NCBI RefSeq assembly: GCF_027625995.1
Contig: NZ_CP115396.1
Span: forward strand, 1,922,001 to 1,986,000
Length of the DNA stretch: 64,000 nucleotides
Direction of reading: 5' to 3'
Origin: Hymenobacter yonginensis
GTDB lineage: Bacteria > Bacteroidota > Bacteroidia > Cytophagales > Hymenobacteraceae
The position numbers and the translations under genes are program-made. Positions within the stretch are counted from its first letter, which is position 1, and every line of letters starts with the position of its first letter. Below the pieces are notes generated by a model, which was not told the origin of the DNA, did no database searches, and saw nothing but the letters and a program-made list of their open reading frames with translations. Below are positions 1 through 64,000 of the stretch, piece after piece.

Positions 1-1404
<1,404 letters not shown>

Positions 1405-1450
1405 GAAAATGGTGAGCGGGAATTGTTTGGTGTAAATCAGTTTGGTGATA

Positions 1451-1482
1451 CAAAGGTTACGGATTGCAGACTTTTTTCCAAA
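1451..1482 (-). promoter_or_regulatory. Candidate promoter of glutamine synthetase
   Basis: On the minus strand a TTTG (1479-1482) is followed after 20 nt by AACCTTTG (1451-1458), one base off the Bacteroidota -7 consensus TAnnTTTG. Spacing agrees with the two tRNA-Asp promoters in this window. It predicts a leader of about 45 nt for the glutamine synthetase mRNA. Confidence 0.5.
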
Positions 1483-1783
1483 CCTACCCTAAAATTCAGG
1501 GTCATTATTTTCAAAAACACCAAAAATCGCAGCTACACCCCCTCCGTACAGACATATATTTTATAAATTTACTTCCGATGGCCTGCCACTCCCCTATCAG
1601 CGGTTAGTCATGCCTTGGTACGGTAAGTACTCACTATACAACTGTTGTTATTACTATGAGTATGCAGGGTGGATAGTTTGTAAGGGCGGCTTCACTCAAA
1701 ACGGCGCGCAGCCGCGACCTATAACATTGCTGAGGCCGCCCAATTCCCCCTGTCAGGTTCAGGGAACCAGTTTCGGGCAAATT
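1483..1783. other. Intergenic stretch between divergent genes, no gene seen
   Basis: About 300 nt between the divergent glutamine synthetase and sulfatase-like genes. It is more AT-rich than its neighbours in the half next to glutamine synthetase. The only open frame (1610-1792, +) is short, has no recognisable motif and no good start context, so I do not call it. No tRNA or riboswitch-like fold was noticed. Confidence 0.5.
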
Positions 1784-1836
1784 TACCTTTGAGCCTGACG
1801 CGTTGCGGTAGGCATGCGGCGCGGGCGCTACCTTTG
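1784..1836 (+). promoter_or_regulatory. Two candidate -7 boxes before the sulfatase-like gene
   Basis: TACCTTTG occurs twice, at 1784-1791 and at 1829-1836. The second ends exactly 4 nt before an in-frame GTG at 1841, the same geometry as pabB and rsmE in this window, and would give a leaderless mRNA. If this box is used, the ATG at 1814 lies upstream of transcription and cannot be the start. The first box would serve the ATG at 1814 with a leader of about 18 nt. Neither has a convincing -33 element. Confidence 0.45.
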
Positions 1837-3691
1837 GGGCGTGAAAAACCGCTTTGCGTTTCAGCCACGCTACTTCCTGTTCTGGCTGCTCTTCTTTTTC
1901 GGGACCCGGGCGCTGTTTCTGCTGTACCAGGCCGGCCAGACGGCCACCCTAGCGGCGGGCACCATAGCCGGCACGTTCGGCTACGGGCTGCGGCTGGATG
2001 CTTCGGCGGCGGCCTACCTGAGTGTGGTGCCGTTTGCGCTGGTGCTGGCCGGCAGTTTGCTGGGGCGGCGCTTCGCCACCGAGCGGCTGCTGCGCTTCTA
2101 CACGGCCGTGCTGGGCGTGGTGGTGGCCTTCCTGACCGTTGCCGACCTGGAGCTATACCGCACCTGGGGCTTCCGCCTCGATGCCACGCCCCTGCAATAC
2201 CTGAACTCGCCGGCCGAAATGGCGGCCTCGGCCGGCAACGCGCCGCTGCTGCTGCTGCTGGGCCTGTTTTCGGGGCTGCTGCTGATGGGCTGGGGGCTCT
2301 ACCAGCTGGTGGTGGGCCGGCTGCCGGCACTGCCGGCCGGCTTCGGGCGCGGGCGGGCGGCGCTGGTGTGCGTGCTGTACGCGGCGCTGCTGGTGGTGCC
2401 GCTGCGGGGCGGCGTGCAGCAGATTCCGGTCAACCAGAGCGACGTGTATTTTGCCCGCCAGCCCTTTGCCAACCACGCGGCCGTCAACCTGCCCTGGAAT
2501 GTGGTGAACTCGCTGACGCTGCAGGAAGCCGACCCGACCCGTTACCAGTTTCTGCCCGACAGCACCGCCCGGCAGCTGGTGCGCCCGCTCTACACCTACA
2601 CCGCCCCCGATACCACCCGCCTGCTGCGCACCACCCGGCCCAACGTCGTCTTCATTATTCTAGAGAGCTTCACGGGCAAGTTCGTGGCCGGCACCGGCGG
2701 CGAAACCGGCGTGACGCCCAACCTCGACAGCCTGGCTCGCACCGGAGTGCTGTTCAACAACATCTATGCGGCCGGCGACCGGAGCCAGAAGGGCTTGGTG
2801 GCGCTGCTCTCCGGCTACCCCAGCCAGCCCACATCGGGTGGCATCATCAAGTACCCGCGCAAGACCGAAAAGCTGCCTCACCTGCGCCAGTCGCTGGGGC
2901 GGGTGGGCTACAGCTCCCACTATTATTACGGGGGCGAGCTGGCCTTCGCCAACATGAAAAGCTACCTGCGCGCCGCTGGCTACGATGCCTTCACGGAGCG
3001 CGAGAACTTCCCGCGCAACCAGCAGAACTCGAAGTGGGGTGCCCACGACCACGTGCTGTTCGATAAGGTGCTGGCCGATTTGCGCACCCAGGCGCAGCCG
3101 TTTTTCGTGACGGCTTTCACGCTCAGCAGCCACGAGCCGTTTGAGATTCCTATTGCGCCGAAGTTCAAAGGCACCACCGAAACGGCGCTGTTCCGTAACT
3201 CCGTCTACTACACCGATTGGGCGCTGGGCCGCTTCCTGCAGGCCGCCCGCCAGCAGCCCTGGTACGACAACACGCTGCTGGTGCTCGTGGCCGACCACGG
3301 CCACACGCTGCCCGGCCGCAGCGTGCCTGAGGAGCCGGCCAAGTTCCGGATTCCGCTGGTGCTGGCCGGCGGCGCGCTACGCCCCGAAGTGCGCGGCCAG
3401 GTGCGGGCCGACCTGGGCTCCCAGACCGACGTGGCGGCCACCCTGCTGGCCCAGCTGCAGCTGCCCGCCACCGACTACCACTGGAGCCGCAACCTGCTGC
3501 GCCCCGTGCAGGAGCCGTCGGCTTTCTACTGCTACACCGACGGCTTCGGCTTCATCACGCCCGCCGGTTTCCTGGCCTACGACAACGTGGCGCGGCAGCC
3601 GGTCATCCGCAGCCGCGGCGCCACGCAGCGGCAGGTGCAGCAGGGTCAGGCCTATGAGCAGCTGTCGTTTGCCGATTATTTGGGGAAGTAA
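1814..3691 (+). CDS. Membrane-anchored LTA synthase/sulfatase-fold phosphotransferase
   Basis: Alkaline-phosphatase-superfamily enzyme of the LTA synthase/phosphoglycerol transferase group, expected to move phospho-alcohol groups onto surface lipids or glycans outside the inner membrane; the substrate is unknown. The N-terminal ~200 residues hold about five hydrophobic segments. The extracellular catalytic half shows NVVFIILESFTGKF, TPNLDSLARTGV, GDRSQKGLVALLSGYP, SSHEPF and the metal-binding VADHGH. The residue in the nucleophile position appears to be Ser324 (in DRSQKG), where LtaS-type enzymes have Thr. The length of 625 residues is normal for the family. The start could be ATG 1814 or GTG 1841; the latter gives an N-terminus MKNRFAFQPRYFLF and fits the -7 box at 1829-1836. 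Confidence 0.88.
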   Translation: MRRGRYLWGVKNRFAFQPRYFLFWLLFFFGTRALFLLYQAGQTATLAAGTIAGTFGYGLRLDASAAAYLSVVPFALVLAGSLLGRRFATERLLRFYTAVLGVVVAFLTVADLELYRTWGFRLDATPLQYLNSPAEMAASAGNAPLLLLLGLFSGLLLMGWGLYQLVVGRLPALPAGFGRGRAALVCVLYAALLVVPLRGGVQQIPVNQSDVYFARQPFANHAAVNLPWNVVNSLTLQEADPTRYQFLPDSTARQLVRPLYTYTAPDTTRLLRTTRPNVVFIILESFTGKFVAGTGGETGVTPNLDSLARTGVLFNNIYAAGDRSQKGLVALLSGYPSQPTSGGIIKYPRKTEKLPHLRQSLGRVGYSSHYYYGGELAFANMKSYLRAAGYDAFTERENFPRNQQNSKWGAHDHVLFDKVLADLRTQAQPFFVTAFTLSSHEPFEIPIAPKFKGTTETALFRNSVYYTDWALGRFLQAARQQPWYDNTLLVLVADHGHTLPGRSVPEEPAKFRIPLVLAGGALRPEVRGQVRADLGSQTDVAATLLAQLQLPATDYHWSRNLLRPVQEPSAFYCYTDGFGFITPAGFLAYDNVARQPVIRSRGATQRQVQQGQAYEQLSFADYLGK

Positions 3692-3778
3692 TTATTTATC
3701 TGGGAAAAGAAAATTTTCCAAGACTACTTACTGGACTTAAAAATCGATACCCTAACCACACGTAATGTAGCTGCGAAC

Positions 3779-4471
3779 ATGGTAGAATATATGCAAATGG
3801 AAACGGATTACGAGCCAAAAGTCATTGGTGTGTGTGACGGCATGAGCCAGCTGGAATCTGGCCCAGATTTTTACAAGGAGAATCTTTGGTTTCTAAGCAT
3901 ATTCCTTTCTTCAAAAGAAGAATTCAAAACAAAATGGATTCAACGGGCCGAAATAAAATATTATCACAAATTGAATAATATTTTATTTCGTAAGGAAAGT
4001 ATTGCAACGGATATCATGCAATTTGGAATCAGAGGATATATAGTCAGCGAAAAAGTCAGAGGAATATTATCAGACTGCATACTCCCTAACCACCAATTTT
4101 TCGACATTACTATAGATAATAACAAATCAGGCATTCAATACTGGTGGTTAGTATATGATTTGGAAAAAGGAACCAACACAATTAATTTCAATAAATGCAT
4201 TTTTGACTTTCGTCGTCACAATAAATATTCAGATAAAAAAATTAATACATACACTGAATATATGAGCACATTTCTTGAAAGCGGAATTGCTCCTAAAGCA
4301 ACAAAACTTGTTTTCAATAGAAATTTTAACACATCTTACGATATATGGGGCACACAATTTTTAAGCCTTACCGAAAGCTATATTTCTCAACATTTGCATG
4401 AAACCTTCTTAAAAAACCAAGTAACAGGCTTTAGAGCATTTAAACCCAAATGCGAACTGGTCTTTGAATAA
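3779..4471 (+). CDS. AT-rich orphan gene, possibly an Imm11/DUF1629-like immunity protein
   Basis: A 230-residue soluble protein with no signal peptide or membrane segment. Residues about 85-150 (RGYIVSEKVRGIL, HQFFDITI, QYWWLVYDL) resemble the Imm11/DUF1629 immunity-protein pattern, in which a short conserved IVSEK-type motif is followed by a strand-rich core; this is pattern recognition and may be wrong. Base composition is strikingly unlike the flanks: very AT-rich with many AAA, ATA and AAT codons in an otherwise GC-rich window, a sign of recent acquisition. No toxin or Rhs/polymorphic-toxin gene is adjacent, so it would be an orphan. The same reading frame is open upstream back to the sulfatase stop codon, so the start is uncertain; ATG 3791 is an alternative. 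Confidence 0.5.
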   Translation: MVEYMQMETDYEPKVIGVCDGMSQLESGPDFYKENLWFLSIFLSSKEEFKTKWIQRAEIKYYHKLNNILFRKESIATDIMQFGIRGYIVSEKVRGILSDCILPNHQFFDITIDNNKSGIQYWWLVYDLEKGTNTINFNKCIFDFRRHNKYSDKKINTYTEYMSTFLESGIAPKATKLVFNRNFNTSYDIWGTQFLSLTESYISQHLHETFLKNQVTGFRAFKPKCELVFE

Positions 4472-4516
4472 GCCATAATTTATTACACTATTAGTCACAC
4501 CCCGCCTTCTGCTGCC

Positions 4517-4885
4517 ATGAACGCCACCGAACCCGAGCTGCTCTTTGTATACAATGCCAACGCCGGCTGGCTGAACGGGGTGCTCGACACGCTGCACAAG
4601 ACCTTCTCGCCAGCCACCTATCCCTGCTCGCTGTGCGCCGTCACGTATGGGGCGCGCACGATGTACCCGGAGTGGCGGGCGTTTCTGGAGCGGCTGCCGG
4701 CCCAGGCCCAGTTTCTGCACCGCGACGAGCTGCGCCAGCAGTACCCAGAGCTGACTGGGCAGGCGCTGCCGGCCATCTTCCGGCGGCAGTCGGCTGCCGA
4801 GGCCTGGCAGCCGCTGCTCACGGCCGAGCAGCTCCGCCCGCTGGATCTGCCCGCCCTGATGGCCGCCGTGGAGGCCCGGCTGTGA
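4517..4885 (+). CDS. Conserved protein of unknown function with a CxxC motif
   Basis: A 122-residue soluble protein. The opening ELLFVYNANAGWLNGVLDT, followed by YPCSLCAVTYG, matches a small conserved family I recall from many bacteria under the name hypothetical protein. Cys38 and Cys41 (approximate) form a CxxC that could bind metal or be redox active. The rest is a helix-rich domain ending LDLPALMAAVEARL. It returns to the GC-rich codon use of the chromosome straight after the AT-rich gene. Its role is unknown. Confidence 0.7.
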   Translation: MNATEPELLFVYNANAGWLNGVLDTLHKTFSPATYPCSLCAVTYGARTMYPEWRAFLERLPAQAQFLHRDELRQQYPELTGQALPAIFRRQSAAEAWQPLLTAEQLRPLDLPALMAAVEARL

Positions 4886-4947
4886 AACCTGCCGGCCTTC
4901 CGGCGGGTTGTAGCTCACCCGGTACCGGAAACCCGCAACTTCCGCCG

Positions 4948-4955
4948 TATCTTTG
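4948..4955 (+). promoter_or_regulatory. -7 box TATCTTTG before mtaB
   Basis: TATCTTTG, a full match to TAnnTTTG, ends 11 nt before ATG 4967. No clear -33 element was seen. It implies a very short leader and argues against the TTG at 4961 as the start. Confidence 0.5.
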
Positions 4956-4966
4956 CCGCCTTGTTT

Positions 4967-6313
4967 ATGGAAATGGAAACCAGAAAAGTCGCCTTTTACA
5001 CGCTGGGCTGCAAGCTCAATTTCTCCGAAACGTCGGCCATCGGCCGGCAGTTTGAGGAACACGGCTTCGTGAAAGCGGCCTTCGAGGACGCGGCCGACAT
5101 CTACGTCATCAACACCTGCTCGGTCACGGACCACGCCGACCGCAAGTGCCGGAAGGTGGTGAAGGAGGCCCTCAAGCACAACCCGGAAGCCTTCGTGGCC
5201 ATTGTGGGCTGCTACGCCCAGCTCAAGCCCCAGGAAATTGCCGAAATTCCCGGGGTGCACGCCGTGTTGGGCGCCGCCGAGAAGTTTCAGCTGGTCGAAA
5301 CGCTGGCCGGCTTCCAGAAGCCCGCCGCCGGCCAGCCCGGGCAGGTGTTCGCCTCGCCTATTTCCGAGGCCACCGAGTTCCACGCGGCCCACAGCTACGG
5401 CGACCGGACGCGCACCTTCCTGAAGGTGCAGGATGGCTGCGACTACTCGTGCTCGTTCTGCACCATTCCGCTGGCACGCGGCGCCAGCCGCTCGGGCTCG
5501 GTGCAGAGCGTGGTGGAGCGCGTGCAGAAACTGGCCGAAACCGGCGTGAAGGAAATTGTGCTAACGGGCGTCAACCTCGGCGACTTTGGCCTACAGGGCC
5601 CCGAGCGGGAGCGGCAGGAGAACTTCTTTGACCTAGTGCAAGCGCTGGATGAGGTGGAAGGCATCGAGCGGTTCCGCATCAGCAGCTGCGAGCCGAATCT
5701 GCTGTCGGATGAAATCATCCGGTTTGTGGCCCAGTCGAAGCGGTTTATGCCGCACTTCCACATTCCGCTGCAGTCGGGCTCCAACAAGATTCTGGGCTTA
5801 ATGCGCCGCCGCTACCGCCGCGAGCTGTACGTGGAGCGGGTGCGCCTGATTAAGGAGGTGATGCCGCACGCCTGCATCGGTGTCGACGTCATCGTGGGCT
5901 TCCCCGGCGAAACGGAGGCCGATTTCCTGGAAACCTACCAGTTCCTGAACGAACTGGACGTAAGCTACCTGCACGTATTCCCGTACTCGGAGCGCGAAAA
6001 CACGCTGGCCCCTACCCTGCCCGGCCGCGTGCAGGACCGCCACCGCCACGAGCGCACCACCCAGTTGCGGGGCCTTTCGGAGAAGAAAAAGCGGCATTTC
6101 TACGAGCAGCATGTGGGCATGGAAACGGCTGTGCTGTTCGAGGACGACGTGACAAACGGCCAGATGGAAGGCTTCACGCCCAACTATATCCGCGTGACGG
6201 CCAAATACGACCCGCTGCTGGTAGGCGAACTGAAGCGCCTGCGCCTCACCGCCGTGACACCCCAGAACCTGATGGAAGCCGAAGAGCTGGGCATCGAAGT
6301 ATTCCAGCACTAA
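4967..6313 (+). CDS. mtaB: tRNA t6A37 methylthiotransferase MtaB
   Basis: Radical-SAM enzyme that adds a methylthio group to N6-threonylcarbamoyladenosine at position 37 of ANN-decoding tRNAs. The N-terminal methylthiotransferase domain has YTLGCKLNFSET, INTCSVTDHADRKCRK and VGCYAQL, giving the three Cys of the auxiliary cluster. The radical-SAM core shows DGCDYSCSFCTIPLARG (CxxxCxxC). The HIPLQSGSNKIL and VDVIVGFPGETEADF motifs follow, and the C-terminus fits a TRAM domain. KLNFSET instead of QMNFSDSE separates it from miaB at 23244. I chose ATG 4967; ATG 4973 is equally possible. Confidence 0.94.
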   Translation: MEMETRKVAFYTLGCKLNFSETSAIGRQFEEHGFVKAAFEDAADIYVINTCSVTDHADRKCRKVVKEALKHNPEAFVAIVGCYAQLKPQEIAEIPGVHAVLGAAEKFQLVETLAGFQKPAAGQPGQVFASPISEATEFHAAHSYGDRTRTFLKVQDGCDYSCSFCTIPLARGASRSGSVQSVVERVQKLAETGVKEIVLTGVNLGDFGLQGPERERQENFFDLVQALDEVEGIERFRISSCEPNLLSDEIIRFVAQSKRFMPHFHIPLQSGSNKILGLMRRRYRRELYVERVRLIKEVMPHACIGVDVIVGFPGETEADFLETYQFLNELDVSYLHVFPYSERENTLAPTLPGRVQDRHRHERTTQLRGLSEKKKRHFYEQHVGMETAVLFEDDVTNGQMEGFTPNYIRVTAKYDPLLVGELKRLRLTAVTPQNLMEAEELGIEVFQH

Positions 6314-6321
6314 AATGTAAC

Positions 6322-6449
6322 ATAGGCTTTAGCCTGTGCCGAACAGCGTCGGCCGCCAACGCTAACCGAAAAGAAGCGGCGCTACCGAATGGTAGCGCCG
6401 CTTCTTTTGTAAGGGAGAATATCGGTCAGCAGCACAGGCTGAAGCCTAT
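6322..6449. repeat. Nested palindrome: outer 18-bp inverted repeat around a terminator hairpin
   Basis: Outer arms ATAGGCTTTAGCCTGTGC (6322-6339) and GCACAGGCTGAAGCCTAT (6432-6449) pair with one mismatch, and enclose the perfect hairpin at 6369-6408. It sits exactly between the convergent mtaB and HTH genes and touches the HTH stop codon. The layout resembles a REP/BIME or MITE-like element rather than a simple terminator. Confidence 0.6.
6369..6408. terminator. Bidirectional intrinsic terminator between mtaB and the HTH gene
   Basis: A perfect 18-bp stem, AAAAGAAGCGGCGCTACC with its complement, around the loop GAAT. A-rich and T-rich ends on both sides allow termination of both convergent genes. 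Confidence 0.8.
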
Positions 6450-6450
6450 A

Positions 6451-7194
6451 CTAAATTTTTCGTTGCATCAAATCCAGCATCTGCTGCATGAGGCGTTGCT
6501 GGTCCTGCAGGTGCTGGTTGCGCAGCTCGGCCATAGCCAGCTGGTGGGCCATCTGCTGCGTGTAGAGTGCCGACTGCCACGCTGCCTCGGGAGCAGCTGC
6601 CGGCACCACAGCTGCTGCGACGGGCGGCACTGAGGCTACTACAGCGGCAACAGGTGCGGCAGCCGGCGCAGGTATCACCGGCACTTCCGCTGCGGGCACT
6701 TCAGCGGCCGGGGCTGGCACCGAAACAGGTGCGGGGGCTGCAACTGGCGCAACAGCCGGCACAGCCTCCCAAACGAGCGTGGAAGCCGGAGTAGCTGCTG
6801 CTGGCGCGGGTGCCGGAGCAACGACCACGGGCGCGGCTGAGGCAGCTGCGGCCACTGCAATTTTGGGGGCAGAGGGGTCCGGTGGCTGGATGGCTGGGCT
6901 AGGAGTATCAGTGGCGCCGGGGGCAGCGGCGGCGGCTGGTAGTGGTGCGGCAGGTGCCGGACTGTCTGTTATCAGCATGGAGCCAGCACCCTGAAGAAGC
7001 CAGTCTTTTGATACATTTGGGTATACCTCAAATACTTTACACAAAAGGTCAAACCCTGGCTTATTCCGCTCTTCCACAAGATGTTGGATGACGGTGGCCG
7101 TCTTGTCAAGCGAATTAGCAAAGGCATTCTTGCTTATGCCCAAATAAGAAATAAGTTGTGTGAATCTTTGTCCGACTGTTTCCCGCTCTGCCAT
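6451..7194 (-). CDS. HTH protein with long Ala/Pro/Val-rich linker and C-terminal coiled coil
   Basis: About 247 residues. Residues 1-72 form an XRE-like DNA-binding domain (QRFTQLISYLGISKNAFANS, then a WLLQGAGSML ending) typical of Bacteroidota phage-repressor-like HTH proteins. Residues about 75-200 are low complexity, nearly all Ala, Pro, Val, Thr and Ser. The tail (QQMAHQLAMAELRNQHLQDQ...) is Gln/Met/Leu-rich and predicts a coiled coil that could oligomerise the protein. The start ATG 7194 is set by homology of the HTH domain; longer upstream frames look like non-coding GC-rich sequence. A palindrome overlapping its own promoter suggests autoregulation. Targets are unknown. Confidence 0.75.
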   Translation of the reverse strand: MAERETVGQRFTQLISYLGISKNAFANSLDKTATVIQHLVEERNKPGFDLLCKVFEVYPNVSKDWLLQGAGSMLITDSPAPAAPLPAAAAAPGATDTPSPAIQPPDPSAPKIAVAAAASAAPVVVAPAPAPAAATPASTLVWEAVPAVAPVAAPAPVSVPAPAAEVPAAEVPVIPAPAAAPVAAVVASVPPVAAAVVPAAAPEAAWQSALYTQQMAHQLAMAELRNQHLQDQQRLMQQMLDLMQRKI

Positions 7195-7206
7195 ATACCC
7201 AAATGA

Positions 7207-7245
7207 TTTTATACACAAATGTATATAAAATACCGGCAAATGCAA
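7207..7245 (-). promoter_or_regulatory. Promoter of the HTH gene with an overlapping palindromic operator candidate
   Basis: On the minus strand TTG (7243-7245) precedes TACATTTG (7216-7223) by 19 nt, a canonical Bacteroidota promoter. An imperfect AT-rich palindrome (TTTTATAC, 6-nt centre, GTATATAAAA; 7207-7230) covers the -7 box, a position suited to repression by the HTH protein itself. The operator role is inference. Confidence 0.5.
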
Positions 7246-8362
7246 GCCTAATTCTCGCCTCCACCCAGCCGCCCCCTGCCGCACGCAGGAGTTGATGAGC
7301 AACGAAAAAAATCTTCGAGCTGGGAACATGGCGGGCGCACAACCGGCGTACCCGCACCGGGTCAGCAGCCCGGAAGCCGCGCCCTGCGGCGACTGATCCG
7401 GCGGCCCCGCCTGCCGTGGGCGCTGGGCCAGGCCAAGCGCCAATGCAGAAGCATAGCCGCCCGCGTGTTGCCACCGGCTTATTTTCTCACGGCTCTGTGC
7501 CTGTGCCTGCCTGCAGCCAACATACAGACTGCAGGCATAAGCTGCGTGGCTTCGGTAGACTGGCCGTGTGCGGACGCTGCGCATCCCGGGAAACACCTCA
7601 GCCTGCCAGCCGGGTTACCCAGCCGGGTTACCCAGCCGGGTAACTACGAACTCACGGCGGCAGGCGCTGTGCGCAAAGCGCCAGAAGCTCCGCCACAGGA
7701 GTGTCCAATAGCCACCCAATGTGGGTGTGCAATACGTTTTTGCTGCTGCTACAGAGAATGGGGATGCTTTGCTTCGGACCTGATGCGCCACAGGCCCTGC
7801 ATGACGTCATGCGGCCGTCAGGGCATACACTCCACGCCGGGCCTCCTGCGGCCTGCTTCCCCGCCCCTACCCGCGCGGCCGATGGCTGCTGCCGGTAAAT
7901 GGCCGTCTGATGCGCTGCCTTTATTCCTGGCTCCTGCCCCGGCTCATGGCTGTTGGCGAGCAACCCGGCGGCCGGAATACCCGGCGCTTCCTTTAGGTGG
8001 TGGCCACCATCGCCGACGGGCTAGTCAGCTTCCCCGGGCGCCTCGGCGGCAACAGCCGAATCAGCCGCTCCTCACTCCGGAGCAGGCGCACTGCAGCCGG
8101 CGGCCTGGTTGCGCTACAAACGAAACGGCAGCTTCGGCCAGCAGGAAAGCGCGGTGCATTGGCGGCGCTGATGACGGTGCACTGGCGGCGGACAGAGGCC
8201 GCAGCTGATGACGGAAGATAGTGGCAACGGATAGCGACAGCAACTGGCGGCAGACAGTGACGGGCAGCGGGGCGGAGCCGGTATGCGCTGCTCCCCTATC
8301 GGCGGCCGGGCGCAGCGGCCGACGGGCCGGCACTGGCATCGGCACCGCCGGGCGCCCCAACT
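7246..8362. other. Gene-poor 1.1-kb stretch
   Basis: No convincing gene in either direction. The longest frame (7465-8208, +) encodes a Cys/Pro/Arg-rich string with no domain, signal peptide or family resemblance. The stretch holds a 13-bp triplicated repeat (7607-7644) and a loosely repeated ACTGGCGGC(A/G)GACAG motif (about 8179 and 8242). It lies between the 5' end of the HTH gene and the 3' end of the permease gene. It may be decayed coding sequence or host a non-coding RNA; nothing specific supports either. Confidence 0.4.
7607..7644. repeat. Three tandem 13-bp units with GGGTTACCC cores
   Basis: AGCCGGGTTACCC is repeated almost perfectly three times with 13-bp period; the third unit reads GGGTAAC. 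Each core is nearly palindromic. It lies in the gene-poor stretch, with no flanking gene close by. Function unknown. Confidence 0.7.
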
Positions 8363-9601
8363 CTACTCGTAGCGCAGGCTCTCAATGGGGTCGAGGGCGG
8401 CGGCTTTGCTGGCCGGATAGTAGCCCGAGGCCAGGCCTACGGTGATGCAGATAACGAGGCCCAGCGACATCCAGAGCCACGGCACAATGAACGCGCCCTG
8501 CTCCATAAACAGCGTGAGCAGGTTGCCGCCGCCCACGCCCAGCACAATGCCCAGCACCCCGCCCAGCACGCAAATCACAATGGCCTCGATGAGGAACTGC
8601 TGGCGGATCTGGCGGGCCGTAGCGCCCAGCGCCTTCCGGATTCCGATTTCGCGGGTGCGCTCCGTCACCGATACCATCATGATGTTCATGAGGGCAATAC
8701 TGGCCCCGAGCAGCGTAATGAAGCCCACCAAGAAGCCGCCCACTTTCAGGCCGCCGCTCAGCTCATCAAGCTTGCCGGCCAATGAGTCGGAGCGCTCCAC
8801 CTCGAAGCTGTCTTCCTGGCCCAGCGCGTCGTGGCGCACGGCGCGCATGATGCCGGTGGCTTGGCCCGTGAGGTAGTTGAGCTCCTCGGGGCGGGTGGTG
8901 GCGGTTTTCACGTCGTAGGTGAGGGCGCGCTGCCGGGGCAGCTGATTGCCGGTTTCCAGCGGTATCAGCACCATGCGGTCGGCGCCGCCACCCTGGCCGC
9001 TGCTGCCGCTTTTCTCCAGCACACCCACTATCTGAAAGCGCCGCCCCAACAGGTACACGTACTTGTTGAGGCCGCTTTCCGAAGGATAGAGCTTGTCTTT
9101 CACCTCGGAGCCGATGATGGCCACGTTGGTGCCGTTGTCGAGCTCCAGCGACGAGAAGGTGCGGCCCGTGCCCAAGGTATAGCTCTGGATCTGCAGGTAG
9201 TTTTCGTCGCCGGCTACCACCTGAATGTTGGGGTTGGTTTTTTCGCCATTGCCCTTCACCTCGGTAGCACCTGATATAAAGGCCGAAACTCCCACCTGGG
9301 CTTCGTCGCTGAGGGCCAGCTTGTATTTTTTGGCCTGCAGCAAACTGATGGGCGGATACACTTTGCCCTGCACCCCACCCCGCCGGAAGCGGTTGGTGTA
9401 GCCTTTGGCCTTCATTTCGAAGGAGTTGGCGCCCAGGCTGGCAAACGTCTGGTTCAGGGAATACTTCATGGCGTCGATGGCCGTGAGAATGCCCACCAGC
9501 GCCATGATGCCGATGCTCACGATCAGAGCCGTGAGAATAGTGCGAAGCAGGTTGCTCTTAATGGAGCGAAACGCTTCCCGAATGTTTTCCAGCAGATCCA
9601 T
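8363..9601 (-). CDS. MacB/FtsX-type ABC transporter permease
   Basis: Inner-membrane permease of the MacB/LolC-like type VII ABC superfamily, which couples cytoplasmic ATP hydrolysis to work on the periplasmic side such as export or lipoprotein release. At 412 residues it has a first membrane helix at about 20-42, a periplasmic MacB_PCD domain at about 45-280, and a C-terminal FtsX domain with three helices. The signature [20 protein letters not shown] sits before the third helix, and the protein ends [19 protein letters not shown], a common end for the family. No ATPase or membrane-fusion gene is adjacent, so its partners must be elsewhere. Substrate unknown. Confidence 0.9.
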
Positions 9602-9837
9602 ACATCGTCAAATTCCGGCCAATCTACGCATTTGCGGCGGGTTTTGCAGTGGCTCTTTTCCGGGCCGGCGGCAACGCCAAAACCGGCCGCCCGGCGCGGA
9701 ACCGGAACTGCCACGGCCCCGTTCTGGCTTGCGCGCCCGTTGCCGGGTGGGTGGCCGCGGTTTTGCGCGGGTACCGCCAATGTTGAGTACCTTGAGCGGT
9801 GGTTGGACGCGGCCGGACGGCTTTATTTTCTTTGGCT

Positions 9838-11121
9838 ATGATACACAGCAAACAACGATTCTGGGCTACGCTGCTGGTACTGGTGTGCCTGCTGGCCGGG
9901 CCGGGCGCGGCCTGGGCCAACCAGGTGCTCATCCCGATGGACAACACCCAGAAAGAGCACCTCAAGGCCTACGGCATTGCCTACTGGCTGCTCGGCAAGC
10001 AGATTGAGGTTGACTGGCTGCTCAACTACCGCGGCGGCTCGTTTGCCTGCGAAGTAGCGCCCGGCGTGGAAAACGAGCTGGCCGTGCGCGGCGTCACGTA
10101 CCAAGTGATTTCCGGCGCCCAGTATAACGGCATCCTCTCCGAAATAGCCGACCCCAACGCCAACATGGACATCATGAAGCTGGAGAAGGTGCCCAAAATT
10201 GCGGTGTACACGCCCAAAGGCAAGCAGCCCTGGGACGACGCCGTGACGCTGGTGCTGGGCTACGCCGAAATTCCCTACGACCAGATCTACGACGACGACG
10301 TGCTCGACGGCAAGCTGCCTAAGTACGACTGGCTGCACCTGCACCACGAGGATTTCACGGGCGAGTATGGCAAATTCTTCGCCCAGTACCGCAACCGGCC
10401 CTGGTACCAGCAGCAGCAGCGCGAGTCGGAGGCCACGGCCAAGCGGCACGGTTTTGCCAAAGTCAGCCAGATGAAGGGCGCGGTGGTGGTGAAGATGCAG
10501 GAGTTTATTGCCGGCGGCGGCTTCCAGTTTGCCATGTGCTCGGCCACCGACACCTACGATATTGCGCTGGCCGGCCTGGGCGTGGACATGGTGGAAAACA
10601 TGTATGACGGCGACGCCGCCGACCCCGCCGCGCAAAGCAAGCTCAACTTCAACCGCACGCTGGCCTTCCAGAACTTCCAGCTGGTGCGCGACCCGTACCA
10701 GTACGAGTACAGCAACATCGACATGCAGCCCCAGGAGCGCGGCGTCTACGAAGACAACGACTACTTCCAGCTGTTCACGTTCTCGGCCAAGTACGACCCG
10801 GTGCCCACCATGCTCACCCAGGACCACGAAAAGACCATCAAGGGCTTTATGGGTCAGACCACGGCTTTCCGCAAGCAGTTGGTGAAGCCCGACGTGGTGG
10901 TGATGGGCGATAACAAGGCCTCGGGCGAAATCCGCTACATGCATGGCACGCTGGGCAAAGGCACCTGGACCTTTTATGGCGGCCACGACCCCGAAGACTA
11001 CCAGCACCTGGTAGAAGAAGAGCCCACCGACCTGGCCCTGCACCCCAATTCGCCCGGCTACCGTCTCATCCTCAACAACGTGCTGTTTCCGGCCGCCAAA
11101 AAGAAGAAGCAGAAAACCTGA
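9838..11121 (+). CDS. Secreted Bacteroidota protein of unknown function (family often labelled asparagine synthetase B)
   Basis: A 427-residue protein with a signal peptide (MIHSKQRFWATLLVLVCLLA, cleavage after AWA). The mature part starts NQVLIPMDNTQKEHLKAYGIAYW and continues with WLLNYRGGSF, a combination I recall from Bacteroidota proteins carrying the label asparagine synthetase B. I see no glutaminase Cys2 nor a PP-loop SGGxDS motif, so that label looks unjustified. The body has a Gly-rich FIAGGGFQFAMCSATDTYD segment and GTWTFYGGHDPEDYQH near the C-terminus, and it ends in a Lys-rich tail. A periplasmic or outer-membrane-associated role is likely. ATG 9838 was chosen because the signal peptide starts there. 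Confidence 0.75.
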   Translation: MIHSKQRFWATLLVLVCLLAGPGAAWANQVLIPMDNTQKEHLKAYGIAYWLLGKQIEVDWLLNYRGGSFACEVAPGVENELAVRGVTYQVISGAQYNGILSEIADPNANMDIMKLEKVPKIAVYTPKGKQPWDDAVTLVLGYAEIPYDQIYDDDVLDGKLPKYDWLHLHHEDFTGEYGKFFAQYRNRPWYQQQQRESEATAKRHGFAKVSQMKGAVVVKMQEFIAGGGFQFAMCSATDTYDIALAGLGVDMVENMYDGDAADPAAQSKLNFNRTLAFQNFQLVRDPYQYEYSNIDMQPQERGVYEDNDYFQLFTFSAKYDPVPTMLTQDHEKTIKGFMGQTTAFRKQLVKPDVVVMGDNKASGEIRYMHGTLGKGTWTFYGGHDPEDYQHLVEEEPTDLALHPNSPGYRLILNNVLFPAAKKKKQKT

Positions 11122-11142
11122 GTCAGCCGGTTTTTAAGCCAC

Positions 11143-11180
11143 AAGAAAGGCCCGAACAGACTGCTGATCGGGCCTTTCTT
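11143..11180 (+). terminator. Intrinsic terminator between convergent genes
   Basis: Stem AAGAAAGGCCCG (11143-11154) pairs with CGGGCCTTTCTT (11169-11180). It sits 22 nt after the stop of the secreted protein and just before the stop of the convergent gene at 11202. Confidence 0.75.
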
Positions 11181-11201
11181 ATGGCTGTTTTTTGGCGAAG
11201 C

Positions 11202-11660
11202 TTACTTGCTGAGCCGCACCATGCGCTGGGCTATTTCGGGTAGGTCGGCGGTTTTTTCGGGGTCTACGTCCATGGTGAGCTGCACGACCACGGGCTGGCC
11301 TTTGGCCGTGCCGTAGAAGATCAGCTGATACTCCTCGCCACCTTCAATGGCGTAGCTGAGGCGGTGGCCTTTAGCGGGCGTATCCAGGATGAACGCCTCA
11401 AACGGCTGGTCTTCGGCAGGCTTGTGCTTTTTCATTTCCGTCTTCACCATGGTTTCCACCACGGGTAGCAACTGGCCGTGGTTGAGGTAAAACCAGTTGA
11501 GCTGGTACCGCTCGCAGCGCACGGAGTAGCTGGTTTCGGGGGCGCAGCCGGCGGGCACCGAAATATTTACGCCGCAAAAGTTGATGGTGGCCGGCGGCGT
11601 GGTTTGTGCGAGGCACAAGCCCGGCATCAGCCAAAAAGCAAGCAAAAACAGTTTCTTCAT
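11202..11660 (-). CDS. Small secreted protein of unknown function
   Basis: A 152-residue protein with a clear signal peptide (MKKLFLLAFWLMPGLCLAQ). The mature domain has three Cys, in INFCGVNISVPAGC and VRCERYQLNWFY, and ends in a Lys/Arg-rich helix. I do not recognise a family. The strands and conserved-looking INFCGV opening suggest a small periplasmic beta-domain. The next gene upstream, miaE, is on the same strand 75 nt away, so they could be co-transcribed. Confidence 0.6.
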   Translation of the reverse strand: MKKLFLLAFWLMPGLCLAQTTPPATINFCGVNISVPAGCAPETSYSVRCERYQLNWFYLNHGQLLPVVETMVKTEMKKHKPAEDQPFEAFILDTPAKGHRLSYAIEGGEEYQLIFYGTAKGQPVVVQLTMDVDPEKTADLPEIAQRMVRLSK

Positions 11661-11735
11661 TGAAAGCAGAAATAACCCTAATCAAGCCCAATATACTGCC
11701 AGAAATTACGCTGGCAAGTACAGGTTAAACTGGCC

Positions 11736-12344
11736 CTAGTGCATCCGGTCGTCGCGGACGGGCAGGCTGGTTACTATTTCGCCTTCAATTTTGAGTAGCT
11801 CCTGCAGGCGCTCCTCCACTTGCTTCGGGTCGCAGTACTCCTTGGCCAGTTCCACGTAGCTAACGAAGTGGCCCGCTTCGGACACCATCAGCTCGTAGTA
11901 GAACTTGCTCAGCTCGGGGTCCGGAATGTGCTTCCAGAGCAGCTTGAACCGCTCGCAGCTGCGCGCCTCAATCAGGGCCGATACCAGCAGCTGGTCCATG
12001 AGCTGCCGCTCGCGGGCACCGCCTTTGCGCACGTGCGTCAGCAGCTGCACCACGTACTCGTCGCGGCGGGGGCGGCCCAGGGCGTAGCCGCGCTTGCGCA
12101 GCTCCAGCAGCACCCGCTCGAAGTGGCCCCACTCCTCGGCCACCAAGTCGGTCAGCTCATCCACGAGACGGGTTTTCTCGGGGTAGTGAATGATCATGCT
12201 GATGCCCGTGCTGGCGGCTTTCTGCTCGCACCAGGCGTGGTCGACCAAGATATCCTCGATGTTTTTGCTGGCAATATCCACCCACCGCGGATCGGTGTTG
12301 AGCTTCAGCTTGAGGATGGTTTTTTCTCTTTCTGCAGGTTCCAT
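11736..12344 (-). CDS. miaE: tRNA-(ms2io6A)-hydroxylase MiaE
   Basis: Non-heme diiron monooxygenase that hydroxylates the isopentenyl group of 2-methylthio-N6-isopentenyladenosine-37 in tRNA, making ms2io6A. The 202 residues fold as a ferritin-like four-helix bundle with carboxylate/His ligands visible in NIEDILVDHAWCEQKAA, DLVAEEWGHFERVL, SALIEARSCERFKLL and LMVSEAGHFVSYVELA. It acts on the product of MiaB, which is encoded 11 kb away at 23244. The enzyme needs O2, consistent with an aerobic organism. Confidence 0.92.
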   Translation of the reverse strand: MEPAEREKTILKLKLNTDPRWVDIASKNIEDILVDHAWCEQKAASTGISMIIHYPEKTRLVDELTDLVAEEWGHFERVLLELRKRGYALGRPRRDEYVVQLLTHVRKGGARERQLMDQLLVSALIEARSCERFKLLWKHIPDPELSKFYYELMVSEAGHFVSYVELAKEYCDPKQVEERLQELLKIEGEIVTSLPVRDDRMH

Positions 12345-12354
12345 TGTCGGATGT

Positions 12355-12445
12355 GTTGAATGGTTGAATGGCTAGATGGTTGAATGGTTGTATGGCTGGC
12401 CGTTTATCAATTCAGCCATTCAACCATTTAGCCATACAACCATGT
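12355..12445. repeat. Inverted repeat built from TGGTTGAATGGCT units
   Basis: Left arm units (TGGTTGAATGG, repeated) and right arm (AGCCATTCAACCATTTAGCC) form an imperfect hairpin of about 28 bp around a 20-nt loop. The element fills the gap between the porin stop and the miaE start. A related single-arm fragment occurs at 26789-26815, so the unit is dispersed. Confidence 0.65.
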
Positions 12446-12449
12446 AACA

Positions 12450-14384
12450 TCAATCAAAGAACTGCCACCGCAGCCCGAACTCGAAGCGGCGGGGCAGGCC
12501 GGTGTAGTAGGGCGTGGTGAAGTAGCCGTTGCGCAGCAGGCCTTGGTTGACGTAGGCTACCTTCAGAAACACAGCCACCGTCTTGATGTCGCCGCTCAGA
12601 AACACGTCGGCCACGGCAAAGTTGCCGGCCGTGAAGTTGTCCTGCACGAAGAACTGCTGGGTGCTGGGGCTGTAGTTGTAAGGCTTCCAGGTGGACTGGT
12701 AGTACACCTCGGCCCCGATCTGGCCGAACAGCGCTTTCTTGAACAGGTAGCCCTGATAGTAGATTTTGCTGTTGGTGACGAGGGCCGGAATCCGCAGGCC
12801 TTCCTGGTCGCCGCCCTGGGTAGCGTGGGCCTGGTTGTCGAGGAAGATGTTGCCCACGTTGAAGCGGTGCCGCGCCGACAGGGTCAGCAGGCGGCGGTCT
12901 TCGCCGAGCTGCGCCGGCTCGCCATTAGCCCCATAATACACCAGCGAGGTGATGTTGATGATGGCGCCCGAGGCCTCCAGGCGGTGCCGGCCCAGGGTCT
13001 GGTCGAGGCGGGCGCTGAGCTGGTTGACCTTGGTGTTGTCGAAGCTGTTGGCCCAGCGGTAGTGGTTGCCATCGAACTGCTCCTGCGTGAGTGTGGGCGA
13101 GTAGCTGGAGCTCAGCAGCTCGCCGGTGAGCGGGCCCAGCCGCGCCGCGCCGCGCACCCAGTATTCCTGGTTGCGGTCGGGATTTTCCACGTCGAGGGCA
13201 AACACCTCCCCGGCCGTTTCGATGGCGAATATCTTGTAGTTGAAGTCGGCCGTGCCGCCCGCAAATACCTGGCTGTAGGTATTGCCGTCGGCCGCGGCGG
13301 GCCGCAGCTGGCCCGTATCACCGATGCTGGGCACGCCCACCAAGTGGCGCGTGGCCAGCGAGAGGCTGCGGTGCCGGGCATACAGACGGTACTGCACGGT
13401 GGAACTGCGGCCCAGCACGCCAAAGGTGTTTTCCAGCCGCTGCGTCTCCGCCCGGTCGTCGGTAGCCGTGGTGTTGAGCAATGTCCGCGGGTAAAAAAGC
13501 AGCTGGGATGTTGTTGTATTTCTTGGCAGCTTCTCGTCCTGAAAACGGTTTGCCTGCCGGCGCCAATCGATAATGTGAAATGCCGTGAGGCCACGACCTA
13601 CCAGCCGATAAGAATGTGCCAGCCGCAGCCCGTCGCGTTGCTCGTAACTAGAAGCATCGGATAGCCTGGGGCGTTCATCGCCGTAATCGAAAAGCTGGCT
13701 GAGCACTGTATCACGCAGTGTGGCAAGCGCGGGGGCATTCTGGGGCTGAATGCCACCCTGTTCGACTGCACGGTGGCGCACGTTGTTGTAGTTGAACAGC
13801 GCGTGGTAGCGCTCGTCGGTGCTTTCGAAGCGGGCGAAAAACAGGAAATTACTGTGCTCGACCAGCGACTCGCGCGGGTTGGTGGTGTAGAGCTTATTGG
13901 CCGCAATCCGCTCGTAGGCTAGGCCCACGCTGGCTTTCTTGCTGATGCTGCGCGTGTACGACAGCTCAAATACCTGCTCGCCGTTGCCGCCCTGAATGAA
14001 GCGGAAGAACGTGTACGGCGACTTGGAATCGTAGTAGGGAATGGTGGCCGGGTCGCGGGCGTACCGGTCGAAGGAGTTGCGGCCGAGGCGGGCGCCCAGC
14101 TCCATATTCGGGCGCCAGAGCAGCGGCCGGGCCGCCGTACCCACGTGCCCCAGGTCCTGGTGGAAGGTGCTGTCGTGGTACCAGTTGCGGGCCGAGGGGA
14201 AATTGGTGAGCGTGGTATCGATGATGCGGCCTTCGGTCTGGTCGCGCAGCAGGTCGGCCTCGCGCAGCACGCGGGTGGTGCGGGCGCTGTAGAGCACTTT
14301 AGTGGAGTCGTCGAGCACCTGGGCCCGCCCGGTGGCCGCCCCGGCCAGTAACACCACAAGCAGCACCAGTAGCCGGATATTCAT
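12450..14384 (-). CDS. Putative porin, outer-membrane beta-barrel
   Basis: A 644-residue secreted protein. The signal peptide is MNIRLLVLLVVLLAGAATGRAQ. The remainder alternates short amphipathic strands rich in Tyr, Phe and Arg (YTFFRFIQGGNGEQVFELSY, FALDVENPDRNQEYWVRGAA, YYTGLPRRFEFGLRWQFFD) and ends in Phe plus one residue, as beta-barrel proteins do. This fits the Bacteroidota Putative_porin family. Its start lies 22 nt after the lpxK stop, so lpxK and the porin are probably one transcript. The longer upstream frame overlaps lpxK and lacks a sensible signal, so ATG 14384 was chosen. Transported solute unknown. Confidence 0.82.
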   Translation of the reverse strand: MNIRLLVLLVVLLAGAATGRAQVLDDSTKVLYSARTTRVLREADLLRDQTEGRIIDTTLTNFPSARNWYHDSTFHQDLGHVGTAARPLLWRPNMELGARLGRNSFDRYARDPATIPYYDSKSPYTFFRFIQGGNGEQVFELSYTRSISKKASVGLAYERIAANKLYTTNPRESLVEHSNFLFFARFESTDERYHALFNYNNVRHRAVEQGGIQPQNAPALATLRDTVLSQLFDYGDERPRLSDASSYEQRDGLRLAHSYRLVGRGLTAFHIIDWRRQANRFQDEKLPRNTTTSQLLFYPRTLLNTTATDDRAETQRLENTFGVLGRSSTVQYRLYARHRSLSLATRHLVGVPSIGDTGQLRPAAADGNTYSQVFAGGTADFNYKIFAIETAGEVFALDVENPDRNQEYWVRGAARLGPLTGELLSSSYSPTLTQEQFDGNHYRWANSFDNTKVNQLSARLDQTLGRHRLEASGAIINITSLVYYGANGEPAQLGEDRRLLTLSARHRFNVGNIFLDNQAHATQGGDQEGLRIPALVTNSKIYYQGYLFKKALFGQIGAEVYYQSTWKPYNYSPSTQQFFVQDNFTAGNFAVADVFLSGDIKTVAVFLKVAYVNQGLLRNGYFTTPYYTGLPRRFEFGLRWQFFD

Positions 14385-14406
14385 ACGCAACGAAGGCAAC
14401 AATAAG

Positions 14407-15471
14407 TCAGACAACAGCTTGGGGCTGAATGAAGGGTGACAGCAGCTGGCGCAGGCGGGCAGCGCCATCGGCCAGAAACTCCACGGTGATAGGAATGTAG
14501 AAAACGGGCAGGCGGGCTATTTCCGTATGCAGCGCGGGCGCCAGCAGCCGGGTGGCGTCTTTCTGCGTGGTAAAAATACAACGTCCGGGCCCGCAATGCG
14601 CGGCCACGGCTGCAATTTCCGCGGCCGTGAAGCTGTGGTGGTCGGCGAAGGCGGCGTGATGCACCACCTGGAAGCCCGCCGCCGTGAGGTACTCCAGCAG
14701 CGGTCCGGGCTGGGCAATGCCCGTCAGGAGCACGATTTCCGGCCCGCCCGGGGCTGGCGGGGCCGCGCTGCCGGCCAGCGGCACCGGCGCGGCGTAGGCA
14801 TAAGTGGAAAACAGCACTGGCACCTCGGGGCGGGCGTAGCGACGGATGCGGCGCGCAATTTCCTGCTGCCGGGCGGCGTCAAGGTCAGCGTCGCACTTGG
14901 TCACCACCACCACGTCGGCGCGGCGGGCGCCGGCACGGCTTTCGCGCAGGCGCCCGGCGGGCAGCACGTAGTCATCGTAAAAAGGCCGGTGCTGCTCGGT
15001 GAGCAGCACGCTGAAATCGGGCTGCACGCGGCGGTGCTGGTAGGCGTCGTCGAGCACCACCGCCCCCACCTGGGGCAGGGCAAACAGCTGGTTGAGGCCG
15101 GTCAGGCGGTCTTCGCAGACGGCCACCGGCACGGCGCCGCCAAAATCCTGGTAGTGCTGCAGCGGCTCGTCGCCGAAGGTTTCGGCGGTTTCCTGGGCGT
15201 TGCCGAGGCGGAAGCCGCGGGTGCGGCGGCCGTAGCCGCGGCTCAAAATGGCCGGCTGCCGGCCCTGGCGCAGCAGCTCGCGCACCAGCCAAGCCACATG
15301 CGGCGTTTTGCCGGTACCGCCCACCCGCAGGTTGCCCACGCTCAGCACCGGTCCCGGCCAGAAATTCCCGGACGACTTACGGCCCGTATCATACAGCCAG
15401 TTGCGCACGGCCATCACGCCGGCATAAAGCCAGCTGAAGGGCAGCAGCAACAGCGTCAGGAACGGGGGCAT
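14407..15471 (-). CDS. lpxK: Tetraacyldisaccharide 4'-kinase LpxK
   Basis: Inner-membrane kinase adding the 4'-phosphate to the lipid A disaccharide precursor. The 354 residues start with an N-terminal hydrophobic helix (MPPFLTLLLLPFSWLYAGVM). The modified P-loop is in GNLRVGGTGKTPHVAWLV, followed by LSRGYGRRTRGF and DDAYQHR, which are LpxK hallmarks. The length matches the family. ATG 15471 was chosen because the conserved N-terminus begins there and a -7 box ends 6 nt upstream. It is followed after 22 nt by the porin gene. It shows that the organism makes lipid A. Confidence 0.95.
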   Translation of the reverse strand: MPPFLTLLLLPFSWLYAGVMAVRNWLYDTGRKSSGNFWPGPVLSVGNLRVGGTGKTPHVAWLVRELLRQGRQPAILSRGYGRRTRGFRLGNAQETAETFGDEPLQHYQDFGGAVPVAVCEDRLTGLNQLFALPQVGAVVLDDAYQHRRVQPDFSVLLTEQHRPFYDDYVLPAGRLRESRAGARRADVVVVTKCDADLDAARQQEIARRIRRYARPEVPVLFSTYAYAAPVPLAGSAAPPAPGGPEIVLLTGIAQPGPLLEYLTAAGFQVVHHAAFADHHSFTAAEIAAVAAHCGPGRCIFTTQKDATRLLAPALHTEIARLPVFYIPITVEFLADGAARLRQLLSPFIQPQAVV

Positions 15472-15477
15472 AGGCGG

Positions 15478-15485
15478 CAAAGGTA
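15478..15485 (-). promoter_or_regulatory. -7 box TACCTTTG just before lpxK
   Basis: A full TAnnTTTG match on the minus strand ends 6 nt before ATG 15471, implying a leaderless or near-leaderless lpxK mRNA. No -33 element is evident. Confidence 0.5.
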
Positions 15486-15507
15486 GCGCAGCAGGGCCTT
15501 GTGTACC

Positions 15508-15659
15508 GTAGAGACGCAATATTTTGCGTCTCGTCGTTGCTGATGTTGTTTTAGCTGTGATTCCGGGCCGGGAAGTTGTACTCGTCGGGCAGCGCGAGGA
15601 GTCCAGCCAGCGTGGCAAACAACGTCAGCAACGAAGAGACGCGAATACGCGTCTCTACA
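15508..15659. repeat. Dispersed palindromic element, family A (GTAGAGACGC), copy 1
   Basis: Two inverted arms: GTAGAGACGCAATATTTTGC... with GTTGCTGATGTTGTT (15508-15550), and AACAACGTCAGCAAC followed by ...GCGTCTCTAC (15618-15659). Each arm also folds on itself through GAGACGC and GCGTCTC. The element lies between divergent lpxK and the uracil-DNA glycosylase gene, and its right end is 4 nt before that start codon. Confidence 0.75.
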
Positions 15660-15663
15660 GGCC

Positions 15664-16353
15664 ATGCCCGATACCTTCGCCAGCCGATTGCTGCAACTGC
15701 TTACCACGTTTCCGCCGGCCCCCACCCTGCCTGACGGAGTGCAGGCCTACAACCCCTATCAGGAGCCGGCCGTGGCGGCGCTGCTCACGCAGTTTGCGCA
15801 GAAATTCTACGCCGACCACCAGCCGCGGGTGGCGCTGCTGGGCATCAACCCGGGCCGGTTCGGGGCAGGCCGCACCGGCGTGGCCTTCACCGATCCGGCC
15901 GCCCTCTCTGAGCACTGCCACATCCCCAACGACCAGCCGCGCCACCCCGAGCTCAGCAGCCAGTTTGTGTACCGGGTAATTGCCGAGCTGGGCGGCCCGA
16001 CCGAGTTCTACCGCCACTTCTACCTGGGCTCCCTCTACCCGCTGGTGCTGCTGCGCGACGGCAAAAACTACAACTATTACGACTCGCCGGCCCTGCAACG
16101 GGCCCTGGAGCCCGAAATCCGGGTGGCGCTGCAACGGCAGGTAACTGAGTTGGGACTGGCTCGGCACGCGGCCGTCTGCCTGGGCCGCCGCAACGGGCTG
16201 CTCTTCGAGAAGCTGAACCAGGAGCTGAAACTCTTTGACAGAATTGTTGTGCTGGATCATCCGCGCTACCTGATGCAGTACAAGCGCCGCGAGCTACCCG
16301 ATCAGGTAGCGCGCTATACAGATGTGTTGCTTGAAGTAAAAACGATGAATTGA
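15664..16353 (+). CDS. Uracil-DNA glycosylase family protein (SMUG1/DUF4918-like)
   Basis: Probable base-excision repair glycosylase. The 229 residues contain ALLGINPGRFGAGRTGVAF, which matches the SMUG1-type water-activating loop (GxNPGPFGxxxTGVPF). Near the C-terminus VVLDHPRYLMQY supplies the His of the leucine-intercalation loop. The intervening FVYRVI and FYRHFYLGSLYPL segments fit the DUF4918 subgroup of Bacteroidota. Activity on uracil or 5-hydroxymethyluracil is inferred. The start ATG is 4 nt after the family A repeat, so the promoter must lie inside or beyond the repeat. Confidence 0.85.
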   Translation: MPDTFASRLLQLLTTFPPAPTLPDGVQAYNPYQEPAVAALLTQFAQKFYADHQPRVALLGINPGRFGAGRTGVAFTDPAALSEHCHIPNDQPRHPELSSQFVYRVIAELGGPTEFYRHFYLGSLYPLVLLRDGKNYNYYDSPALQRALEPEIRVALQRQVTELGLARHAAVCLGRRNGLLFEKLNQELKLFDRIVVLDHPRYLMQYKRRELPDQVARYTDVLLEVKTMN

Positions 16354-16474
16354 AGCCAGCGGCGCAACTTGCGGCGGACCGGCGCAATAACCGTATGCGA
16401 AAACCGAACGGCCGCCTCCCGCGCCGAGACGACCGACGGTCAAATTTTTAATTCTCAATTTTTAATTGACTCCC

Positions 16475-17575
16475 ATGCCAACCGTTCAGGATCTGGCCCG
16501 CGCGCTGGAAGCCGCGGCGCCCCTCGCCTACCAGGAATCCTACGATAACGCCGGCCTGCAGTGCGGCAACCCCCAGCAGGAAATCACCGGCGTGCTGATT
16601 GCGCTGGACTGCACCCCGGCCGTGGTCGACGAAGCCATCCGGCGCGGCTGCAACGTGGTGGTGGCCCATCACCCGCTCATTTTCAAGCCCCTCAAGCGCC
16701 TCACCGGGGCCAACGAAGTGGAGCAGACGCTGCTCAAAGCCATCCGGCACGACGTGGCGCTCTACGCTGCTCACACCAACCTCGACAACGTGCGCCACGG
16801 CGTCAACCGCAAGCTGGCCGACAAGCTGGGGCTGCAGAATGTACGCATCCTCGAGCCCAAAACCGGCCTGCTGGCCAAGCTGGTCACCTACGTGCCCGCC
16901 ACCCACACCGAGGCCGTGCTGGCCGCCCTGTACGCCGCCGGCGCCGGTCAGATCGGCGACTACTCAGGGTGCAGCTTCCGCACCGATGGCACGTTCACGT
17001 TCACGCCCGGCCTAGGCACCAACCCGTTTGAGGGAAAGCCGGGCCAGCCCCACACTGGGCCCGAGCAGCGCGTGGAGGTGCTGCTGCCGTTGCACCTGCA
17101 GCGGGCCGCCCTGCAGGCCTTACGCCAGGTACACCCCTACGAGGAAGTGGCCTACGAAATCATTCAGCTGGAAAACGAAAACCAGGAAGTGGGCTCCGGC
17201 ATGGTGGGCGAGTTGCCCGAGGCCCTGAGCCCGCAGGCGTTCCGGCAGCGCCTCAAAGACGCCCTCGGCGTGCCCGTCGTCAAGCACACCGACTTCGACC
17301 AACCCATCCGGAAAGTGGCCATTTGCGGCGGGGCGGGCAGCTTCCTGATTGGCAAGGCCCGCGCCGCCGGCGCCGACGCCTACGTCACCGGCGACCTGAA
17401 ATACCACGAATATTTCCTGGCGGAAGGCCACTTACTGCTCTGCGACGTAGGACACTTTGAGAGCGAACAATTCACCGGTGAAATCTTCCGGGATTTGCTT
17501 ACCGCCAAGTTTGGAAGTACTTTTGCGCTCTTCATTGCCGAGACCTACACCAACCCCGTCCGATATGACTGCTAA
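16475..17575 (+). CDS. Nif3-like dinuclear metal centre protein
   Basis: NIF3/YbgI (DUF34) family; 366 residues. The metal-ligand motifs are VVVAHHPLIFKP (His-His near residue 65), AAHTNLDNVRHG and, at the C-terminus, YVTGDLKYHE and DVGHFESE. A central insert of about 100 residues (LVTYVPATHTEAVLAALY... to YEEVAYEI) is the PII-like domain found in the longer NIF3 proteins. Biochemical role is unsettled in the literature. The AT-rich tandem AATTTTTAATT just upstream (16442-16468) may be part of its promoter. The stop overlaps the next gene by 11 nt, indicating translational coupling. Confidence 0.93.
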   Translation: MPTVQDLARALEAAAPLAYQESYDNAGLQCGNPQQEITGVLIALDCTPAVVDEAIRRGCNVVVAHHPLIFKPLKRLTGANEVEQTLLKAIRHDVALYAAHTNLDNVRHGVNRKLADKLGLQNVRILEPKTGLLAKLVTYVPATHTEAVLAALYAAGAGQIGDYSGCSFRTDGTFTFTPGLGTNPFEGKPGQPHTGPEQRVEVLLPLHLQRAALQALRQVHPYEEVAYEIIQLENENQEVGSGMVGELPEALSPQAFRQRLKDALGVPVVKHTDFDQPIRKVAICGGAGSFLIGKARAAGADAYVTGDLKYHEYFLAEGHLLLCDVGHFESEQFTGEIFRDLLTAKFGSTFALFIAETYTNPVRYDC

Positions 17576-18323
17576 GACCGTCGCCACTGCCCCGGCCGAT
17601 GCCCCCGTTGCCAGCAAGCTGGAAGCCCTGCTCAACCTGCAACGCATTGACTCGCAGCTCGACGAAATCCGGCGCGTGCGCGGCGATTTGCCCGAAGAAG
17701 TACGCGACCTGGAAGACGAAATTGCCGGCTACGAGGTACGCGTAAGCAAGTTCGACGAGGAAATCTCCGGCCTCAACGACCAGATCAAACAGCGCAAGCA
17801 GGCCGCCAAAGATGCCGACGGCCTGATCAAGCGCTACGAAGACCAGCAGCAGAACGTGCGCAACAACCGCGAGTACGAGGCTATTGCCAAGGAAATCGAG
17901 TTGCAGAAGCTGGAAATCCAGATTTCTGAAAAGAAAATCAAGGAGGCCCAGTACCAGATCGACATGAAGAATGTGGAGATTGGTGGCACCAAGCAGAAGC
18001 TGGAAGAGCGCAAGAAAGACCTTGAGAACAAGAAAGGCGAGCTGAACGTCATCGTGGGCGAAAGCGAAGCCGACGAGAAAAAGCTGCTGGATGAGCGCGA
18101 AGGCGCTAAGCAGCCTATCGAGGAGCGTCTCTACACCGCCTACACCCGCATCCGCGGCAACGTGCGCAACGGCTTGGCCGTGGTGACGGTGAAGCGCGAC
18201 GCTTGCGGCGGCTGCTTCAACACGGTGCCCCCGCAGCGCCAGGCCGACATCATCGCCCACAAGAAAATCATCGTGTGCGAGCACTGCGGCCGGGTTCTGG
18301 CCGACGTGGAAGCCCGGGCGTAA
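17565..18323 (+). CDS. Coiled-coil zinc-ribbon protein paired with Nif3
   Basis: A 252-residue cytoplasmic protein. Residues about 20-180 form a long antiparallel coiled coil (LDEIRRVRGDLPEEV, IKQRKQAAKDADGLIKRYED, EIQISEKKIKEAQYQ). The C-terminus carries a C4 zinc ribbon (ACGGCF ... VCEHCG), the arrangement of the zf-RING_7 family. It starts inside the Nif3-like gene; this pair is a recurring neighbour in many bacteria, implying a shared and probably nucleic-acid or ribosome-linked task, which is inference. ATG 17565 is preferred over the longer frame because upstream residues belong to the Nif3-like gene. Confidence 0.88.
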   Translation: MTAKTVATAPADAPVASKLEALLNLQRIDSQLDEIRRVRGDLPEEVRDLEDEIAGYEVRVSKFDEEISGLNDQIKQRKQAAKDADGLIKRYEDQQQNVRNNREYEAIAKEIELQKLEIQISEKKIKEAQYQIDMKNVEIGGTKQKLEERKKDLENKKGELNVIVGESEADEKKLLDEREGAKQPIEERLYTAYTRIRGNVRNGLAVVTVKRDACGGCFNTVPPQRQADIIAHKKIIVCEHCGRVLADVEARA

Positions 18324-18345
18324 GCGCTTTTTAGTTGAAAACTGC

Positions 18346-18375
18346 GAAAGGAACGGCCTTGTGTCGTTCCTTTTT
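18346..18375 (+). terminator. Intrinsic terminator after the zinc-ribbon gene
   Basis: Stem GAAAGGAACG with CGTTCCTTT and a following T-rich run, 23 nt after the stop codon. Confidence 0.75.
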
Positions 18376-18386
18376 CTTTTGCCTGA

Positions 18387-19916
18387 ATGACGATGGTTTT
18401 TCTCGCTGAGGTTGGCCGAGAGGTGCGTAGAGGGTTGCTAAGGCTGGTGTGGCTGCTGGTGCTGGCCTTCGCGCCCCTCGGCGTAGCCTTCGGCACCTCC
18501 CAGCTGGAAACTGCGCGTCTGCCCGAAGCCAGCAGCATCACGGCGGCGCAGGCCCGCGCCTACGCTGAGGTGCTGAAGCTGCGCCCCGACGCCGCCCGGG
18601 CCCAGTTGAAAGACGCCTCGGCCGGCTCGTTGCTGGTGCTGGATGCGGCGGCCATTACGGAGCTGCTCGTCACGCAGGATGCCGGCCTGTACGAGGCCAC
18701 GGTGGCGGGCCAGAACCGGCGCCTCGCGCAGCTGGAAAAAACGGTGGAGCGCGGCGCCCTGCCCGAGTACGCCCGCGCGGAAATCCGGCTGCACCAGGCG
18801 GCGGCGCAGGTGGTGTTCGGGCATGAGGTGCAGGGAGCCTGGAGTTTGCGGCAGGCCTACCAGCAGATGGCGACCGTAGTGCAGCGCTACCCCACCTATC
18901 TGCCTGCCCGCAAAACCCTGGGGCTGATGCAGTTCTTTATTGGCTCGCTGCCGGAAGGCTACCGCTGGTTTCTGAAGCTGCTGGGGCTGCCCGGCAGCGT
19001 GGCGGGTGGCCTGAGCAACCTGCGCGCCGCCGCCCGCCAGCCCAACGACTTCCAGCCCGAAGCCCGGATTCTGCTGGCGCTGGTGGAAGAAACCTACTAC
19101 AAAAAGCCCGACGAAGGCCTGCAGCTCATCCGCCAGCTGCACCAGCAGCAGCCCGACAATCTGCTCTACGCCTACCTGCTGGTGAGCATACACAAAAAGC
19201 AGCACCACACCGAGGCCGCACTGGCCGCCTACCGTGCCCGCCCCACCGGCCCGGGCTACGTGGCCCTGCCCTACCTGCGCCACATGGCTGCCGACCTACT
19301 GCTCTACCAAGGCGAATATGCCGCTTCGCGCCGTGAAAACGAGCTGTTTCTGCAGCAATACAAAGGCCAGCACTACCGCAAAGACGCCTGGTTCAAGCTC
19401 TACCTGGCCGCCTGGCTGAGCGGCGACGCGCCGGCTGCGGAACGCTACCGGCGCCAGATTGACGCTGGCGGCCGCACCGTGGTAGAAGAAGATACCTACG
19501 CCCAGCGCTTCGTGGAAAGCCGCCTGCCGCTCAACCCATTGCTCACCCGGGCCCGGCTGCAGATTGACGGCGGCTACTACCGCGAGGCCCTGGCCACGCT
19601 GGCCGGGTTCCGGAGCACCGCCGCCACGCCCCTGCGCGACCAACTGGAAGACCCCTACCGCCGCGCCCGCGCCTGGCACCTGCTCGGCCGCCCCGACTCG
19701 GCCCGGCTGCTCTACGCCCGCACCATTGCGCTGGCCGGCAACGCGCCTTACTACTTCGCGCCCCAGGCCGCGCTGCAGCTCGGCTACCTGTACCAGCTGG
19801 AAGGCCAGCGCAATACGGCCCGCGTGTATTTCCGCAAGGCCCTGAGCTACCTGAAGCACGAGTACAAAAACAGCACCGACACCAAAGCCAAGCTGGCGCT
19901 GAAAGAGCTGGAATAA
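18387..19916 (+). CDS. Tetratricopeptide-repeat secreted or membrane-anchored protein
   Basis: A 509-residue protein with an N-terminal hydrophobic segment (LLRLVWLLVLAFAPLGVAFG) that is a signal peptide or anchor. The rest is alpha-helical TPR-like repeats, for example EARILLALVEETYYKKPDEGLQL and APQAALQLGYLYQLEGQRNTARVYFRKAL near the C-terminus. The GSLPEGYRWFLKLLGLPG segment recalls the Iml2/TTC39 (DUF3808) pattern, which I offer with low certainty. It likely acts as a periplasmic scaffold; partner unknown. It has its own terminator-bounded unit. Confidence 0.75.
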   Translation: MTMVFLAEVGREVRRGLLRLVWLLVLAFAPLGVAFGTSQLETARLPEASSITAAQARAYAEVLKLRPDAARAQLKDASAGSLLVLDAAAITELLVTQDAGLYEATVAGQNRRLAQLEKTVERGALPEYARAEIRLHQAAAQVVFGHEVQGAWSLRQAYQQMATVVQRYPTYLPARKTLGLMQFFIGSLPEGYRWFLKLLGLPGSVAGGLSNLRAAARQPNDFQPEARILLALVEETYYKKPDEGLQLIRQLHQQQPDNLLYAYLLVSIHKKQHHTEAALAAYRARPTGPGYVALPYLRHMAADLLLYQGEYAASRRENELFLQQYKGQHYRKDAWFKLYLAAWLSGDAPAAERYRRQIDAGGRTVVEEDTYAQRFVESRLPLNPLLTRARLQIDGGYYREALATLAGFRSTAATPLRDQLEDPYRRARAWHLLGRPDSARLLYARTIALAGNAPYYFAPQAALQLGYLYQLEGQRNTARVYFRKALSYLKHEYKNSTDTKAKLALKELE

Positions 19917-20091
19917 CGCTTCCCCAAGGAACGGGAGAAGCTGGTCCCGGCCGAAAAACTGGCCCCGGTCTGCGCCGACGCAGTCGGCAAGACCGGCGGC
20001 CGCCAAACCACCCCGGTCTCCGACCGGAGGGCGCGCAGCGGCCATCCGAAACCGCGCAAACCCAGCGGGCACACCCACGCCGCCGGCCCCG

Positions 20092-20099
20092 TATCTTTG
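20092..20099 (+). promoter_or_regulatory. -7 box TATCTTTG 4 nt before pabB
   Basis: A full TAnnTTTG match ends exactly 4 nt before the GTG start at 20104. In Bacteroidota transcription begins a few bases after this box, so the mRNA would be leaderless. Confidence 0.5.
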
Positions 20100-20103
20100 C
20101 CGC

Positions 20104-21378
20104 GTGCTGTCTATTCCCCTTGCTGAGCTTCCAGCTGATTTCCGGGCCCGCGCCCTGCGCTGGGCCGCGCAGTTCTCACACTGTGCTTACTTCGAGCCCA
20201 ACGGCCAGGCCTACCCCGAAGGCCCCTTCGACCAGCTGCTGGGCGTAGCGCCCGCCGCACCCGACGCGCCCCGCACGTTGGATGAACTGCGCGAGTGGCT
20301 GCCGCGCCCCCAGGATGGAGCCCCGCGCCTGGGCTTCCTCACCTACGACCTCAAAAACGAAATCGAAGACTTGGACAGCGACAATCCCTCGGGCCTCGAC
20401 TGGCCTACGCTGCACTTCTTCCACCCGCAGACCTGGCTGATCTGGCGGCCGGAGACGCTGGAACTGCACGGCTTCACGGATGGCGTACTGACCACCATTC
20501 TGGCCACGGAACTCCCGGACTGGCCCGCACCCGCCGTGCCCGCCTTCACGCCCCGCATGCCCAAAGCCGACTACCTGCGGGCCGTGGAATCCGTGCGCGA
20601 AGACATTCTCAACGGCGAGGTGTACGAGTTGAACCTGTGCCAGGAATTCTATGCCGAAGGCGTGCAGCTGGACCCGGTGGACGTGTTTTTGCGCCTCAAC
20701 GCGGCCTCACCGGCGCCGTTTGCGGGTTTTTTCCGGCACGAAAGCCACTTTCTGCTGTGTGCCTCGCCCGAGCGGTTCTTAGCCCACTCCGCGCCGGTTA
20801 TCGTCTCCCAGCCCATCAAAGGCACCATTCGGCGCGGCAACACGCCGGCCGAGGATGAGCAGCAGCGCCTAGCGCTTCTCCACGACGAAAAAGAGCGCGC
20901 CGAAAACCTGATGATCGTGGACCTGGTGCGCAACGACCTGGCCCGCGTGGCCCAAACCGGCACCGTGCAGGTGCCCGAGCTGTTCGGCCTCTACCCGTTC
21001 CGGCACGTCTGGCAGATGATTTCGACGGTTACCGCCGAGCTGCGCCCAGGCGTGGACCTCCCGGACGTGCTGCGCGCCACCTTCCCAATGGGCTCGATGA
21101 CCGGCGCACCGAAAATCCGGGCCATGCAGCTCATCGAGCACTACGAAACCGCCCGGCGCGGCCTCTACAGCGGCAGCATCGGCTACGCCTGGCCCGACGG
21201 CGCGTTTGAGTTCAACGTGGTCATCCGCAGCCTGCAATACCGCCCCGACACCGGCTACCTCAGCTTCCAGGTCGGCTCGGCCATCACCTACGACTCCGAC
21301 CCGGAGCGCGAGTACGCGGAGTGCCTGCTAAAAGCCCGCGCCATCCTGGACATGCTGGGCGCAGTGGTGGCGGAGTGA
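20104..21378 (+). CDS. pabB: Aminodeoxychorismate synthase component I PabB
   Basis: Converts chorismate and ammonia to 4-amino-4-deoxychorismate for folate synthesis. The 424 residues carry the chorismate-binding fold: VYELNLCQEFY, FLLCASPERFL, PIKGTIRRG, KERAENLMIVDLVRNDLARV, SMTGAPKIRAMQLIEHYE, RGLYSGSIGY and GSAITYDSDPEREYAE. Lys in PIKGT is the PabB-type residue that forms a covalent intermediate; anthranilate synthases have PIAGT. Start is GTG, fixed by the -7 box 4 nt upstream. No pabA or pabC is adjacent. The stop codon lies within the family C repeat that follows. Confidence 0.93.
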   Translation: MLSIPLAELPADFRARALRWAAQFSHCAYFEPNGQAYPEGPFDQLLGVAPAAPDAPRTLDELREWLPRPQDGAPRLGFLTYDLKNEIEDLDSDNPSGLDWPTLHFFHPQTWLIWRPETLELHGFTDGVLTTILATELPDWPAPAVPAFTPRMPKADYLRAVESVREDILNGEVYELNLCQEFYAEGVQLDPVDVFLRLNAASPAPFAGFFRHESHFLLCASPERFLAHSAPVIVSQPIKGTIRRGNTPAEDEQQRLALLHDEKERAENLMIVDLVRNDLARVAQTGTVQVPELFGLYPFRHVWQMISTVTAELRPGVDLPDVLRATFPMGSMTGAPKIRAMQLIEHYETARRGLYSGSIGYAWPDGAFEFNVVIRSLQYRPDTGYLSFQVGSAITYDSDPEREYAECLLKARAILDMLGAVVAE

Positions 21379-21573
21379 TGAGGTGAAAAGAACGTCATGC
21401 TGAGCGAAGCGAAGCATCTCGCCCGCCAAGCTAACCCCAACCGTCAGGCTCCCCCTCTCTGAAGTAGAGGGGGCCGGGGGGGTGAGGCCCACCGTTAGAA
21501 CGAAGCGGTAGAGATGCTTCGGCAAGCTCAGCATGACGTTCTTTTTACCTCATCACCCCATCACCTCATCACC
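21375..21573. repeat. Dispersed palindromic element, family C (CGTCATGCTGAGC), copy 1
   Basis: Arms run GTGATGAGG, then AACGTCATGCTGAGC and GAAGCATCTCG on the left, and the complement (GAGATGCTTCGGCAAGCTC, GCATGACGTT, CCTCATCACC) on the right. Between them lies a further hairpin, CCCCCTCT/AGAGGGGG (about 21451-21472). The element contains the stop codons of both convergent genes, pabB and the acetyltransferase-like gene. Confidence 0.75.
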
Positions 21574-22202
21574 AACCCACTCAGCCGCCGCTCGAATTCC
21601 TGCAGGAACAGCCCGACGTGGTAGCCGTCGGCCAGGGCGTGGTGCACGTTCACCGAGACGGGCATGTAGGTGGCGCCGTTTTCCTCGTAGAGTTGGCCGA
21701 AGGAGATTTTGGGGCAGCTGTCGGGGTGCGAGAAGCTGCGGGCGTGGGTGAGGCCGCTGAAGCGCACCCACGGAATGGCCGAGCAGTGCAGCACATCCAC
21801 GCGGGCCGTGGTGTCACTCAGGCGCAAACCGGTGCTGGCCTGCACGGCCGCAATTTCCGCCTCAGCCGAGGCCACAAACGTGGTCAGGTCTGGGTTTTGC
21901 TCGATGAAGGAAAAGGAAAACGTGTGGTCGGGGCGGCCCAGCGTGGCCGAAACGTGTACCTCGTCATACTGGTATACCTGCCCGTCTTCGATGCGGGTGC
22001 GGAACTCGGGCACGGCGTTGGCCGCCTGCGCAGCGTGGTGCAGATAGTAGAGAAAGAACGACACGCCCAGCCGCTTGGCCTCCGCCTGGGCGCCGGTGCA
22101 GTTCACGGGGGCCACCAGCCCGAAAAACGGTTCCTCGAACTGGGAGAAGAAGGCAAAATGCTCGCGGCGGTTCCAGGCGGCCTGGTTGATTTGCTGTTTC
22201 AT
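21561..22202 (-). CDS. Chloramphenicol-acetyltransferase-like protein
   Basis: Acetyl-CoA-dependent O-acyltransferase fold; 213 residues, normal for type A CAT. The catalytic motif VNVHHALADGYHVGLFLQEF near the C-terminus contains the HHxxxDG signature. HFAFFSQFEEPFFG near the N-terminus and SAIPWVRFSGLTHA in the middle also match. Chromosomal CAT-like proteins of this phylum are not proven to give drug resistance, so the substrate is left open. The last few codons (LVMR and stop) are supplied by the GTGATGAGG octamers of the family C repeat. ATG 22202 was chosen at the conserved start MKQQINQAAWNRREHF. Confidence 0.85.
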   Translation of the reverse strand: MKQQINQAAWNRREHFAFFSQFEEPFFGLVAPVNCTGAQAEAKRLGVSFFLYYLHHAAQAANAVPEFRTRIEDGQVYQYDEVHVSATLGRPDHTFSFSFIEQNPDLTTFVASAEAEIAAVQASTGLRLSDTTARVDVLHCSAIPWVRFSGLTHARSFSHPDSCPKISFGQLYEENGATYMPVSVNVHHALADGYHVGLFLQEFERRLSGLVMR

Positions 22203-22217
22203 GGCCGGCAAGTTCGG

Positions 22218-22225
22218 TAACTTTG
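22218..22225 (+). promoter_or_regulatory. -7 box TAACTTTG before the HAD hydrolase
   Basis: A full TAnnTTTG match in the divergent gap between the acetyltransferase-like and HAD genes, 46 nt before ATG 22272. No strong -33 element was found. Confidence 0.4.
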
Positions 22226-22271
22226 CCGGCTCTCCGGGCCGGTGGCGCGGGTTGAAAGCCCTTTCCTGCCC

Positions 22272-22967
22272 ATGTCCGCTCCCCTACTTGTTGCCTTCGA
22301 CGCCGACGACACGCTCTGGCCCAACCAGCCCCACTTCGACCAGGTGGAAGCCCGCCTGTTCGAAATCATGGCCCACTGCGGCGACGCCGCCCACATCAGC
22401 CGGCACCTCAACGACGTGCAGCGCCGCAACATGCAGCTGTTCGGCTACGGCGCCAAGTCGTTTATGCTGTCCATGATTGAAACCGCTATTCAGCTCACCA
22501 ACGGCAACGTGCGCGGGTCCGACATTCAGGAAATCCTCGACATGGGCAAGGACCTGCTGCGCTACCCCATCGAGCCCCTGCCCGGCGTGGTGGAGGTGGT
22601 GACGGAGCTGCGCCAACGCGGCCACCGCCTGCTGGTGCTCACCAAAGGCGACCTGTTCGACCAGGAAAGCAAAATTGCCCGCTCCGGCCTCGGCGACCTG
22701 TTCGACCACGTGGAAGTGGTCAGTGAGAAAAACGAAGCCACCTACCAGCGCCTGCTAACCCGCTACAACGCCTCCGCCGCCGACTTCGTGATGATCGGCA
22801 ACTCCCTAAAATCCGACATTCTGCCCGTGGCGCGGCTAGGCCTGCGCGCCGTGCACGTCCCCTACCACGCCAACTGGATTTTCGAGCACGTGGAGCCCGA
22901 GCAGTTGGCTGGCCTGGCGTTCCATACCGTGCAGGACGTCCGCGAGGTGCTGGATTATCTGGGGTGA
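22272..22967 (+). CDS. HAD-family hydrolase
   Basis: Haloacid dehalogenase-like phosphatase; 231 residues. Motif I is FDADDTLWP (nucleophile Asp and DxD), motif II is LLVLTKGD, motif III Lys is in VSEKNEATYQ, and motif IV is MIGNSLKSDI. A helical cap occupies about residues 20-90. The specific substrate is not apparent; phosphoglycolate-type or nucleotide phosphatase activity is possible. The stop codon falls in the first unit of a GGTGATGG octamer array. Confidence 0.88.
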   Translation: MSAPLLVAFDADDTLWPNQPHFDQVEARLFEIMAHCGDAAHISRHLNDVQRRNMQLFGYGAKSFMLSMIETAIQLTNGNVRGSDIQEILDMGKDLLRYPIEPLPGVVEVVTELRQRGHRLLVLTKGDLFDQESKIARSGLGDLFDHVEVVSEKNEATYQRLLTRYNASAADFVMIGNSLKSDILPVARLGLRAVHVPYHANWIFEHVEPEQLAGLAFHTVQDVREVLDYLG

Positions 22968-23125
22968 TGAGGTGATGGGGTGATGGGGTGATGGGGTGAT
23001 GGGGTGATGAGGTAAAAAGAACGTCATGCTGAGCTTGTCGAAGCATCTCGCGTGCTGATGTTGTAATACTATTCAGCTGTCAGCACGCGAGATGCTTCGG
23101 CCGCGCCTCTGCATGACGTTCTATC
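22963..23125. repeat. Family C palindrome, copy 2, preceded by octamer tandem repeats
   Basis: About six tandem copies of GGTGATG(G/A) (22963-23012) lead into AACGTCATGCTGAGC...GAAGCATCTCGCGTGCTGA. The right arm is TCAGCACGCGAGATGCTTCG...GCATGACGTTCTA. The same octamers border copy 1 in lower number, so they belong to the element. The array begins at the HAD stop codon. Confidence 0.75.
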
Positions 23126-23191
23126 ACTCCACCACGCCACAAACCCACTAATCCAGCTTCTGCCATTCTGTCATTTTCGCCCCGAAAAGCC

Positions 23192-23199
23192 TACCTTTG
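23192..23199 (+). promoter_or_regulatory. -7 box TACCTTTG before miaB
   Basis: A full TAnnTTTG match, 14 nt before GTG 23214 and 44 nt before ATG 23244. It leaves both starts possible. Confidence 0.45.
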
Positions 23200-23243
23200 C
23201 CCTCCACCGAACCGTGAAGCTGACGCCGCCGAGGCCTTTTTCC

Positions 23244-24707
<1,464 letters not shown>

Positions 24708-24712
24708 GCAGT

Positions 24713-24811
24713 CTATCATCCTGAACTGGCAAAGAAACCTGTCACGCTGAAACGACATCGTTCGGCAGTAACTCCTGCCTGACTGGAGCCTTCACCAGCT
24801 CAGGATGACGG
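24713..24811. repeat. Inverted repeat related to family C (TCATCCTGAGCTGG)
   Basis: ATCATCCTGAACTGG (24715-24729) and CCAGCTCAGGATGAC (24795-24809) pair with one or two mismatches around about 65 nt that includes a TTCGGCAGTAACTCCTGCCTG stretch. It occupies the gap between miaB and the sigma-54 activator. Confidence 0.6.
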
Positions 24812-24878
24812 ATTTTCTTTGGTCTGCCTGAAAATAAACCGCCCCGCTTTTCGTCTACCCTACGAAAACCCTCCCGAC

Positions 24879-26192
24879 TTGACACCTTCCGAAATACAAA
24901 GCATCAAACAGCGGTTCGGCATCATCGGCAATGCGCCGTCGCTGAACTACGCCATTCAGGTGGCCACGCAGGTAGCGCCCACCGACATGACGGTGCTGAT
25001 AACGGGCGAAAGCGGCTCCGGTAAGGAGTCGTTTTCCAAGATTATTCATGCCCTGTCGCCGCGCAAGCACGGGCAGTTCATTGCCATCAACTGCGGCGCC
25101 ATCCCGGAAGGTACCATCGACTCGGAGCTGTTCGGGCACGAAAAGGGCTCGTTTACTGGTGCCCAGGAAGCCCGCAAAGGCTACTTCGAGGTGACCAACG
25201 GCGGCACCATCTTCCTCGACGAGATTGGCGAGATGCCGCTCGGCACCCAGGCCCGCCTACTGCGCGTGCTCGAAAACGGCGAGTTTATCCGCGTCGGCAG
25301 CAGCAAAGTGCAGAAGACCGACGTGCGCGTAGTGGCCGCCACCAACGTGAATCTGCTCGACGCCGTGCGCGAAGGCCGCTTCCGCGAAGACCTCTACTAC
25401 CGCCTGAACACGGTGCCGATTACGGTTCCACCACTGCGTGAGCGTGGCGATGATATTTATCTGTTGTTCAGAAAGTTTACCACTGATTTTTCTGACCGTT
25501 ACCGCGTCAAGCCGATTACGCTGACGCCCGATGCGGTGCAGGAATTGCAGCGGTTCCGCTTCCCCGGCAACATCCGCCAGCTCAAGAACGTGGCCGAGCA
25601 GTTGTCGGTGCTGGAGACGGACCGCGAGATTGACAGCCGCCGCCTGCGCCAGTACCTGCCGCAGGAGCAGGCCAGCCAGCTGCCCATGCTGCTGCACGCC
25701 GCCGGCCCCGACGCGGCTGGCAGCGGCTACTCGGAGCGCGACCTGCTCTACAAGGTGCTCTTCGACATGCGCCGCGACATGACCGACCTCAAGAAGCTGG
25801 TGCTGGAAATGGCCGCCGGCCAGCGCCCGCAGGACTCGCAGGAGTTGCTGCGCCAGAACAGCCACCTGTTCACCAACCTCAACGCCGCCCCCTACGACGG
25901 CGGCGCCCGCCCGCTGCGCCAGCCCTCGCCCGATGGTGGTGCCACGGAGTACATCCTCACCCCCGGTCAGCTTGATGACGCCACCGACTACGAGGACGAG
26001 GTGCAGCGCGTGGAAGATATTCCGCACGAAACCGAGGAGGAAACCCTCTCGCTGGAAGCCAAGGAGAAGGAAATGATCCTCAAGGCCCTGAAAAAGCACC
26101 ACAACAAGCGCAAATACGCCGCCCACGACCTGGGCATCTCGGAGCGCACTCTCTACCGCAAACTCAAGCAGTATGATCTGGAAAACGCGTGA
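24879..26192 (+). CDS. Sigma-54-dependent transcriptional activator (AAA+ and Fis-type HTH, no receiver)
   Basis: Enhancer-binding protein that remodels sigma-54 RNA polymerase by ATP hydrolysis. The AAA+ core spans about residues 10-250: Walker A GESGSGKE, the sigma-54 contact loop KGSFTGAQ (GAFTGA type), Walker B GGTIFLDEIGEMP, and arginine finger region DVRVVAATN and FREDLYYRLN. A variable acidic linker follows. The C-terminal helix-turn-helix is KYAAHDLGISERTLYRKLKQY. There is no receiver or GAF domain before the core, so control of activity is not visible. The conserved start TPSEIQSIKQRFGIIGN begins at a TTG (24879). It may act on the sigma-54-like promoter before groES. Confidence 0.92.
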   Translation: MTPSEIQSIKQRFGIIGNAPSLNYAIQVATQVAPTDMTVLITGESGSGKESFSKIIHALSPRKHGQFIAINCGAIPEGTIDSELFGHEKGSFTGAQEARKGYFEVTNGGTIFLDEIGEMPLGTQARLLRVLENGEFIRVGSSKVQKTDVRVVAATNVNLLDAVREGRFREDLYYRLNTVPITVPPLRERGDDIYLLFRKFTTDFSDRYRVKPITLTPDAVQELQRFRFPGNIRQLKNVAEQLSVLETDREIDSRRLRQYLPQEQASQLPMLLHAAGPDAAGSGYSERDLLYKVLFDMRRDMTDLKKLVLEMAAGQRPQDSQELLRQNSHLFTNLNAAPYDGGARPLRQPSPDGGATEYILTPGQLDDATDYEDEVQRVEDIPHETEEETLSLEAKEKEMILKALKKHHNKRKYAAHDLGISERTLYRKLKQYDLENA

Positions 26193-26775
26193 TTATGCGC
26201 TACAAGCCGTGAGCTACAAGCTGCAAGCTTTTATCCGCCAGGCCAGAACCACGTGGACTTCCCTCCTGGCTTGCAGCTTGTGGCTTATAGCTTGCAGCTT
26301 TTTGAGCGGGTGTTCGGTTTACTCGTTTTCGGGCACCAATATCGACCCGGAGGTGAAGACCATTTCCATCAGCACCTTCCAGAATAACTCCAGCAACGGC
26401 CCGTCTTTCCTGGCCCAGCGCTTCACCGAGGACTTCAAGGACTACTTCCAGCGCAACACCACGCTCAAGCTGGTGCCGCGCGACGGCGACCTGCAGTTTG
26501 AGGGCGCCATTACGGCCTATGACTATGCCCCGGCCGCCATTCAGAACCAGAACGGCATCGACCAGGCCGGCGTCAACCGCCTTACCATTCAGGTGCGCGT
26601 GCGCTACTCCAACACCAAGGACCCCAAGCAGGACTTCGAGCAGACGTTCCAAAGCAACGGCGACTTCCCGGCCGACCAGGACATTACGCGCATCAACAAC
26701 GACCCCACCGCCACGCGCCGCATCACCCAGAACATCATCACTGATACGTTCAACAAGTCGGTGGCAAACTGGTGA
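26173..26775 (+). CDS. lptE: LptE-family LPS-assembly lipoprotein
   Basis: Outer-membrane lipoprotein expected to sit with LptD and insert LPS in the outer leaflet. The lipobox FLSGC places the lipidated Cys at residue 47 of the 200-residue frame. The mature part starts SVYSFSGTNIDPEVKTISI and shows the LptE pattern of strands and FQNNSSNGPSFLAQRFTEDFKDYFQRNT. ATG 26173 overlaps the sigma-54 activator by 20 nt; the n-region before the hydrophobic stretch is then unusually long, and a GTG at 26209 is an alternative. The whole signal-peptide region is encoded by an inverted repeat (26199-26304), with LACSLWLIACSFL coming from its right arm. Confidence 0.88.
   Translation: MIWKTRDYALQAVSYKLQAFIRQARTTWTSLLACSLWLIACSFLSGCSVYSFSGTNIDPEVKTISISTFQNNSSNGPSFLAQRFTEDFKDYFQRNTTLKLVPRDGDLQFEGAITAYDYAPAAIQNQNGIDQAGVNRLTIQVRVRYSNTKDPKQDFEQTFQSNGDFPADQDITRINNDPTATRRITQNIITDTFNKSVANW
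26199..26304. repeat. Inverted repeat (GCTACAAGCTGCAAGCT type) inside lptE
   Basis: Left arm 26199-26232 (AGCTACAAGCTGCAAGCTT and flanks) and right arm 26270-26304 (CTTGCAGCTTGTGGC, TAGCTTGCAGC) are complementary over about 25 of 30 positions. The unit is itself made of AGCTTGCAGC-like subrepeats. Both arms lie inside the coding frame of lptE. Confidence 0.75.
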
Positions 26776-26788
26776 GGGAAACCAGCCG

Positions 26789-26815
26789 GATGGTTAAATG
26801 GCTAAATTGCTGTAT
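26789..26815. repeat. Single-arm fragment of the TGGTTGAATGGCT repeat
   Basis: GATGGTTAAATGGCTAAAT resembles the arms of the element at 12355-12445. It lies in the gap after lptE. No second arm was found. Confidence 0.4.
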
Positions 26816-26921
26816 CGTTGCGGCCCCATAAGGCGCCGGCAGGTTTTGCCTTGACAGGTTTTGCTTCGACTGAATTAGGCTGACTATCCAGCCCTTCAGC
26901 TATTTAAATAATTCAAAGGAA

Positions 26922-28472
26922 ATGACCCGCGCGTCGCTGTTACATATTCTGGACCACGTAGGCGGGATTTCGGAAACGGAAATCCGGGAGCTGGAGCAGC
27001 TGGCCGCGGCTTTCCCGTATTGCCAGACGGCCCACCTGCTGCTGGCCAAAGCCGACCACGACCGGGGCAGCATGCTGGCCAGCCAGCGCCTGCGCCGGGC
27101 CGCCACCTACGCCGCCGACCGCCAGCTGCTGCGCCACTTGCTGGAGCAGCCGGTGCAGGAGCGCTTGGCTGCCCCCGCGCCGCAGCATCTGGTGGGCACG
27201 GCTGCCGCGCCGCAGGCAGCGCCCGCCCAGCCTGCCGGCAACACCGCCGCTTTCCTGCAGACGCTGGAGCCTGAAGACGTGCTGCCGCTGGACAACACGC
27301 TGGAAGACACTGACGGCAGCAGCGCTACGCTGGTAGAAGAAGAAGCCCCCACGCCCCTTGCCGCCACCATTCCGGCAGAAACGGTCGCCCCACTGGCCCC
27401 GGCCGCCGCAGCTGCCAGCGCTGATACCACAGTCGCAGCAGATGCCGTAGAGCCCACCGAAACGACCAGCACTGAAGCTGCAGTTTCTCTGGAGCAAGTG
27501 GAGCACATTGAAGCGGTTGGTAATGAAGCCGCAGTTGCTTCAGATACCGCCGTGTATCCGGAAACGGCTGGTGCTGAGGCCTCAGCAGCCACTGGAGCTG
27601 CGCCGGAGCCAGCCGTTCCAGCCGCCTCAGAAATGGACGCGCCGGCCGAAACAGCAGCTTCCACAGATGAGGCAGCTACCCTAGACGCTTCTGAAGAGAC
27701 GGAACCAGCCGCCGCCCCAAACGAAACCGACAGCCCAGCTGCCACCGCCAGCGCAGAACCCACAGTAGCAGCAGAAGAAGCGCCAGCCGCCAGCTCGCCG
27801 GAAGCCACCACGGAGCCGGTTCCGGCGGAGGAAGAGTTGCTGCCCCCGGTGGCGCCGCCCATCCGGCCGCCGGCAGAAGCCGGTATTTCCCGCTTCGAGT
27901 TTGGGCTGGCCGTGCCGGATGCTCTGCCGGCACCGTCCTCCTACCAGCTCACCGGTGCCGATTCCGACGACGACCTGGCACTGCTGCTCCCGCCCGCGCC
28001 CAAGCCGGTAGTGCCTGCTTTCCACTCGGATGCGGCGCTGGCATACGCCCTGATGGGCGGTGGCAGCCGCCTCGGCTACGCCCTGCAGATGCAGGACGGC
28101 GAGCTGACCACCGGCCTGCCCACCGACGAGTTCTTCGCGCCCGATGCCCTGCTGCAAGCGCACGCTGCCGCGCATCAGCCCAAGCGCCGCCCGGCCCGCT
28201 CCTCCCTGGCCCTCATCGACCAGTTTCTGCAGAATCAGCCGCGGCTGAAGTCGGCGGCCAAGCGCCCGGCCCCGGCCGAAGAGCAGGACGATCTGTCGGT
28301 GCGCAGCACCAGCGTGGTGCCGCAGCTGGCCTCTGAAAGCCTGGCCAAAATCATGGTCAAACAGGGCAAAATCGATAAAGCCATTGAAATATATGAACGG
28401 CTAATAGTGCGCCAGCCGGAAAAAAGCGCGTACTTTACCGACCAAATTCACCAACTGCAAACTCCGGAGTAG
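26922..28472 (+). CDS. Acidic low-complexity protein with conserved ends and a TPR-like tail
   Basis: A 516-residue cytoplasmic protein of a type found between lptE and secG in Bacteroidota; function unknown. The N-terminal ~90 residues (LLHILDHVGGISETEIRE, AAAFPYCQTAHLLLAKADH) and the last ~50 (SLAKIMVKQGKIDKAIEIYE, RQPEKSAYFTDQIHQL) look conserved, the latter as a TPR unit. Residues about 100-330 are almost only Ala, Glu, Thr, Pro, Val and Ser, strongly acidic and probably disordered. It has no signal peptide. Its stop codon is immediately followed by the secG start. Confidence 0.75.
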   Translation: MTRASLLHILDHVGGISETEIRELEQLAAAFPYCQTAHLLLAKADHDRGSMLASQRLRRAATYAADRQLLRHLLEQPVQERLAAPAPQHLVGTAAAPQAAPAQPAGNTAAFLQTLEPEDVLPLDNTLEDTDGSSATLVEEEAPTPLAATIPAETVAPLAPAAAAASADTTVAADAVEPTETTSTEAAVSLEQVEHIEAVGNEAAVASDTAVYPETAGAEASAATGAAPEPAVPAASEMDAPAETAASTDEAATLDASEETEPAAAPNETDSPAATASAEPTVAAEEAPAASSPEATTEPVPAEEELLPPVAPPIRPPAEAGISRFEFGLAVPDALPAPSSYQLTGADSDDDLALLLPPAPKPVVPAFHSDAALAYALMGGGSRLGYALQMQDGELTTGLPTDEFFAPDALLQAHAAAHQPKRRPARSSLALIDQFLQNQPRLKSAAKRPAPAEEQDDLSVRSTSVVPQLASESLAKIMVKQGKIDKAIEIYERLIVRQPEKSAYFTDQIHQLQTPE

Positions 28473-28874
28473 ATGTACACTGCGCTCATTATTGTAATCC
28501 TTCTTGTGTGTTTCCTGCTGGCCCTGGTGGTGCTGGCCCAGAACCCCAAAGGGGGCGGGCTTTCCAGCCAGTTCGGCTCGGGCGGCGCCGCCAACCTGAT
28601 GGGCGTGAAGCGCACCGGCGACCTGCTGGAGAAGCTCACCTGGGGTTTTGCCATTGCCCTGATGGTGCTCACGCTGGGCACCCACGTGCTCAACGGCACC
28701 ACCGATGCCGGCCCCGGCCGCAGCATCAACCAGCAGAAAGCCCTCGAAACCCGCCTGCCCGCCGCTCCAGCTCCGGCAGTACCCGGTGCTCCGGCCCCTG
28801 GTGGCGCAGCTGCTCCAGCTACTGCCCCCACTCAGGCACCAGCCCAGGCCCCCGCACCCGCTCCGGCCCAGTAG
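28473..28874 (+). CDS. secG: Preprotein translocase subunit SecG
   Basis: Small subunit of the SecYEG channel. Two membrane helices, at about residues 3-22 and 50-70, flank the conserved cytoplasmic loop AQNPKGGGLSSQFGSGG, which identifies SecG. The ATG directly follows the stop codon of the previous gene, indicating coupling. The C-terminal 40 residues are an Ala/Pro/Gln-rich tail beyond the usual SecG length (133 against about 75-110). Confidence 0.93.
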   Translation: MYTALIIVILLVCFLLALVVLAQNPKGGGLSSQFGSGGAANLMGVKRTGDLLEKLTWGFAIALMVLTLGTHVLNGTTDAGPGRSINQQKALETRLPAAPAPAVPGAPAPGGAAAPATAPTQAPAQAPAPAPAQ

Positions 28875-28899
28875 TCAGCTTCGGCTTTCCACAGTCTGC

Positions 28900-28935
28900 A
28901 ACGGCGGCTTCCTTCACCGGAAGCCGCCGTTTTCT
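28900..28935 (+). terminator. Intrinsic terminator after secG
   Basis: A perfect 13-bp stem AACGGCGGCTTCC/GGAAGCCGCCGTT around a 6-nt loop followed by TTTCTGTGTT. It separates the lptE-secG transcript from groESL. Confidence 0.8.
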
Positions 28936-29063
28936 GTGTTGGCTGGTGTTCTGCCGTAATGGGCAGCAGGCTGCCACGGCCCGAATGCTGCACTTTCGTC
29001 AGCCCTGCGTTCTGCTACCTTCGGGCCGCCAACTGCCGTGGCGGGTGGTGGTGGAGCCGTATT

Positions 29064-29161
29064 TTCTGTCAGCTTTGGCAGGCTGGCGTAGCAAGCTGAC
29101 CGATTTAAGGCCATTCTGGCGTTCATTCTGTCAGGTTTGGCGGGCTGGCACGGGAAGTGCG
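29064..29161 (+). promoter_or_regulatory. Sigma-54-type promoter of groESL with upstream duplicated motif
   Basis: CTGGCACGGGAAGTGCG (29145-29161) matches the sigma-54 consensus YTGGCACGRNNNTTGCW at all fixed positions but two, with GG and GC at the required 10-nt spacing. A start near 29172 would give a leader of about 43 nt for groES. A motif TCTGTCAG(C/G)TTTGGC(A/G)GG occurs at about 29065 and again at about 29127, overlapping the promoter; the first copy could be an activator site. The role is inferred from sequence alone. Confidence 0.6.
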
Positions 29162-29214
29162 GAACGCTCGGCACCACCTTGTTTCAAGTAAACCTTTCAA
29201 CCAAAACGTACAAT

Positions 29215-29505
29215 ATGTCGCTTAGCATCAAACCGCTGGCTGACCGCGTGATTGTCGCGCCGGCCGCTGCCGAGGAAAAAACCAAATCGGGCATCATCAT
29301 TCCCGACACGGCCAAGGAGAAACCCCAGCGTGGCGAAGTAGTAGCCGTGGGCGAAGGTAAAGTTGCCGACAACGGCACCACCATCAAGCCCCAGGTAAAA
29401 GCAGGTGACCAGGTGCTGTACGGCAAATACGCCGGCACCGAAATTACGGTGGATGGCCAGGACTACCTCATTATGAAGGAGTCGGACATCTTCGCCGTAC
29501 TGTAG
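29215..29505 (+). CDS. groES: Co-chaperonin GroES
   Basis: Heptameric lid of the GroEL folding chamber. The 96 residues contain [20 protein letters not shown], the mobile-loop region [22 protein letters not shown], and [16 protein letters not shown], with the normal length and ending. It precedes groEL by 44 nt in the usual operon. Expression is probably driven from the sigma-54-like promoter upstream. Confidence 0.97.
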
Positions 29506-29546
29506 GCCTCCCTTTCTCTCTTTCTGAATTCCCCATACCCGAATAA

Positions 29547-31190
<1,644 letters not shown>

Positions 31191-31219
31191 ACATCAGCCG
31201 CTAAGCCAACCGCTTAGAC

Positions 31220-31258
31220 AAAAAGCTCCGCTGGACGCTGGTCCGGCGGGGCTTTTTT
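31220..31258 (+). terminator. Intrinsic terminator after groEL
   Basis: AAAAAGCTCCGCTGGAC pairs with GTCCGGCGGGGCTTTTTT, allowing G-U pairs, around GCTG. It starts 30 nt after the groEL stop. Confidence 0.8.
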
Positions 31259-31377
31259 GCGTCCGATGACAGTACGCATTACTTTCTTCGAATCAGTTGA
31301 TTAATGCAGACAACGAGAGTAACTACGGCCCCTATTGCGGCCCAGCTTAGCCATTTCAGTTACTCGTAGTCAGCAGG

Positions 31378-31466
31378 TAGTAGCGCGAACTTTGTAGTTC
31401 GCGTCTTCGCGCCGTGATGGTCGTCCGAATGGCCTTGGGTCGCGAACTACAAAGTTCGCGCTACTA
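31378..31466. repeat. Dispersed palindromic element, family B (GCGCGAACTTTGTAG), copy 1
   Basis: Perfect 26-bp inverted arms (31378-31403 and 31441-31466), each of which also folds through CGCGAACT and AGTTCGCG. It lies between the terminators of convergent groEL and the peptide transporter. Copy 2 is at 53013-53100. Confidence 0.8.
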
Positions 31467-31486
31467 GTCATCCACCGAAACTCCAC

Positions 31487-31524
31487 AAAAAAGCCCTGCC
31501 AGATAATTCTGGCAGGGCTTTTCA
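31487..31524 (-). terminator. Intrinsic terminator of the POT transporter
   Basis: A perfect 14-bp stem AAAAGCCCTGCCAG/CTGGCAGGGCTTTT around a 6-nt loop, just after the minus-strand stop at 31539. Confidence 0.8.
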
Positions 31525-31538
31525 ACACTCAGTAAGCC

Positions 31539-33167
31539 TTACGCAGCCGTTGCTACGGGCTCGTTCATCATGGTGGTGAGCTTGCGGTAGAGGAAGAACA
31601 GCACCAGCGAAGCAGCAGCCGACAGCACCACGAAGATCAGGAAGAACTCGTAGAGGCCGGTGATTTCGAAGCCCACGAAGTGCGGAGCGGCTTTGCCGGG
31701 CTCGGGATACAGACCGCTCAGTACGCCCGCAAACTTGTTGCCGGCGGCCGTAGCCAGAAACCAGACGGCCATCAGCAGCGACGCGAAGCGGGCCGGAGCC
31801 AGCTTGTTTACCAGTGCCAGGCCAATCGGCGACAGGCAAAGCTCGCCGAAAGTGTGCATCAGGTACATCGTAATCAGCCAGAACATGCTCACTTTGGTGC
31901 TGGCATCTACCCCCTTCACGCCGAAGGCAATAATGAGGTAGCCCACAGCCAGGAACATCAGGCCAATCGACATTTTCAGCGGCGAGGAAGGCTCCAGGCC
32001 GCGCTTGCCCAGCATCGTCCAGATAACGGCAAAAACCGGCGCGAAGATGATGATGAACAGGGCATTGGCCGACTGGAAGTAAGAAGCCGGTACCACGTAG
32101 GAACCCAGCGTACGGTCGGTCTGCTCGTCGGCGAAGAACGTGAGCGAGGCCCCGGCCTGCTCAAACGCGCCCCAGAAGAAGATTACAAAGAAGCTCAGAA
32201 TCAGAATCACGTAGATTTTCTCCCGCTCCCGCGGCGTCAGCGAAGCGTCCGACAGCACGGCCATCGGCATAACCACCATGGCCGAGAACACCAGGGCGCC
32301 AATCCAGTCGTAGTCCATGAACCAGGCAATGCCGGCGTACACCACCACGAAAATGCCGATCAGCTTGGGTAGCTGGCTGGCGAAGCTCTTGGTGGGTTGA
32401 GCAATGGTTTCGGAGCGCACCGGCGAGTCGGTGTTGACCGGTACCACCGGCGCGTGCTCTACGGTGCGCTCGGGCTTGGCGCCCAGGGCCGCGCCGTCGG
32501 GCGTCACCACGTACTTGTTTTTGAACATCTCAAACGTGAGCGAGCCAATCAGCATGCCGAAGCCGGCGGCCAGGAAGCCCCATTTGAAGTCGGCGGGGTT
32601 GCCGGTGTCGCCGAGCGTGCCGCACACCAGCGGCGAGAAGAACGCGCCTAGGTTGATGCCCATGTAGAAGATGGTGTAGGCCGCATCCACGCGCCCGTCG
32701 CCCTTGGGATAGAGCGTGCCCACCATCGAGGAAATGTTGGGTTTGAAGAAACCGTTGCCGAAAATCAGCAGTCCCAGACCCAGGAAAAACAGCGCCAGCT
32801 GCGCCGTAGAGGCCGACGTCTGGCCGGCCGAGTACATCGAGGCCGAGAAAAACAGCGCAAACTGCCCCAGCGCCATCATCAGGCCGCCGGTCAGGATAGA
32901 GCGGCGGTTGCCCCAGTAGCGGTCGGCCATATAGCCCCCGAGCAGCGGCGTCAGGTACACCAGGGAGGTGTAGTCGCCGTAGATGCGGGAGGTAAGTTCT
33001 TTATCGAAGAACAGGGCTTTGCCCATGTAAAGCGCCAGCAGGGCGCGCATGCCGTAGTAGCTGAACCGCTCCCACATCTCGGTGGCAAAGAGCACATAAA
33101 GGCCCTTCGGATGGCCGGTGGAAGCGGCCATCGGGGGCTGCTCCCGCACAGCGGAGGTCGTTTGCAT
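31539..33167 (-). CDS. POT/PTR2-family proton-coupled peptide transporter
   Basis: Inner-membrane MFS symporter for di- and tripeptides; 542 residues with about 12-14 hydrophobic helices. The family motifs are visible: ATEMWERFSYYGMRALL (ExxERFxYY proton-coupling motif, helix 1), GGYMADRYWGNRRSIL, GNGFFKPNISSMVG and the FYMGINLGAFFSPL helix. FGELCLSPIGLALVNKLAP near the C-terminus also fits. A hydrophilic insert around residues 230-270 separates the two halves. ATG 33167 gives an N-terminus MQTTSAVREQPPM before the first helix; the longer frame adds an unlikely extension. Confidence 0.93.
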   Translation of the reverse strand: MQTTSAVREQPPMAASTGHPKGLYVLFATEMWERFSYYGMRALLALYMGKALFFDKELTSRIYGDYTSLVYLTPLLGGYMADRYWGNRRSILTGGLMMALGQFALFFSASMYSAGQTSASTAQLALFFLGLGLLIFGNGFFKPNISSMVGTLYPKGDGRVDAAYTIFYMGINLGAFFSPLVCGTLGDTGNPADFKWGFLAAGFGMLIGSLTFEMFKNKYVVTPDGAALGAKPERTVEHAPVVPVNTDSPVRSETIAQPTKSFASQLPKLIGIFVVVYAGIAWFMDYDWIGALVFSAMVVMPMAVLSDASLTPREREKIYVILILSFFVIFFWGAFEQAGASLTFFADEQTDRTLGSYVVPASYFQSANALFIIIFAPVFAVIWTMLGKRGLEPSSPLKMSIGLMFLAVGYLIIAFGVKGVDASTKVSMFWLITMYLMHTFGELCLSPIGLALVNKLAPARFASLLMAVWFLATAAGNKFAGVLSGLYPEPGKAAPHFVGFEITGLYEFFLIFVVLSAAASLVLFFLYRKLTTMMNEPVATAA

Positions 33168-33342
33168 GTAATAGAAATGAAGTGGTAGAAAGGAAGGAAA
33201 AGCCGCCGGCTGCAACCGCACGGAGGTTGGTAAAGCTACAAAAGTTTCCCAACCCCCGAATAGCCCGCCCCGTTTGCCTGGCTTGAGTCTTTCATCGACC
33301 GGCCGGCGCCAGCGAATTTTCGCAAAATTTCTGCTGGCAACG

Positions 33343-33371
33343 TTGCCAGCCCGGCGTTTTGCCTATTTTTG
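33343..33371 (+). promoter_or_regulatory. Promoter of pckA
   Basis: TTG at 33343-33345 and TATTTTTG at 33364-33371, separated by 18 nt, fit the Bacteroidota promoter. The predicted leader is about 45 nt. Confidence 0.55.
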
Positions 33372-33420
33372 TCTTACCGTTCCCCCATTTTCCCACCCAA
33401 CCCAGTTTTCGGCTTCTGAT

Positions 33421-35034
<1,614 letters not shown>

Positions 35035-35050
35035 CGCTTGACACATACAG

Positions 35051-35091
35051 AAAAGAGCCCCGCTGGCGTTGCCGGCGGGGCTCTTTTTTTT
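35051..35091 (+). terminator. Intrinsic terminator after pckA
   Basis: AAAAGAGCCCCGC pairs with GCGGGGCTCTTTT and is followed by an unbroken T run. The T run overlaps the stop codon of the convergent gene at 35090. Confidence 0.85.
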
Positions 35092-35614
35092 ACGGCAACA
35101 TTGTGCTTTCTATGGGGTGGCCCAGTGATGTCAGCCAGTGACGCAGGCCCGCGTAGGTGGCGGCATCTGCAGTCAGCTCTTCTCCCTCCTGCGTCACGAT
35201 GGTGTCGCACCCCAGGCAGATGTTGAGCACGCCCACCACCTCATCAGCCGCGCTGTGAAAGACAATACCATCCCGGTAAACGGGCACACACATCCAGTCA
35301 AACATCTTGATAGCGGGTAGGCTCAGCAACTCCAGCAACGCCTGAACCCGTGAGTCGGAACTGGGCAGAGAGACTATGGGCGTGGCCGTGAGATTGTATG
35401 CGCCGGGCACTTCCATCAGGGTGGAGGTAGCTAGGTCGTTGGTACTTCGCAGTCGGTTCAGATACGCCCGCAATGCAGGCAGATCCGGGGCGGCACAGGT
35501 CAGCAGACACTTACGGGCCTGTTGCAGCCGTTCCCACTTCGGCCCGCGCAGCAGTGAATAGGTAGTTAAATAAGCAAATGACAGCGTAGCAATATAGTCG
35601 GCAGTAGTTTTCAT
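35090..35614 (-). CDS. Hypothetical protein, unrecognised
   Basis: A 174-residue soluble protein starting MKTTADYIATLSFAYL. Features are a basic N-terminal helix region (LLRGPKWERLQQARKCL), a strand-rich centre (MFDWMCVPVYRDGIVFH) and a segment GVLNICLGCDTIVTQEGEEL. It has six Cys in total but no CxxC pattern. No family is recognised and no operon partner is adjacent. The plausible protein-like composition, against GC-rich shadows elsewhere, supports it being real. Confidence 0.6.
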   Translation of the reverse strand: MKTTADYIATLSFAYLTTYSLLRGPKWERLQQARKCLLTCAAPDLPALRAYLNRLRSTNDLATSTLMEVPGAYNLTATPIVSLPSSDSRVQALLELLSLPAIKMFDWMCVPVYRDGIVFHSAADEVVGVLNICLGCDTIVTQEGEELTADAATYAGLRHWLTSLGHPIESTMLP

Positions 35615-35753
35615 GGGTCAGTTAGGATGCGGCCGGCGAAGCTGCGATGATTCCTCATGTTTGCCGCAAGTTTAAAAGGAAGATTGCCGCAAATCCTTGA
35701 AATGCCAGTAATTTGCCCAACTTTTCCAACCCTTCCACCTTCCCTTTCTGATT

Positions 35754-36539
35754 ATGCGCAAGCTTTTGCTGCCGCTGTTTCTGTTGTTTCTGTCGCCGCT
35801 GAGCTTGTGGGCCTGGGGCGTTGACGGCCACCGCGCCGTGGGCCAGATTGCCGAGCAACACCTCAACCGCAAGGCCCGCCGCGAAGTACAGCGCCTGCTG
35901 GGCACCGAAACGCTGGCTTTGGTGAGCACCTGGCCCGACGAAATCCGCTACTATCCGGAGTTCAAGGAAACCGCCCCCTGGCACTACGTCAACTCGCCCG
36001 CGGGCCTGAACGAAACGCAATATCTGCAGGACCTGAAGAGCCAGACCGGCCCCAACGCCTACAACATGCTGCAGGCCAAGCTCAAAGAGCTAACCGATTC
36101 CAGCAAGACGCAGGCCGAGAAGCTCGCCGCCCTCAAGTTTGTGGTGCACCTCGTGGGCGACGCCCACCAGCCCCTGCACGCCGGCCATGCCGAGGACAAG
36201 GGTGGCAACGACATCAAAGTGAAGTACCGCGGCAAGGACACCAACATGCACAGCCTCTGGGACAGCGGCCTAATCGACTACCAGGGCCTGACCTACACGG
36301 AAATGGCCACCAAGTACGATGGCCCCATCCGGCGCCAGCAGGTGCGCGAGTGGCAGGCGTCGTCGCCGGAAAGCTGGTTCTGGGAGTCGTACCAGGCCAG
36401 TGAGCAGGTGTACCGCAGCGCCCCGGCCAACGGCGACGTAGACTACAACTACTACCCGGCGCACTCCGAAATGATGAAGCAGCGTATCCAGCAGGCCGGC
36501 GTGCGGCTGGCGGGGTTGCTGAACGAGGTGCTGGGCTAG
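35754..36539 (+). CDS. S1/P1-type zinc nuclease, secreted
   Basis: Extracytoplasmic nuclease degrading single-stranded nucleic acids, dependent on a trinuclear zinc site. The signal peptide is MRKLLLPLFLLFLSPLSLWA; cleavage would expose Trp as residue 1 (WGVDGHR), the N-terminal zinc ligand of the family. Other ligands are visible in STWPDEIRYY, PWHYVN, VHLVGDAHQPLHAGHAEDKG and NMHSLWDSGLID. The length of 261 residues is typical. Likely role: scavenging nucleotides or phosphate. Confidence 0.94.
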   Translation: MRKLLLPLFLLFLSPLSLWAWGVDGHRAVGQIAEQHLNRKARREVQRLLGTETLALVSTWPDEIRYYPEFKETAPWHYVNSPAGLNETQYLQDLKSQTGPNAYNMLQAKLKELTDSSKTQAEKLAALKFVVHLVGDAHQPLHAGHAEDKGGNDIKVKYRGKDTNMHSLWDSGLIDYQGLTYTEMATKYDGPIRRQQVREWQASSPESWFWESYQASEQVYRSAPANGDVDYNYYPAHSEMMKQRIQQAGVRLAGLLNEVLG

Positions 36540-36559
36540 GCCCTTCTGTTGCTGAATTG

Positions 36560-36607
36560 AACGCCAAACGGCCCCGCTGACGCGTGTCAGCGGGGCCGTT
36601 TGGCGTT
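36560..36607. terminator. Bidirectional terminator, 22-bp perfect stem
   Basis: Arms 36560-36581 and 36586-36607 are perfectly complementary around GCGT. It serves the convergent nuclease and SDR genes. Confidence 0.9.
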
Positions 36608-36622
36608 TTATTGAAGGCTGGC

Positions 36623-37645
36623 TTACGCGTTTTGCTTGGCCTTGCCGCTCAGCCAGGCGGCGGCCGCCACGCCGGCTCCTACCAGCAGGGCCGCTTTAAG
36701 GCCGGTGTTGCCGCGCGTTACGGCCTCGGTGTAGTAGCTGGTTTCGCGGGTGCTGCCGGGGTAGTTGCCGCGCTCCTCCAGCTGGCCCACGGGCCGGTCG
36801 AGGCCGTTTTGCTGCAGCGGGCGCCGGGCGTAGTCGGCCTGCTCCTGCTTGGCGAAGGATTTCTCCATGAACTGGTCGAGCAGCGCGGGCGTCCAGCGGT
36901 TCAGGCCGATGAAGGCCCGGCCGCCGCCGCCCACCACCACGTCGCGCTCAGGGTTTTCGGCAGCGTACAGGATGGCGCGGGCCACGGTTTCGGGGGCGTA
37001 GGCGGGCGGCGCGTGCTGGGCTTCGCGCTCCATGTAGTTTTTGGCGTGCAGCGGGTAGGGCGTGTCGATGGCGGCGGGCTGAATCAGGGTCACCGAAATC
37101 GGGGCCTCGTCCATTTCCAGCTCCATGCGTAGGCCGTCGGTGAAGCCCTTCACGGCGTGCTTGCTGGCCGAGTAGATGGTTTGCAGAATAGCCGTGACTT
37201 CAGACAGGATGCTGCCCACGTTGATGATGGCGCCGCCCTTGCCTTTCAGGTGCTTGGCAGCTTCCAGCGAGCCATTCACCAAACCCCAGAAGTTCACGTC
37301 GAACAGGCGGCGCATGTCCTCTACCGGCACCTGTTCCAGCTTGCCGTAGATGCTCACGCCGGCGTTGTTGATCCAGGTATCGTAGCCACCATAGCGGCTG
37401 GCGGCCTCCCGGGCTAGGCGCTGCACGTCTTCGGGCTTGCTCACGTCGGCCACCACGTAGTCGGCCTGGCCGCCGGCCTGCCGGATTTCGCTGGTTAGCT
37501 GACGCAGGGCGTCTTCGCTGCGGGCCGCCAGAATCAGGCGGGCGCCGGCTTTGGCAGCCATGCGGGCCGTTACGAGGCCGATGCCGGACGAGGCGCCGGT
37601 GATGACGATGGTTTGCCGGGAGAGTTTTTTGAGCTTGACGGACAT
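36623..37645 (-). CDS. SDR-family oxidoreductase with C-terminal membrane anchor
   Basis: Classical short-chain dehydrogenase; 340 residues, longer than the usual ~250. The cofactor motif is TGASSGIGLVTARMA, with NNAGVSIYG next and the catalytic Ser in INVGSILSEV and YSASKHAVKG (Tyr-x-x-x-Lys). The Arg after LILAAR suggests NADP. The extra C-terminal part has a hydrophilic stretch (RPLQQNGLDRPVGQLEE) and then a hydrophobic segment GLKAALLVGAGVAAAAWLSG, a likely tail anchor. Substrate unknown; proteins of this type act on lipids or steroids in some families. Confidence 0.88.
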   Translation of the reverse strand: MSVKLKKLSRQTIVITGASSGIGLVTARMAAKAGARLILAARSEDALRQLTSEIRQAGGQADYVVADVSKPEDVQRLAREAASRYGGYDTWINNAGVSIYGKLEQVPVEDMRRLFDVNFWGLVNGSLEAAKHLKGKGGAIINVGSILSEVTAILQTIYSASKHAVKGFTDGLRMELEMDEAPISVTLIQPAAIDTPYPLHAKNYMEREAQHAPPAYAPETVARAILYAAENPERDVVVGGGGRAFIGLNRWTPALLDQFMEKSFAKQEQADYARRPLQQNGLDRPVGQLEERGNYPGSTRETSYYTEAVTRGNTGLKAALLVGAGVAAAAWLSGKAKQNA

Positions 37646-37779
37646 AGTGAGATTATGCAAGGTGGAAGGAATAGCGTAGCGCGCTGCCACTGGCAGGCAC
37701 CTTCTGGCATACGCACCCGCCGGCCAGGCGTTATGTTGAGCTTGGCGCGGCCCAGCCGGCGGCGCGTGCTTTTCCGGTT

Positions 37780-37787
37780 TACCTTTG
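37780..37787 (+). promoter_or_regulatory. -7 box TACCTTTG 4 nt before rsmE
   Basis: A full TAnnTTTG match ends exactly 4 nt before ATG 37792, predicting a leaderless mRNA. No -33 match. Confidence 0.5.
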
Positions 37788-37791
37788 CCCC

Positions 37792-38508
37792 ATGCCGCAC
37801 ACTTTCTTCGCCCCCGACCTCTCCGGCCTTACCTACACGCTTCCCGAAGACGAAAGCAAGCACGCCGTGCGGGTGCTGCGCCTGAGCGCCCCCGACCCCG
37901 TGGTGCTGGTGGATGGCCGCGGCGGTGTATTCCAGGCCGAAGTAGCCGATGCCAACCCCAAGCGCTGCCAGCTACGCATCACCCACGAGGCGCAGGTGCC
38001 GCGCCGCGCCTATTTCGTGCACGTGGCCGTGGCGCCCACCAAAAACCTCGACCGGATGGAATGGCTGGTGGAGAAAGCCGTGGAAATCGGCGTCGACCGC
38101 CTCACGTTTCTGCGCTGCGCCCGCTCCGAGCGGCGCGAGCTGAAGCTGGAGCGCCTGCACAAAATCGCCGTCAGCGCCCTTAAGCAGTCGGGCCAGGCGT
38201 GGCTGCCGCAGCTGGACGAGCTGACGGACTTTGCCGACTTCCTGCCCACCATTGATGGCGCCACCAGCTTCATCGGCCACCTCGAGGAAGGCGACCGGAC
38301 GCCACTTTCCCGCGTGGCGGCAACCGGAACTAGCTGCTGCGTGCTCATCGGGCCCGAAGGCGACTTCACGCCCCAGGAAATTGCGGCGGCCTTTGCCCGC
38401 GGTGTCCGGCCCGTGACGCTGGGCGCCTCCCGCCTGCGCACCGAAACGGCCGCCCTGGCCGCCGTGCACACGGCACACGTGGCCCGGGAGTTGGCCGAAA
38501 ACCGCTAA
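37792..38508 (+). CDS. rsmE: 16S rRNA m3U1498 methyltransferase RsmE
   Basis: SPOUT-class enzyme methylating N3 of U1498 in 16S rRNA. The N-terminal PUA-like part shows LPEDESKHAVRVLRL. The catalytic part contains VAVAPTKNLDRMEWLVEKAVEIG, LKQSGQAWLPQL, VLIGPEGDFTPQE and TLGASRLRTETAAL, the knot and SAM-binding motifs. The length of 238 residues is normal. The -7 box fixes the start. Confidence 0.96.
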   Translation: MPHTFFAPDLSGLTYTLPEDESKHAVRVLRLSAPDPVVLVDGRGGVFQAEVADANPKRCQLRITHEAQVPRRAYFVHVAVAPTKNLDRMEWLVEKAVEIGVDRLTFLRCARSERRELKLERLHKIAVSALKQSGQAWLPQLDELTDFADFLPTIDGATSFIGHLEEGDRTPLSRVAATGTSCCVLIGPEGDFTPQEIAAAFARGVRPVTLGASRLRTETAALAAVHTAHVARELAENR

Positions 38509-38577
38509 GTTGAACGCCTGCCGCTCTCTTCTGCGTTTCTGTCTGAACACCGCTGCCCCCACCTTTCTCGCCCACAT

Positions 38578-39249
38578 ATGCTGAAGACCCTCTGCCTGGC
38601 CGTTACGTTTCTGCTGCTGCTCACGGCCGCTGCGCCGCCCGCCGCGGCCCCCAGCTTCCGCATTGCCAAGCTGCACTACGGCGGCGGCGGCGACTGGTAC
38701 GCCAACAAAACCAGCCTGCCCAACCTCATCCGCTTCTGCAACCAGACGCTCAGCACCAACATGGCCCCCGACGAGGCCACCGTGGAGCTGGACTCGCCGG
38801 AGCTGCTCAGCTACCCGTTCGTGCACATGACCGGCCACGGCAACGTGCTCTTTTCCGATGCTGAGGCCAAAAACCTGCGCCGCTACCTGATGGGCGGCGG
38901 CTTCCTGCACATCGACGACAACTACGGCCTCGACAAGTTCATCCGGCCCGAGATGAAGAAGGTGTTTCCGGAGCTGGAGTTTGTGGAACTGCCCTTCTCC
39001 CACCCCATCTACCACCAGAAGTTTCAGTTTCCCAGAGGCTTGCCCAAAGTACACGAGCACGACGGCAAGCGCCCTCAGGGCTTTGGCCTGCTCTATAAGG
39101 GCCGGCTGGTGTGCTTCTACAGCTTTGAGTGCGACCTGGGCAACGGCTGGGAAGACCTGGGTACCTACCCCGAAGACACCCCCGCCACCCACGAGGCGGC
39201 TCTGAAGATGGGCGCCAACCTGGTAAGCTACGCCCTGACCCAGGACTAA
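38578..39249 (+). CDS. DUF4159-domain secreted protein
   Basis: A 223-residue protein with signal peptide MLKTLCLAVTFLLLLTAAAPP. The mature part begins FRIAKLHYGGGGDWYANKTSLPNLI and continues with YPFVHMTGHGNVLFSDAEA, RRYLMGGGFLHIDDNYG and FSHPIYH, the pattern of DUF4159, a glutamine-amidotransferase-like fold without known activity. It is 69 nt downstream of rsmE and may be co-transcribed. In other bacteria the domain accompanies large membrane proteins of MoxR/BatA-type clusters, none of which is present here. Confidence 0.85.
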   Translation: MLKTLCLAVTFLLLLTAAAPPAAAPSFRIAKLHYGGGGDWYANKTSLPNLIRFCNQTLSTNMAPDEATVELDSPELLSYPFVHMTGHGNVLFSDAEAKNLRRYLMGGGFLHIDDNYGLDKFIRPEMKKVFPELEFVELPFSHPIYHQKFQFPRGLPKVHEHDGKRPQGFGLLYKGRLVCFYSFECDLGNGWEDLGTYPEDTPATHEAALKMGANLVSYALTQD

Positions 39250-39402
39250 GTCCCGCCGCATAATTCTGCCTCCGTTTCTGTGGGTAGCCGGCCAGCCGCC
39301 CGGGCTGGCTGGGCCTGGGCGGCTGGCCGGCATTTTTTTGGCAAAACGCGGCACCTCGGGCGGCTTTGCCGTAGTTTTAGTGTTTCAATTCCGACCCTCT
39401 GT

Positions 39403-39981
39403 ATGCCGCCTGCTTTGCAAGCGCCAGGGATTCTGTCCCGGCTGCGCACCGAAACCCGCCCCTCCCACGACGCCGTCGAGCTGAACCCGTTCAACCAGGC
39501 CCTGGCCGCCGGCACCGTCACGGCGGCCGATACGGCGCAGTTTCTGGCCCGCATGCACGGCATCATCGCCCCTTTTGAAGCCCAGCTGCGGCAGCACGCC
39601 GCCGACTTCGGCCCCACCTGGGAGCTGAACGAGCGGTTTCGCGCCCACTTCATCCTCGCAGACCTGCACCACTTGGGCTACGCGGGCACCCCGCCGCTGT
39701 GCCCCGGGTTTCCGGTGCTGGCCACCAGGCCGGCCTTGCTGGGCGCGCTCTACGTGCTGGAAGGCTCCACGCTGGGCGGCCAGGTGATTGCTCGCCAGCT
39801 CAGCAAGGCCGGCATTCCCGCCTCCCGCTACTTCCAGGGCTACGGCCCGCTCACCGGCCCCCGCTGGAAAGCCTTCTGCCAGCTCCTGACCGAGGCCACC
39901 ACCGAGGAAAACGAGCAGGAAATAGTAGATTCGGCCATTACCCTTTTCACCACCCTTGCTGCATGGCTCAATCGTCCGTAA
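39403..39981 (+). CDS. bphO: Biliverdin-producing heme oxygenase of a bacteriophytochrome operon
   Basis: Opens heme to biliverdin, the chromophore for the phytochrome encoded by the next gene. The 192 residues show LRTETRPSHDAVELNPF, with His as the probable proximal heme ligand, and ALYVLEGSTLGGQVIARQL, the glycine-rich distal-helix motif seen in BphO-type enzymes. The stop overlaps the bacteriophytochrome start by 19 nt, so synthesis of chromophore enzyme and photoreceptor is coupled. ATG 39403 was chosen since the conserved part begins soon after. Confidence 0.9.
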   Translation: MPPALQAPGILSRLRTETRPSHDAVELNPFNQALAAGTVTAADTAQFLARMHGIIAPFEAQLRQHAADFGPTWELNERFRAHFILADLHHLGYAGTPPLCPGFPVLATRPALLGALYVLEGSTLGGQVIARQLSKAGIPASRYFQGYGPLTGPRWKAFCQLLTEATTEENEQEIVDSAITLFTTLAAWLNRP

Positions 39982-42278
39982 GCTACTTCGACGAAAACCT
40001 TCTGGCCTCGGACATCACGCTTACCAACTGCGACCGGGAGCCCATCCATATTCCAGGCCTGATCCAGCCCTATGGCTTTCTGCTGTGCCTCGACGAGCAT
40101 ACCCGCCGCATCGTGCAGACCAGCGCCAACGTAGAGCCGGTGCTGGGTTTGGCGCCGCCCGCCCTGCTGGGTGCGGGGCTGGAGCTGCTGCTGGACGCGG
40201 CGTATCTGGCCGAAGTAGACGCCCTGTGGCCTACTCTCACCGAAACGGCCCGCCTGCTGGGCGTGCGCCTCACCGGGGTGGCGGGCCAGCCCTTTTACAA
40301 GCTGATTCTGCACCGCCACGATGGCTTAGTGTGGGTGGAAGGCGAGCCGGTGGCCGAAGCCGGCAACAATGCCTTCGACCTGCCCGCCCTCAACCTGACC
40401 ATGGGCCAGCTGCTGGCCGCCGACAGCGTGCTCGAATGCTGCCAGATTGCGGCTGAGCAGGTACAGGCCCTCACCGGCTTCGACCGGGTGGCCATCTACC
40501 GGTTTGCGCCCGACGACAGCGGCGAGGTGATTGCCGAAGCCATCCGCCCCGACCTGGCCCCGTGGCTGGGGCTGCGCTACCCGGCCTCCGACATTCCGCG
40601 GCAGGCCCGGGCCATGTACCTCAAAAACTGGCTGCGCTTCATTCCCGATGCCCGCTACCAGCCCGTGCCGCTGGTGCCCACCCTGCGCCCCGGCGCCTCC
40701 CGCCCCCCCGACATGACCTACGCCGTGCTGCGGAGCGTGTCGCCCATCCATCTGGAGTACCTGCACAACCTGGGCTCGGCCGCCACCATGACCATTTCCC
40801 TGATCCGGGAAGGCGCGCTGTGGGGCATGATTACCTGCCACCACGAAACGCCGCGGCTGGTAAGCTACGAGCTGCGCGAGCTGTGCCAATTCATCGGCAA
40901 AACCCTGTCGATGCTGCTCAGGTCAAAGGAGCAGCAGGACGAGCAAAGCTACCGGCAGCATGTGCGGGAGCACCAAGCCCGTTTGTTCGAGCTGGTCACG
41001 GTCGACAGCAGCTTCACAACCGAGCTGGCGCACTACACGCCCACGTTGCTGGACATGTTCCGGTGCGGCGGCGCGGCCATCTGCTACGGCGGCGAAATAA
41101 CCCGCCTGGGCCAGACGCCCGATGAGCCCCAGATAGCCGCCCTGGTAGCCTGGCTCGATGCGCACAACCGCCAGCCCATTTTTCACACAGATTCCTACCC
41201 CCGGTTGAACCCAGCTGGCCGCGACATCCGGGAAACGGCCAGCGGCATCCTGGCCATTTCCCTGTCGCAGGCGCCGGGCGAGTACATCCTCTGGTTCCGC
41301 CCCGAGCAGGTGCAGACCGTAACCTGGGCCGGCCGCCACGAAAAACCCGTCACGCTGGCCGACGGGCAGGTATTTCTGTCGCCGCGCCAGTCGTTTGAGG
41401 CCTGGAAGCAGCTGGTGGAAGAAACGGCCGCGCCCTGGCAGTCGTTTGAGCTGGAAGCCGCCGCCGCCGTCCGGCAGCACATTTCCGATGTACGCCTGAA
41501 GCGGTTTCAGGCCCTGGAGCAGCACGCCACCGACCTGGCCCGCCTCAACACCGAGCTGGAGCGCAGCAACGAAGAGCTGGACTCGTTTGCCTACGTGGCC
41601 TCCCACGACCTCAAGGAGCCACTGCGGGGCATCCACAACTACGCGCTGTTTCTGCTGGAAGACTACGCCGACGTGCTGGACGCGGAAGGCGTCAGCAAGC
41701 TTCAGACGCTGGTCCGGCTCAGCCAGCGCATGGAAGGCCTCATCGAGTCGCTGCTGCAGCTCTCCCGCGTGGGCCGCCTCGACCTGAGCCTGGAGGAAGT
41801 GTCGCTGGCGGAGGTGCTGGCGGCGGTGGTGGATCTGCTGTATCCACGCATCGCCGAAACCGGCACCACGGTGCACGTGCTCGACAACCTGCCCACCGTG
41901 CGCGCCGACCGGGTGCGCCTGCAGGAGCTGTTCAACAACCTGCTGACCAACGCCATGCGCTACAACCTCTCGGAGCAGAAGTTTGTGGAGATTGGCCAGG
42001 CGCCCGACACCGCACGCGGCCCCCAGGGCACCGGCGACACGGCCGACTACCACGTATTTTACGTACGCGACAATGGCATCGGCATTGCCCGCAAACACCA
42101 CGAAAGCATCTTCCGGATTTTCAAGCGTCTGCACGCGCAGGACAAATTTGAGGGCGGTACCGGAGCGGGCCTGGCCATTGCCAGAAAAATGGTGGAAAAG
42201 CACGATGGCGAGCTGTGGGTGGAGTCTGAGCTAGGGCAAGGCGCTACTTTTTATTTTTCGATTTCCAAGCACCTGTAA
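39963..42278 (+). CDS. bphP: Bacteriophytochrome sensor histidine kinase
   Basis: Red/far-red photoreceptor kinase; 771 residues. Cys23 in TLTNCDREPIHIPGLIQP is the biliverdin attachment site used by bacteriophytochromes. Domains in order are PAS (about 23-130), GAF (about 145-315, with GFDRVAIYRFAPDDSGEV and PASDIPRQARAMY), PHY (about 330-500), HisKA (SFAYVASHDLKEPLRGI, phospho-acceptor His near 547) and HATPase_c (FNNLLTNAMRYN, VRDNGIGIARKHHESIFRIF, GTGAGLAIARKMVE). It is soluble. It lies between bphO and a single-domain response regulator that starts directly after its stop codon. Confidence 0.96.
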   Translation: MAQSSVSYFDENLLASDITLTNCDREPIHIPGLIQPYGFLLCLDEHTRRIVQTSANVEPVLGLAPPALLGAGLELLLDAAYLAEVDALWPTLTETARLLGVRLTGVAGQPFYKLILHRHDGLVWVEGEPVAEAGNNAFDLPALNLTMGQLLAADSVLECCQIAAEQVQALTGFDRVAIYRFAPDDSGEVIAEAIRPDLAPWLGLRYPASDIPRQARAMYLKNWLRFIPDARYQPVPLVPTLRPGASRPPDMTYAVLRSVSPIHLEYLHNLGSAATMTISLIREGALWGMITCHHETPRLVSYELRELCQFIGKTLSMLLRSKEQQDEQSYRQHVREHQARLFELVTVDSSFTTELAHYTPTLLDMFRCGGAAICYGGEITRLGQTPDEPQIAALVAWLDAHNRQPIFHTDSYPRLNPAGRDIRETASGILAISLSQAPGEYILWFRPEQVQTVTWAGRHEKPVTLADGQVFLSPRQSFEAWKQLVEETAAPWQSFELEAAAAVRQHISDVRLKRFQALEQHATDLARLNTELERSNEELDSFAYVASHDLKEPLRGIHNYALFLLEDYADVLDAEGVSKLQTLVRLSQRMEGLIESLLQLSRVGRLDLSLEEVSLAEVLAAVVDLLYPRIAETGTTVHVLDNLPTVRADRVRLQELFNNLLTNAMRYNLSEQKFVEIGQAPDTARGPQGTGDTADYHVFYVRDNGIGIARKHHESIFRIFKRLHAQDKFEGGTGAGLAIARKMVEKHDGELWVESELGQGATFYFSISKHL

Positions 42279-42725
42279 ATGAAAGCCTCTCCTTTTGCTC
42301 CCATCCTGATTGTCGACGACAATGCGGAAGATTTTACGGCCCTGAACCGGGCCTTCCGCAAAAACGACGTGCGCCACCCGGTGGTGCGGTGCGAAGACGG
42401 CGACCAGGCCCTGGAATACCTGCAGGGCTACGGCCGCCACCCGGCCTGGCCCAGTGTGCTGCCCAGCATCATCCTGCTCGATCTGAATATGCCTGGCACC
42501 GACGGCCAGGCAGTGCTATCCGTGCTCAAGCACGACGCCGTGCTGCGCACCATCCCGGTTATCGTTTTCACGACTTCCGCCAATATCCGCGACATTGCCG
42601 AGTGCTACCGCCTGGGGGCCAACAGCTACCTGACCAAGCCCATCGAATACCACATGCTGGAAGAAAAAATAGGGCTTATTGCCCGGTATTGGCTGGATTC
42701 GTCTGAACTATATCCTGTTAGCTAG
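42279..42725 (+). CDS. Single-domain response regulator (Rcp1-like)
   Basis: A 148-residue receiver with no output domain, as in Rcp1-type regulators that accompany phytochromes. Acidic pocket ILIVDDNAEDF, phospho-acceptor Asp in SIILLDLNMPG, Thr/Ser switch VIVFTTSAN and Lys in SYLTKPIEY. The start codon directly follows the bphP stop, so it is the obvious phosphotransfer partner of the phytochrome. Confidence 0.93.
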   Translation: MKASPFAPILIVDDNAEDFTALNRAFRKNDVRHPVVRCEDGDQALEYLQGYGRHPAWPSVLPSIILLDLNMPGTDGQAVLSVLKHDAVLRTIPVIVFTTSANIRDIAECYRLGANSYLTKPIEYHMLEEKIGLIARYWLDSSELYPVS

Positions 42726-42731
42726 CGCACT

Positions 42732-43976
42732 GTGAAGCGTATTCTGCTCATCGACGACAACCCCGAAGACCGGATGCTGTACCGGCGCTATCTGGGCCAG
42801 CAGGTAGGCCACGAGCGGCTGGAAATTGCCGAAGCCTCCTCGGGCGAAGACGGCCTTGAGCTGTTCCGCCAGCTCCGCCCCGATTGCATCCTGCTCGACT
42901 ACAACCTGCCTGACACCGACGGCTTGGACATGCTCACGCAGCTAAGCCAGCTGGCCCCGCCCGAAACCCTGTGCGTGGTGATGATTACGGGCGGCGGCAA
43001 CGAGTCCATTGCGGTGCGGGCCCTCAACAACGGCGCCCTCGACTACCTCGTCAAGCAGCACTTCGACCGGGAGCTGCTCTACAAAACGGTGGTCTACGCC
43101 ATCGAGAAAAACGAGTGGCGGCAGTACCAGAACCGCTACCATGCCGAAATCCAGACCATGAACCGCCAGCTGCGCGACTCGCTGGCGGAGCTGACCCACA
43201 CCCGGCAGGCCCTGCACAGCAAGAACGCCGAGCTGACGGCCGCCAACGACCAGATAACGGCGCGCAACCAGCAGCTGGCCCGCAGCAACCAGGACCTGGA
43301 CAACTTCGTGTACGCCGCCAGCCACGACCTCAAGCAGCCCGTCAACAACCTGCAGGGCCTGTTTGAGGAGCTGCGCCGCACCGCCGTGGTGCAGGAGCCC
43401 GATGCGGCTACCATCATGCGCCTGCTGGAAGAGTCGCTGCACAGCCTGTCCACCACCATCAACGACCTGGCCGCCGTGGTGCAGGAGCAGCGGCCAGCCA
43501 GTCCACCCGTCAGCGAGTCGGTCAACCTGGCCGAGCTCACGGCCGATGTTATGCAGGCCCTGCGCCCACAGATCTTAACCACGCGGGCACGCATCAGCAC
43601 CGATTTTTCGGCCCTGACGCAGCTGCAGTACGTCCGGATCAACCTGCGAACCATTCTGCTCAACCTATTGGGCAACGCGCTGAAATACCGCCACCCCGCC
43701 CGGCCCCCGCACATACAGCTGCGGGCGTATCAGGACGGCGGGCAGCCGGTGCTGGAAGTGCAGGACAATGGCCTGGGCCTCAATCTGGAGCGCCACGGGG
43801 CCGAGCTGTTTCATCTCTTCCGGCGCTTCCACCCGCAGACGGCAGAGGGTACCGGGGTCGGTCTGTTTCTGGTCAACCGGCTGGTGGAAGGGCCTGGCGG
43901 CCACATCGAAGTGGAAAGCCAGGAAGACTGCGGCACCACGTTCCGGCTGTTTCTGCAGAACGACAGCCAGGCATAA
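42732..43976 (+). CDS. Receiver-histidine kinase (N-terminal REC, C-terminal kinase)
   Basis: A 414-residue soluble protein. The N-terminal receiver spans about 1-120 (ILLIDDNPEDRML, CILLDYNLPDTDG, VMITGGGNES, LVKQHFDRELL). A coiled coil at about 130-190 (LRDSLAELTHTRQALHSKN, NDQITARNQQLARSNQDL) leads to HisKA (FVYAASHDLKQPVNNLQGL) and HATPase_c (LLNLLGNALKYR, VQDNGLGLNLERHG, GTGVGLFLVNRLVEG). This inverted order suggests a kinase whose activity is set by phosphorylation of its own receiver, so it may relay the phytochrome signal. GTG start, 6 nt after the previous stop. No DNA-binding output is encoded in the operon. Confidence 0.93.
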   Translation: MKRILLIDDNPEDRMLYRRYLGQQVGHERLEIAEASSGEDGLELFRQLRPDCILLDYNLPDTDGLDMLTQLSQLAPPETLCVVMITGGGNESIAVRALNNGALDYLVKQHFDRELLYKTVVYAIEKNEWRQYQNRYHAEIQTMNRQLRDSLAELTHTRQALHSKNAELTAANDQITARNQQLARSNQDLDNFVYAASHDLKQPVNNLQGLFEELRRTAVVQEPDAATIMRLLEESLHSLSTTINDLAAVVQEQRPASPPVSESVNLAELTADVMQALRPQILTTRARISTDFSALTQLQYVRINLRTILLNLLGNALKYRHPARPPHIQLRAYQDGGQPVLEVQDNGLGLNLERHGAELFHLFRRFHPQTAEGTGVGLFLVNRLVEGPGGHIEVESQEDCGTTFRLFLQNDSQA

Positions 43977-44063
43977 CCCGCTGGTGCTACCGGCTCACCG
44001 CACCAATAAGCTCAGCGCCTGCGAGGAAAAAAAGCAGAACGCCCAGCTATAAGTTAAAAAAAT

Positions 44064-44086
44064 AACACGCTAGATAATAGCGCGTT
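44064..44086. terminator. Weak hairpin between convergent genes
   Basis: AACACGCTA and TAGCGCGTT pair with one mismatch around a 5-nt loop, preceded by an A run. It could end the phytochrome operon and the convergent gene at 44098. Confidence 0.4.
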
Positions 44087-44097
44087 ACCCATATCAG

Positions 44098-44634
44098 TTA
44101 AAACCGACGCTGCAGGATTTCGCTTAGCACGAAAGCAGCCCGCAGGTCGGCCGGATTGCGCAGCAGATCGGTGACGGTGGCCCGGGCGGGCTCCTGGGCG
44201 CGGGCCTGCTGGCGGGTCCAATAGTCGGCGGGCTCGTGGGGGCGGCGGCTGGCGCGGGGCTGGCTGGCGGCCCGGCGCGCCTCGTGCAGCGGCACCTCCA
44301 GCGACCGGGCCTCCGGCGTGGTTTCCAGCGAAGCGGCCATCGGCTGGCGTTGTTCTAGGCTGCGGGCCGGGGCGGCCGTTTCACGCGGCAAAGGCCGGCC
44401 GGCCGGCGTCGTTTGCTCGGCCGCGGCCGGGGTGGCAGTAGCGGGACGGTTGCCGGCCTGCATCTGCTTCAGCAGTTCCTCAAACGAGGCGGCCGGCAAC
44501 GGCGGCACCTGGCGCGTGCGCGGTGGGCGCTGCTGCTGCTCACGGGCCGTGGTAGCCCGGGCCTTCTGCACCATCCGCCAGATAAACACGCCCAACCCCA
44601 GCACTATCCAGAGCAATGTCTGCAGCTTTTCCAT
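44098..44634 (-). CDS. Small membrane-anchored protein with disordered middle
   Basis: A 178-residue protein. An N-terminal membrane helix (LQTLLWIVLGLGVFIWRMV) is followed by a long Arg/Pro/Ala/Gln-rich segment and a short conserved-looking C-terminus, LLRNPADLRAAFVLSEILQRRF. This layout recurs in Bacteroidota proteins of unknown function. It is the last gene of a minus-strand run with acyltransferase, patatin and MBL hydrolase genes, suggesting an envelope role. Confidence 0.7.
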   Translation of the reverse strand: MEKLQTLLWIVLGLGVFIWRMVQKARATTAREQQQRPPRTRQVPPLPAASFEELLKQMQAGNRPATATPAAAEQTTPAGRPLPRETAAPARSLEQRQPMAASLETTPEARSLEVPLHEARRAASQPRASRRPHEPADYWTRQQARAQEPARATVTDLLRNPADLRAAFVLSEILQRRF

Positions 44635-44690
44635 GATTTTGGCCTGAACAACTGGTTTAGGAAGGAACAGCAGGGCCGCGCCCTACTCAC

Positions 44691-45263
44691 TTAGCGTACG
44701 CCTTTCTCTGGGAAGCGGCCCTGCTTGGTGCGGTAGAAGGCCTTGATTTCCTCCAGATCCTTCTCGTAGTCGCCGGTGGGCCAGAAGGCGGGGCCCACTC
44801 CGGCCTCCTTGTTTTTGTAATCGAGGTAGCCGAGCTGGATGGGCACCCCGGCCCCCACCGCGGCGTGGTAGAAGCCTTTGCGCCATTTGGGCTGGTACGA
44901 GCGGGTACCCTCGGGCGTAATCAGAATCACCAGCTCATCGTGTTCCTTAAACAGCTGCACCATACCATCTACGAGGCTGTTGTTGCGGCTGCGGTCTACG
45001 GCCAGGCCGCCCAGACCACGCACCAGCGCGCCCAATACCGGAATGGTGGTCCACTCCTTTTTGATGGTGAGCTTCACGTCCACGTCCATCAGAAAAAACG
45101 CGGCCCGCGCGAAGATGAAGTCCCAGTTGCTGGTGTGCGGCGCGGCAATCATCATGCTTTTCTTGATGTCGGCGGGCACCCGTGGCCCCAGCCGCCAGCC
45201 CGCTACCGCGAAAATGGCTTTGGAAATGTAGTACCAGAACGTAGAGGTTTTGCGAGCGGCCAT
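44691..45263 (-). CDS. Lysophospholipid acyltransferase-like protein
   Basis: PlsC-superfamily acyltransferase; 190 residues. The catalytic HX4D is in AAPHTSNWDFIFARA, and the phosphate-binding motif is LVILITPEGTRSYQPKW. FAVAGWRLGPRV near the N-terminus is a membrane-associated segment. Compared with full PlsC proteins it is short, like the compact group found in Bacteroidota. Acceptor and acyl donor are unknown. It is 84 nt downstream of the patatin gene and 56 nt upstream of the membrane protein gene. Confidence 0.88.
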   Translation of the reverse strand: MAARKTSTFWYYISKAIFAVAGWRLGPRVPADIKKSMMIAAPHTSNWDFIFARAAFFLMDVDVKLTIKKEWTTIPVLGALVRGLGGLAVDRSRNNSLVDGMVQLFKEHDELVILITPEGTRSYQPKWRKGFYHAAVGAGVPIQLGYLDYKNKEAGVGPAFWPTGDYEKDLEEIKAFYRTKQGRFPEKGVR

Positions 45264-45347
45264 GCAGAAAGAAGCGGAAATAAAGTGGTAGCGGCGGAAT
45301 GCCGGAACTGCCGGAAGCCAAAACTAGGAAAATGTAAGGTAAGCCGC

Positions 45348-46187
45348 TTACTCCGGCTCTGGCGAATCGGCCGGCGCGGTTAGCAGCGCCCGCAGCGCCA
45401 GGGCCTGCGCCAGCGTGTAGCGGTAGCCGATATCGAACAGCTCCTGCCCGCGCCGGTAGTCCAGCGGGCGGTAGGCGCGCAGCTCCGGCGGCTCCAGCAG
45501 CAGCTGGCACTGCTGCTTGCTGAGGGTGCTGTTGGCTCCGATAATCAGGTTGAGGGTGCGTTCCACTAGGTTGCGGAAGCCTGTAATCCGCCCGCCCGTG
45601 TTGGTAGGAATGCAGTTGACGGCCACCACCGGCCAGCCCCGGCCCAGCAGCGCATCCACGGGCAGGTTGTTAAGCAGGCCCCCATCGGCCAGCTGCCGGC
45701 CCTGGTACTCAATGGGCCGGTACAGCACCGGCACCGCCGACGAGCCCAGCAGCGGCGGAATCAGCAGGCCCTGCGAAAAATGCACCGACGCCCCGGCCGT
45801 CAGGTCGGTGGCCACCAGCGTCAGGGGCAGGCGCAGGCTCTCGAAGGTGCAGCCGGCCCCCAGATGCCGGGCAAATAGCGCCTCCACCGCCCCCAGTTGC
45901 AGCAGCCCGTAACGGCTGAAAGCCATCCGGGTGAGCCGCGTGATGCTGACGCCCATAAACAGCTGCAGAATCTCGCGGGGCGCAAACCCGGCCGCGTAAA
46001 ACGCCCCTACAATGGCCCCCGACGATACGCCGGCCAGCGCCGCTACCGGCAGCGCCAGCTCGTCGAGGGCGGCCAGCACGCCCAGGTGGGCCAAGCCGCG
46101 CGCCCCTCCCCCCGACAAGGCCAAAGCCAGGCCGGGAGGCGTTGCTGAAGGTTGGCTGGTGCTTATTGGCTTCTCGGTCAGTGTCAC
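45348..46187 (-). CDS. Patatin-like phospholipase
   Basis: Lipid acyl hydrolase with a Ser-Asp dyad; 279 residues. Oxyanion motif LALSGGGARGLAHLGVL, nucleophile elbow AGVSSGAIVGAFYAAG (GxSxG) and catalytic Asp in LADGGLLNNLPV. It has no signal peptide, like the RssA-type cytoplasmic patatins. The start is GTG, followed by a Ser/Thr/Pro-rich lead of about 17 residues. It is grouped with an acyltransferase and accA, so a membrane-lipid turnover role is likely. Confidence 0.92.
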   Translation of the reverse strand: MTLTEKPISTSQPSATPPGLALALSGGGARGLAHLGVLAALDELALPVAALAGVSSGAIVGAFYAAGFAPREILQLFMGVSITRLTRMAFSRYGLLQLGAVEALFARHLGAGCTFESLRLPLTLVATDLTAGASVHFSQGLLIPPLLGSSAVPVLYRPIEYQGRQLADGGLLNNLPVDALLGRGWPVVAVNCIPTNTGGRITGFRNLVERTLNLIIGANSTLSKQQCQLLLEPPELRAYRPLDYRRGQELFDIGYRYTLAQALALRALLTAPADSPEPE

Positions 46188-46250
46188 GGTGCCGGTAGTG
46201 CTAGTATCAACTCACAACGAAAACCCACTGCCAAAAGGCGAAAAACGACC

Positions 46251-47099
46251 TTACAGATCCGACAGTTTGAACGTATCGGCCAGACGCACGCCTTTTTCGG
46301 TGTGCTGCACCGTGCAGCACTCGTGGGCGGCATCGTGCTCCAGCACCAGCACCCAGTTTTCGTCGGCGGCGCGGCGCAGCACCTGCTCCTTTTCGGTGAG
46401 GGTCTGCAGGGGGCGCACGTCGTAGCCCATCACGTAGGGCAGCGGAATGTGGGCGGCGCTGGGCAGCAGGTCGGCCATGAAGGCCAGTTTGCTGCCTTTG
46501 TAGTCGAGCAGCGGCACCATCATCTTTTCGGTATGGCCGTCGGCGAAGATGATTTCCCGCACAGCGCCCAGTTCAGCCGGCACATCGGCGGCCGAATCAA
46601 TAAAGCGCAGGTGGCCGCTTTCCTGGATGGGCAGAATGTTTTCCTTCAGAAAGCTGGCTTTTTCGCGGGCGTTAGGCGTCACGGCCCAGTCCCAGTGGCT
46701 TTGGTTGCTCCAATAGGTGGCGTTCGGGAAGGCCAGCTCCAACTGGCCGGCAGCCGTGCGCACCACCGAGCCGCCGCAGTGGTCGAAGTGCAGGTGCGTC
46801 AGCAGCACGTCGGTGATATCCGCCGAGGTGTAGCCCAGGCGGCGCAGCGACTTTTCCAGCGTGTCGTCGCCGTGCAGGTAGAAATGGCCCCGGAACTTCT
46901 CGTCCTGCTTCTCCCCGATGCCGTTGTCAATCAGCAGCAGCCGGCCGTTGTCTTCCACCAGCAGGCAGCGCATGGCCCAGGTGCACATGTTGTTGGCGTC
47001 GGCGGGCACCAGCTTCTGCCACATGCTTTTGGGCACCACGCCAAACATGGCGCCGCCATCGAGTTTAAACAGGCCGGTATCGAGGGTATGAACGGTCAT
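46251..47099 (-). CDS. MBL-fold metallo-hydrolase
   Basis: Metallo-beta-lactamase fold; 282 residues, cytoplasmic. The metal motif is LLTHLHFDHCGGSV (HxHxDH). Further ligands are expected in FADGHTEKMMVPLL and in the Asp of LAFMADLLPSAAHIP, with the last His in VLEHDAA. The pattern resembles lactonase-like or uncharacterised hydrolase groups; no RNase or glyoxalase signature is seen. Substrate unknown. Confidence 0.9.
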   Translation of the reverse strand: MTVHTLDTGLFKLDGGAMFGVVPKSMWQKLVPADANNMCTWAMRCLLVEDNGRLLLIDNGIGEKQDEKFRGHFYLHGDDTLEKSLRRLGYTSADITDVLLTHLHFDHCGGSVVRTAAGQLELAFPNATYWSNQSHWDWAVTPNAREKASFLKENILPIQESGHLRFIDSAADVPAELGAVREIIFADGHTEKMMVPLLDYKGSKLAFMADLLPSAAHIPLPYVMGYDVRPLQTLTEKEQVLRRAADENWVLVLEHDAAHECCTVQHTEKGVRLADTFKLSDL

Positions 47100-47141
47100 G
47101 GGAATTGGGTTGGGAGGGATTCAGTAGGCGAATAAATGAAA

Positions 47142-47241
47142 AAAGCACGTCATGCCGAGCGGAGCGAAGCATCCCGCCAGTGTAGTAACTGATTGTACCA
47201 CACTGGCGAGATGCTTCGCTCCGCTCGGCATGACGTGCTTT
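47142..47241. repeat. Dispersed palindromic element, family C, copy 3 (41-bp arms)
   Basis: Arms at 47142-47182 and 47201-47241 (AAAGCACGTCATGCCGAGCG and GAGCGAAGCATC inward) are complementary with one mismatch. It stands between accA and the MBL gene, both on the minus strand, and may act as a terminator or mRNA stabiliser. Confidence 0.8.
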
Positions 47242-47254
47242 GGGTGCTTGTGTT

Positions 47255-48202
47255 CTACTCCAGCACCACGCCCATCGCCGAGAACTTGTCGATGCGCTGG
47301 CTGATGCGCTCCTCGTGGGGCAGGGCTTCCAGCTCGTCGAGGGTTTTGAGGATGGTTTTCTTCAGGGTTTTAATCATGGCGGCCGTGTCGGTGTGGGCGC
47401 CACCCAGGGGCTCCTTCACGATGCCGTCCACAAGCTTGTTGCCCAGCATATCGGTGGCCGTGAGCTTGAGGGCCTCGGCGGCCTGCTCCTTGTAGTCCCA
47501 GCTGCGCCACAGAATGCTGCTGCACGACTCCGGCGAAATCACCGAGTACCAGGTGTTTTCCAGCATCAGCACCCGGTCGCCGATGGCAATACCCAGGGCC
47601 CCGCCCGAAGCACCTTCGCCGATGATGATGCAGATGACGGGCACCTTCAGCAGGAACATTTCCTTGAGGTTGCGGGCAATGGCCTCGCCCTGCCCCCGCT
47701 CCTCGGCCTCGAGGCCCGGAAACGCGCCGGGCGTGTCAATCAGCGTCACGATGGGCTTGCCGAACTTCTCGGCCAGCTTCATCAGGCGCAGGGCCTTGCG
47801 GTAGCCTTCGGGGTTGGGCATGCCGAAATTGCGCATCTGCCGCTGCTTGGTGTTGCGGCCCTTCTGCTGGCCAATGAACATCACCGAGCGGCCGTCGATT
47901 TCAGCGAAGCCGCCCACCATGGCCTTGTCGTCGCCCACGGTCCGGTCGCCGTGCAGCTCTACAAACTTCTCAGTCATGCCCTCAATGTAGTCGAGGGTGT
48001 AAGGCCGTTCGGGGTGGCGCGAGAGCTGCACGCGCTGCCAGCGGGTCAGGTTGGCGTAGGTTTCCTTTTTAAGGGTCTTGATTTTGGCTTCGAGGGCCGC
48101 TACGGCATCCGAAACGTCCACCTGGCTATCGAGCGCCAGCTGTTGCATTTCACGGAGCTTGCCTTCGAGCACGGCAATTGGTTGTTCAAAATCGAGGAGC
48201 AT
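47255..48202 (-). CDS. accA: Acetyl-CoA carboxylase carboxyltransferase subunit alpha
   Basis: Transfers carboxyl from carboxybiotin to acetyl-CoA, making malonyl-CoA for fatty acid synthesis, with AccD. The 315 residues contain [86 protein letters not shown] and [16 protein letters not shown], all canonical. ATG 48202 is the conserved start [13 protein letters not shown]. accD is not in the window. Confidence 0.97.
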
Positions 48203-48246
48203 TGCCACGGCAGAATGCGTCAGGTTTGCAAAGTGAGAGAAGAAAG

Positions 48247-48254
48247 CAAAGGTA
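48247..48254 (-). promoter_or_regulatory. -7 box TACCTTTG of accA
   Basis: A full TAnnTTTG match on the minus strand, 44 nt before the accA start. Confidence 0.45.
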
Positions 48255-48375
48255 AGCGAAGCCATGCACACGGCGCACTGCCAGCTGCCGCGGATTTTTG
48301 CATTTTTTTTCTCCCTGATAAACAGGCGTCAACACCCGCGTCCGGAAGTTTTTCGCACTTTTTTACCCAGGCCTA

Positions 48376-48406
48376 TTGTGCAGTCCAATCCGGCCCCCTA
48401 CTTTTG
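48376..48406 (+). promoter_or_regulatory. Promoter of tRNA-Asp, copy 1
   Basis: TTG (48376-48378) and TACTTTTG (48399-48406) are 20 nt apart. The downstream CATCATCAAAACGG is shared with the second tRNA-Asp copy, which supports the assignment. Confidence 0.7.
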
Positions 48407-48453
48407 CATCATCAAAACGGAAACGACACATGGTCTGCCCCGCATTGAGAACT

Positions 48454-48527
48454 GGTTCGGTAGTTCAGTTGGTTAGAATGCCGCCCTGTCACGGCGGAGG
48501 TCGCGGGTTCGAGTCCCGTCCGGACCG
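48454..48527 (+). tRNA. tRNA-Asp (GTC), copy 1
   Basis: A 74-nt cloverleaf: acceptor GGTTCGG/CCGGACC with one G-U pair, D arm with GTTGG, anticodon loop CTGTCAC (GTC), T loop TTCGAGT, discriminator G. The CCA end is not encoded. It is identical to the copy at 54824-54897. Confidence 0.97.
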
Positions 48528-48528
48528 C

Positions 48529-48567
48529 AAAGGCCCTTCAGAGAAATCTGGAGGGCCTTTTGCTTTT
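48529..48567 (+). terminator. Terminator of tRNA-Asp, copy 1
   Basis: AAAGGCCCTTCAG pairs with CTGGAGGGCCTTT, followed by TGCTTTTT. It starts 1 nt after the tRNA. Confidence 0.85.
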
Positions 48568-48579
48568 TCTGGCTTCTCG

Positions 48580-48840
48580 GTTTGAACGATGTAGAGACGC
48601 GACACCTCGCGTCTCGTGGTTGCTGACGTTGAAGCTGTTTAGGAAACAACAGCACGTCATGCAGAGCGCAGCGAAGCATGACGTGCTGTTGATTTTCAAG
48701 TTGCTATTGAAGCAATTCCGCTGTGTAGCTGGCGTGGTTCCAGTCGTTCAACGGGGAGACGCAAAATATTGCGTCTCTACATCGTGATGGCGGCGCAGAG
48801 TCAATCGTTCAACGAGGAGATGCGAATACGCGTCTCTACA
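48580..48840. repeat. Composite of families A and C palindromes
   Basis: A left family A arm (GTTTGAACGATGTAGAGACG..., 48580-48632), a complete small family C hairpin with a perfect 16-bp stem CAACAGCACGTCATGC (48647-48691), then two right family A arms (48744-48780 and 48806-48840), both ending GCGTCTCTACA. It fills the gap between tRNA-Asp copy 1 and the SusR-like gene; no gene was found in it. Confidence 0.75.
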
Positions 48841-48904
48841 CGGCCGGCGGATTTTATTTGGTTGGCGGTAGGCTTGCTGCGGTGCGTGGCGCATCTTTAC
48901 CCTT

Positions 48905-50530
48905 GTGAAAATTCTGCTGCTCGTCTGCGTTCTGGTGGGTTCGGCTCTGGTGGGCCGGGCGGAGCCGACGGCGCCTTCTCCCCTGCTGCGCAACCTGCAA
49001 ACGGCTCTGGCCCACAAAACCCGCTACGACCAGCAGCGGCAGCAGCGCATTGCGGTGCTCACGGCCGCCTTCCGGGCCTCGCCGGCCAACCCGGAGGCCC
49101 GTTTCGGGCTGGGGCTGCGCATTTACGAGGAATATAAGGCGTTTCAGTACGACTCGGCGTTTGTGTACAGCCAGCAGCTTACCCGGCTGGCCCGGCAGCT
49201 GGATAGCCCCGAGAAAACCGAGCTGGCCCGGCTGAAGCTGGCGTTTATCCTGCTGTCTTCGGGCATGTTCAAGGAAACCTTCGAGGAGCTGAACCGCATC
49301 CGGCCGGCCTACCTGAGCCGGGCCGACCGGCAGGAGTTCTACTTCCTGCAGGCGCGCGCCTACAGCGACCTGGGCGACTTCAACCACGACCAGGTGTACC
49401 GCCCCGCCTACCACACCCAGGCCCTGGCCTACGCCGATTCGGCGCTGCGCTACAGCCGGCCGGGCTCCTACGAGCAGCTGTCGGTGCAGCAGTTCCGGGC
49501 CGTGAAAACCGGGCAGCTGGCGCAGGGCGCGGCGTTGTACCGGCGCATCCGGCAGCTGCCCGGGCTCACGCTGCACCAGCTGGCGGTGAGTGCCAGCACC
49601 ACGGCCTACATCTACACCCTGCAGGGGCAGGAAGACCGGGCGTTTGCCCTGCTGCTGGAGTCGGCGGCGGCCGATGTGAAATCGGCTACCAAGGAAACGG
49701 TGGCGCTGTTTCAGCTCTCGGAGTACTGCTACCGCCGCGGCGACCTGGAAAACGCCTACGCCTTTATTAAGGAGGCGCGGGCCCAGGCCACGTTTTATAA
49801 GGCCCGGCAGCGGCAGCTTGAAATCAGCCACATTTCCTCGGTGATTGAGGGGCAGAAAATCACCATCATTGAGCAGCAGCGCCGCTCGTTGCGGCTCTAC
49901 GCCGGGGCCGTGACGCTGCTGGCGGTGGTGGTGGCGGCGTTTATCGGGGTGATTTGGCGGCAGCTGCGCAAGCTGCAGCGGGCCGGGGAGCTGATTTCGG
50001 CCACCAACCACGCCCTGCAGGAGCGCAACGAGGAGCTGGCCCGGCTGAATACGGGCCTGCACGAGGCCAGCCAGATCAAGCAGGAGTATATCGGCTACTA
50101 CTTCCACAACAATTCCCGCCTGCTCGACCGGCTCGAAACCCTCAAGCAGGCCCTCGATACCCAGCTGGCCGGCAAGCAGTACGGGGCCGTGCAGAAGCTG
50201 GTGAGCGGCCTCAACATCCGGCAGCAGCGGCAGGAGCTGCTGCGCGGCTTCGACGCGGTGTTTCTGCGGCTGTTCCCGCAGTTCATCCCGCAGTTCAACG
50301 CCCTGTTCCAGCCCGAAGACCAGTTCCACCTTCCCGAAGACCAGCTGCTGAGCACCGAGCTGCGCATCTTCGCCCTCATCCGCCTGGGCATCCAGGACAG
50401 CGAGCAAATCAGCCGGATGCTGGGCTATTCCATCAACACCATCTACACCTACAAAACCCGGGTGAAGAACCGCTCCATCGTCCCGAACGAGGAATTCGAA
50501 GCCCGGATTATGGCCATTGAGGCGGTGTAG
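48905..50530 (+). CDS. SusR/DUF6377-like regulator with TPRs, membrane helix and HTH
   Basis: A 541-residue inner-membrane regulator. The signal segment [20 protein letters not shown] leads to a periplasmic helical TPR-like region (about 25-320). A membrane helix ([20 protein letters not shown], about 335-355) and a coiled coil ([19 protein letters not shown]) precede a cytoplasmic domain with [16 protein letters not shown] and a C-terminal HTH ([37 protein letters not shown]). This order matches SusR and DUF6377 proteins, which sense maltodextrin-type sugars and activate starch genes. Position just before GH97 and GH13 genes supports that role. Start is GTG. Confidence 0.85.
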
Positions 50531-50538
50531 GTTGGGGC

Positions 50539-50652
50539 GGTTTGAACGATGTAGAGACGCAATATTTTGCGTCTCGTCGTTGAACGGCCGGCACCATGCT
50601 GTTTGAACAACGTCAGCAACGACGAGACGCAAAATATTGCGTCTCTACATCG
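50539..50652. repeat. Family A palindrome, copy 3
   Basis: Left arm GTTTGAACGATGTAGAGACG followed by CAATATTTTGCGTCTCGTCG, and the inverted right arm ending GCGTCTCTACATCG. Arms are nearly perfect. It starts 9 nt after the stop of the SusR-like gene. Confidence 0.8.
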
Positions 50653-50901
50653 TGCACCTCAATCCAATACTCTTCCCAATTGCTGAAATCGGCTTCAACT
50701 CATGCTATATCCCGTCTATATTTTCACCAACTATTTTCAATACAATAAACTATAAATCAAAAACTTAAACCCAATACCCAATTATATTTTCTTGACGCGG
50801 GCTTGATAAATTCCGCGGGTGGGCACGGATGGGTTGCTTTGTAGTGTTCCGGGCCGACAGCTGGTCCGGCCACCACGTTCCGCTCCCCTTTTCTAATTCC
50901 C
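50653..50901 (+). promoter_or_regulatory. AT-rich upstream region of GH97, probable control region
   Basis: About 150 nt of markedly AT-rich sequence (50690-50810), unusual for this window, and then a GC-rich leader up to ATG 50902. No confident TAnnTTTG box was found. An activator-dependent promoter, perhaps used by the SusR-like protein, would fit; this is inference. Confidence 0.35.
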
Positions 50902-53010
50902 ATGCGTCAGTATTTCTGGCTGCTGCTGTTGCCGGCGGGTTCGGCGGCGGCGCAGGCCACCGCCCCGCTTACCGTGCAGCTTGCTAACGTACGCCTGCAG
51001 GTGGCCCGCAACGCCGCCGGCCAGCCCACCTACGCCGTGCAGTTCGGCTCGAAACCCGTCATCAACACCTCCCGGCTGGGTTTGGCTCTGGCCGACGGGC
51101 CGGGCTTCGAGGGGCCGCTGGAAATCACCGGCTCCGAAACCAAGGACGTGGATGAAACCTGGAACCCGGTGTGGGGCGAGGTGAAAACCATCCGCAACCA
51201 CTACCGCCAGCTCACGGTGCATCTGCGCCAGCCCCAGCAGCCCGGCCGCCGCCTCGACGTGGTGTTCCGGGTGTTTGCCGATGGCGTGGGCTTCCGCTAC
51301 GAAGTGCCGCGCCAGCCGGGCCTGAGCTACTTCACGGTGCAGCAGGAGCTGACCGAGTTCAACCTGCCCGCCAACCACAAGGCCTTCTGGATTCCGGGCG
51401 ACTACGACTCCAACGAGTACGCCTACACCACCTCCCGCCTGAGCGAGGTGAACACCACGCCCATCGAGGCCATTCAGCAGAAAGCCTCCCCCCACCGCGT
51501 GCAGACGCCCCTGATGCTGAAGGCCGACAACGGACTGTACGTGAACATCCACGAGGCCGCGCTGGTAAACTACCCGGCCATGATGCTGGACGTGGCCCCC
51601 GCCACCTACAGCCTGCGCAGCCACCTGGTGCCCTCGGCCACCGGCGCAGCCGCCTACCTGCAGGCCCCCGAGCACACGCCCTGGCGCACCATCGTGGTAA
51701 GCGACAAAGCCCCCGAGGTGTTGGCCAGCAAGCTGATTCTGAACCTGAACGAGCCCACGCAATTTCCCACCACCAGCTGGATCAAGCCCCAGAAATTTGT
51801 GGGCGTGTGGTGGGAGATGCACGTAAACAAGGCCAGCTGGAACTACGCCGACACCAGCAATATCAAGCTGGCCGGCACCGACTGGAGCCGCCTCCGGCCC
51901 AACGGCCGCCACGGCGCCAACACCGCCAACGTGAAGCGCTACATCGACTTTGCTGCCCAGCACGGCCTGCAAAGCGTGCTGGTGGAGGGCTGGAACGTGG
52001 GCTGGGAAGACTGGGCCGGCAACTGGAAGGAGGAAGTGTTCGACTTCGTGACGCCCTACCCCGATTTCAACGTCACGGAACTGCAGCAGTACGCCGCCGC
52101 CAAAGGCGTGCAGCTGATGATGCACCACGAAACCTCGGGCTCCGTCACCAACTACGAGCGGCGCCAGGATGCCGCCTACCGCTTCATGAAGGAGCATAAC
52201 TACGCGGCCGTGAAAACCGGCTACGTGGGCCGCATCATCCCGCGCGGGGAGCACCACGACGGCCAGTGGATGGTCAACCATTACAACCACACCGCCGCCC
52301 TGCTGGGCCAGCATGAGTTGATGGTGGACATGCACGAGGCCGTGCGGCCCACCGGCCTGCACCGCACCTACCCCAACTGGCTGGCCTCGGAAGCAGCCCG
52401 GGGCAACGAGTTCAACGCCTGGAGCACCGGCAACCCGCCCGAGCACGAAACCATTCTGCCCTTCACCCGCCTCATGGGCGGCCCCATGGACTACACGCCC
52501 GGTATTTTCCGCATCAAGCTGGAAGCCTGGAACCCCGCCCAGAACAAGGGCCGCCAGGTACACACCACCCTGGCCAAGCAGCTGGCCCTGTACGTGACCA
52601 TGTACAGCCCCGTGCAGATGGCCGCCGACCTGCCCGAGGCCTACGAGCAGCACCCCGACGCCTTCCAGTTCATCAAGGACGTGGCCGTGGACTGGGACGA
52701 TACCCGCATTCTGGCCGCCGAACCCGGCGAGTACATCACCACCGCCCGCAAAGCCAAGGGCCGCGAGGACTGGTACGTTGGCAGCATCACTGACGAAAAC
52801 CCGCGTCAGCAAACCATCAAGTTCGATTTCCTGACGCCCGGCCGGCAATACGAGGCTACTATCTACGCCGACGCCAAAGGAGCCAGCTGGGACCAGAACC
52901 CCGAGGCCTACCAAATCCGCAAGCAGAAAGTCAGCAGCAAATCCACGCTCAAGCTGCAGCTGGCCCCCGGCGGCGGCGCAGCCATCAGCCTCCGGCCGAT
53001 TGGCCGCTAA
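50902..53010 (+). CDS. GH97 alpha-glucosidase, SusB-like, secreted
   Basis: Releases glucose from maltodextrins. Signal peptide MRQYFWLLLLPAGSAAAQ; 702 residues in all. The N-terminal beta-sandwich holds WNPVWGEVKTIRNHYRQL, and the (beta/alpha)8 barrel holds WWEMHVNKASWNY, VLVEGWNVGWEDW, QLMMHHETSGSVTNYERR, LMVDMHEAVRPTGLHRTYPN and EAARGNEFNAW. Glu in HHETSG and in EAARGNEF corresponds to the base and acid positions of inverting SusB-type enzymes; retaining GH97 enzymes carry Asp as nucleophile instead. A C-terminal beta domain closes the protein. The product would be taken up after periplasmic hydrolysis. Confidence 0.95.
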   Translation: MRQYFWLLLLPAGSAAAQATAPLTVQLANVRLQVARNAAGQPTYAVQFGSKPVINTSRLGLALADGPGFEGPLEITGSETKDVDETWNPVWGEVKTIRNHYRQLTVHLRQPQQPGRRLDVVFRVFADGVGFRYEVPRQPGLSYFTVQQELTEFNLPANHKAFWIPGDYDSNEYAYTTSRLSEVNTTPIEAIQQKASPHRVQTPLMLKADNGLYVNIHEAALVNYPAMMLDVAPATYSLRSHLVPSATGAAAYLQAPEHTPWRTIVVSDKAPEVLASKLILNLNEPTQFPTTSWIKPQKFVGVWWEMHVNKASWNYADTSNIKLAGTDWSRLRPNGRHGANTANVKRYIDFAAQHGLQSVLVEGWNVGWEDWAGNWKEEVFDFVTPYPDFNVTELQQYAAAKGVQLMMHHETSGSVTNYERRQDAAYRFMKEHNYAAVKTGYVGRIIPRGEHHDGQWMVNHYNHTAALLGQHELMVDMHEAVRPTGLHRTYPNWLASEAARGNEFNAWSTGNPPEHETILPFTRLMGGPMDYTPGIFRIKLEAWNPAQNKGRQVHTTLAKQLALYVTMYSPVQMAADLPEAYEQHPDAFQFIKDVAVDWDDTRILAAEPGEYITTARKAKGREDWYVGSITDENPRQQTIKFDFLTPGRQYEATIYADAKGASWDQNPEAYQIRKQKVSSKSTLKLQLAPGGGAAISLRPIGR

Positions 53011-53012
53011 GC

Positions 53013-53100
53013 AGTAGCGCGAACTTTGTAGTTCGCGTCCCCGCGCCGTTAGAACGAACCACGCGGCGTGGAGGCGCGAACTACAAAGTTCGCGCTACTA
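53013..53100. repeat. Family B palindrome, copy 2
   Basis: Arms 53013-53037 and 53075-53100 (AGTAGCGCGAACTTTGTAG and its complement) match copy 1 at 31378-31466 almost exactly, while the central spacer differs. It begins 2 nt after the GH97 stop codon. Confidence 0.8.
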
Positions 53101-53134
53101 CCCCTTTTAAATTCCCACCACTTTCCGTTGCCTT

Positions 53135-54559
53135 ATGTCACTGTTTACCAATGTCAACCGCGCTAGCCTGACCCTGCTGTTGGCGGCCGGACTGCTGGGC
53201 GCCTGCAAATCGTCGGGCACCGACGACCCCACGCCTACGCCACCCACGCCGCCGACCAACCCGGGCCCGCCACCAATTCCGCAATACGGCACGCCTTTCG
53301 CGGGCGTACCCAACCGCCAGGACGCGGTGATGTACCAGGTGAACATGCGCGCTTTCAGCCAGACCGGCAACTTCGCTGGCGTTACGGCCCGGCTTGATTC
53401 CATCCGGGATTTGGGCGTGAACGTGCTGTACCTGATGCCGATTTACCCGATTGGCACCGACAGCAAATCGGTGAACTCGCCCTATGCCGTGAAGGACTAC
53501 AAGTCGGTAAACGCCGAGTTCGGCTCCCTCGCCGACCTGCGGGCGTTGGTGGACGGCGCCCACCAGCGCAACATGGCCGTAATGCTCGACTGGGTGGCCA
53601 ACCACACCAGCTGGGACAACCCCTGGATTACGGATCACCCCGACTGGTACCAGAAAAACGCGGCCGGCGCCATCACGCCCGTATCCAACAACGGCACCAC
53701 CTACAACGACGTGGCCCAGCTGGATTTCAGCAATGCGGCCATGCGTCTGGAAATGATTTCAGCCCTGAAATCGTGGGTGTACACGGCCAACGTAGACGGC
53801 TTCCGCTTCGACTACGCCGATTTCCAGCCCAACGACTTCTGGAAGCAGGCCACCGACACGCTGCGCAACATCAAGAGCCACAAGCTGCTGCTGCTGGCCG
53901 AGGGCACCCGCGCCGCCAACTTCAGCTCCGGCTTCGACTACAACTTCGGCTTCAGCTGGTACGGCGGCATCTACCAGGTGTACAAGAACGGCGCCAGCGC
54001 GGTCAGCAACTTCGACGCCCTCAACAACAGTGAGTACAATGGCGCCTCCGGCACCCAGCAGGTGGTGCGCTACATCACCAACCACGACGTAAACGGCTCC
54101 GACGGCACGCCCGTCACCCTGTTTGGCGGCAAGGAAGGCGCCATGTCGGCCTTCGTGGTGACGGCATTATATAAAGGAGTGCCCATGATCTACAACGGGC
54201 AGGAAGCCGGCATGAGCCAGGCCATTACGTTCCCGTTCACCAGCGTGAAAGTGCGCTGGGGCCGCAACCCCGACGTGAAGCGCGCCTACCAGCAGCTGCT
54301 GGCCGCCCGCGCCGGCAGCGCCGCCCTGCGCGTGGGCACCCCCACGCCGCTCAGCACCCGCAACGTATGCGCTTTCACCAAAACGGCCGGCTCCGAGCAG
54401 GCGTTTGTGGTAGCCAACGTGCGTAACACCCCGCAGGTGTACACCCTGCCCGCCAACCTGGCCAACACCACCTGGACCAATGCGCTGGCCGGAGGCTCCG
54501 TGACGCTGGACGCCCAGATTTCGCTGTCGGCCTATGGCTACCTAGTGCTGAAGAAATAA
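53135..54559 (+). CDS. GH13 alpha-amylase-family lipoprotein
   Basis: Surface or periplasmic amylase; 474 residues. Lipobox LLGAC puts the lipidated Cys near residue 24, followed by a Thr/Pro-rich linker (DDPTPTPPTPPTNPGPPP). The GH13 regions are visible: DWVANHTSWDNPW (region I), VDGFRFDYADF (nucleophile Asp), LLLAEGTRA (acid/base Glu) and YITNHDVNGSDGT (third Asp). The C-terminal beta domain ends GYLVLKK. The motifs are closest to small bacterial alpha-amylases. A 36-bp tandem duplication spans its stop codon. It follows GH97 after a family B repeat and is probably co-expressed. Confidence 0.94.
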   Translation: MSLFTNVNRASLTLLLAAGLLGACKSSGTDDPTPTPPTPPTNPGPPPIPQYGTPFAGVPNRQDAVMYQVNMRAFSQTGNFAGVTARLDSIRDLGVNVLYLMPIYPIGTDSKSVNSPYAVKDYKSVNAEFGSLADLRALVDGAHQRNMAVMLDWVANHTSWDNPWITDHPDWYQKNAAGAITPVSNNGTTYNDVAQLDFSNAAMRLEMISALKSWVYTANVDGFRFDYADFQPNDFWKQATDTLRNIKSHKLLLLAEGTRAANFSSGFDYNFGFSWYGGIYQVYKNGASAVSNFDALNNSEYNGASGTQQVVRYITNHDVNGSDGTPVTLFGGKEGAMSAFVVTALYKGVPMIYNGQEAGMSQAITFPFTSVKVRWGRNPDVKRAYQQLLAARAGSAALRVGTPTPLSTRNVCAFTKTAGSEQAFVVANVRNTPQVYTLPANLANTTWTNALAGGSVTLDAQISLSAYGYLVLKK

Positions 54560-54606
54560 TCCCGCGCTACTGGCTACCTGGTGCTGAAGAAATAGTGCCA
54601 CGCTAC
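54535..54606 (+). repeat. 36-bp tandem duplication across the amylase stop codon
   Basis: Unit 1 (54535-54570) begins TGGCTACCTAGTGCTGAAG and contains TAA; unit 2 (54571-54606) begins TGGCTACCTGGTGCTGAAG and contains TAG. They agree at about 32 of 36 positions. The unit is 12 codons long, so losing the first stop would add GYLVLKK once more. Confidence 0.85.
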
Positions 54607-54636
54607 GCCGTTTGGCCCTCTCACCTCACCACAGGA

Positions 54637-54680
54637 CTAGGCCCGATAAAAAAATAAACATTTTTTTTATCGGGCCTAGT
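54637..54680. terminator. Strong terminator after the amylase
   Basis: CTAGGCCCGATAAAAAAA pairs perfectly with TTTTTTTATCGGGCCTAG around a 7-nt loop. Confidence 0.85.
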
Positions 54681-54745
54681 GGGTTTATTCACAGTTCAAT
54701 ACCTTTCAAAAAACCCCTACCCTACGCTGCTAAGGCAGTTTTTTG

Positions 54746-54777
54746 TTTGCACAGTCAGAATCGGCCTTCTATATTTG
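54746..54777 (+). promoter_or_regulatory. Promoter of tRNA-Asp, copy 2
   Basis: TTTG (54746-54749), 20-nt spacer, TATATTTG (54770-54777): the best promoter match in the window, followed by the CATCATCAAAACGG shared with copy 1. Confidence 0.75.
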
Positions 54778-54823
54778 CATCATCAAAACGGAAGGACACA
54801 CGGTCTAACCGGAAAGATGAACT

Positions 54824-54897
54824 GGTTCGGTAGTTCAGTTGGTTAGAATGCCGCCCTGTCACGGCGGAGGTCGCGGGTTCGAGTCCCGTCCGGACCG
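54824..54897 (+). tRNA. tRNA-Asp (GTC), copy 2
   Basis: Identical in all 74 nt to the copy at 48454-48527, with anticodon GTC and no encoded CCA. Same strand, 6.37 kb apart. Confidence 0.97.
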
Positions 54898-54898
54898 C

Positions 54899-54937
54899 AA
54901 AGGCCCTTCAGCGCAAGCTGGAGGGCCTTTTGCTTTT
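54899..54937 (+). terminator. Terminator of tRNA-Asp, copy 2
   Basis: AAAGGCCCTTCAG pairs with CTGGAGGGCCTTT; only the loop differs from copy 1 (CGCAAG against AGAAAT). Confidence 0.85.
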
Positions 54938-54960
54938 TCTGGCCAGCTGCGCGGCAACCC

Positions 54961-55083
54961 GCACGTCATTCCGAGCCTGCGAGGAATATCGCGTGCTGCT
55001 GTTACCATGGTAATTCTGTGTCGGTCATCCTGTGGAAGCACGCGAGATGCTTCGGCTGCGCCTCTGCATGACGTTCTATCAGC
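54961..55083. repeat. Degenerate family C palindrome
   Basis: GCACGTCATTCCGAGCCTGC on the left, GCACGCGAGATGCTTCGGC and CTGCATGACGTTCTATC on the right. The arms belong to different variants and pair poorly in the middle, suggesting a chimera or decay. It lies between tRNA-Asp copy 2 and the photolyase gene. Confidence 0.6.
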
Positions 55084-55187
55084 ACCAACAGGGCCGCCCG
55101 CTAGGAAACGCAGGGAACAAAGGGCTAGGAATCGGGAAGATTTGCCGAGCTGCCTGTTAGCCCCTCAACCAAGCTCCTGTTCGCCCG

Positions 55188-56507
55188 ATGACCGTTCTCT
55201 ACTGGCTGCGCAACGACCTGCGCCTGCACGACAACGCCGTGCTGACGGCCCTGCCGCCCCACGCCACCACCCTGCTGCCCGTCTACTGCTTCGACCCCGT
55301 GGCCCTGGGCCCCGACCCGTATCTGGAGCTGCCCCGCACCGGACCGCACCGGCTGCCGTTTTTGCTGGAAACCCTCACCGATCTGCAGCAGCGCTACGCG
55401 ACCCTGGGCAGCGGCATTCACTTTGTGGTGGGCCGGCCCGAGGACGAGCTGCCCGCCCTGGCCCGGCAGGTGGGGGCCGAAGCCATCTGGGCCAGCGCCG
55501 AGCACACCACCGAGGAATGGGAAACTGAAGATGCCCTGGAAGCCGCGCTGAACCCCAAAACACCCCTGCGCTTCTTCGAAACCCTAACGCTGCTGCGCCC
55601 CCAGGACCTGCCCATTCCGGTGCGCAACCTGCCCTATTCGTTCAGCAAGTTTCGGTTTGATGTCTTCTCCAAGATGACGGTGCGGCCCGCGGAGCCCGCC
55701 CCCACCCAGCTGCCGCCGCTGCCTGCCGGCTTTGCGCCGGCCGCGCTGCCTAACGCCGCCGCGCTGGCAGCCGCCCTGGGGCAGCCGGCCCCCACCACCC
55801 GCCCCCGCGACCGGCGCTCGGCCCTGCCCGCGCTGGGCGGCGGCGAAACCGCCGCCCTGGCCCGCCTGCACGATTACGCCGTGGAGCGCCACCTCATCGG
55901 GCGCTACGACGACACCCGCAACCAGATGCTGGGCGAGGCCTTCAGCACCAAGTTTTCGCCCTGGCTGGCCAACGGCAGCCTCTCGGCCCGCCAGATCTGG
56001 GCCGCTATCGACGATTATGATGCCGTGCACGGCGCCCGCAGCAAGGGCGTCATGCAGCTGCGCCTGGAGCTACTCTGGCGCGACTATTTCCGGCTGCTGG
56101 CCCTGCGCGCCGGCGCCGACTTCTTCCGCTGGCGCGGCCTGCGCGACCAGCTGCCCAAGCCCACCAACCCCGACCGCGCTGTGTTTGCGCGCTGGACCCA
56201 GGGCCGCACCGGCCAGCCCTTCGTGGATGCCAACATGCGCGAGTTGGCCGCCACCGGCTTCATGAGCAACCGCGGCCGCCAGAACGTGGCCAGCTACCTC
56301 ATCCACGACCTGCACCAGGACTGGCGCTGGGGCGCGGCTTGGTTTGAGCACCAGCTCATCGACTACGACCCGGCCTCGAACTGGGGCAACTGGAAGTACA
56401 TTGCCGGCACCGGCACCGACGTGCGCGACACCGCCTTCGACGTGCCGCAGCAGGCCCAGCGCTACGACCGACAGGGCCGCTACGTGCGCACCTGGCAGCA
56501 GCCCTAG
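55188..56507 (+). CDS. DASH-type cryptochrome/photolyase
   Basis: Flavoprotein that repairs UV-induced pyrimidine dimers with light, in DASH proteins mainly in single-stranded DNA. The 439 residues begin with the antenna domain MTVLYWLRNDLRLHDN. The FAD-binding helical domain has GRYDDTRNQMLGEAFSTKFS, WLANGSLSARQIW, LELLWRDYFRL, MSNRGRQNVASYLIHDL and YDPASNWGNWKYIAGTGTD, the last being typical of the DASH branch. The C-terminus (FDVPQQAQRYDRQGRYVRTW) is complete with no extension. A strong terminator follows. Confidence 0.93.
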   Translation: MTVLYWLRNDLRLHDNAVLTALPPHATTLLPVYCFDPVALGPDPYLELPRTGPHRLPFLLETLTDLQQRYATLGSGIHFVVGRPEDELPALARQVGAEAIWASAEHTTEEWETEDALEAALNPKTPLRFFETLTLLRPQDLPIPVRNLPYSFSKFRFDVFSKMTVRPAEPAPTQLPPLPAGFAPAALPNAAALAAALGQPAPTTRPRDRRSALPALGGGETAALARLHDYAVERHLIGRYDDTRNQMLGEAFSTKFSPWLANGSLSARQIWAAIDDYDAVHGARSKGVMQLRLELLWRDYFRLLALRAGADFFRWRGLRDQLPKPTNPDRAVFARWTQGRTGQPFVDANMRELAATGFMSNRGRQNVASYLIHDLHQDWRWGAAWFEHQLIDYDPASNWGNWKYIAGTGTDVRDTAFDVPQQAQRYDRQGRYVRTWQQP

Positions 56508-56580
56508 CCTACCGCCTGCCCGCTCCTTACCGGCGGCAGCGGCTACGCTGCGGCGCTGGCTTTGCCCTTGCCCAAAAATC

Positions 56581-56616
56581 AAACGCCCTTCCGGTTATGC
56601 CGGAGGGGCGTTTTTC
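56581..56616 (+). terminator. Intrinsic terminator after the photolyase
   Basis: AAACGCCCTTCCGG pairs with CCGGAGGGGCGTTT, with one G-T pair, followed by TTTCTTTG. Confidence 0.8.
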
Positions 56617-56895
56617 TTTGCGTGGCTGCCCATCCCAGTTTTGCCTGCCTCAGGCGCAGTACGGCACCCCGAACCGTCTTTGCGGCGCGACGGAGAAGGC
56701 TGCAACGGCCCGGGATAAGTCCGGTTTACCCGGGCAGATGACCGTTCGGCTGCTGCCGCCGCGGGTTCGTCGCTGCGGGCCCGTTTTCCGTCGAAAACGC
56801 GCTAGGGCCGACCAGCATCCTGAGTATATTCTATCCAAGAAGCCGCTCCGCTATACCCCAACCCGGACTTTCCTGCCTGGCTCACTATCACACCT
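56617..56895. other. Intergenic stretch, no gene seen
   Basis: About 280 nt between the photolyase terminator and the GAF gene. It contains a small palindrome, CCCGGG ... CCCGGG (about 56710-56731), and a slightly AT-richer patch around 56820. No promoter box was identified with confidence. Confidence 0.4.
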
Positions 56896-57645
56896 ATGCC
56901 CGACCTCACGACCCTGTTCCCAGCCCAGGAACAGCAGCGCCAGCAGGCCCTGCAGGAGCTCTACATTGCCGGCACGCCTCCGGAAGAGCTGTTTGATGAT
57001 CTGGCCGCCCTCTCGGCCCTGATCTTTGATACGTCCATCAGCCTGATTTCGCTGGTCACCCGCGAGGCGGTGTGGTTCAAGGCGCAGGCCGGCCTGCCGG
57101 GGGCGGTGTGGCTGCCGCGGCAAGACAGCCTGTGCTCGGTGGTAGTGCTGCGCGGCGCCACCACCGTGTTCGAGAACCTGGAGCAGCCGCCCTGCCAGCT
57201 GGTAAACCAGGCCGTGGCGCGGGAGCTGCAGCTGCGCTTCTACGCCGGCAGCCCCCTGCTCACGCGCCAGGGCTACGCCATCGGGGCGCTGTGCGTGCTC
57301 GACCAGCAGCCGCGCGTATTTACCACCGAGGAACAGCTGCTGCTGCGCCAGCTGGCCCGGCTGGTGATGGGCACCATCGAGCTGCGGCTGGTGGCGCTCT
57401 ACCATCCGACCGGCCCGCCGCCGGCCCTGACCAGCGCCTTCCGCTACCTGGGCACCACCGTCGACCGGATTGCCGGGCAGCTGCCCGTCGCCGGCAAGGC
57501 CACATCCGACAACTACCGCCTGATCGGCCGGATTCTGGCCGATACGGAGCAGGTGCTGGCCGGAGCGCAGCAAACGCTGGGCGCCCCGGCTACGGCCCGC
57601 ACGGCCCTGGCCGTGCAGCACCTGCTGTCGGCCCGCCCCACCTGA
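56896..57645 (+). CDS. GAF-domain protein
   Basis: A 249-residue cytoplasmic protein. Residues about 5-170 form a GAF sensor domain of the free-standing type (TPPEELFDDLAALSALIFD, SLISLVTREAVWFKAQAGL, FYAGSPLLTRQGYAIGALCVL). The C-terminal ~75 residues are helical without a recognisable output domain. The GAF lacks chromophore motifs, so it probably binds a small ligand or serves in redox or light signalling by interaction; ligand unknown. It is convergent with the next gene. Confidence 0.82.
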   Translation: MPDLTTLFPAQEQQRQQALQELYIAGTPPEELFDDLAALSALIFDTSISLISLVTREAVWFKAQAGLPGAVWLPRQDSLCSVVVLRGATTVFENLEQPPCQLVNQAVARELQLRFYAGSPLLTRQGYAIGALCVLDQQPRVFTTEEQLLLRQLARLVMGTIELRLVALYHPTGPPPALTSAFRYLGTTVDRIAGQLPVAGKATSDNYRLIGRILADTEQVLAGAQQTLGAPATARTALAVQHLLSARPT

Positions 57646-57672
57646 GGGCCGGGCCAGGCAGAATCCAGACAG

Positions 57673-58614
57673 CTACCGGGCGGTCATGCGCCGGGCCAGG
57701 TCCTCGATATCGGGGCGGCGGGCCAGCACGGCCAGCCACTCGGCCGGAATGGCGGCTTCGCCATAGTACAGGCCGGCCAAACCGCCGGTTACGGCCCCGG
57801 TGGTGTCGGTGTCGTCGCCGAGGTTGACGGCGGCCAGCACGGTTTCGGCAAAGGTTTCGTGGCGGAGCAGGCACCACAGGCTGGCTTCCAGGGTGTGCAT
57901 GACGTAGCCGCCGCTTCGGATCTTCTGCTCCTGAAAATCAGCCAGTTTTCCGGTTAGCAGATAGTCGAACTGCGCTATTTCCGGTTCTGGAACGCGCAAC
58001 TCCCGCAGCTGGGCCGGGGCTTCGGCGCACAGTTGGGCGTAGGCCTCGGCCGGGGCCCGGCCGGCACGCAGGTGGCGGGCCACTTCCAGGTACAGCCAGC
58101 ACGCCACCGCCGAGCGAATATGGCCGTGCGTGACGGCCGAAGCCTCCCGGATCAGCTGAAACCGGGCGGCTGGCTGGGCCTGCTCCTGGTAGAAAGCCAG
58201 CGGCAAAATCCGCATCAGGGCGCCGTTGCCGTTGCTGTATTCGTCGGTGCCACCCGCCAGAATTAGGTCAGGGTCGGCTTTGAGCTTCTGCAGGGCCTCG
58301 CGGGTGGTGATGCCGATGTCGAACACGGAGCCGTGGGGCGTCCAGAAGTTTTTGTAGTACCAGCGGACGCAGTTTTCGGCCAGCTTGCCCACGGTGTAGC
58401 CGTCGGCAATGGCTTCAGCCAAACAGAACGTGAGCGAGGCATCGTCGGACCAGGTGCCGGCGGGCTGGTGGTGGGTGCCGTAGGCGCGCATGTGCACCAC
58501 GGGGTCGTGGCGGCGGGCAGCGCGGCTCTGGAACTCCACGGGCACGCCCAGCGCGTCGCCCACGGCCAGACCCAACAAAGCGGCGCGGAGCTGGGCTTCG
58601 GAGGTATCTATCAT
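57673..58614 (-). CDS. ADP-ribosylglycohydrolase family protein
   Basis: Removes ADP-ribose from proteins or small molecules using a di-metal site; 313 residues. The N-terminal LLGLAVGDALGVPVEF, the metal motif TWSDDASLTFCLAEAI, SNGNGALMRILPLAFY and NLGDDTDTTGAVTGGLAGLYYG are all present and complete. SDD replaces the more frequent TDD in the first metal loop, which keeps both Asp. No ADP-ribosyltransferase or macrodomain gene is nearby. It lies 11 nt downstream of the GH13 gene on the same strand, so it may be co-transcribed with it. Confidence 0.93.
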   Translation of the reverse strand: MIDTSEAQLRAALLGLAVGDALGVPVEFQSRAARRHDPVVHMRAYGTHHQPAGTWSDDASLTFCLAEAIADGYTVGKLAENCVRWYYKNFWTPHGSVFDIGITTREALQKLKADPDLILAGGTDEYSNGNGALMRILPLAFYQEQAQPAARFQLIREASAVTHGHIRSAVACWLYLEVARHLRAGRAPAEAYAQLCAEAPAQLRELRVPEPEIAQFDYLLTGKLADFQEQKIRSGGYVMHTLEASLWCLLRHETFAETVLAAVNLGDDTDTTGAVTGGLAGLYYGEAAIPAEWLAVLARRPDIEDLARRMTAR

Positions 58615-58625
58615 AGAGGTGAAGG

Positions 58626-60509
58626 TTACTTCATCAGCTCCAGCACCAACGCCGTTTTGGCGGGCAGCTGCAGGGTTTTCAGGTCGGAAATGGTTTCGCC
58701 GGTTAGCACGTTGCGGGCTTTGGTGAAGCCGGCCATGCGTTCGGAGAAGCGGGCGGTGGGCAGGCTGGCGGCTTTATCGGTGGTGTTGGAGGCTACCATC
58801 ACGGTGCCGGCGTCGGCGTAGCGGAAGTACACGTACTGGCCGTTTTCGGGCAGGTACTGCATCAGCTGGCCGGAGCTGAGCACCGGGTGGGTGCGGCGGT
58901 AGTTGGCCAGGGTGCTCACAAAGCGGAAGGCGTCGTTTTCGGCCTCGGTGCGGCCGGCGGCCGTGAACTTGTTCTGCTGGTCGCCGGGGAAGCCGCCGGG
59001 GAAGTCGCGGCGCACTTCGGCGTCGGAGGGGTCCTTGAAGTTTTTCATCAGGATTTCCGTGCCGTAGTACATGCTCGGGATGCCGCGGGTGGTCAGCAGC
59101 CAGGTCAGGCCCATCTTGTACTTGGCCACGTCCTCGCCTACTTCCGACAAGAACCGGTTATGGTCGTGGTTGTCGATGAAGGTGACGAGCTTGGTGGGGT
59201 CCTGGTACACGGCGTCCTGGGCCAAGGCCTGGTACACGCGCTGGGCGCCGTTGTCCCAGCCGGTGGCACCCGGCGTACCCACTTCCTTCAGGCCGGCCAG
59301 CATGGCGTTTTCCAGCACGAAATCGAGGCCGCCGGGCTGGTTGGACTTGAAGGGAAAGTCAATCTTGTTGCGCACGTAGTAGGCCTGATCCACGATGCTG
59401 GTCACCGACGATTCTCCGAAAATGTGAATCTTTGGGTACTCCTGCAGCAGCGCCGCGTTGCAGCGGTTCATGAAGGGCTGGTCGTTGTACATGTAGGTGT
59501 CGATGCGCCAGGCATCCACCCCGAAGTTCTCCACCGTCCAGAGGGCGTGCTGGATCAGGAAGTTGGCCACGTAGGGGTTCTGCTGGTTGAGGTCGGGCAG
59601 GAAGGGCACAAACCAGCCGTCGAGGGTCACTCTGCGGTCAATCTGGGCGGCGTGGGGGTCGGTGATGGGCTGCTGGCGGTAGCTGGTGTTGGTGTACGTG
59701 GGCCACTGGTGCAGCCAGCTTTTCATGGGCAAGTCCTGGATAAACCAGTGATTGTTGCCGATGTGGTTGTACACGGCGTCCTGCACCACTTTCAGGCCCA
59801 TGCCGTGGGCTTTCTGCACGAAGGCTTTGTAGGCCGCATTGCCGCCCAGGCGCTTATCCACGGTGTAGTGGTCGGTGAAGCCGTAGCCGTGGTAGGCCGA
59901 GCGTTTGGCCCCGCCTTCGTCGGTGAGGCCCTGGTTGTTTTCGATGACGGGAGTAAACCACACAGCCGTCACGCCCAGCTCCTTCAGGTAATCGAGGTGC
60001 TGGCTGGCCCCTTGCAGGTCGCCGCCGTGGCGCAGGAAGGGCTGGGCGCGGTCGGAGCTGGGGTCGGCCATATCGGCAAACTTGTCGTTCGAGGGGTCAC
60101 CGTTGGCAAACCGGTCGGGCATGGCCAGGTAGATGAAGTCGGCCTGCGTTACGCCCTGGGCTTTCACGGCGTTGTCGCGAGCCTTAAGCTCCCAGTTCTG
60201 GGTTACGGTTTTCGCGCCCTTCTTGCCCACCAGCGCCACCTGCCCGGGTTTGGCCGTGGGCGCAATGATGAGGTCGAGGAAGGCGTAGTTGGGGTTCTCG
60301 ACGGTGTTGGTTTTCACCAGCTTCACGCCGGGGTAGTTCACGGTGTAGGTGAGCGTGCCGGCCTGGGGGCCGTACACCAGCACCTGCACGGTGTTGTGCT
60401 TCATGCCCACCCACCAGTTAGTAGGGTTCAGGCGGGTGATGGACTGGGCCGCGGCGCCCAGCGGCAGCAAAGAAGCCGCCAGCAGCAGCGTATAGAGCGT
60501 TTTTTTCAT
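58626..60509 (-). CDS. GH13 cyclomaltodextrinase/neopullulanase, SusA-like
   Basis: Periplasmic enzyme that cuts maltodextrins, cyclodextrins or pullulan; 627 residues. Signal peptide MKKTLYTLLLAASLLPLGAAAQ. An N-terminal Ig-like cyclomaltodextrinase domain (LNPTNWWVGMKHNTVQVLVYG) is followed by the barrel with FIYLAMPDRFANGDPSND, DAVYNHIG, VDAWRIDTYMYND (nucleophile Asp), HIFGESSVTS (acid/base Glu) and FIDNHDHNRFLSEV (third Asp). The C-terminal beta domain ends with ALVLELMK. It matches SusA of starch utilisation systems, though susC and susD are not in the window. The GH97 and the other GH13 are 4-8 kb away on the opposite strand. Confidence 0.95.
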   Translation of the reverse strand: MKKTLYTLLLAASLLPLGAAAQSITRLNPTNWWVGMKHNTVQVLVYGPQAGTLTYTVNYPGVKLVKTNTVENPNYAFLDLIIAPTAKPGQVALVGKKGAKTVTQNWELKARDNAVKAQGVTQADFIYLAMPDRFANGDPSNDKFADMADPSSDRAQPFLRHGGDLQGASQHLDYLKELGVTAVWFTPVIENNQGLTDEGGAKRSAYHGYGFTDHYTVDKRLGGNAAYKAFVQKAHGMGLKVVQDAVYNHIGNNHWFIQDLPMKSWLHQWPTYTNTSYRQQPITDPHAAQIDRRVTLDGWFVPFLPDLNQQNPYVANFLIQHALWTVENFGVDAWRIDTYMYNDQPFMNRCNAALLQEYPKIHIFGESSVTSIVDQAYYVRNKIDFPFKSNQPGGLDFVLENAMLAGLKEVGTPGATGWDNGAQRVYQALAQDAVYQDPTKLVTFIDNHDHNRFLSEVGEDVAKYKMGLTWLLTTRGIPSMYYGTEILMKNFKDPSDAEVRRDFPGGFPGDQQNKFTAAGRTEAENDAFRFVSTLANYRRTHPVLSSGQLMQYLPENGQYVYFRYADAGTVMVASNTTDKAASLPTARFSERMAGFTKARNVLTGETISDLKTLQLPAKTALVLELMK

Positions 60510-60642
60510 GGGAATAGTGCGTGAGAAACCAGGCAACGGCGTTAGCAGGCCGGAAGTTATTGGTTTCGGCGGGTACGCCCACCGGCCCGGCAGCTTTTCG
60601 GAGCCGTCGGACCAGTCGTTGCCAGGACGTATGCACCGATTG

Positions 60643-60779
60643 GTAGAACGGCATAGAGACGCAATATTTTGCGTCTCATCGTTGAACGACCGATGCCGCG
60701 TCGACCCACCCACAACTGCGCAGCCTAAACAACATCAGCAACGACGAGACTCCAACTATTGCGTCTCTACACCGTTCTA
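60643..60779. repeat. Family A palindrome, copy 4
   Basis: Arms TAGAACGGCATAGAGACGC (from 60643) and GCGTCTCTACACCGTTCTA (to 60779) pair well. The right arm has an altered core (GACTCCAACTATTG) against the usual GACGCAAAATATTG. It lies between the GH13 gene and the stop of the macroglobulin-like gene. Confidence 0.75.
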
Positions 60780-60789
60780 TATTCGTCCG

Positions 60790-63700
60790 CTACTCCACCA
60801 CCGTTTGCTTGCTGGCCGAGCGGCCGAACCGGGTGGGGAAGTACATCAGCTCGGCTTTGGCGGGGTTGAGGGTGTAGCGGCCGCGGTAGCGCGGCTGCAG
60901 CGCCAACCGGAACGTGTGGCGCCCAACGGGCAGCACGTCGATGAAGATGCCGACTTGGTGGCGCAGGTATTCGCGGTGCACCTCGAACGAGTTACCGGGC
61001 GCTTTTTCGCCGTAGGAGCAGCCGGCCGGGATGGGCACTTCCAGCAGCACGTAGTGGGCTTCGGCCTTCACGTCCACGGTCACGAGCAGCTCGGCGGGCT
61101 GGCCGGCCTTCAGCAGCACGCGGCTGCCCTCCTGCCCGGCCAGCGCGGTGCGCACCCCAAACGGCGCGGCCACCGCCACCGGCGCGGCATTCCAAAACGA
61201 CTGATACGCCGTGGCATACACCGGCAGGCCGCCTTCCTTGCGCAGCACCAGCGGCCCGGCCCCGGCCGCCACGATGGTGTCGAACGGAAATTTGCTTACC
61301 TGCTGGCTGAGCGCGCCGCTAAATTGGGCGCGGGCCATCAGGCCCTGAGAACCAGCCACCAGCAGGTCGGGCACAATAGTTTCCAGAATGAGGGCGGCCT
61401 CGTAGGTGCTGCCCCAGTGGCTGGCGCTGCGGCGCTGCTGCAGCAGGTAGGTCCGGATGCGGGTCAGCTCGGCTTCCTGGCCACCGCGGGCGCGCAGCAG
61501 GCGGTAGGCCAGCAGCGTGTTGGCGGTGCGGTCGGGCAGCAGGTAGCGGTAAAACGCGCCGTCGCGCAGCGTATCGGCATAGAACACGCCGCCGAGCTCA
61601 GTGCGCAAACGGTAGCGGCGCAGCGTGTCCAGCTGAAACGGCAGCCCCAGCTGCTGGCGCAGGTTGGCCAGGGCCAAGTACCGGTCGAGGGGCTGGCGGA
61701 CCTTTTTGCCCGCCGGGGTTTCGCGCTCCAGGCGCAGCACGTAGGTGCGGAAATCGGGCTGGGCACCGAGGCGGTGCAGCAGCTGCAGCAGCCGGATCCG
61801 GTCGTCGTCGGATTGGAAATACAAGGCCTCGTAGCGCTGACCGGTGGGCGTGGCGGCCAGCGCAGCGCGGGCGGCGGCATCGGCAAAGGCCACATCCAGC
61901 TGCCGCAGCAGGTAGCTGCGCAGCGCGTCCCGGTCGAGCTTCACGGCGTAGCCCTGCTGGGTGGCTTCCAGCAGCGCTTCCACCACGTGCAGCGTGGCCC
62001 AGGGGCTGACGGCCGCGCCGGGCCAGGTGCCCCACAGGCCTTCGGGCTGGTGGCGCCCGCGCAGCAGGTGCCGGATCAGGCGGTTCACGTCCTTCTCGCC
62101 CTCAAACGGCTGCTTGAGCTGCTCGCGGATGCGCTGCTCCAGCAGCAGGGTTTTCAGCTTGGAGGCGGCCTGCTCGTTGCAGAGGTAGGCGTAGCGCTGC
62201 ACGTGCCGGATTTCATCCAGCAGCGTGGGCAGCGGGTCGCTTTCCAGGCGCACCGTCACGGGTCCCAGCTCGGGGCGGATGGGCAGCGTGAGGGTAGTAT
62301 CGGTGGCGGTGAGCACGGCGAAGGTGCCCACCCGCTCGCGGGTGCCGGCCGGCAGCACCGGCAGGTAGCGCAGCTCGCCGTCCTGGTAGCCATTGGGCTG
62401 GGTGAGCTGGAAGCTGACCGCCACCGAATCGGGGCCGCCGCTGGGGGCCGTGAGGGTGAGCGTGTCGAGGGCGGCGGTGGCTACCTGGTGGCGCTGGCTG
62501 CGGGCCGGCCCCTCGCCCACCCGGAAGCTGGTCGTGACCTGGGCCGTGTCGGGCAGGTAGTTGAGGGTTTTGCCGAGCAGCTGCGCCCGGTCGCCTTCGA
62601 TGAGGAAGCGCGGCGCGGCCAGCTCGCCCAGCACGGCCTTGAAGGAGCGCATCAGGGCCGTGAAGCTGCCGGTGCGGGCGTGGTCGTCGGAGGCCAGCAC
62701 GAAGGTGTCCCAGCCGGTGATGTCGTCGGGCACGATGACTTCGGTGCTGGCCCGGCCCTGGGCATCGGTGACGAGCGAGGGCCGCCACCAGCCGGAATCC
62801 GAGAAGCGGCGACGCAGCGAGAGGCGCGGGTCGCGGCTGGCGGTGGGCTGGCCGTCGGGGCCGATGGCCGGGGCCGGATCGGCGTCGAAGCCCAGCGCCC
62901 TGCGGCCGCCGACGCCGGATTTGGTGGTTATGATGATGACGCCGTTGGCGGCGCGCGAGCCAAACGTAGCAGCCGCGGCGGCCCCTTTCAGCACCTTCAT
63001 CCCCGCAATATCGTCGGGGTTGATATCGGCTTGGTTGCCCGAAAACGGCAGCCCGTCCACAATCAGCAGCGGCAACCCGCTCCCGCTGAGCGTGCTGCTC
63101 CCGCGGATCTGCACGCCCGCCACCCGGCCCGGCTGGCCGTCAATAGAAACACCCGCCACCCGGCCCGACAGTGAGGCGCTGGTGATGGTGGAAACCGAAG
63201 CCGACAGGTTGCGGCGGCGCTGCTCCACTCCGAAGCCTACCACTACCACTTCATCCAGATGCTTGCTGTCAGCGACCATTCCCACCAGCATATCGCGCCC
63301 ATCCAGCCGGTACTCCATGGTCACAAAGCCGACATAGGAAAGTTGCAGCAGGCCGCCGTCCGGCGGCACGCTCAGCTCGAAGCTGCCGTCGGCGTTGGTG
63401 CTGACACCGATAGTAGTGCCTTTGAGCAGCACCGTGACGCCGGGCAGGCCTTCGCCGGTTTGCTTGTCTTCGATGCGGCCGCGCTGTACGCGCCAGCCTG
63501 GTTGCGGCACCACGGGCACCGTTACCTGTACTTCGCGGCGCTCCTCGCGGGGCTGAGTGGTAGCATTTGGGCGGGGCAGCCGCTCCTGCACCAACTGCCG
63601 GAAGCGGCGGCGCAGCGCCCGCGCTGCCGGGCCGGCCGGAAGCACGTCCGCGGAATCCAGCTGCACGTAGGTGGCGCCGTTGGGCTGCACGCTGACTTCC

Positions 63701-64000
63701 GGGGCCGGGGCCAGCACGGTGCTGTCGGCCAGCAGCAGGGCCAGGCGGTAGCGGCCGGTGGGCAGCGCGTGGATGGTCTGGGGCAGGCCGCGCTCCAGCC
63801 GCACGAATTTGGGGTTGCCGGGCTGGGTGAGCAGCGTGTAGAGTACCGGCGGCAGCGTGGCAGGCTGGCGCCGGGCCGCATTGGCGGCGGGTGGCACCGG
63901 CAGGCGCACGGTTAGGCGCCCCTGCCCGGCGGGCGTGGTTACAGGGTTGTGCAGCTCCGGCTCGGGGCTGTAGCTGCTGCGGTAGTAGCCGGTGGCGGGC
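60790..64000 (-). CDS. Alpha-2-macroglobulin-like protein with inserted regulatory and TonB plug domains (runs off right edge)
   Basis: 1070 residues are visible and the frame is open through base 64000, so the N-terminus (signal peptide and first MG domains) is missing. In order from the right edge: MG-like strands; a carboxypeptidase-regulatory-like domain (63265-63492; TGEGLPGVTVLLKGTTIGV, SYVGF); a SusC-type TonB plug (62911-63261; DEVVVVGFG, QIRGSSTLSGSG, LLIVDGLPF, FGSRAANGVIIITTKSG); the A2M domain (SGWWRPSLVTDAQGRAS, IVPDDITGWDTFVLASD); and a thioester domain with YLCNEQAASKL (CNEQ at 62170-62181), complement-like helices, and a C-terminal receptor-binding-like domain. No beta-barrel follows the plug. 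A cell-surface role in trapping proteases or binding partners is inferred. Confidence 0.88.
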   Translation of the reverse strand, partial: PATGYYRSSYSPEPELHNPVTTPAGQGRLTVRLPVPPAANAARRQPATLPPVLYTLLTQPGNPKFVRLERGLPQTIHALPTGRYRLALLLADSTVLAPAPEVSVQPNGATYVQLDSADVLPAGPAARALRRRFRQLVQERLPRPNATTQPREERREVQVTVPVVPQPGWRVQRGRIEDKQTGEGLPGVTVLLKGTTIGVSTNADGSFELSVPPDGGLLQLSYVGFVTMEYRLDGRDMLVGMVADSKHLDEVVVVGFGVEQRRRNLSASVSTITSASLSGRVAGVSIDGQPGRVAGVQIRGSSTLSGSGLPLLIVDGLPFSGNQADINPDDIAGMKVLKGAAAAATFGSRAANGVIIITTKSGVGGRRALGFDADPAPAIGPDGQPTASRDPRLSLRRRFSDSGWWRPSLVTDAQGRASTEVIVPDDITGWDTFVLASDDHARTGSFTALMRSFKAVLGELAAPRFLIEGDRAQLLGKTLNYLPDTAQVTTSFRVGEGPARSQRHQVATAALDTLTLTAPSGGPDSVAVSFQLTQPNGYQDGELRYLPVLPAGTRERVGTFAVLTATDTTLTLPIRPELGPVTVRLESDPLPTLLDEIRHVQRYAYLCNEQAASKLKTLLLEQRIREQLKQPFEGEKDVNRLIRHLLRGRHQPEGLWGTWPGAAVSPWATLHVVEALLEATQQGYAVKLDRDALRSYLLRQLDVAFADAAARAALAATPTGQRYEALYFQSDDDRIRLLQLLHRLGAQPDFRTYVLRLERETPAGKKVRQPLDRYLALANLRQQLGLPFQLDTLRRYRLRTELGGVFYADTLRDGAFYRYLLPDRTANTLLAYRLLRARGGQEAELTRIRTYLLQQRRSASHWGSTYEAALILETIVPDLLVAGSQGLMARAQFSGALSQQVSKFPFDTIVAAGAGPLVLRKEGGLPVYATAYQSFWNAAPVAVAAPFGVRTALAGQEGSRVLLKAGQPAELLVTVDVKAEAHYVLLEVPIPAGCSYGEKAPGNSFEVHREYLRHQVGIFIDVLPVGRHTFRLALQPRYRGRYTLNPAKAELMYFPTRFGRSASKQTVVE

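Follow-up and report, generated by a model that had tools for sequence, protein, structure and literature searches.

Among the alpha-2-macroglobulins (A2Ms), ECAM of E. coli is described as a periplasmic, inner-membrane-anchored protein with a disordered bait, and a role for the EXMY motif is set out in the same source (PMC4498604). Passages of PMC9352918 place an alpha'NT motif, with R732 and F735, behind the bait of human A2M and a folded anaphylatoxin domain before the alpha'NT region of complement C3, C4 and C5, and name as open whether an A2M can be triggered other than by a cut. As regards outer-membrane import, the TonB-box stretch is flexible in the NMR structure of a SusC NTE (PMC7782687), and TonB unfolds the stretch of about 50 residues that follows the Ton box of BtuB (PMC5413942).

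The gene reported here lies at the right edge of the window, i.e. the 64,000-nucleotide stretch of Hymenobacter yonginensis DNA that was analysed. As in ECAM, the Salmonella A2M and human A2M, several features of the A2M superfamily are present, namely the PF00207 A2M domain, a thioester domain with a tyrosine-flanked CxEQ, a C-terminal bMG10 domain with EXMY and an RxxF after the putative bait position; unlike in ECAM, the signal peptide lacks a lipobox (by eye) and the putative bait position is occupied by a module of NTE, TonB box and plug. This order of NTE, TonB box and plug is shared with the SusC/RagA transporters (Bt1763, RagA), from which the protein differs by the lack of a barrel, a shortened first plug half and the absence of any SusD family among ten neighbours. 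As in C3, C4 and C5, a folded module sits before alpha'NT, but here it would stay on the N-terminal chain once the linker is cut. To our knowledge, the anaphylatoxin domain and the plug are unrelated. The earlier note on this DNA knew of no characterised protein of this kind, and the literature search likewise found none, nor any link between an A2M trap and TonB-dependent import. The gene may offer a natural test of triggering without a cut, and a TonB box in a barrel-less protein would extend the range of TonB action.

Layout of the gene

One minus-strand frame is open from the stop at 60790 up to the right edge (Table 1) and is the C-terminal half of a predicted exported A2M of about 2050 aa. 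What lies past the edge is indicated by orthologues of 1935-2072 aa: close orthologues hold about 980-990 more residues and a signal peptide. The presence of the latter and the absence of a lipobox, both judged by eye, suggest export to the periplasm. The full-length gene also occurs in 13 Hymenobacter species, Flexithrix, Dawidia and a MAG (alignment). An assembly chimera, which the earlier note would have taken as refuting its reading, is excluded by the identical layout in 16 other assemblies, pointing to a single real gene, and a stand-alone SusC fragment by the one frame continuing into the A2M domain without a stop.

Table 1. Features of the A2M-family gene in the window (aa, residues of the open frame).
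Feature	Residues (aa)	Positions	Strand	Remarks
A2M-family gene, C-terminal 1069 codons and stop		60790..63999	-	5' half beyond right edge
NTE-like carboxypeptidase-D-regulatory domain	173-253	63241..63483	-	Pfam PF13715 CarbopepD_reg_2, 1.6e-14, above cut-off
Putative TonB box LDEVVVVGFG	248-257	63229..63258	-	overlaps end of Pfam NTE match
Shortened SusC-type plug, ending in GSRAANGVIIITTKSG	258-362	62914..63228	-	Pfam Plug, TIGR04057, SusC HMM
Variable linker, candidate cleavable bait	363-393	62821..62913	-	low conservation, highest dN/dS
alpha'NT-like motif SLRRRFSD	394-401	62797..62820	-	R396 and F399 invariant (alignments)
A2M domain PF00207	405-490	62530..62787	-	Pfam 8.7e-11, 42 bits, cut-off 21
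Thioester domain	about 588-885	61345..62238	-	
Thioester site YAYLCNEQ (CNEQ, aa 607-610)	603-610	62170..62193	-	C, E, Q 36/36
bMG10 domain with EXMY motif ELMY (aa 1050-1053)	962-1055	60835..61116	-	Pfam 1.5e-12, above cut-off

The plug module immediately preceding the A2M domain, the carboxypeptidase-regulatory-like domain ahead of the plug, the CNEQ thioester and the lack of a 22-strand barrel, all proposed in the earlier note from the bare sequence, were borne out. Pfam Plug (aa 275-354, 1.4e-10) and the NCBIfam SusC signature TIGR04057 (aa 330-360) both exceed their cut-offs, while the whole-SusC model TIGR04056 matches only positions 4-210 of 981, below cut-off; after the plug, the frame runs on into the A2M part and the barrel of SusC/RagA is absent. 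A search of PDB sequences matched RagA at aa 172-367 (1e-29) and human A2M at aa 390-492 (2.1e-6), with 196 query residues matched to RagA and 204 to a SusC homologue from the Bt1763 entries. NTE and plug are thus assigned as SusC modules, and the TonB box is recognised by its letters and place: it sits where that of Bt1763 does and reads nearly the same (compare PMC7782687).

In four full-length relatives, Pfam Plug matches L001 and L015 and gives nothing at E<=1 for L014 and L016; an HMM built from SusCs detects the plug in these two as well, and in 36/36 aligned inserts vs. 1/108 control segments. This HMM was built from 15 of 23 SusC loci (8 skipped), including one with an odd start (L271) that does not figure in the tree or the length counts. 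As regards the A2M moiety, all 17 sequences of the alignment A1 share CNEQ, and the EXMY motif has its Y in 36/36, E in 34/36 and M in 29/36 aligned members. MG2 matches of the same four relatives in Pfam are weak and all below cut-off (L014 5.2e-5, L015 1.9e-4, L016 0.029, L001 0.47), and MG6 alpha was not located by profile comparison with plain A2Ms, which aligned only from alpha'NT onward in two of the four groups.

Two structure models were computed. The first (1069 aa, 17 sequences) has a mean pLDDT of 60.6, mostly 70-90 in the NTE and thioester domain and mostly <50 in the plug and A2M domain; the second (aa 173-500) has a mean of 52.1. Both are too weak to locate the insert relative to the MG ring and were not used for that purpose. 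Foldseek with the second model returned SusC NTE and carboxypeptidase domains first, the top match being the NMR structure of a SusC NTE (6ytc); whole SusC entries, from 8a9y (E 9e-4, rmsd 21.5) to 6z9a (E 0.033, 88 columns, rmsd 3.4, 52% identity), stand among unrelated weaker matches.

Position, trimming and conservation of the insert

Judged by sequence, the insert appears to occupy the bait position. It ends just before an RxxF motif resembling that behind the human A2M bait, R-x-x-F follows it in 36/36 aligned members and in 46/46 loci of a set collected blind to the plug, and the same spot holds a disordered or otherwise different segment in relatives (by eye). Against this position counts the pairwise alignment with human A2M, which sets the two RxxF motifs off by one residue. 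Between plug and motif, none of the 32 linker columns reaches 90% identity (36 sequences), and this variable linker may be the segment cut by proteases.

The plug is incomplete, contrary to what had been noted earlier. From the E of the TonB box to the R of IRG, 63-64 residues are counted in 14/14 SusCs vs. 30-60 in 36/36 A2Ms, so that all of the latter are trimmed in the half that follows the TonB box; from IRG to YGSRA, the 45-49 residues of the A2Ms correspond to SusC length (47-61, median 47). Such a shortened plug would make a poor cork for a barrel. The trimmed half is the one that TonB unfolds in BtuB, as described in PMC5413942.

Within the aligned set, which comprises 36 members found with queries containing the plug, the TonB box has its E and second V in 36/36 and ranks 24 of 2037 overlapping ten-mers for conservation; columns at least 90% identical make up 60% of the TonB box, 15% of the plug and 0% of the linker. 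As the same stretch is flexible in the NMR structure of a SusC NTE, this constancy points to binding, with the bias brought by the plug-containing queries. Besides, dN/dS over nine Hymenobacter pairs and nine segments establishes purifying selection on the insert, with 0.26 for the NTE, 0.13 for the TonB box (15 codons) and 0.22 for the plug; the linker is highest of all segments (0.36). The NTE and plug are not below the N-terminal MG part (0.25), and MG6b-CUB stands at 0.13.

Distribution among relatives and other A2M families

The plug-blind set covers 46 loci from 46 of 53 matching genomes of the bacterial order, the seven with fragments or weak matches being left out. A clear plug is present in 36/46 (E<=1e-8), or 40/46 at E<=0.01; on the earlier note's question whether it always sits there, the plug is frequent but not constant, since eight of the loci without a clear plug have parts or remnants and two a barrel. 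The second plug half is lost in six of the 46. A strict TonB box occurs in 35/46; six loci have an altered form (L310-L315, e.g. ESVVVTSYG, ESVVVASYS, SEVVVVSNS), two that do have a plug show no recognisable box (L306, L307), the two with barrels in place (L304, L316) have none, and L309, truncated to only 181 aa, lacks it through loss or truncation. One orthologous locus has a Pfam DUF6089 barrel at the insert site, and another has what looks by eye like a barrel. A second plug type, RGARxDATxYxIDG, was also seen by eye at the trigger site. With plugs, TonB boxes and barrels all occurring there, this site repeatedly hosts outer-membrane parts.

The insert is not unique to one protein and recurs in other A2M families. 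At class level (28 of 33 matching genomes outside the order set), Pfam Plug is absent in 18/28 relatives. In type II A2Ms (loci of 30 of 42 genomes examined by HMM), the SusC HMM finds a plug at the same site in 9/30 at E<=0.01 and 6/30 at 1e-16, vs. 0/30 for the downstream halves taken as control; four of the 21 without a plug were viewed by eye and look disordered. The span from TonB box to IRG is 63, 63 and 58 residues in the three type II plugs measured and 64 in the class-level L128, i.e. full length or little shortened, so this site does not require trimming. For the third family, the ‘long’ A2Ms, the set holds 86 loci, 7 of which are without extractable bait. Over the surveys as a whole, L161 and L181 represent one gene, L172, read in a wrong frame, does not enter the counts, and the stretches examined for L137 and L147 are off centre. 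As hand-made motif patterns for the ‘long’ baits had been chosen after looking, preference was given to the SusC HMM, controlled by shuffled and reversed sequences; it gives E<=1 in 7/79 (6/78 distinct) vs. 1/1580 shuffles, most ‘long’ baits thus being without transporter signal. Pfam Plug matches none of the 78, so this signal is short and occasional; L251 has no plug there but, by eye, a TonB box and a domain resembling the NTE.

In a tree of inserts and SusCs, the inserts do not form one clean group: the A2M label requires 6 changes, at least 2 of them forced by starred branches, and the Hymenobacter inserts cluster with no SusC among them. As long branches make this tree unsafe, no number of origins is claimed. 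Among the ten neighbours scanned by Pfam at L001, L009, L012, L014, L015 and L016, none is common beyond Hymenobacter and no link to TonB or SusD appeared. Of note, an ADP-ribosylglycohydrolase neighbours the gene in L009 and L012.

Possible roles of the insert

That the plug-A2M combination is widely kept in the order, and in more than one A2M family, suggests a trap wired to the import machinery. The reading we favour, tentatively and somewhat short of calling it probable, is a periplasmic thioester trap with a bait rebuilt from SusC NTE, TonB box and trimmed plug, docked to TonB and outer-membrane import. Docking to a SusCD-like transporter had been suggested before, in ignorance of the TonB box, the presence of which favours TonB over a SusCD barrel. 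Most likely, NTE and TonB box would bind TonB and so bring the trap to sites of outer-membrane import, with the retained plug half as a folded, force-bearing spacer. A protease would cut the short variable linker behind the plug, the alpha'NT strand would retract from its channel, the CNEQ thioester would be exposed and the intruding protease may then be fixed at its place of entry.

This docked trap is weakened, and a merely tolerated insertion strengthened, by the strict TonB box being confined to part of the plug-blind loci and by the RxxF register being off by one. Also counting against the docked trap are the many class-level relatives without a Pfam Plug, the ‘long’ baits without transporter signal, the untrimmed or little trimmed type II plugs and the lack of a neighbour that links the gene to TonB or SusD. 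Under tolerated insertion, unlikely on balance though a serious contender, baits accept foreign folded sequence, the numerous SusC-type genes are the usual donors (three genomes, when searched, gave 55, 135 and 134 plug matches) and the module itself contributes little. The patchy presence in the type II and ‘long’ families, the remnants in some relatives and a constraint on NTE and plug that does not exceed that on the N-terminal MG part agree with it. Against it, the NTE, the TonB box and the plug are all under purifying selection, most plug-blind loci keep a clear plug, and 3 of the 14 best-conserved non-overlapping ten-mers (aligned set) lie in the insert.

Rather unlikely too is an integrated decoy, in which the bait would imitate the periplasmic face of outer-membrane transporters and the proteases attacking these would be trapped. 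Bait regions are protease targets by definition, and two plug types, TonB boxes and a DUF6089 barrel at one trigger site agree with it; however, the TonB box is the slowest-evolving and the plain linker the fastest-evolving part of the insert, the reverse of what a decoy predicts, and we know of no protease that targets plugs or TonB boxes.

Improbable is a macroglobulin gated by force, where pulling by TonB on the TonB box would unseat alpha'NT and arm the thioester without a cut, several A2M families of Bacteroidia being so wired. Since the plug half unfolded by TonB in BtuB is trimmed here, the pull could reach alpha'NT rather than be spent on unfolding, and the trap would be armed by import activity or by a stalled import event. 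Annotation that relies on plug matches could wrongly name such A2Ms transporters. Finally, it is very improbable that the plug enters a SusC barrel that lost its own and so holds the trap at the pore: SusC plugs are able to come out of their barrel in vitro (PMC7782687) and the retained half has SusC length, but the other half, behind the TonB box, falls short of SusC length throughout the aligned set and the second half has disappeared from some plug-blind loci.

The full-length gene and its distribution

The gene continues past the right edge of the window; full-length versions were recovered from 13 Hymenobacter species, Flexithrix dorotheae, Dawidia soli and one Bacteroidetes MAG, the closest relative being that of Hymenobacter sp. 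BT190 (92-93% identity). Because the layout is identical across the aligned relatives, the frame joining macroglobulin and plug is a single genuine gene and not the chimera or assembly artefact against which the earlier note had cautioned. The full-length relatives span 1935-2072 aa when counted from the selected start codon; by eye, they have a signal peptide but lack a lipobox. Among four of them scanned with Pfam, the N-terminal MG ring was only weakly recognised, and Plug was called in two (L001 and L015) but not in L014 and L016, where the plug is more degenerate; a profile built from 15 SusCs (SusC HMM) found it in 36/36 aligned members (worst E 3.3e-9), which had been retrieved by plug-containing queries. 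The Flexithrix orthologue carries in addition, upstream of the main module, a second carboxypeptidase-type domain in two stretches, followed by the TonB-box-like LKEISIVGYATRRKANMTASI.

Regarding the order, a survey of 241 genomes with the C-terminal half alone as query, thus blind to the plug, matched 53 genomes at 1e-20, and 46 loci were inspected upstream. A SusC-type plug precedes the A2M domain in 36 of these at E<=1e-8 (40 at E<=0.01); in the ten loci short of 1e-8 the module is partial, reduced to remnants or replaced by a barrel-like segment. L308 and L309 (the latter on a short contig) keep part of the module; L310-L315 keep the carboxypeptidase-D-regulatory-like N-terminal domain (NTE), a changed TonB box (e.g. 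ESVVVTSYG, ESVVVASYS or SEVVVVSNS) and a plug remnant, having lost the second plug half; in L304 and L316, a beta-barrel-like segment at the bait position replaces NTE and plug, namely DUF6089 in L304 (Pfam, 2.2e-8) and by eye only in L316. At class level, 35/395 genomes matched at 1e-40, and the 28 loci scanned gave CarboxypepD_reg in 25, Plug in 10 (E<=0.01) and a SusC HMM hit in 7. Some class-level loci bear by eye another plug type with RGARxxATxYYIDG, presumably Oar-type.

Coordinates of the features discussed (aa numbering of the 1069-aa C-terminal frame)
Feature	Locus	Position	Remark
TonB box LDEVVVVGFG	window A2M	aa 248-257	between NTE and plug
Amylase-like frame	window	58626-60713	downstream of A2M gene; by eye
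Possible ADP-ribosylglycohydrolase frame	window	57673-58614	downstream of A2M gene; by eye
Antisense frame	window	60508-63174 (+)	888 codons; overlaps A2M gene
Flexithrix orthologue	L014	6317-12496	
Locus with barrel-like segment	L304	2-2101	
Locus with barrel-like segment	L316	1-2100	
Type II member	L041	3925-8535	

TonB box, trimmed plug and putative bait site

The TonB box is the second-most constant of the compared segments after the thioester site (60% vs 75% of columns at 90% identity), ahead of NTE (17%), plug (15%) and linker (0%). Its E and second V are invariant in the 36 aligned members and the G behind it is kept in 34, the ten-mer ranking 24 of 2037 overlapping windows, tied with PDDITGWDTF of the A2M domain; a strict box occurs in 35 of the 46 plug-blind loci. 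Bt1763 has its box, VDEVVV, at the same place, behind an NTE that Pfam assigns to the same family, and the NTE structure described includes a flexible TonB-box stretch; deleting the box or changing it to alanine gave growth on levan resembling that of a SusD deletion (PMC7782687).

The plug, initially described as complete, is trimmed: the span between the TonB-box E and the IRG arginine measures 63-64 residues in 14/14 SusCs vs 30-60 (median 44.5) in 36/36 A2Ms. From IRG to YGSRA the A2Ms have 45-49 residues vs 47-61 (median 47) in SusCs, and YGSRA to TTK is 14 in all copies measured of both. In BtuB, roughly 50 residues directly behind the Ton box unfold under a pull on TonB (PMC5413942), and it is in the corresponding half that the A2M copies are shortened, with the exceptions of L092, barely shortened (60), and the class-level L128, unshortened (64).

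Behind the plug, a variable linker leads to R-x-x-F, 20-40 residues long when counted between the TTK lysine and the R of that motif, with R and F each in 36/36 aligned members and the pattern in 46/46 plug-blind loci. In human A2M, the alpha'NT region behind the bait, in which R732 and F735 are conserved, runs through a channel, and the trap is considered to be triggered when this channel empties (PMC9352918). Given this likeness, the insert appears from sequence to occupy the bait site, where complement proteins have their anaphylatoxin domain. The bait position proposed earlier has support at sequence level from the motif following the insert, but in a pairwise alignment with human A2M the RxxF motifs of the two proteins are offset by one residue; predicted structure models did not show the site of the insert.

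Nine Hymenobacter gene pairs gave a dN/dS of 0.26 in the NTE, 0.13 in the TonB box (a stretch of just 15 codons) and 0.22 in the plug; the N-terminal MG part stood at 0.25, MG6b-CUB at 0.13 and the thioester domain at 0.16. Selection maintains the insert with a strength similar to that seen for the N-terminal part, the linker (0.36) being the loosest segment.

Proposed docking of a thioester trap at the outer membrane

Since thioester, RxxF trigger strand, loose linker, well-kept TonB box and trimmed plug occur together, the protein is best explained as a thioester trap, which the bait segment would dock to TonB or to outer-membrane import sites. As another plug type and a barrel are found at the same site, the evidence favours a general outer-membrane link over the TonB step in particular. 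Two less probable alternatives, of about equal likelihood, are a decoy for proteases attacking transporters and a foreign module that the bait segment merely tolerates, taken from very abundant donors. Open-licence full texts yielded no paper combining A2M with TonB plug domains in Bacteroidetes, with the TonB box, with Hymenobacter or with bait regions of bacterial members in Bacteroidetes, a search that spelling variants, subscription papers and preprints may escape; the sole match for a macroglobulin with a TonB-dependent plug domain concerns, by its title, the zinc transporter ZnuD, and macroglobulin with SusC and plug gave no relevant title among the matches listed.

Other A2M families and gene surroundings

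The type II family (CFEQ, about 1500 aa), present in 42/241 order genomes, has a SusC-type plug at the bait site in 9/30 members (E<=0.01; 6/30 at 1e-16), the downstream halves giving 0/30 as SusC HMM control. Complete or nearly complete plugs are found in e.g. L041, L272, L273, L275 and L279, and the stretch trimmed elsewhere measures 63, 63 and 58 residues in type II copies; four plug-less members show by eye a disordered segment instead. In the third, 'long' family (112/247 class genomes), the SusC HMM gave short signals only, in 3/79 baits at E<=0.01 and 7/79 (6/78 distinct) at E<=1, where controls gave 1/1580 shuffles, 0/79 reversed and 0/79 upstream segments; Pfam called CarbopepD_reg_2 in 3/78 baits and Plug in 0/78. 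Seven 'long' baits (L243, L248, L251, L177, L241, L215, L218) are disordered for the rest but bear scattered TonB boxes (LNEVVVVGYG, LKEVVVVGYG, MNEVVVTGMG, LNEVVVTGN) or, by eye, stretches of the RGARxDxTxYxxDG type.

In the relative L001 the A2M gene is followed by one for a cyclomaltodextrinase-like amylase, in L009 and L012 by one for an ADP-ribosylglycohydrolase. The antisense frame in the window is most likely spurious.
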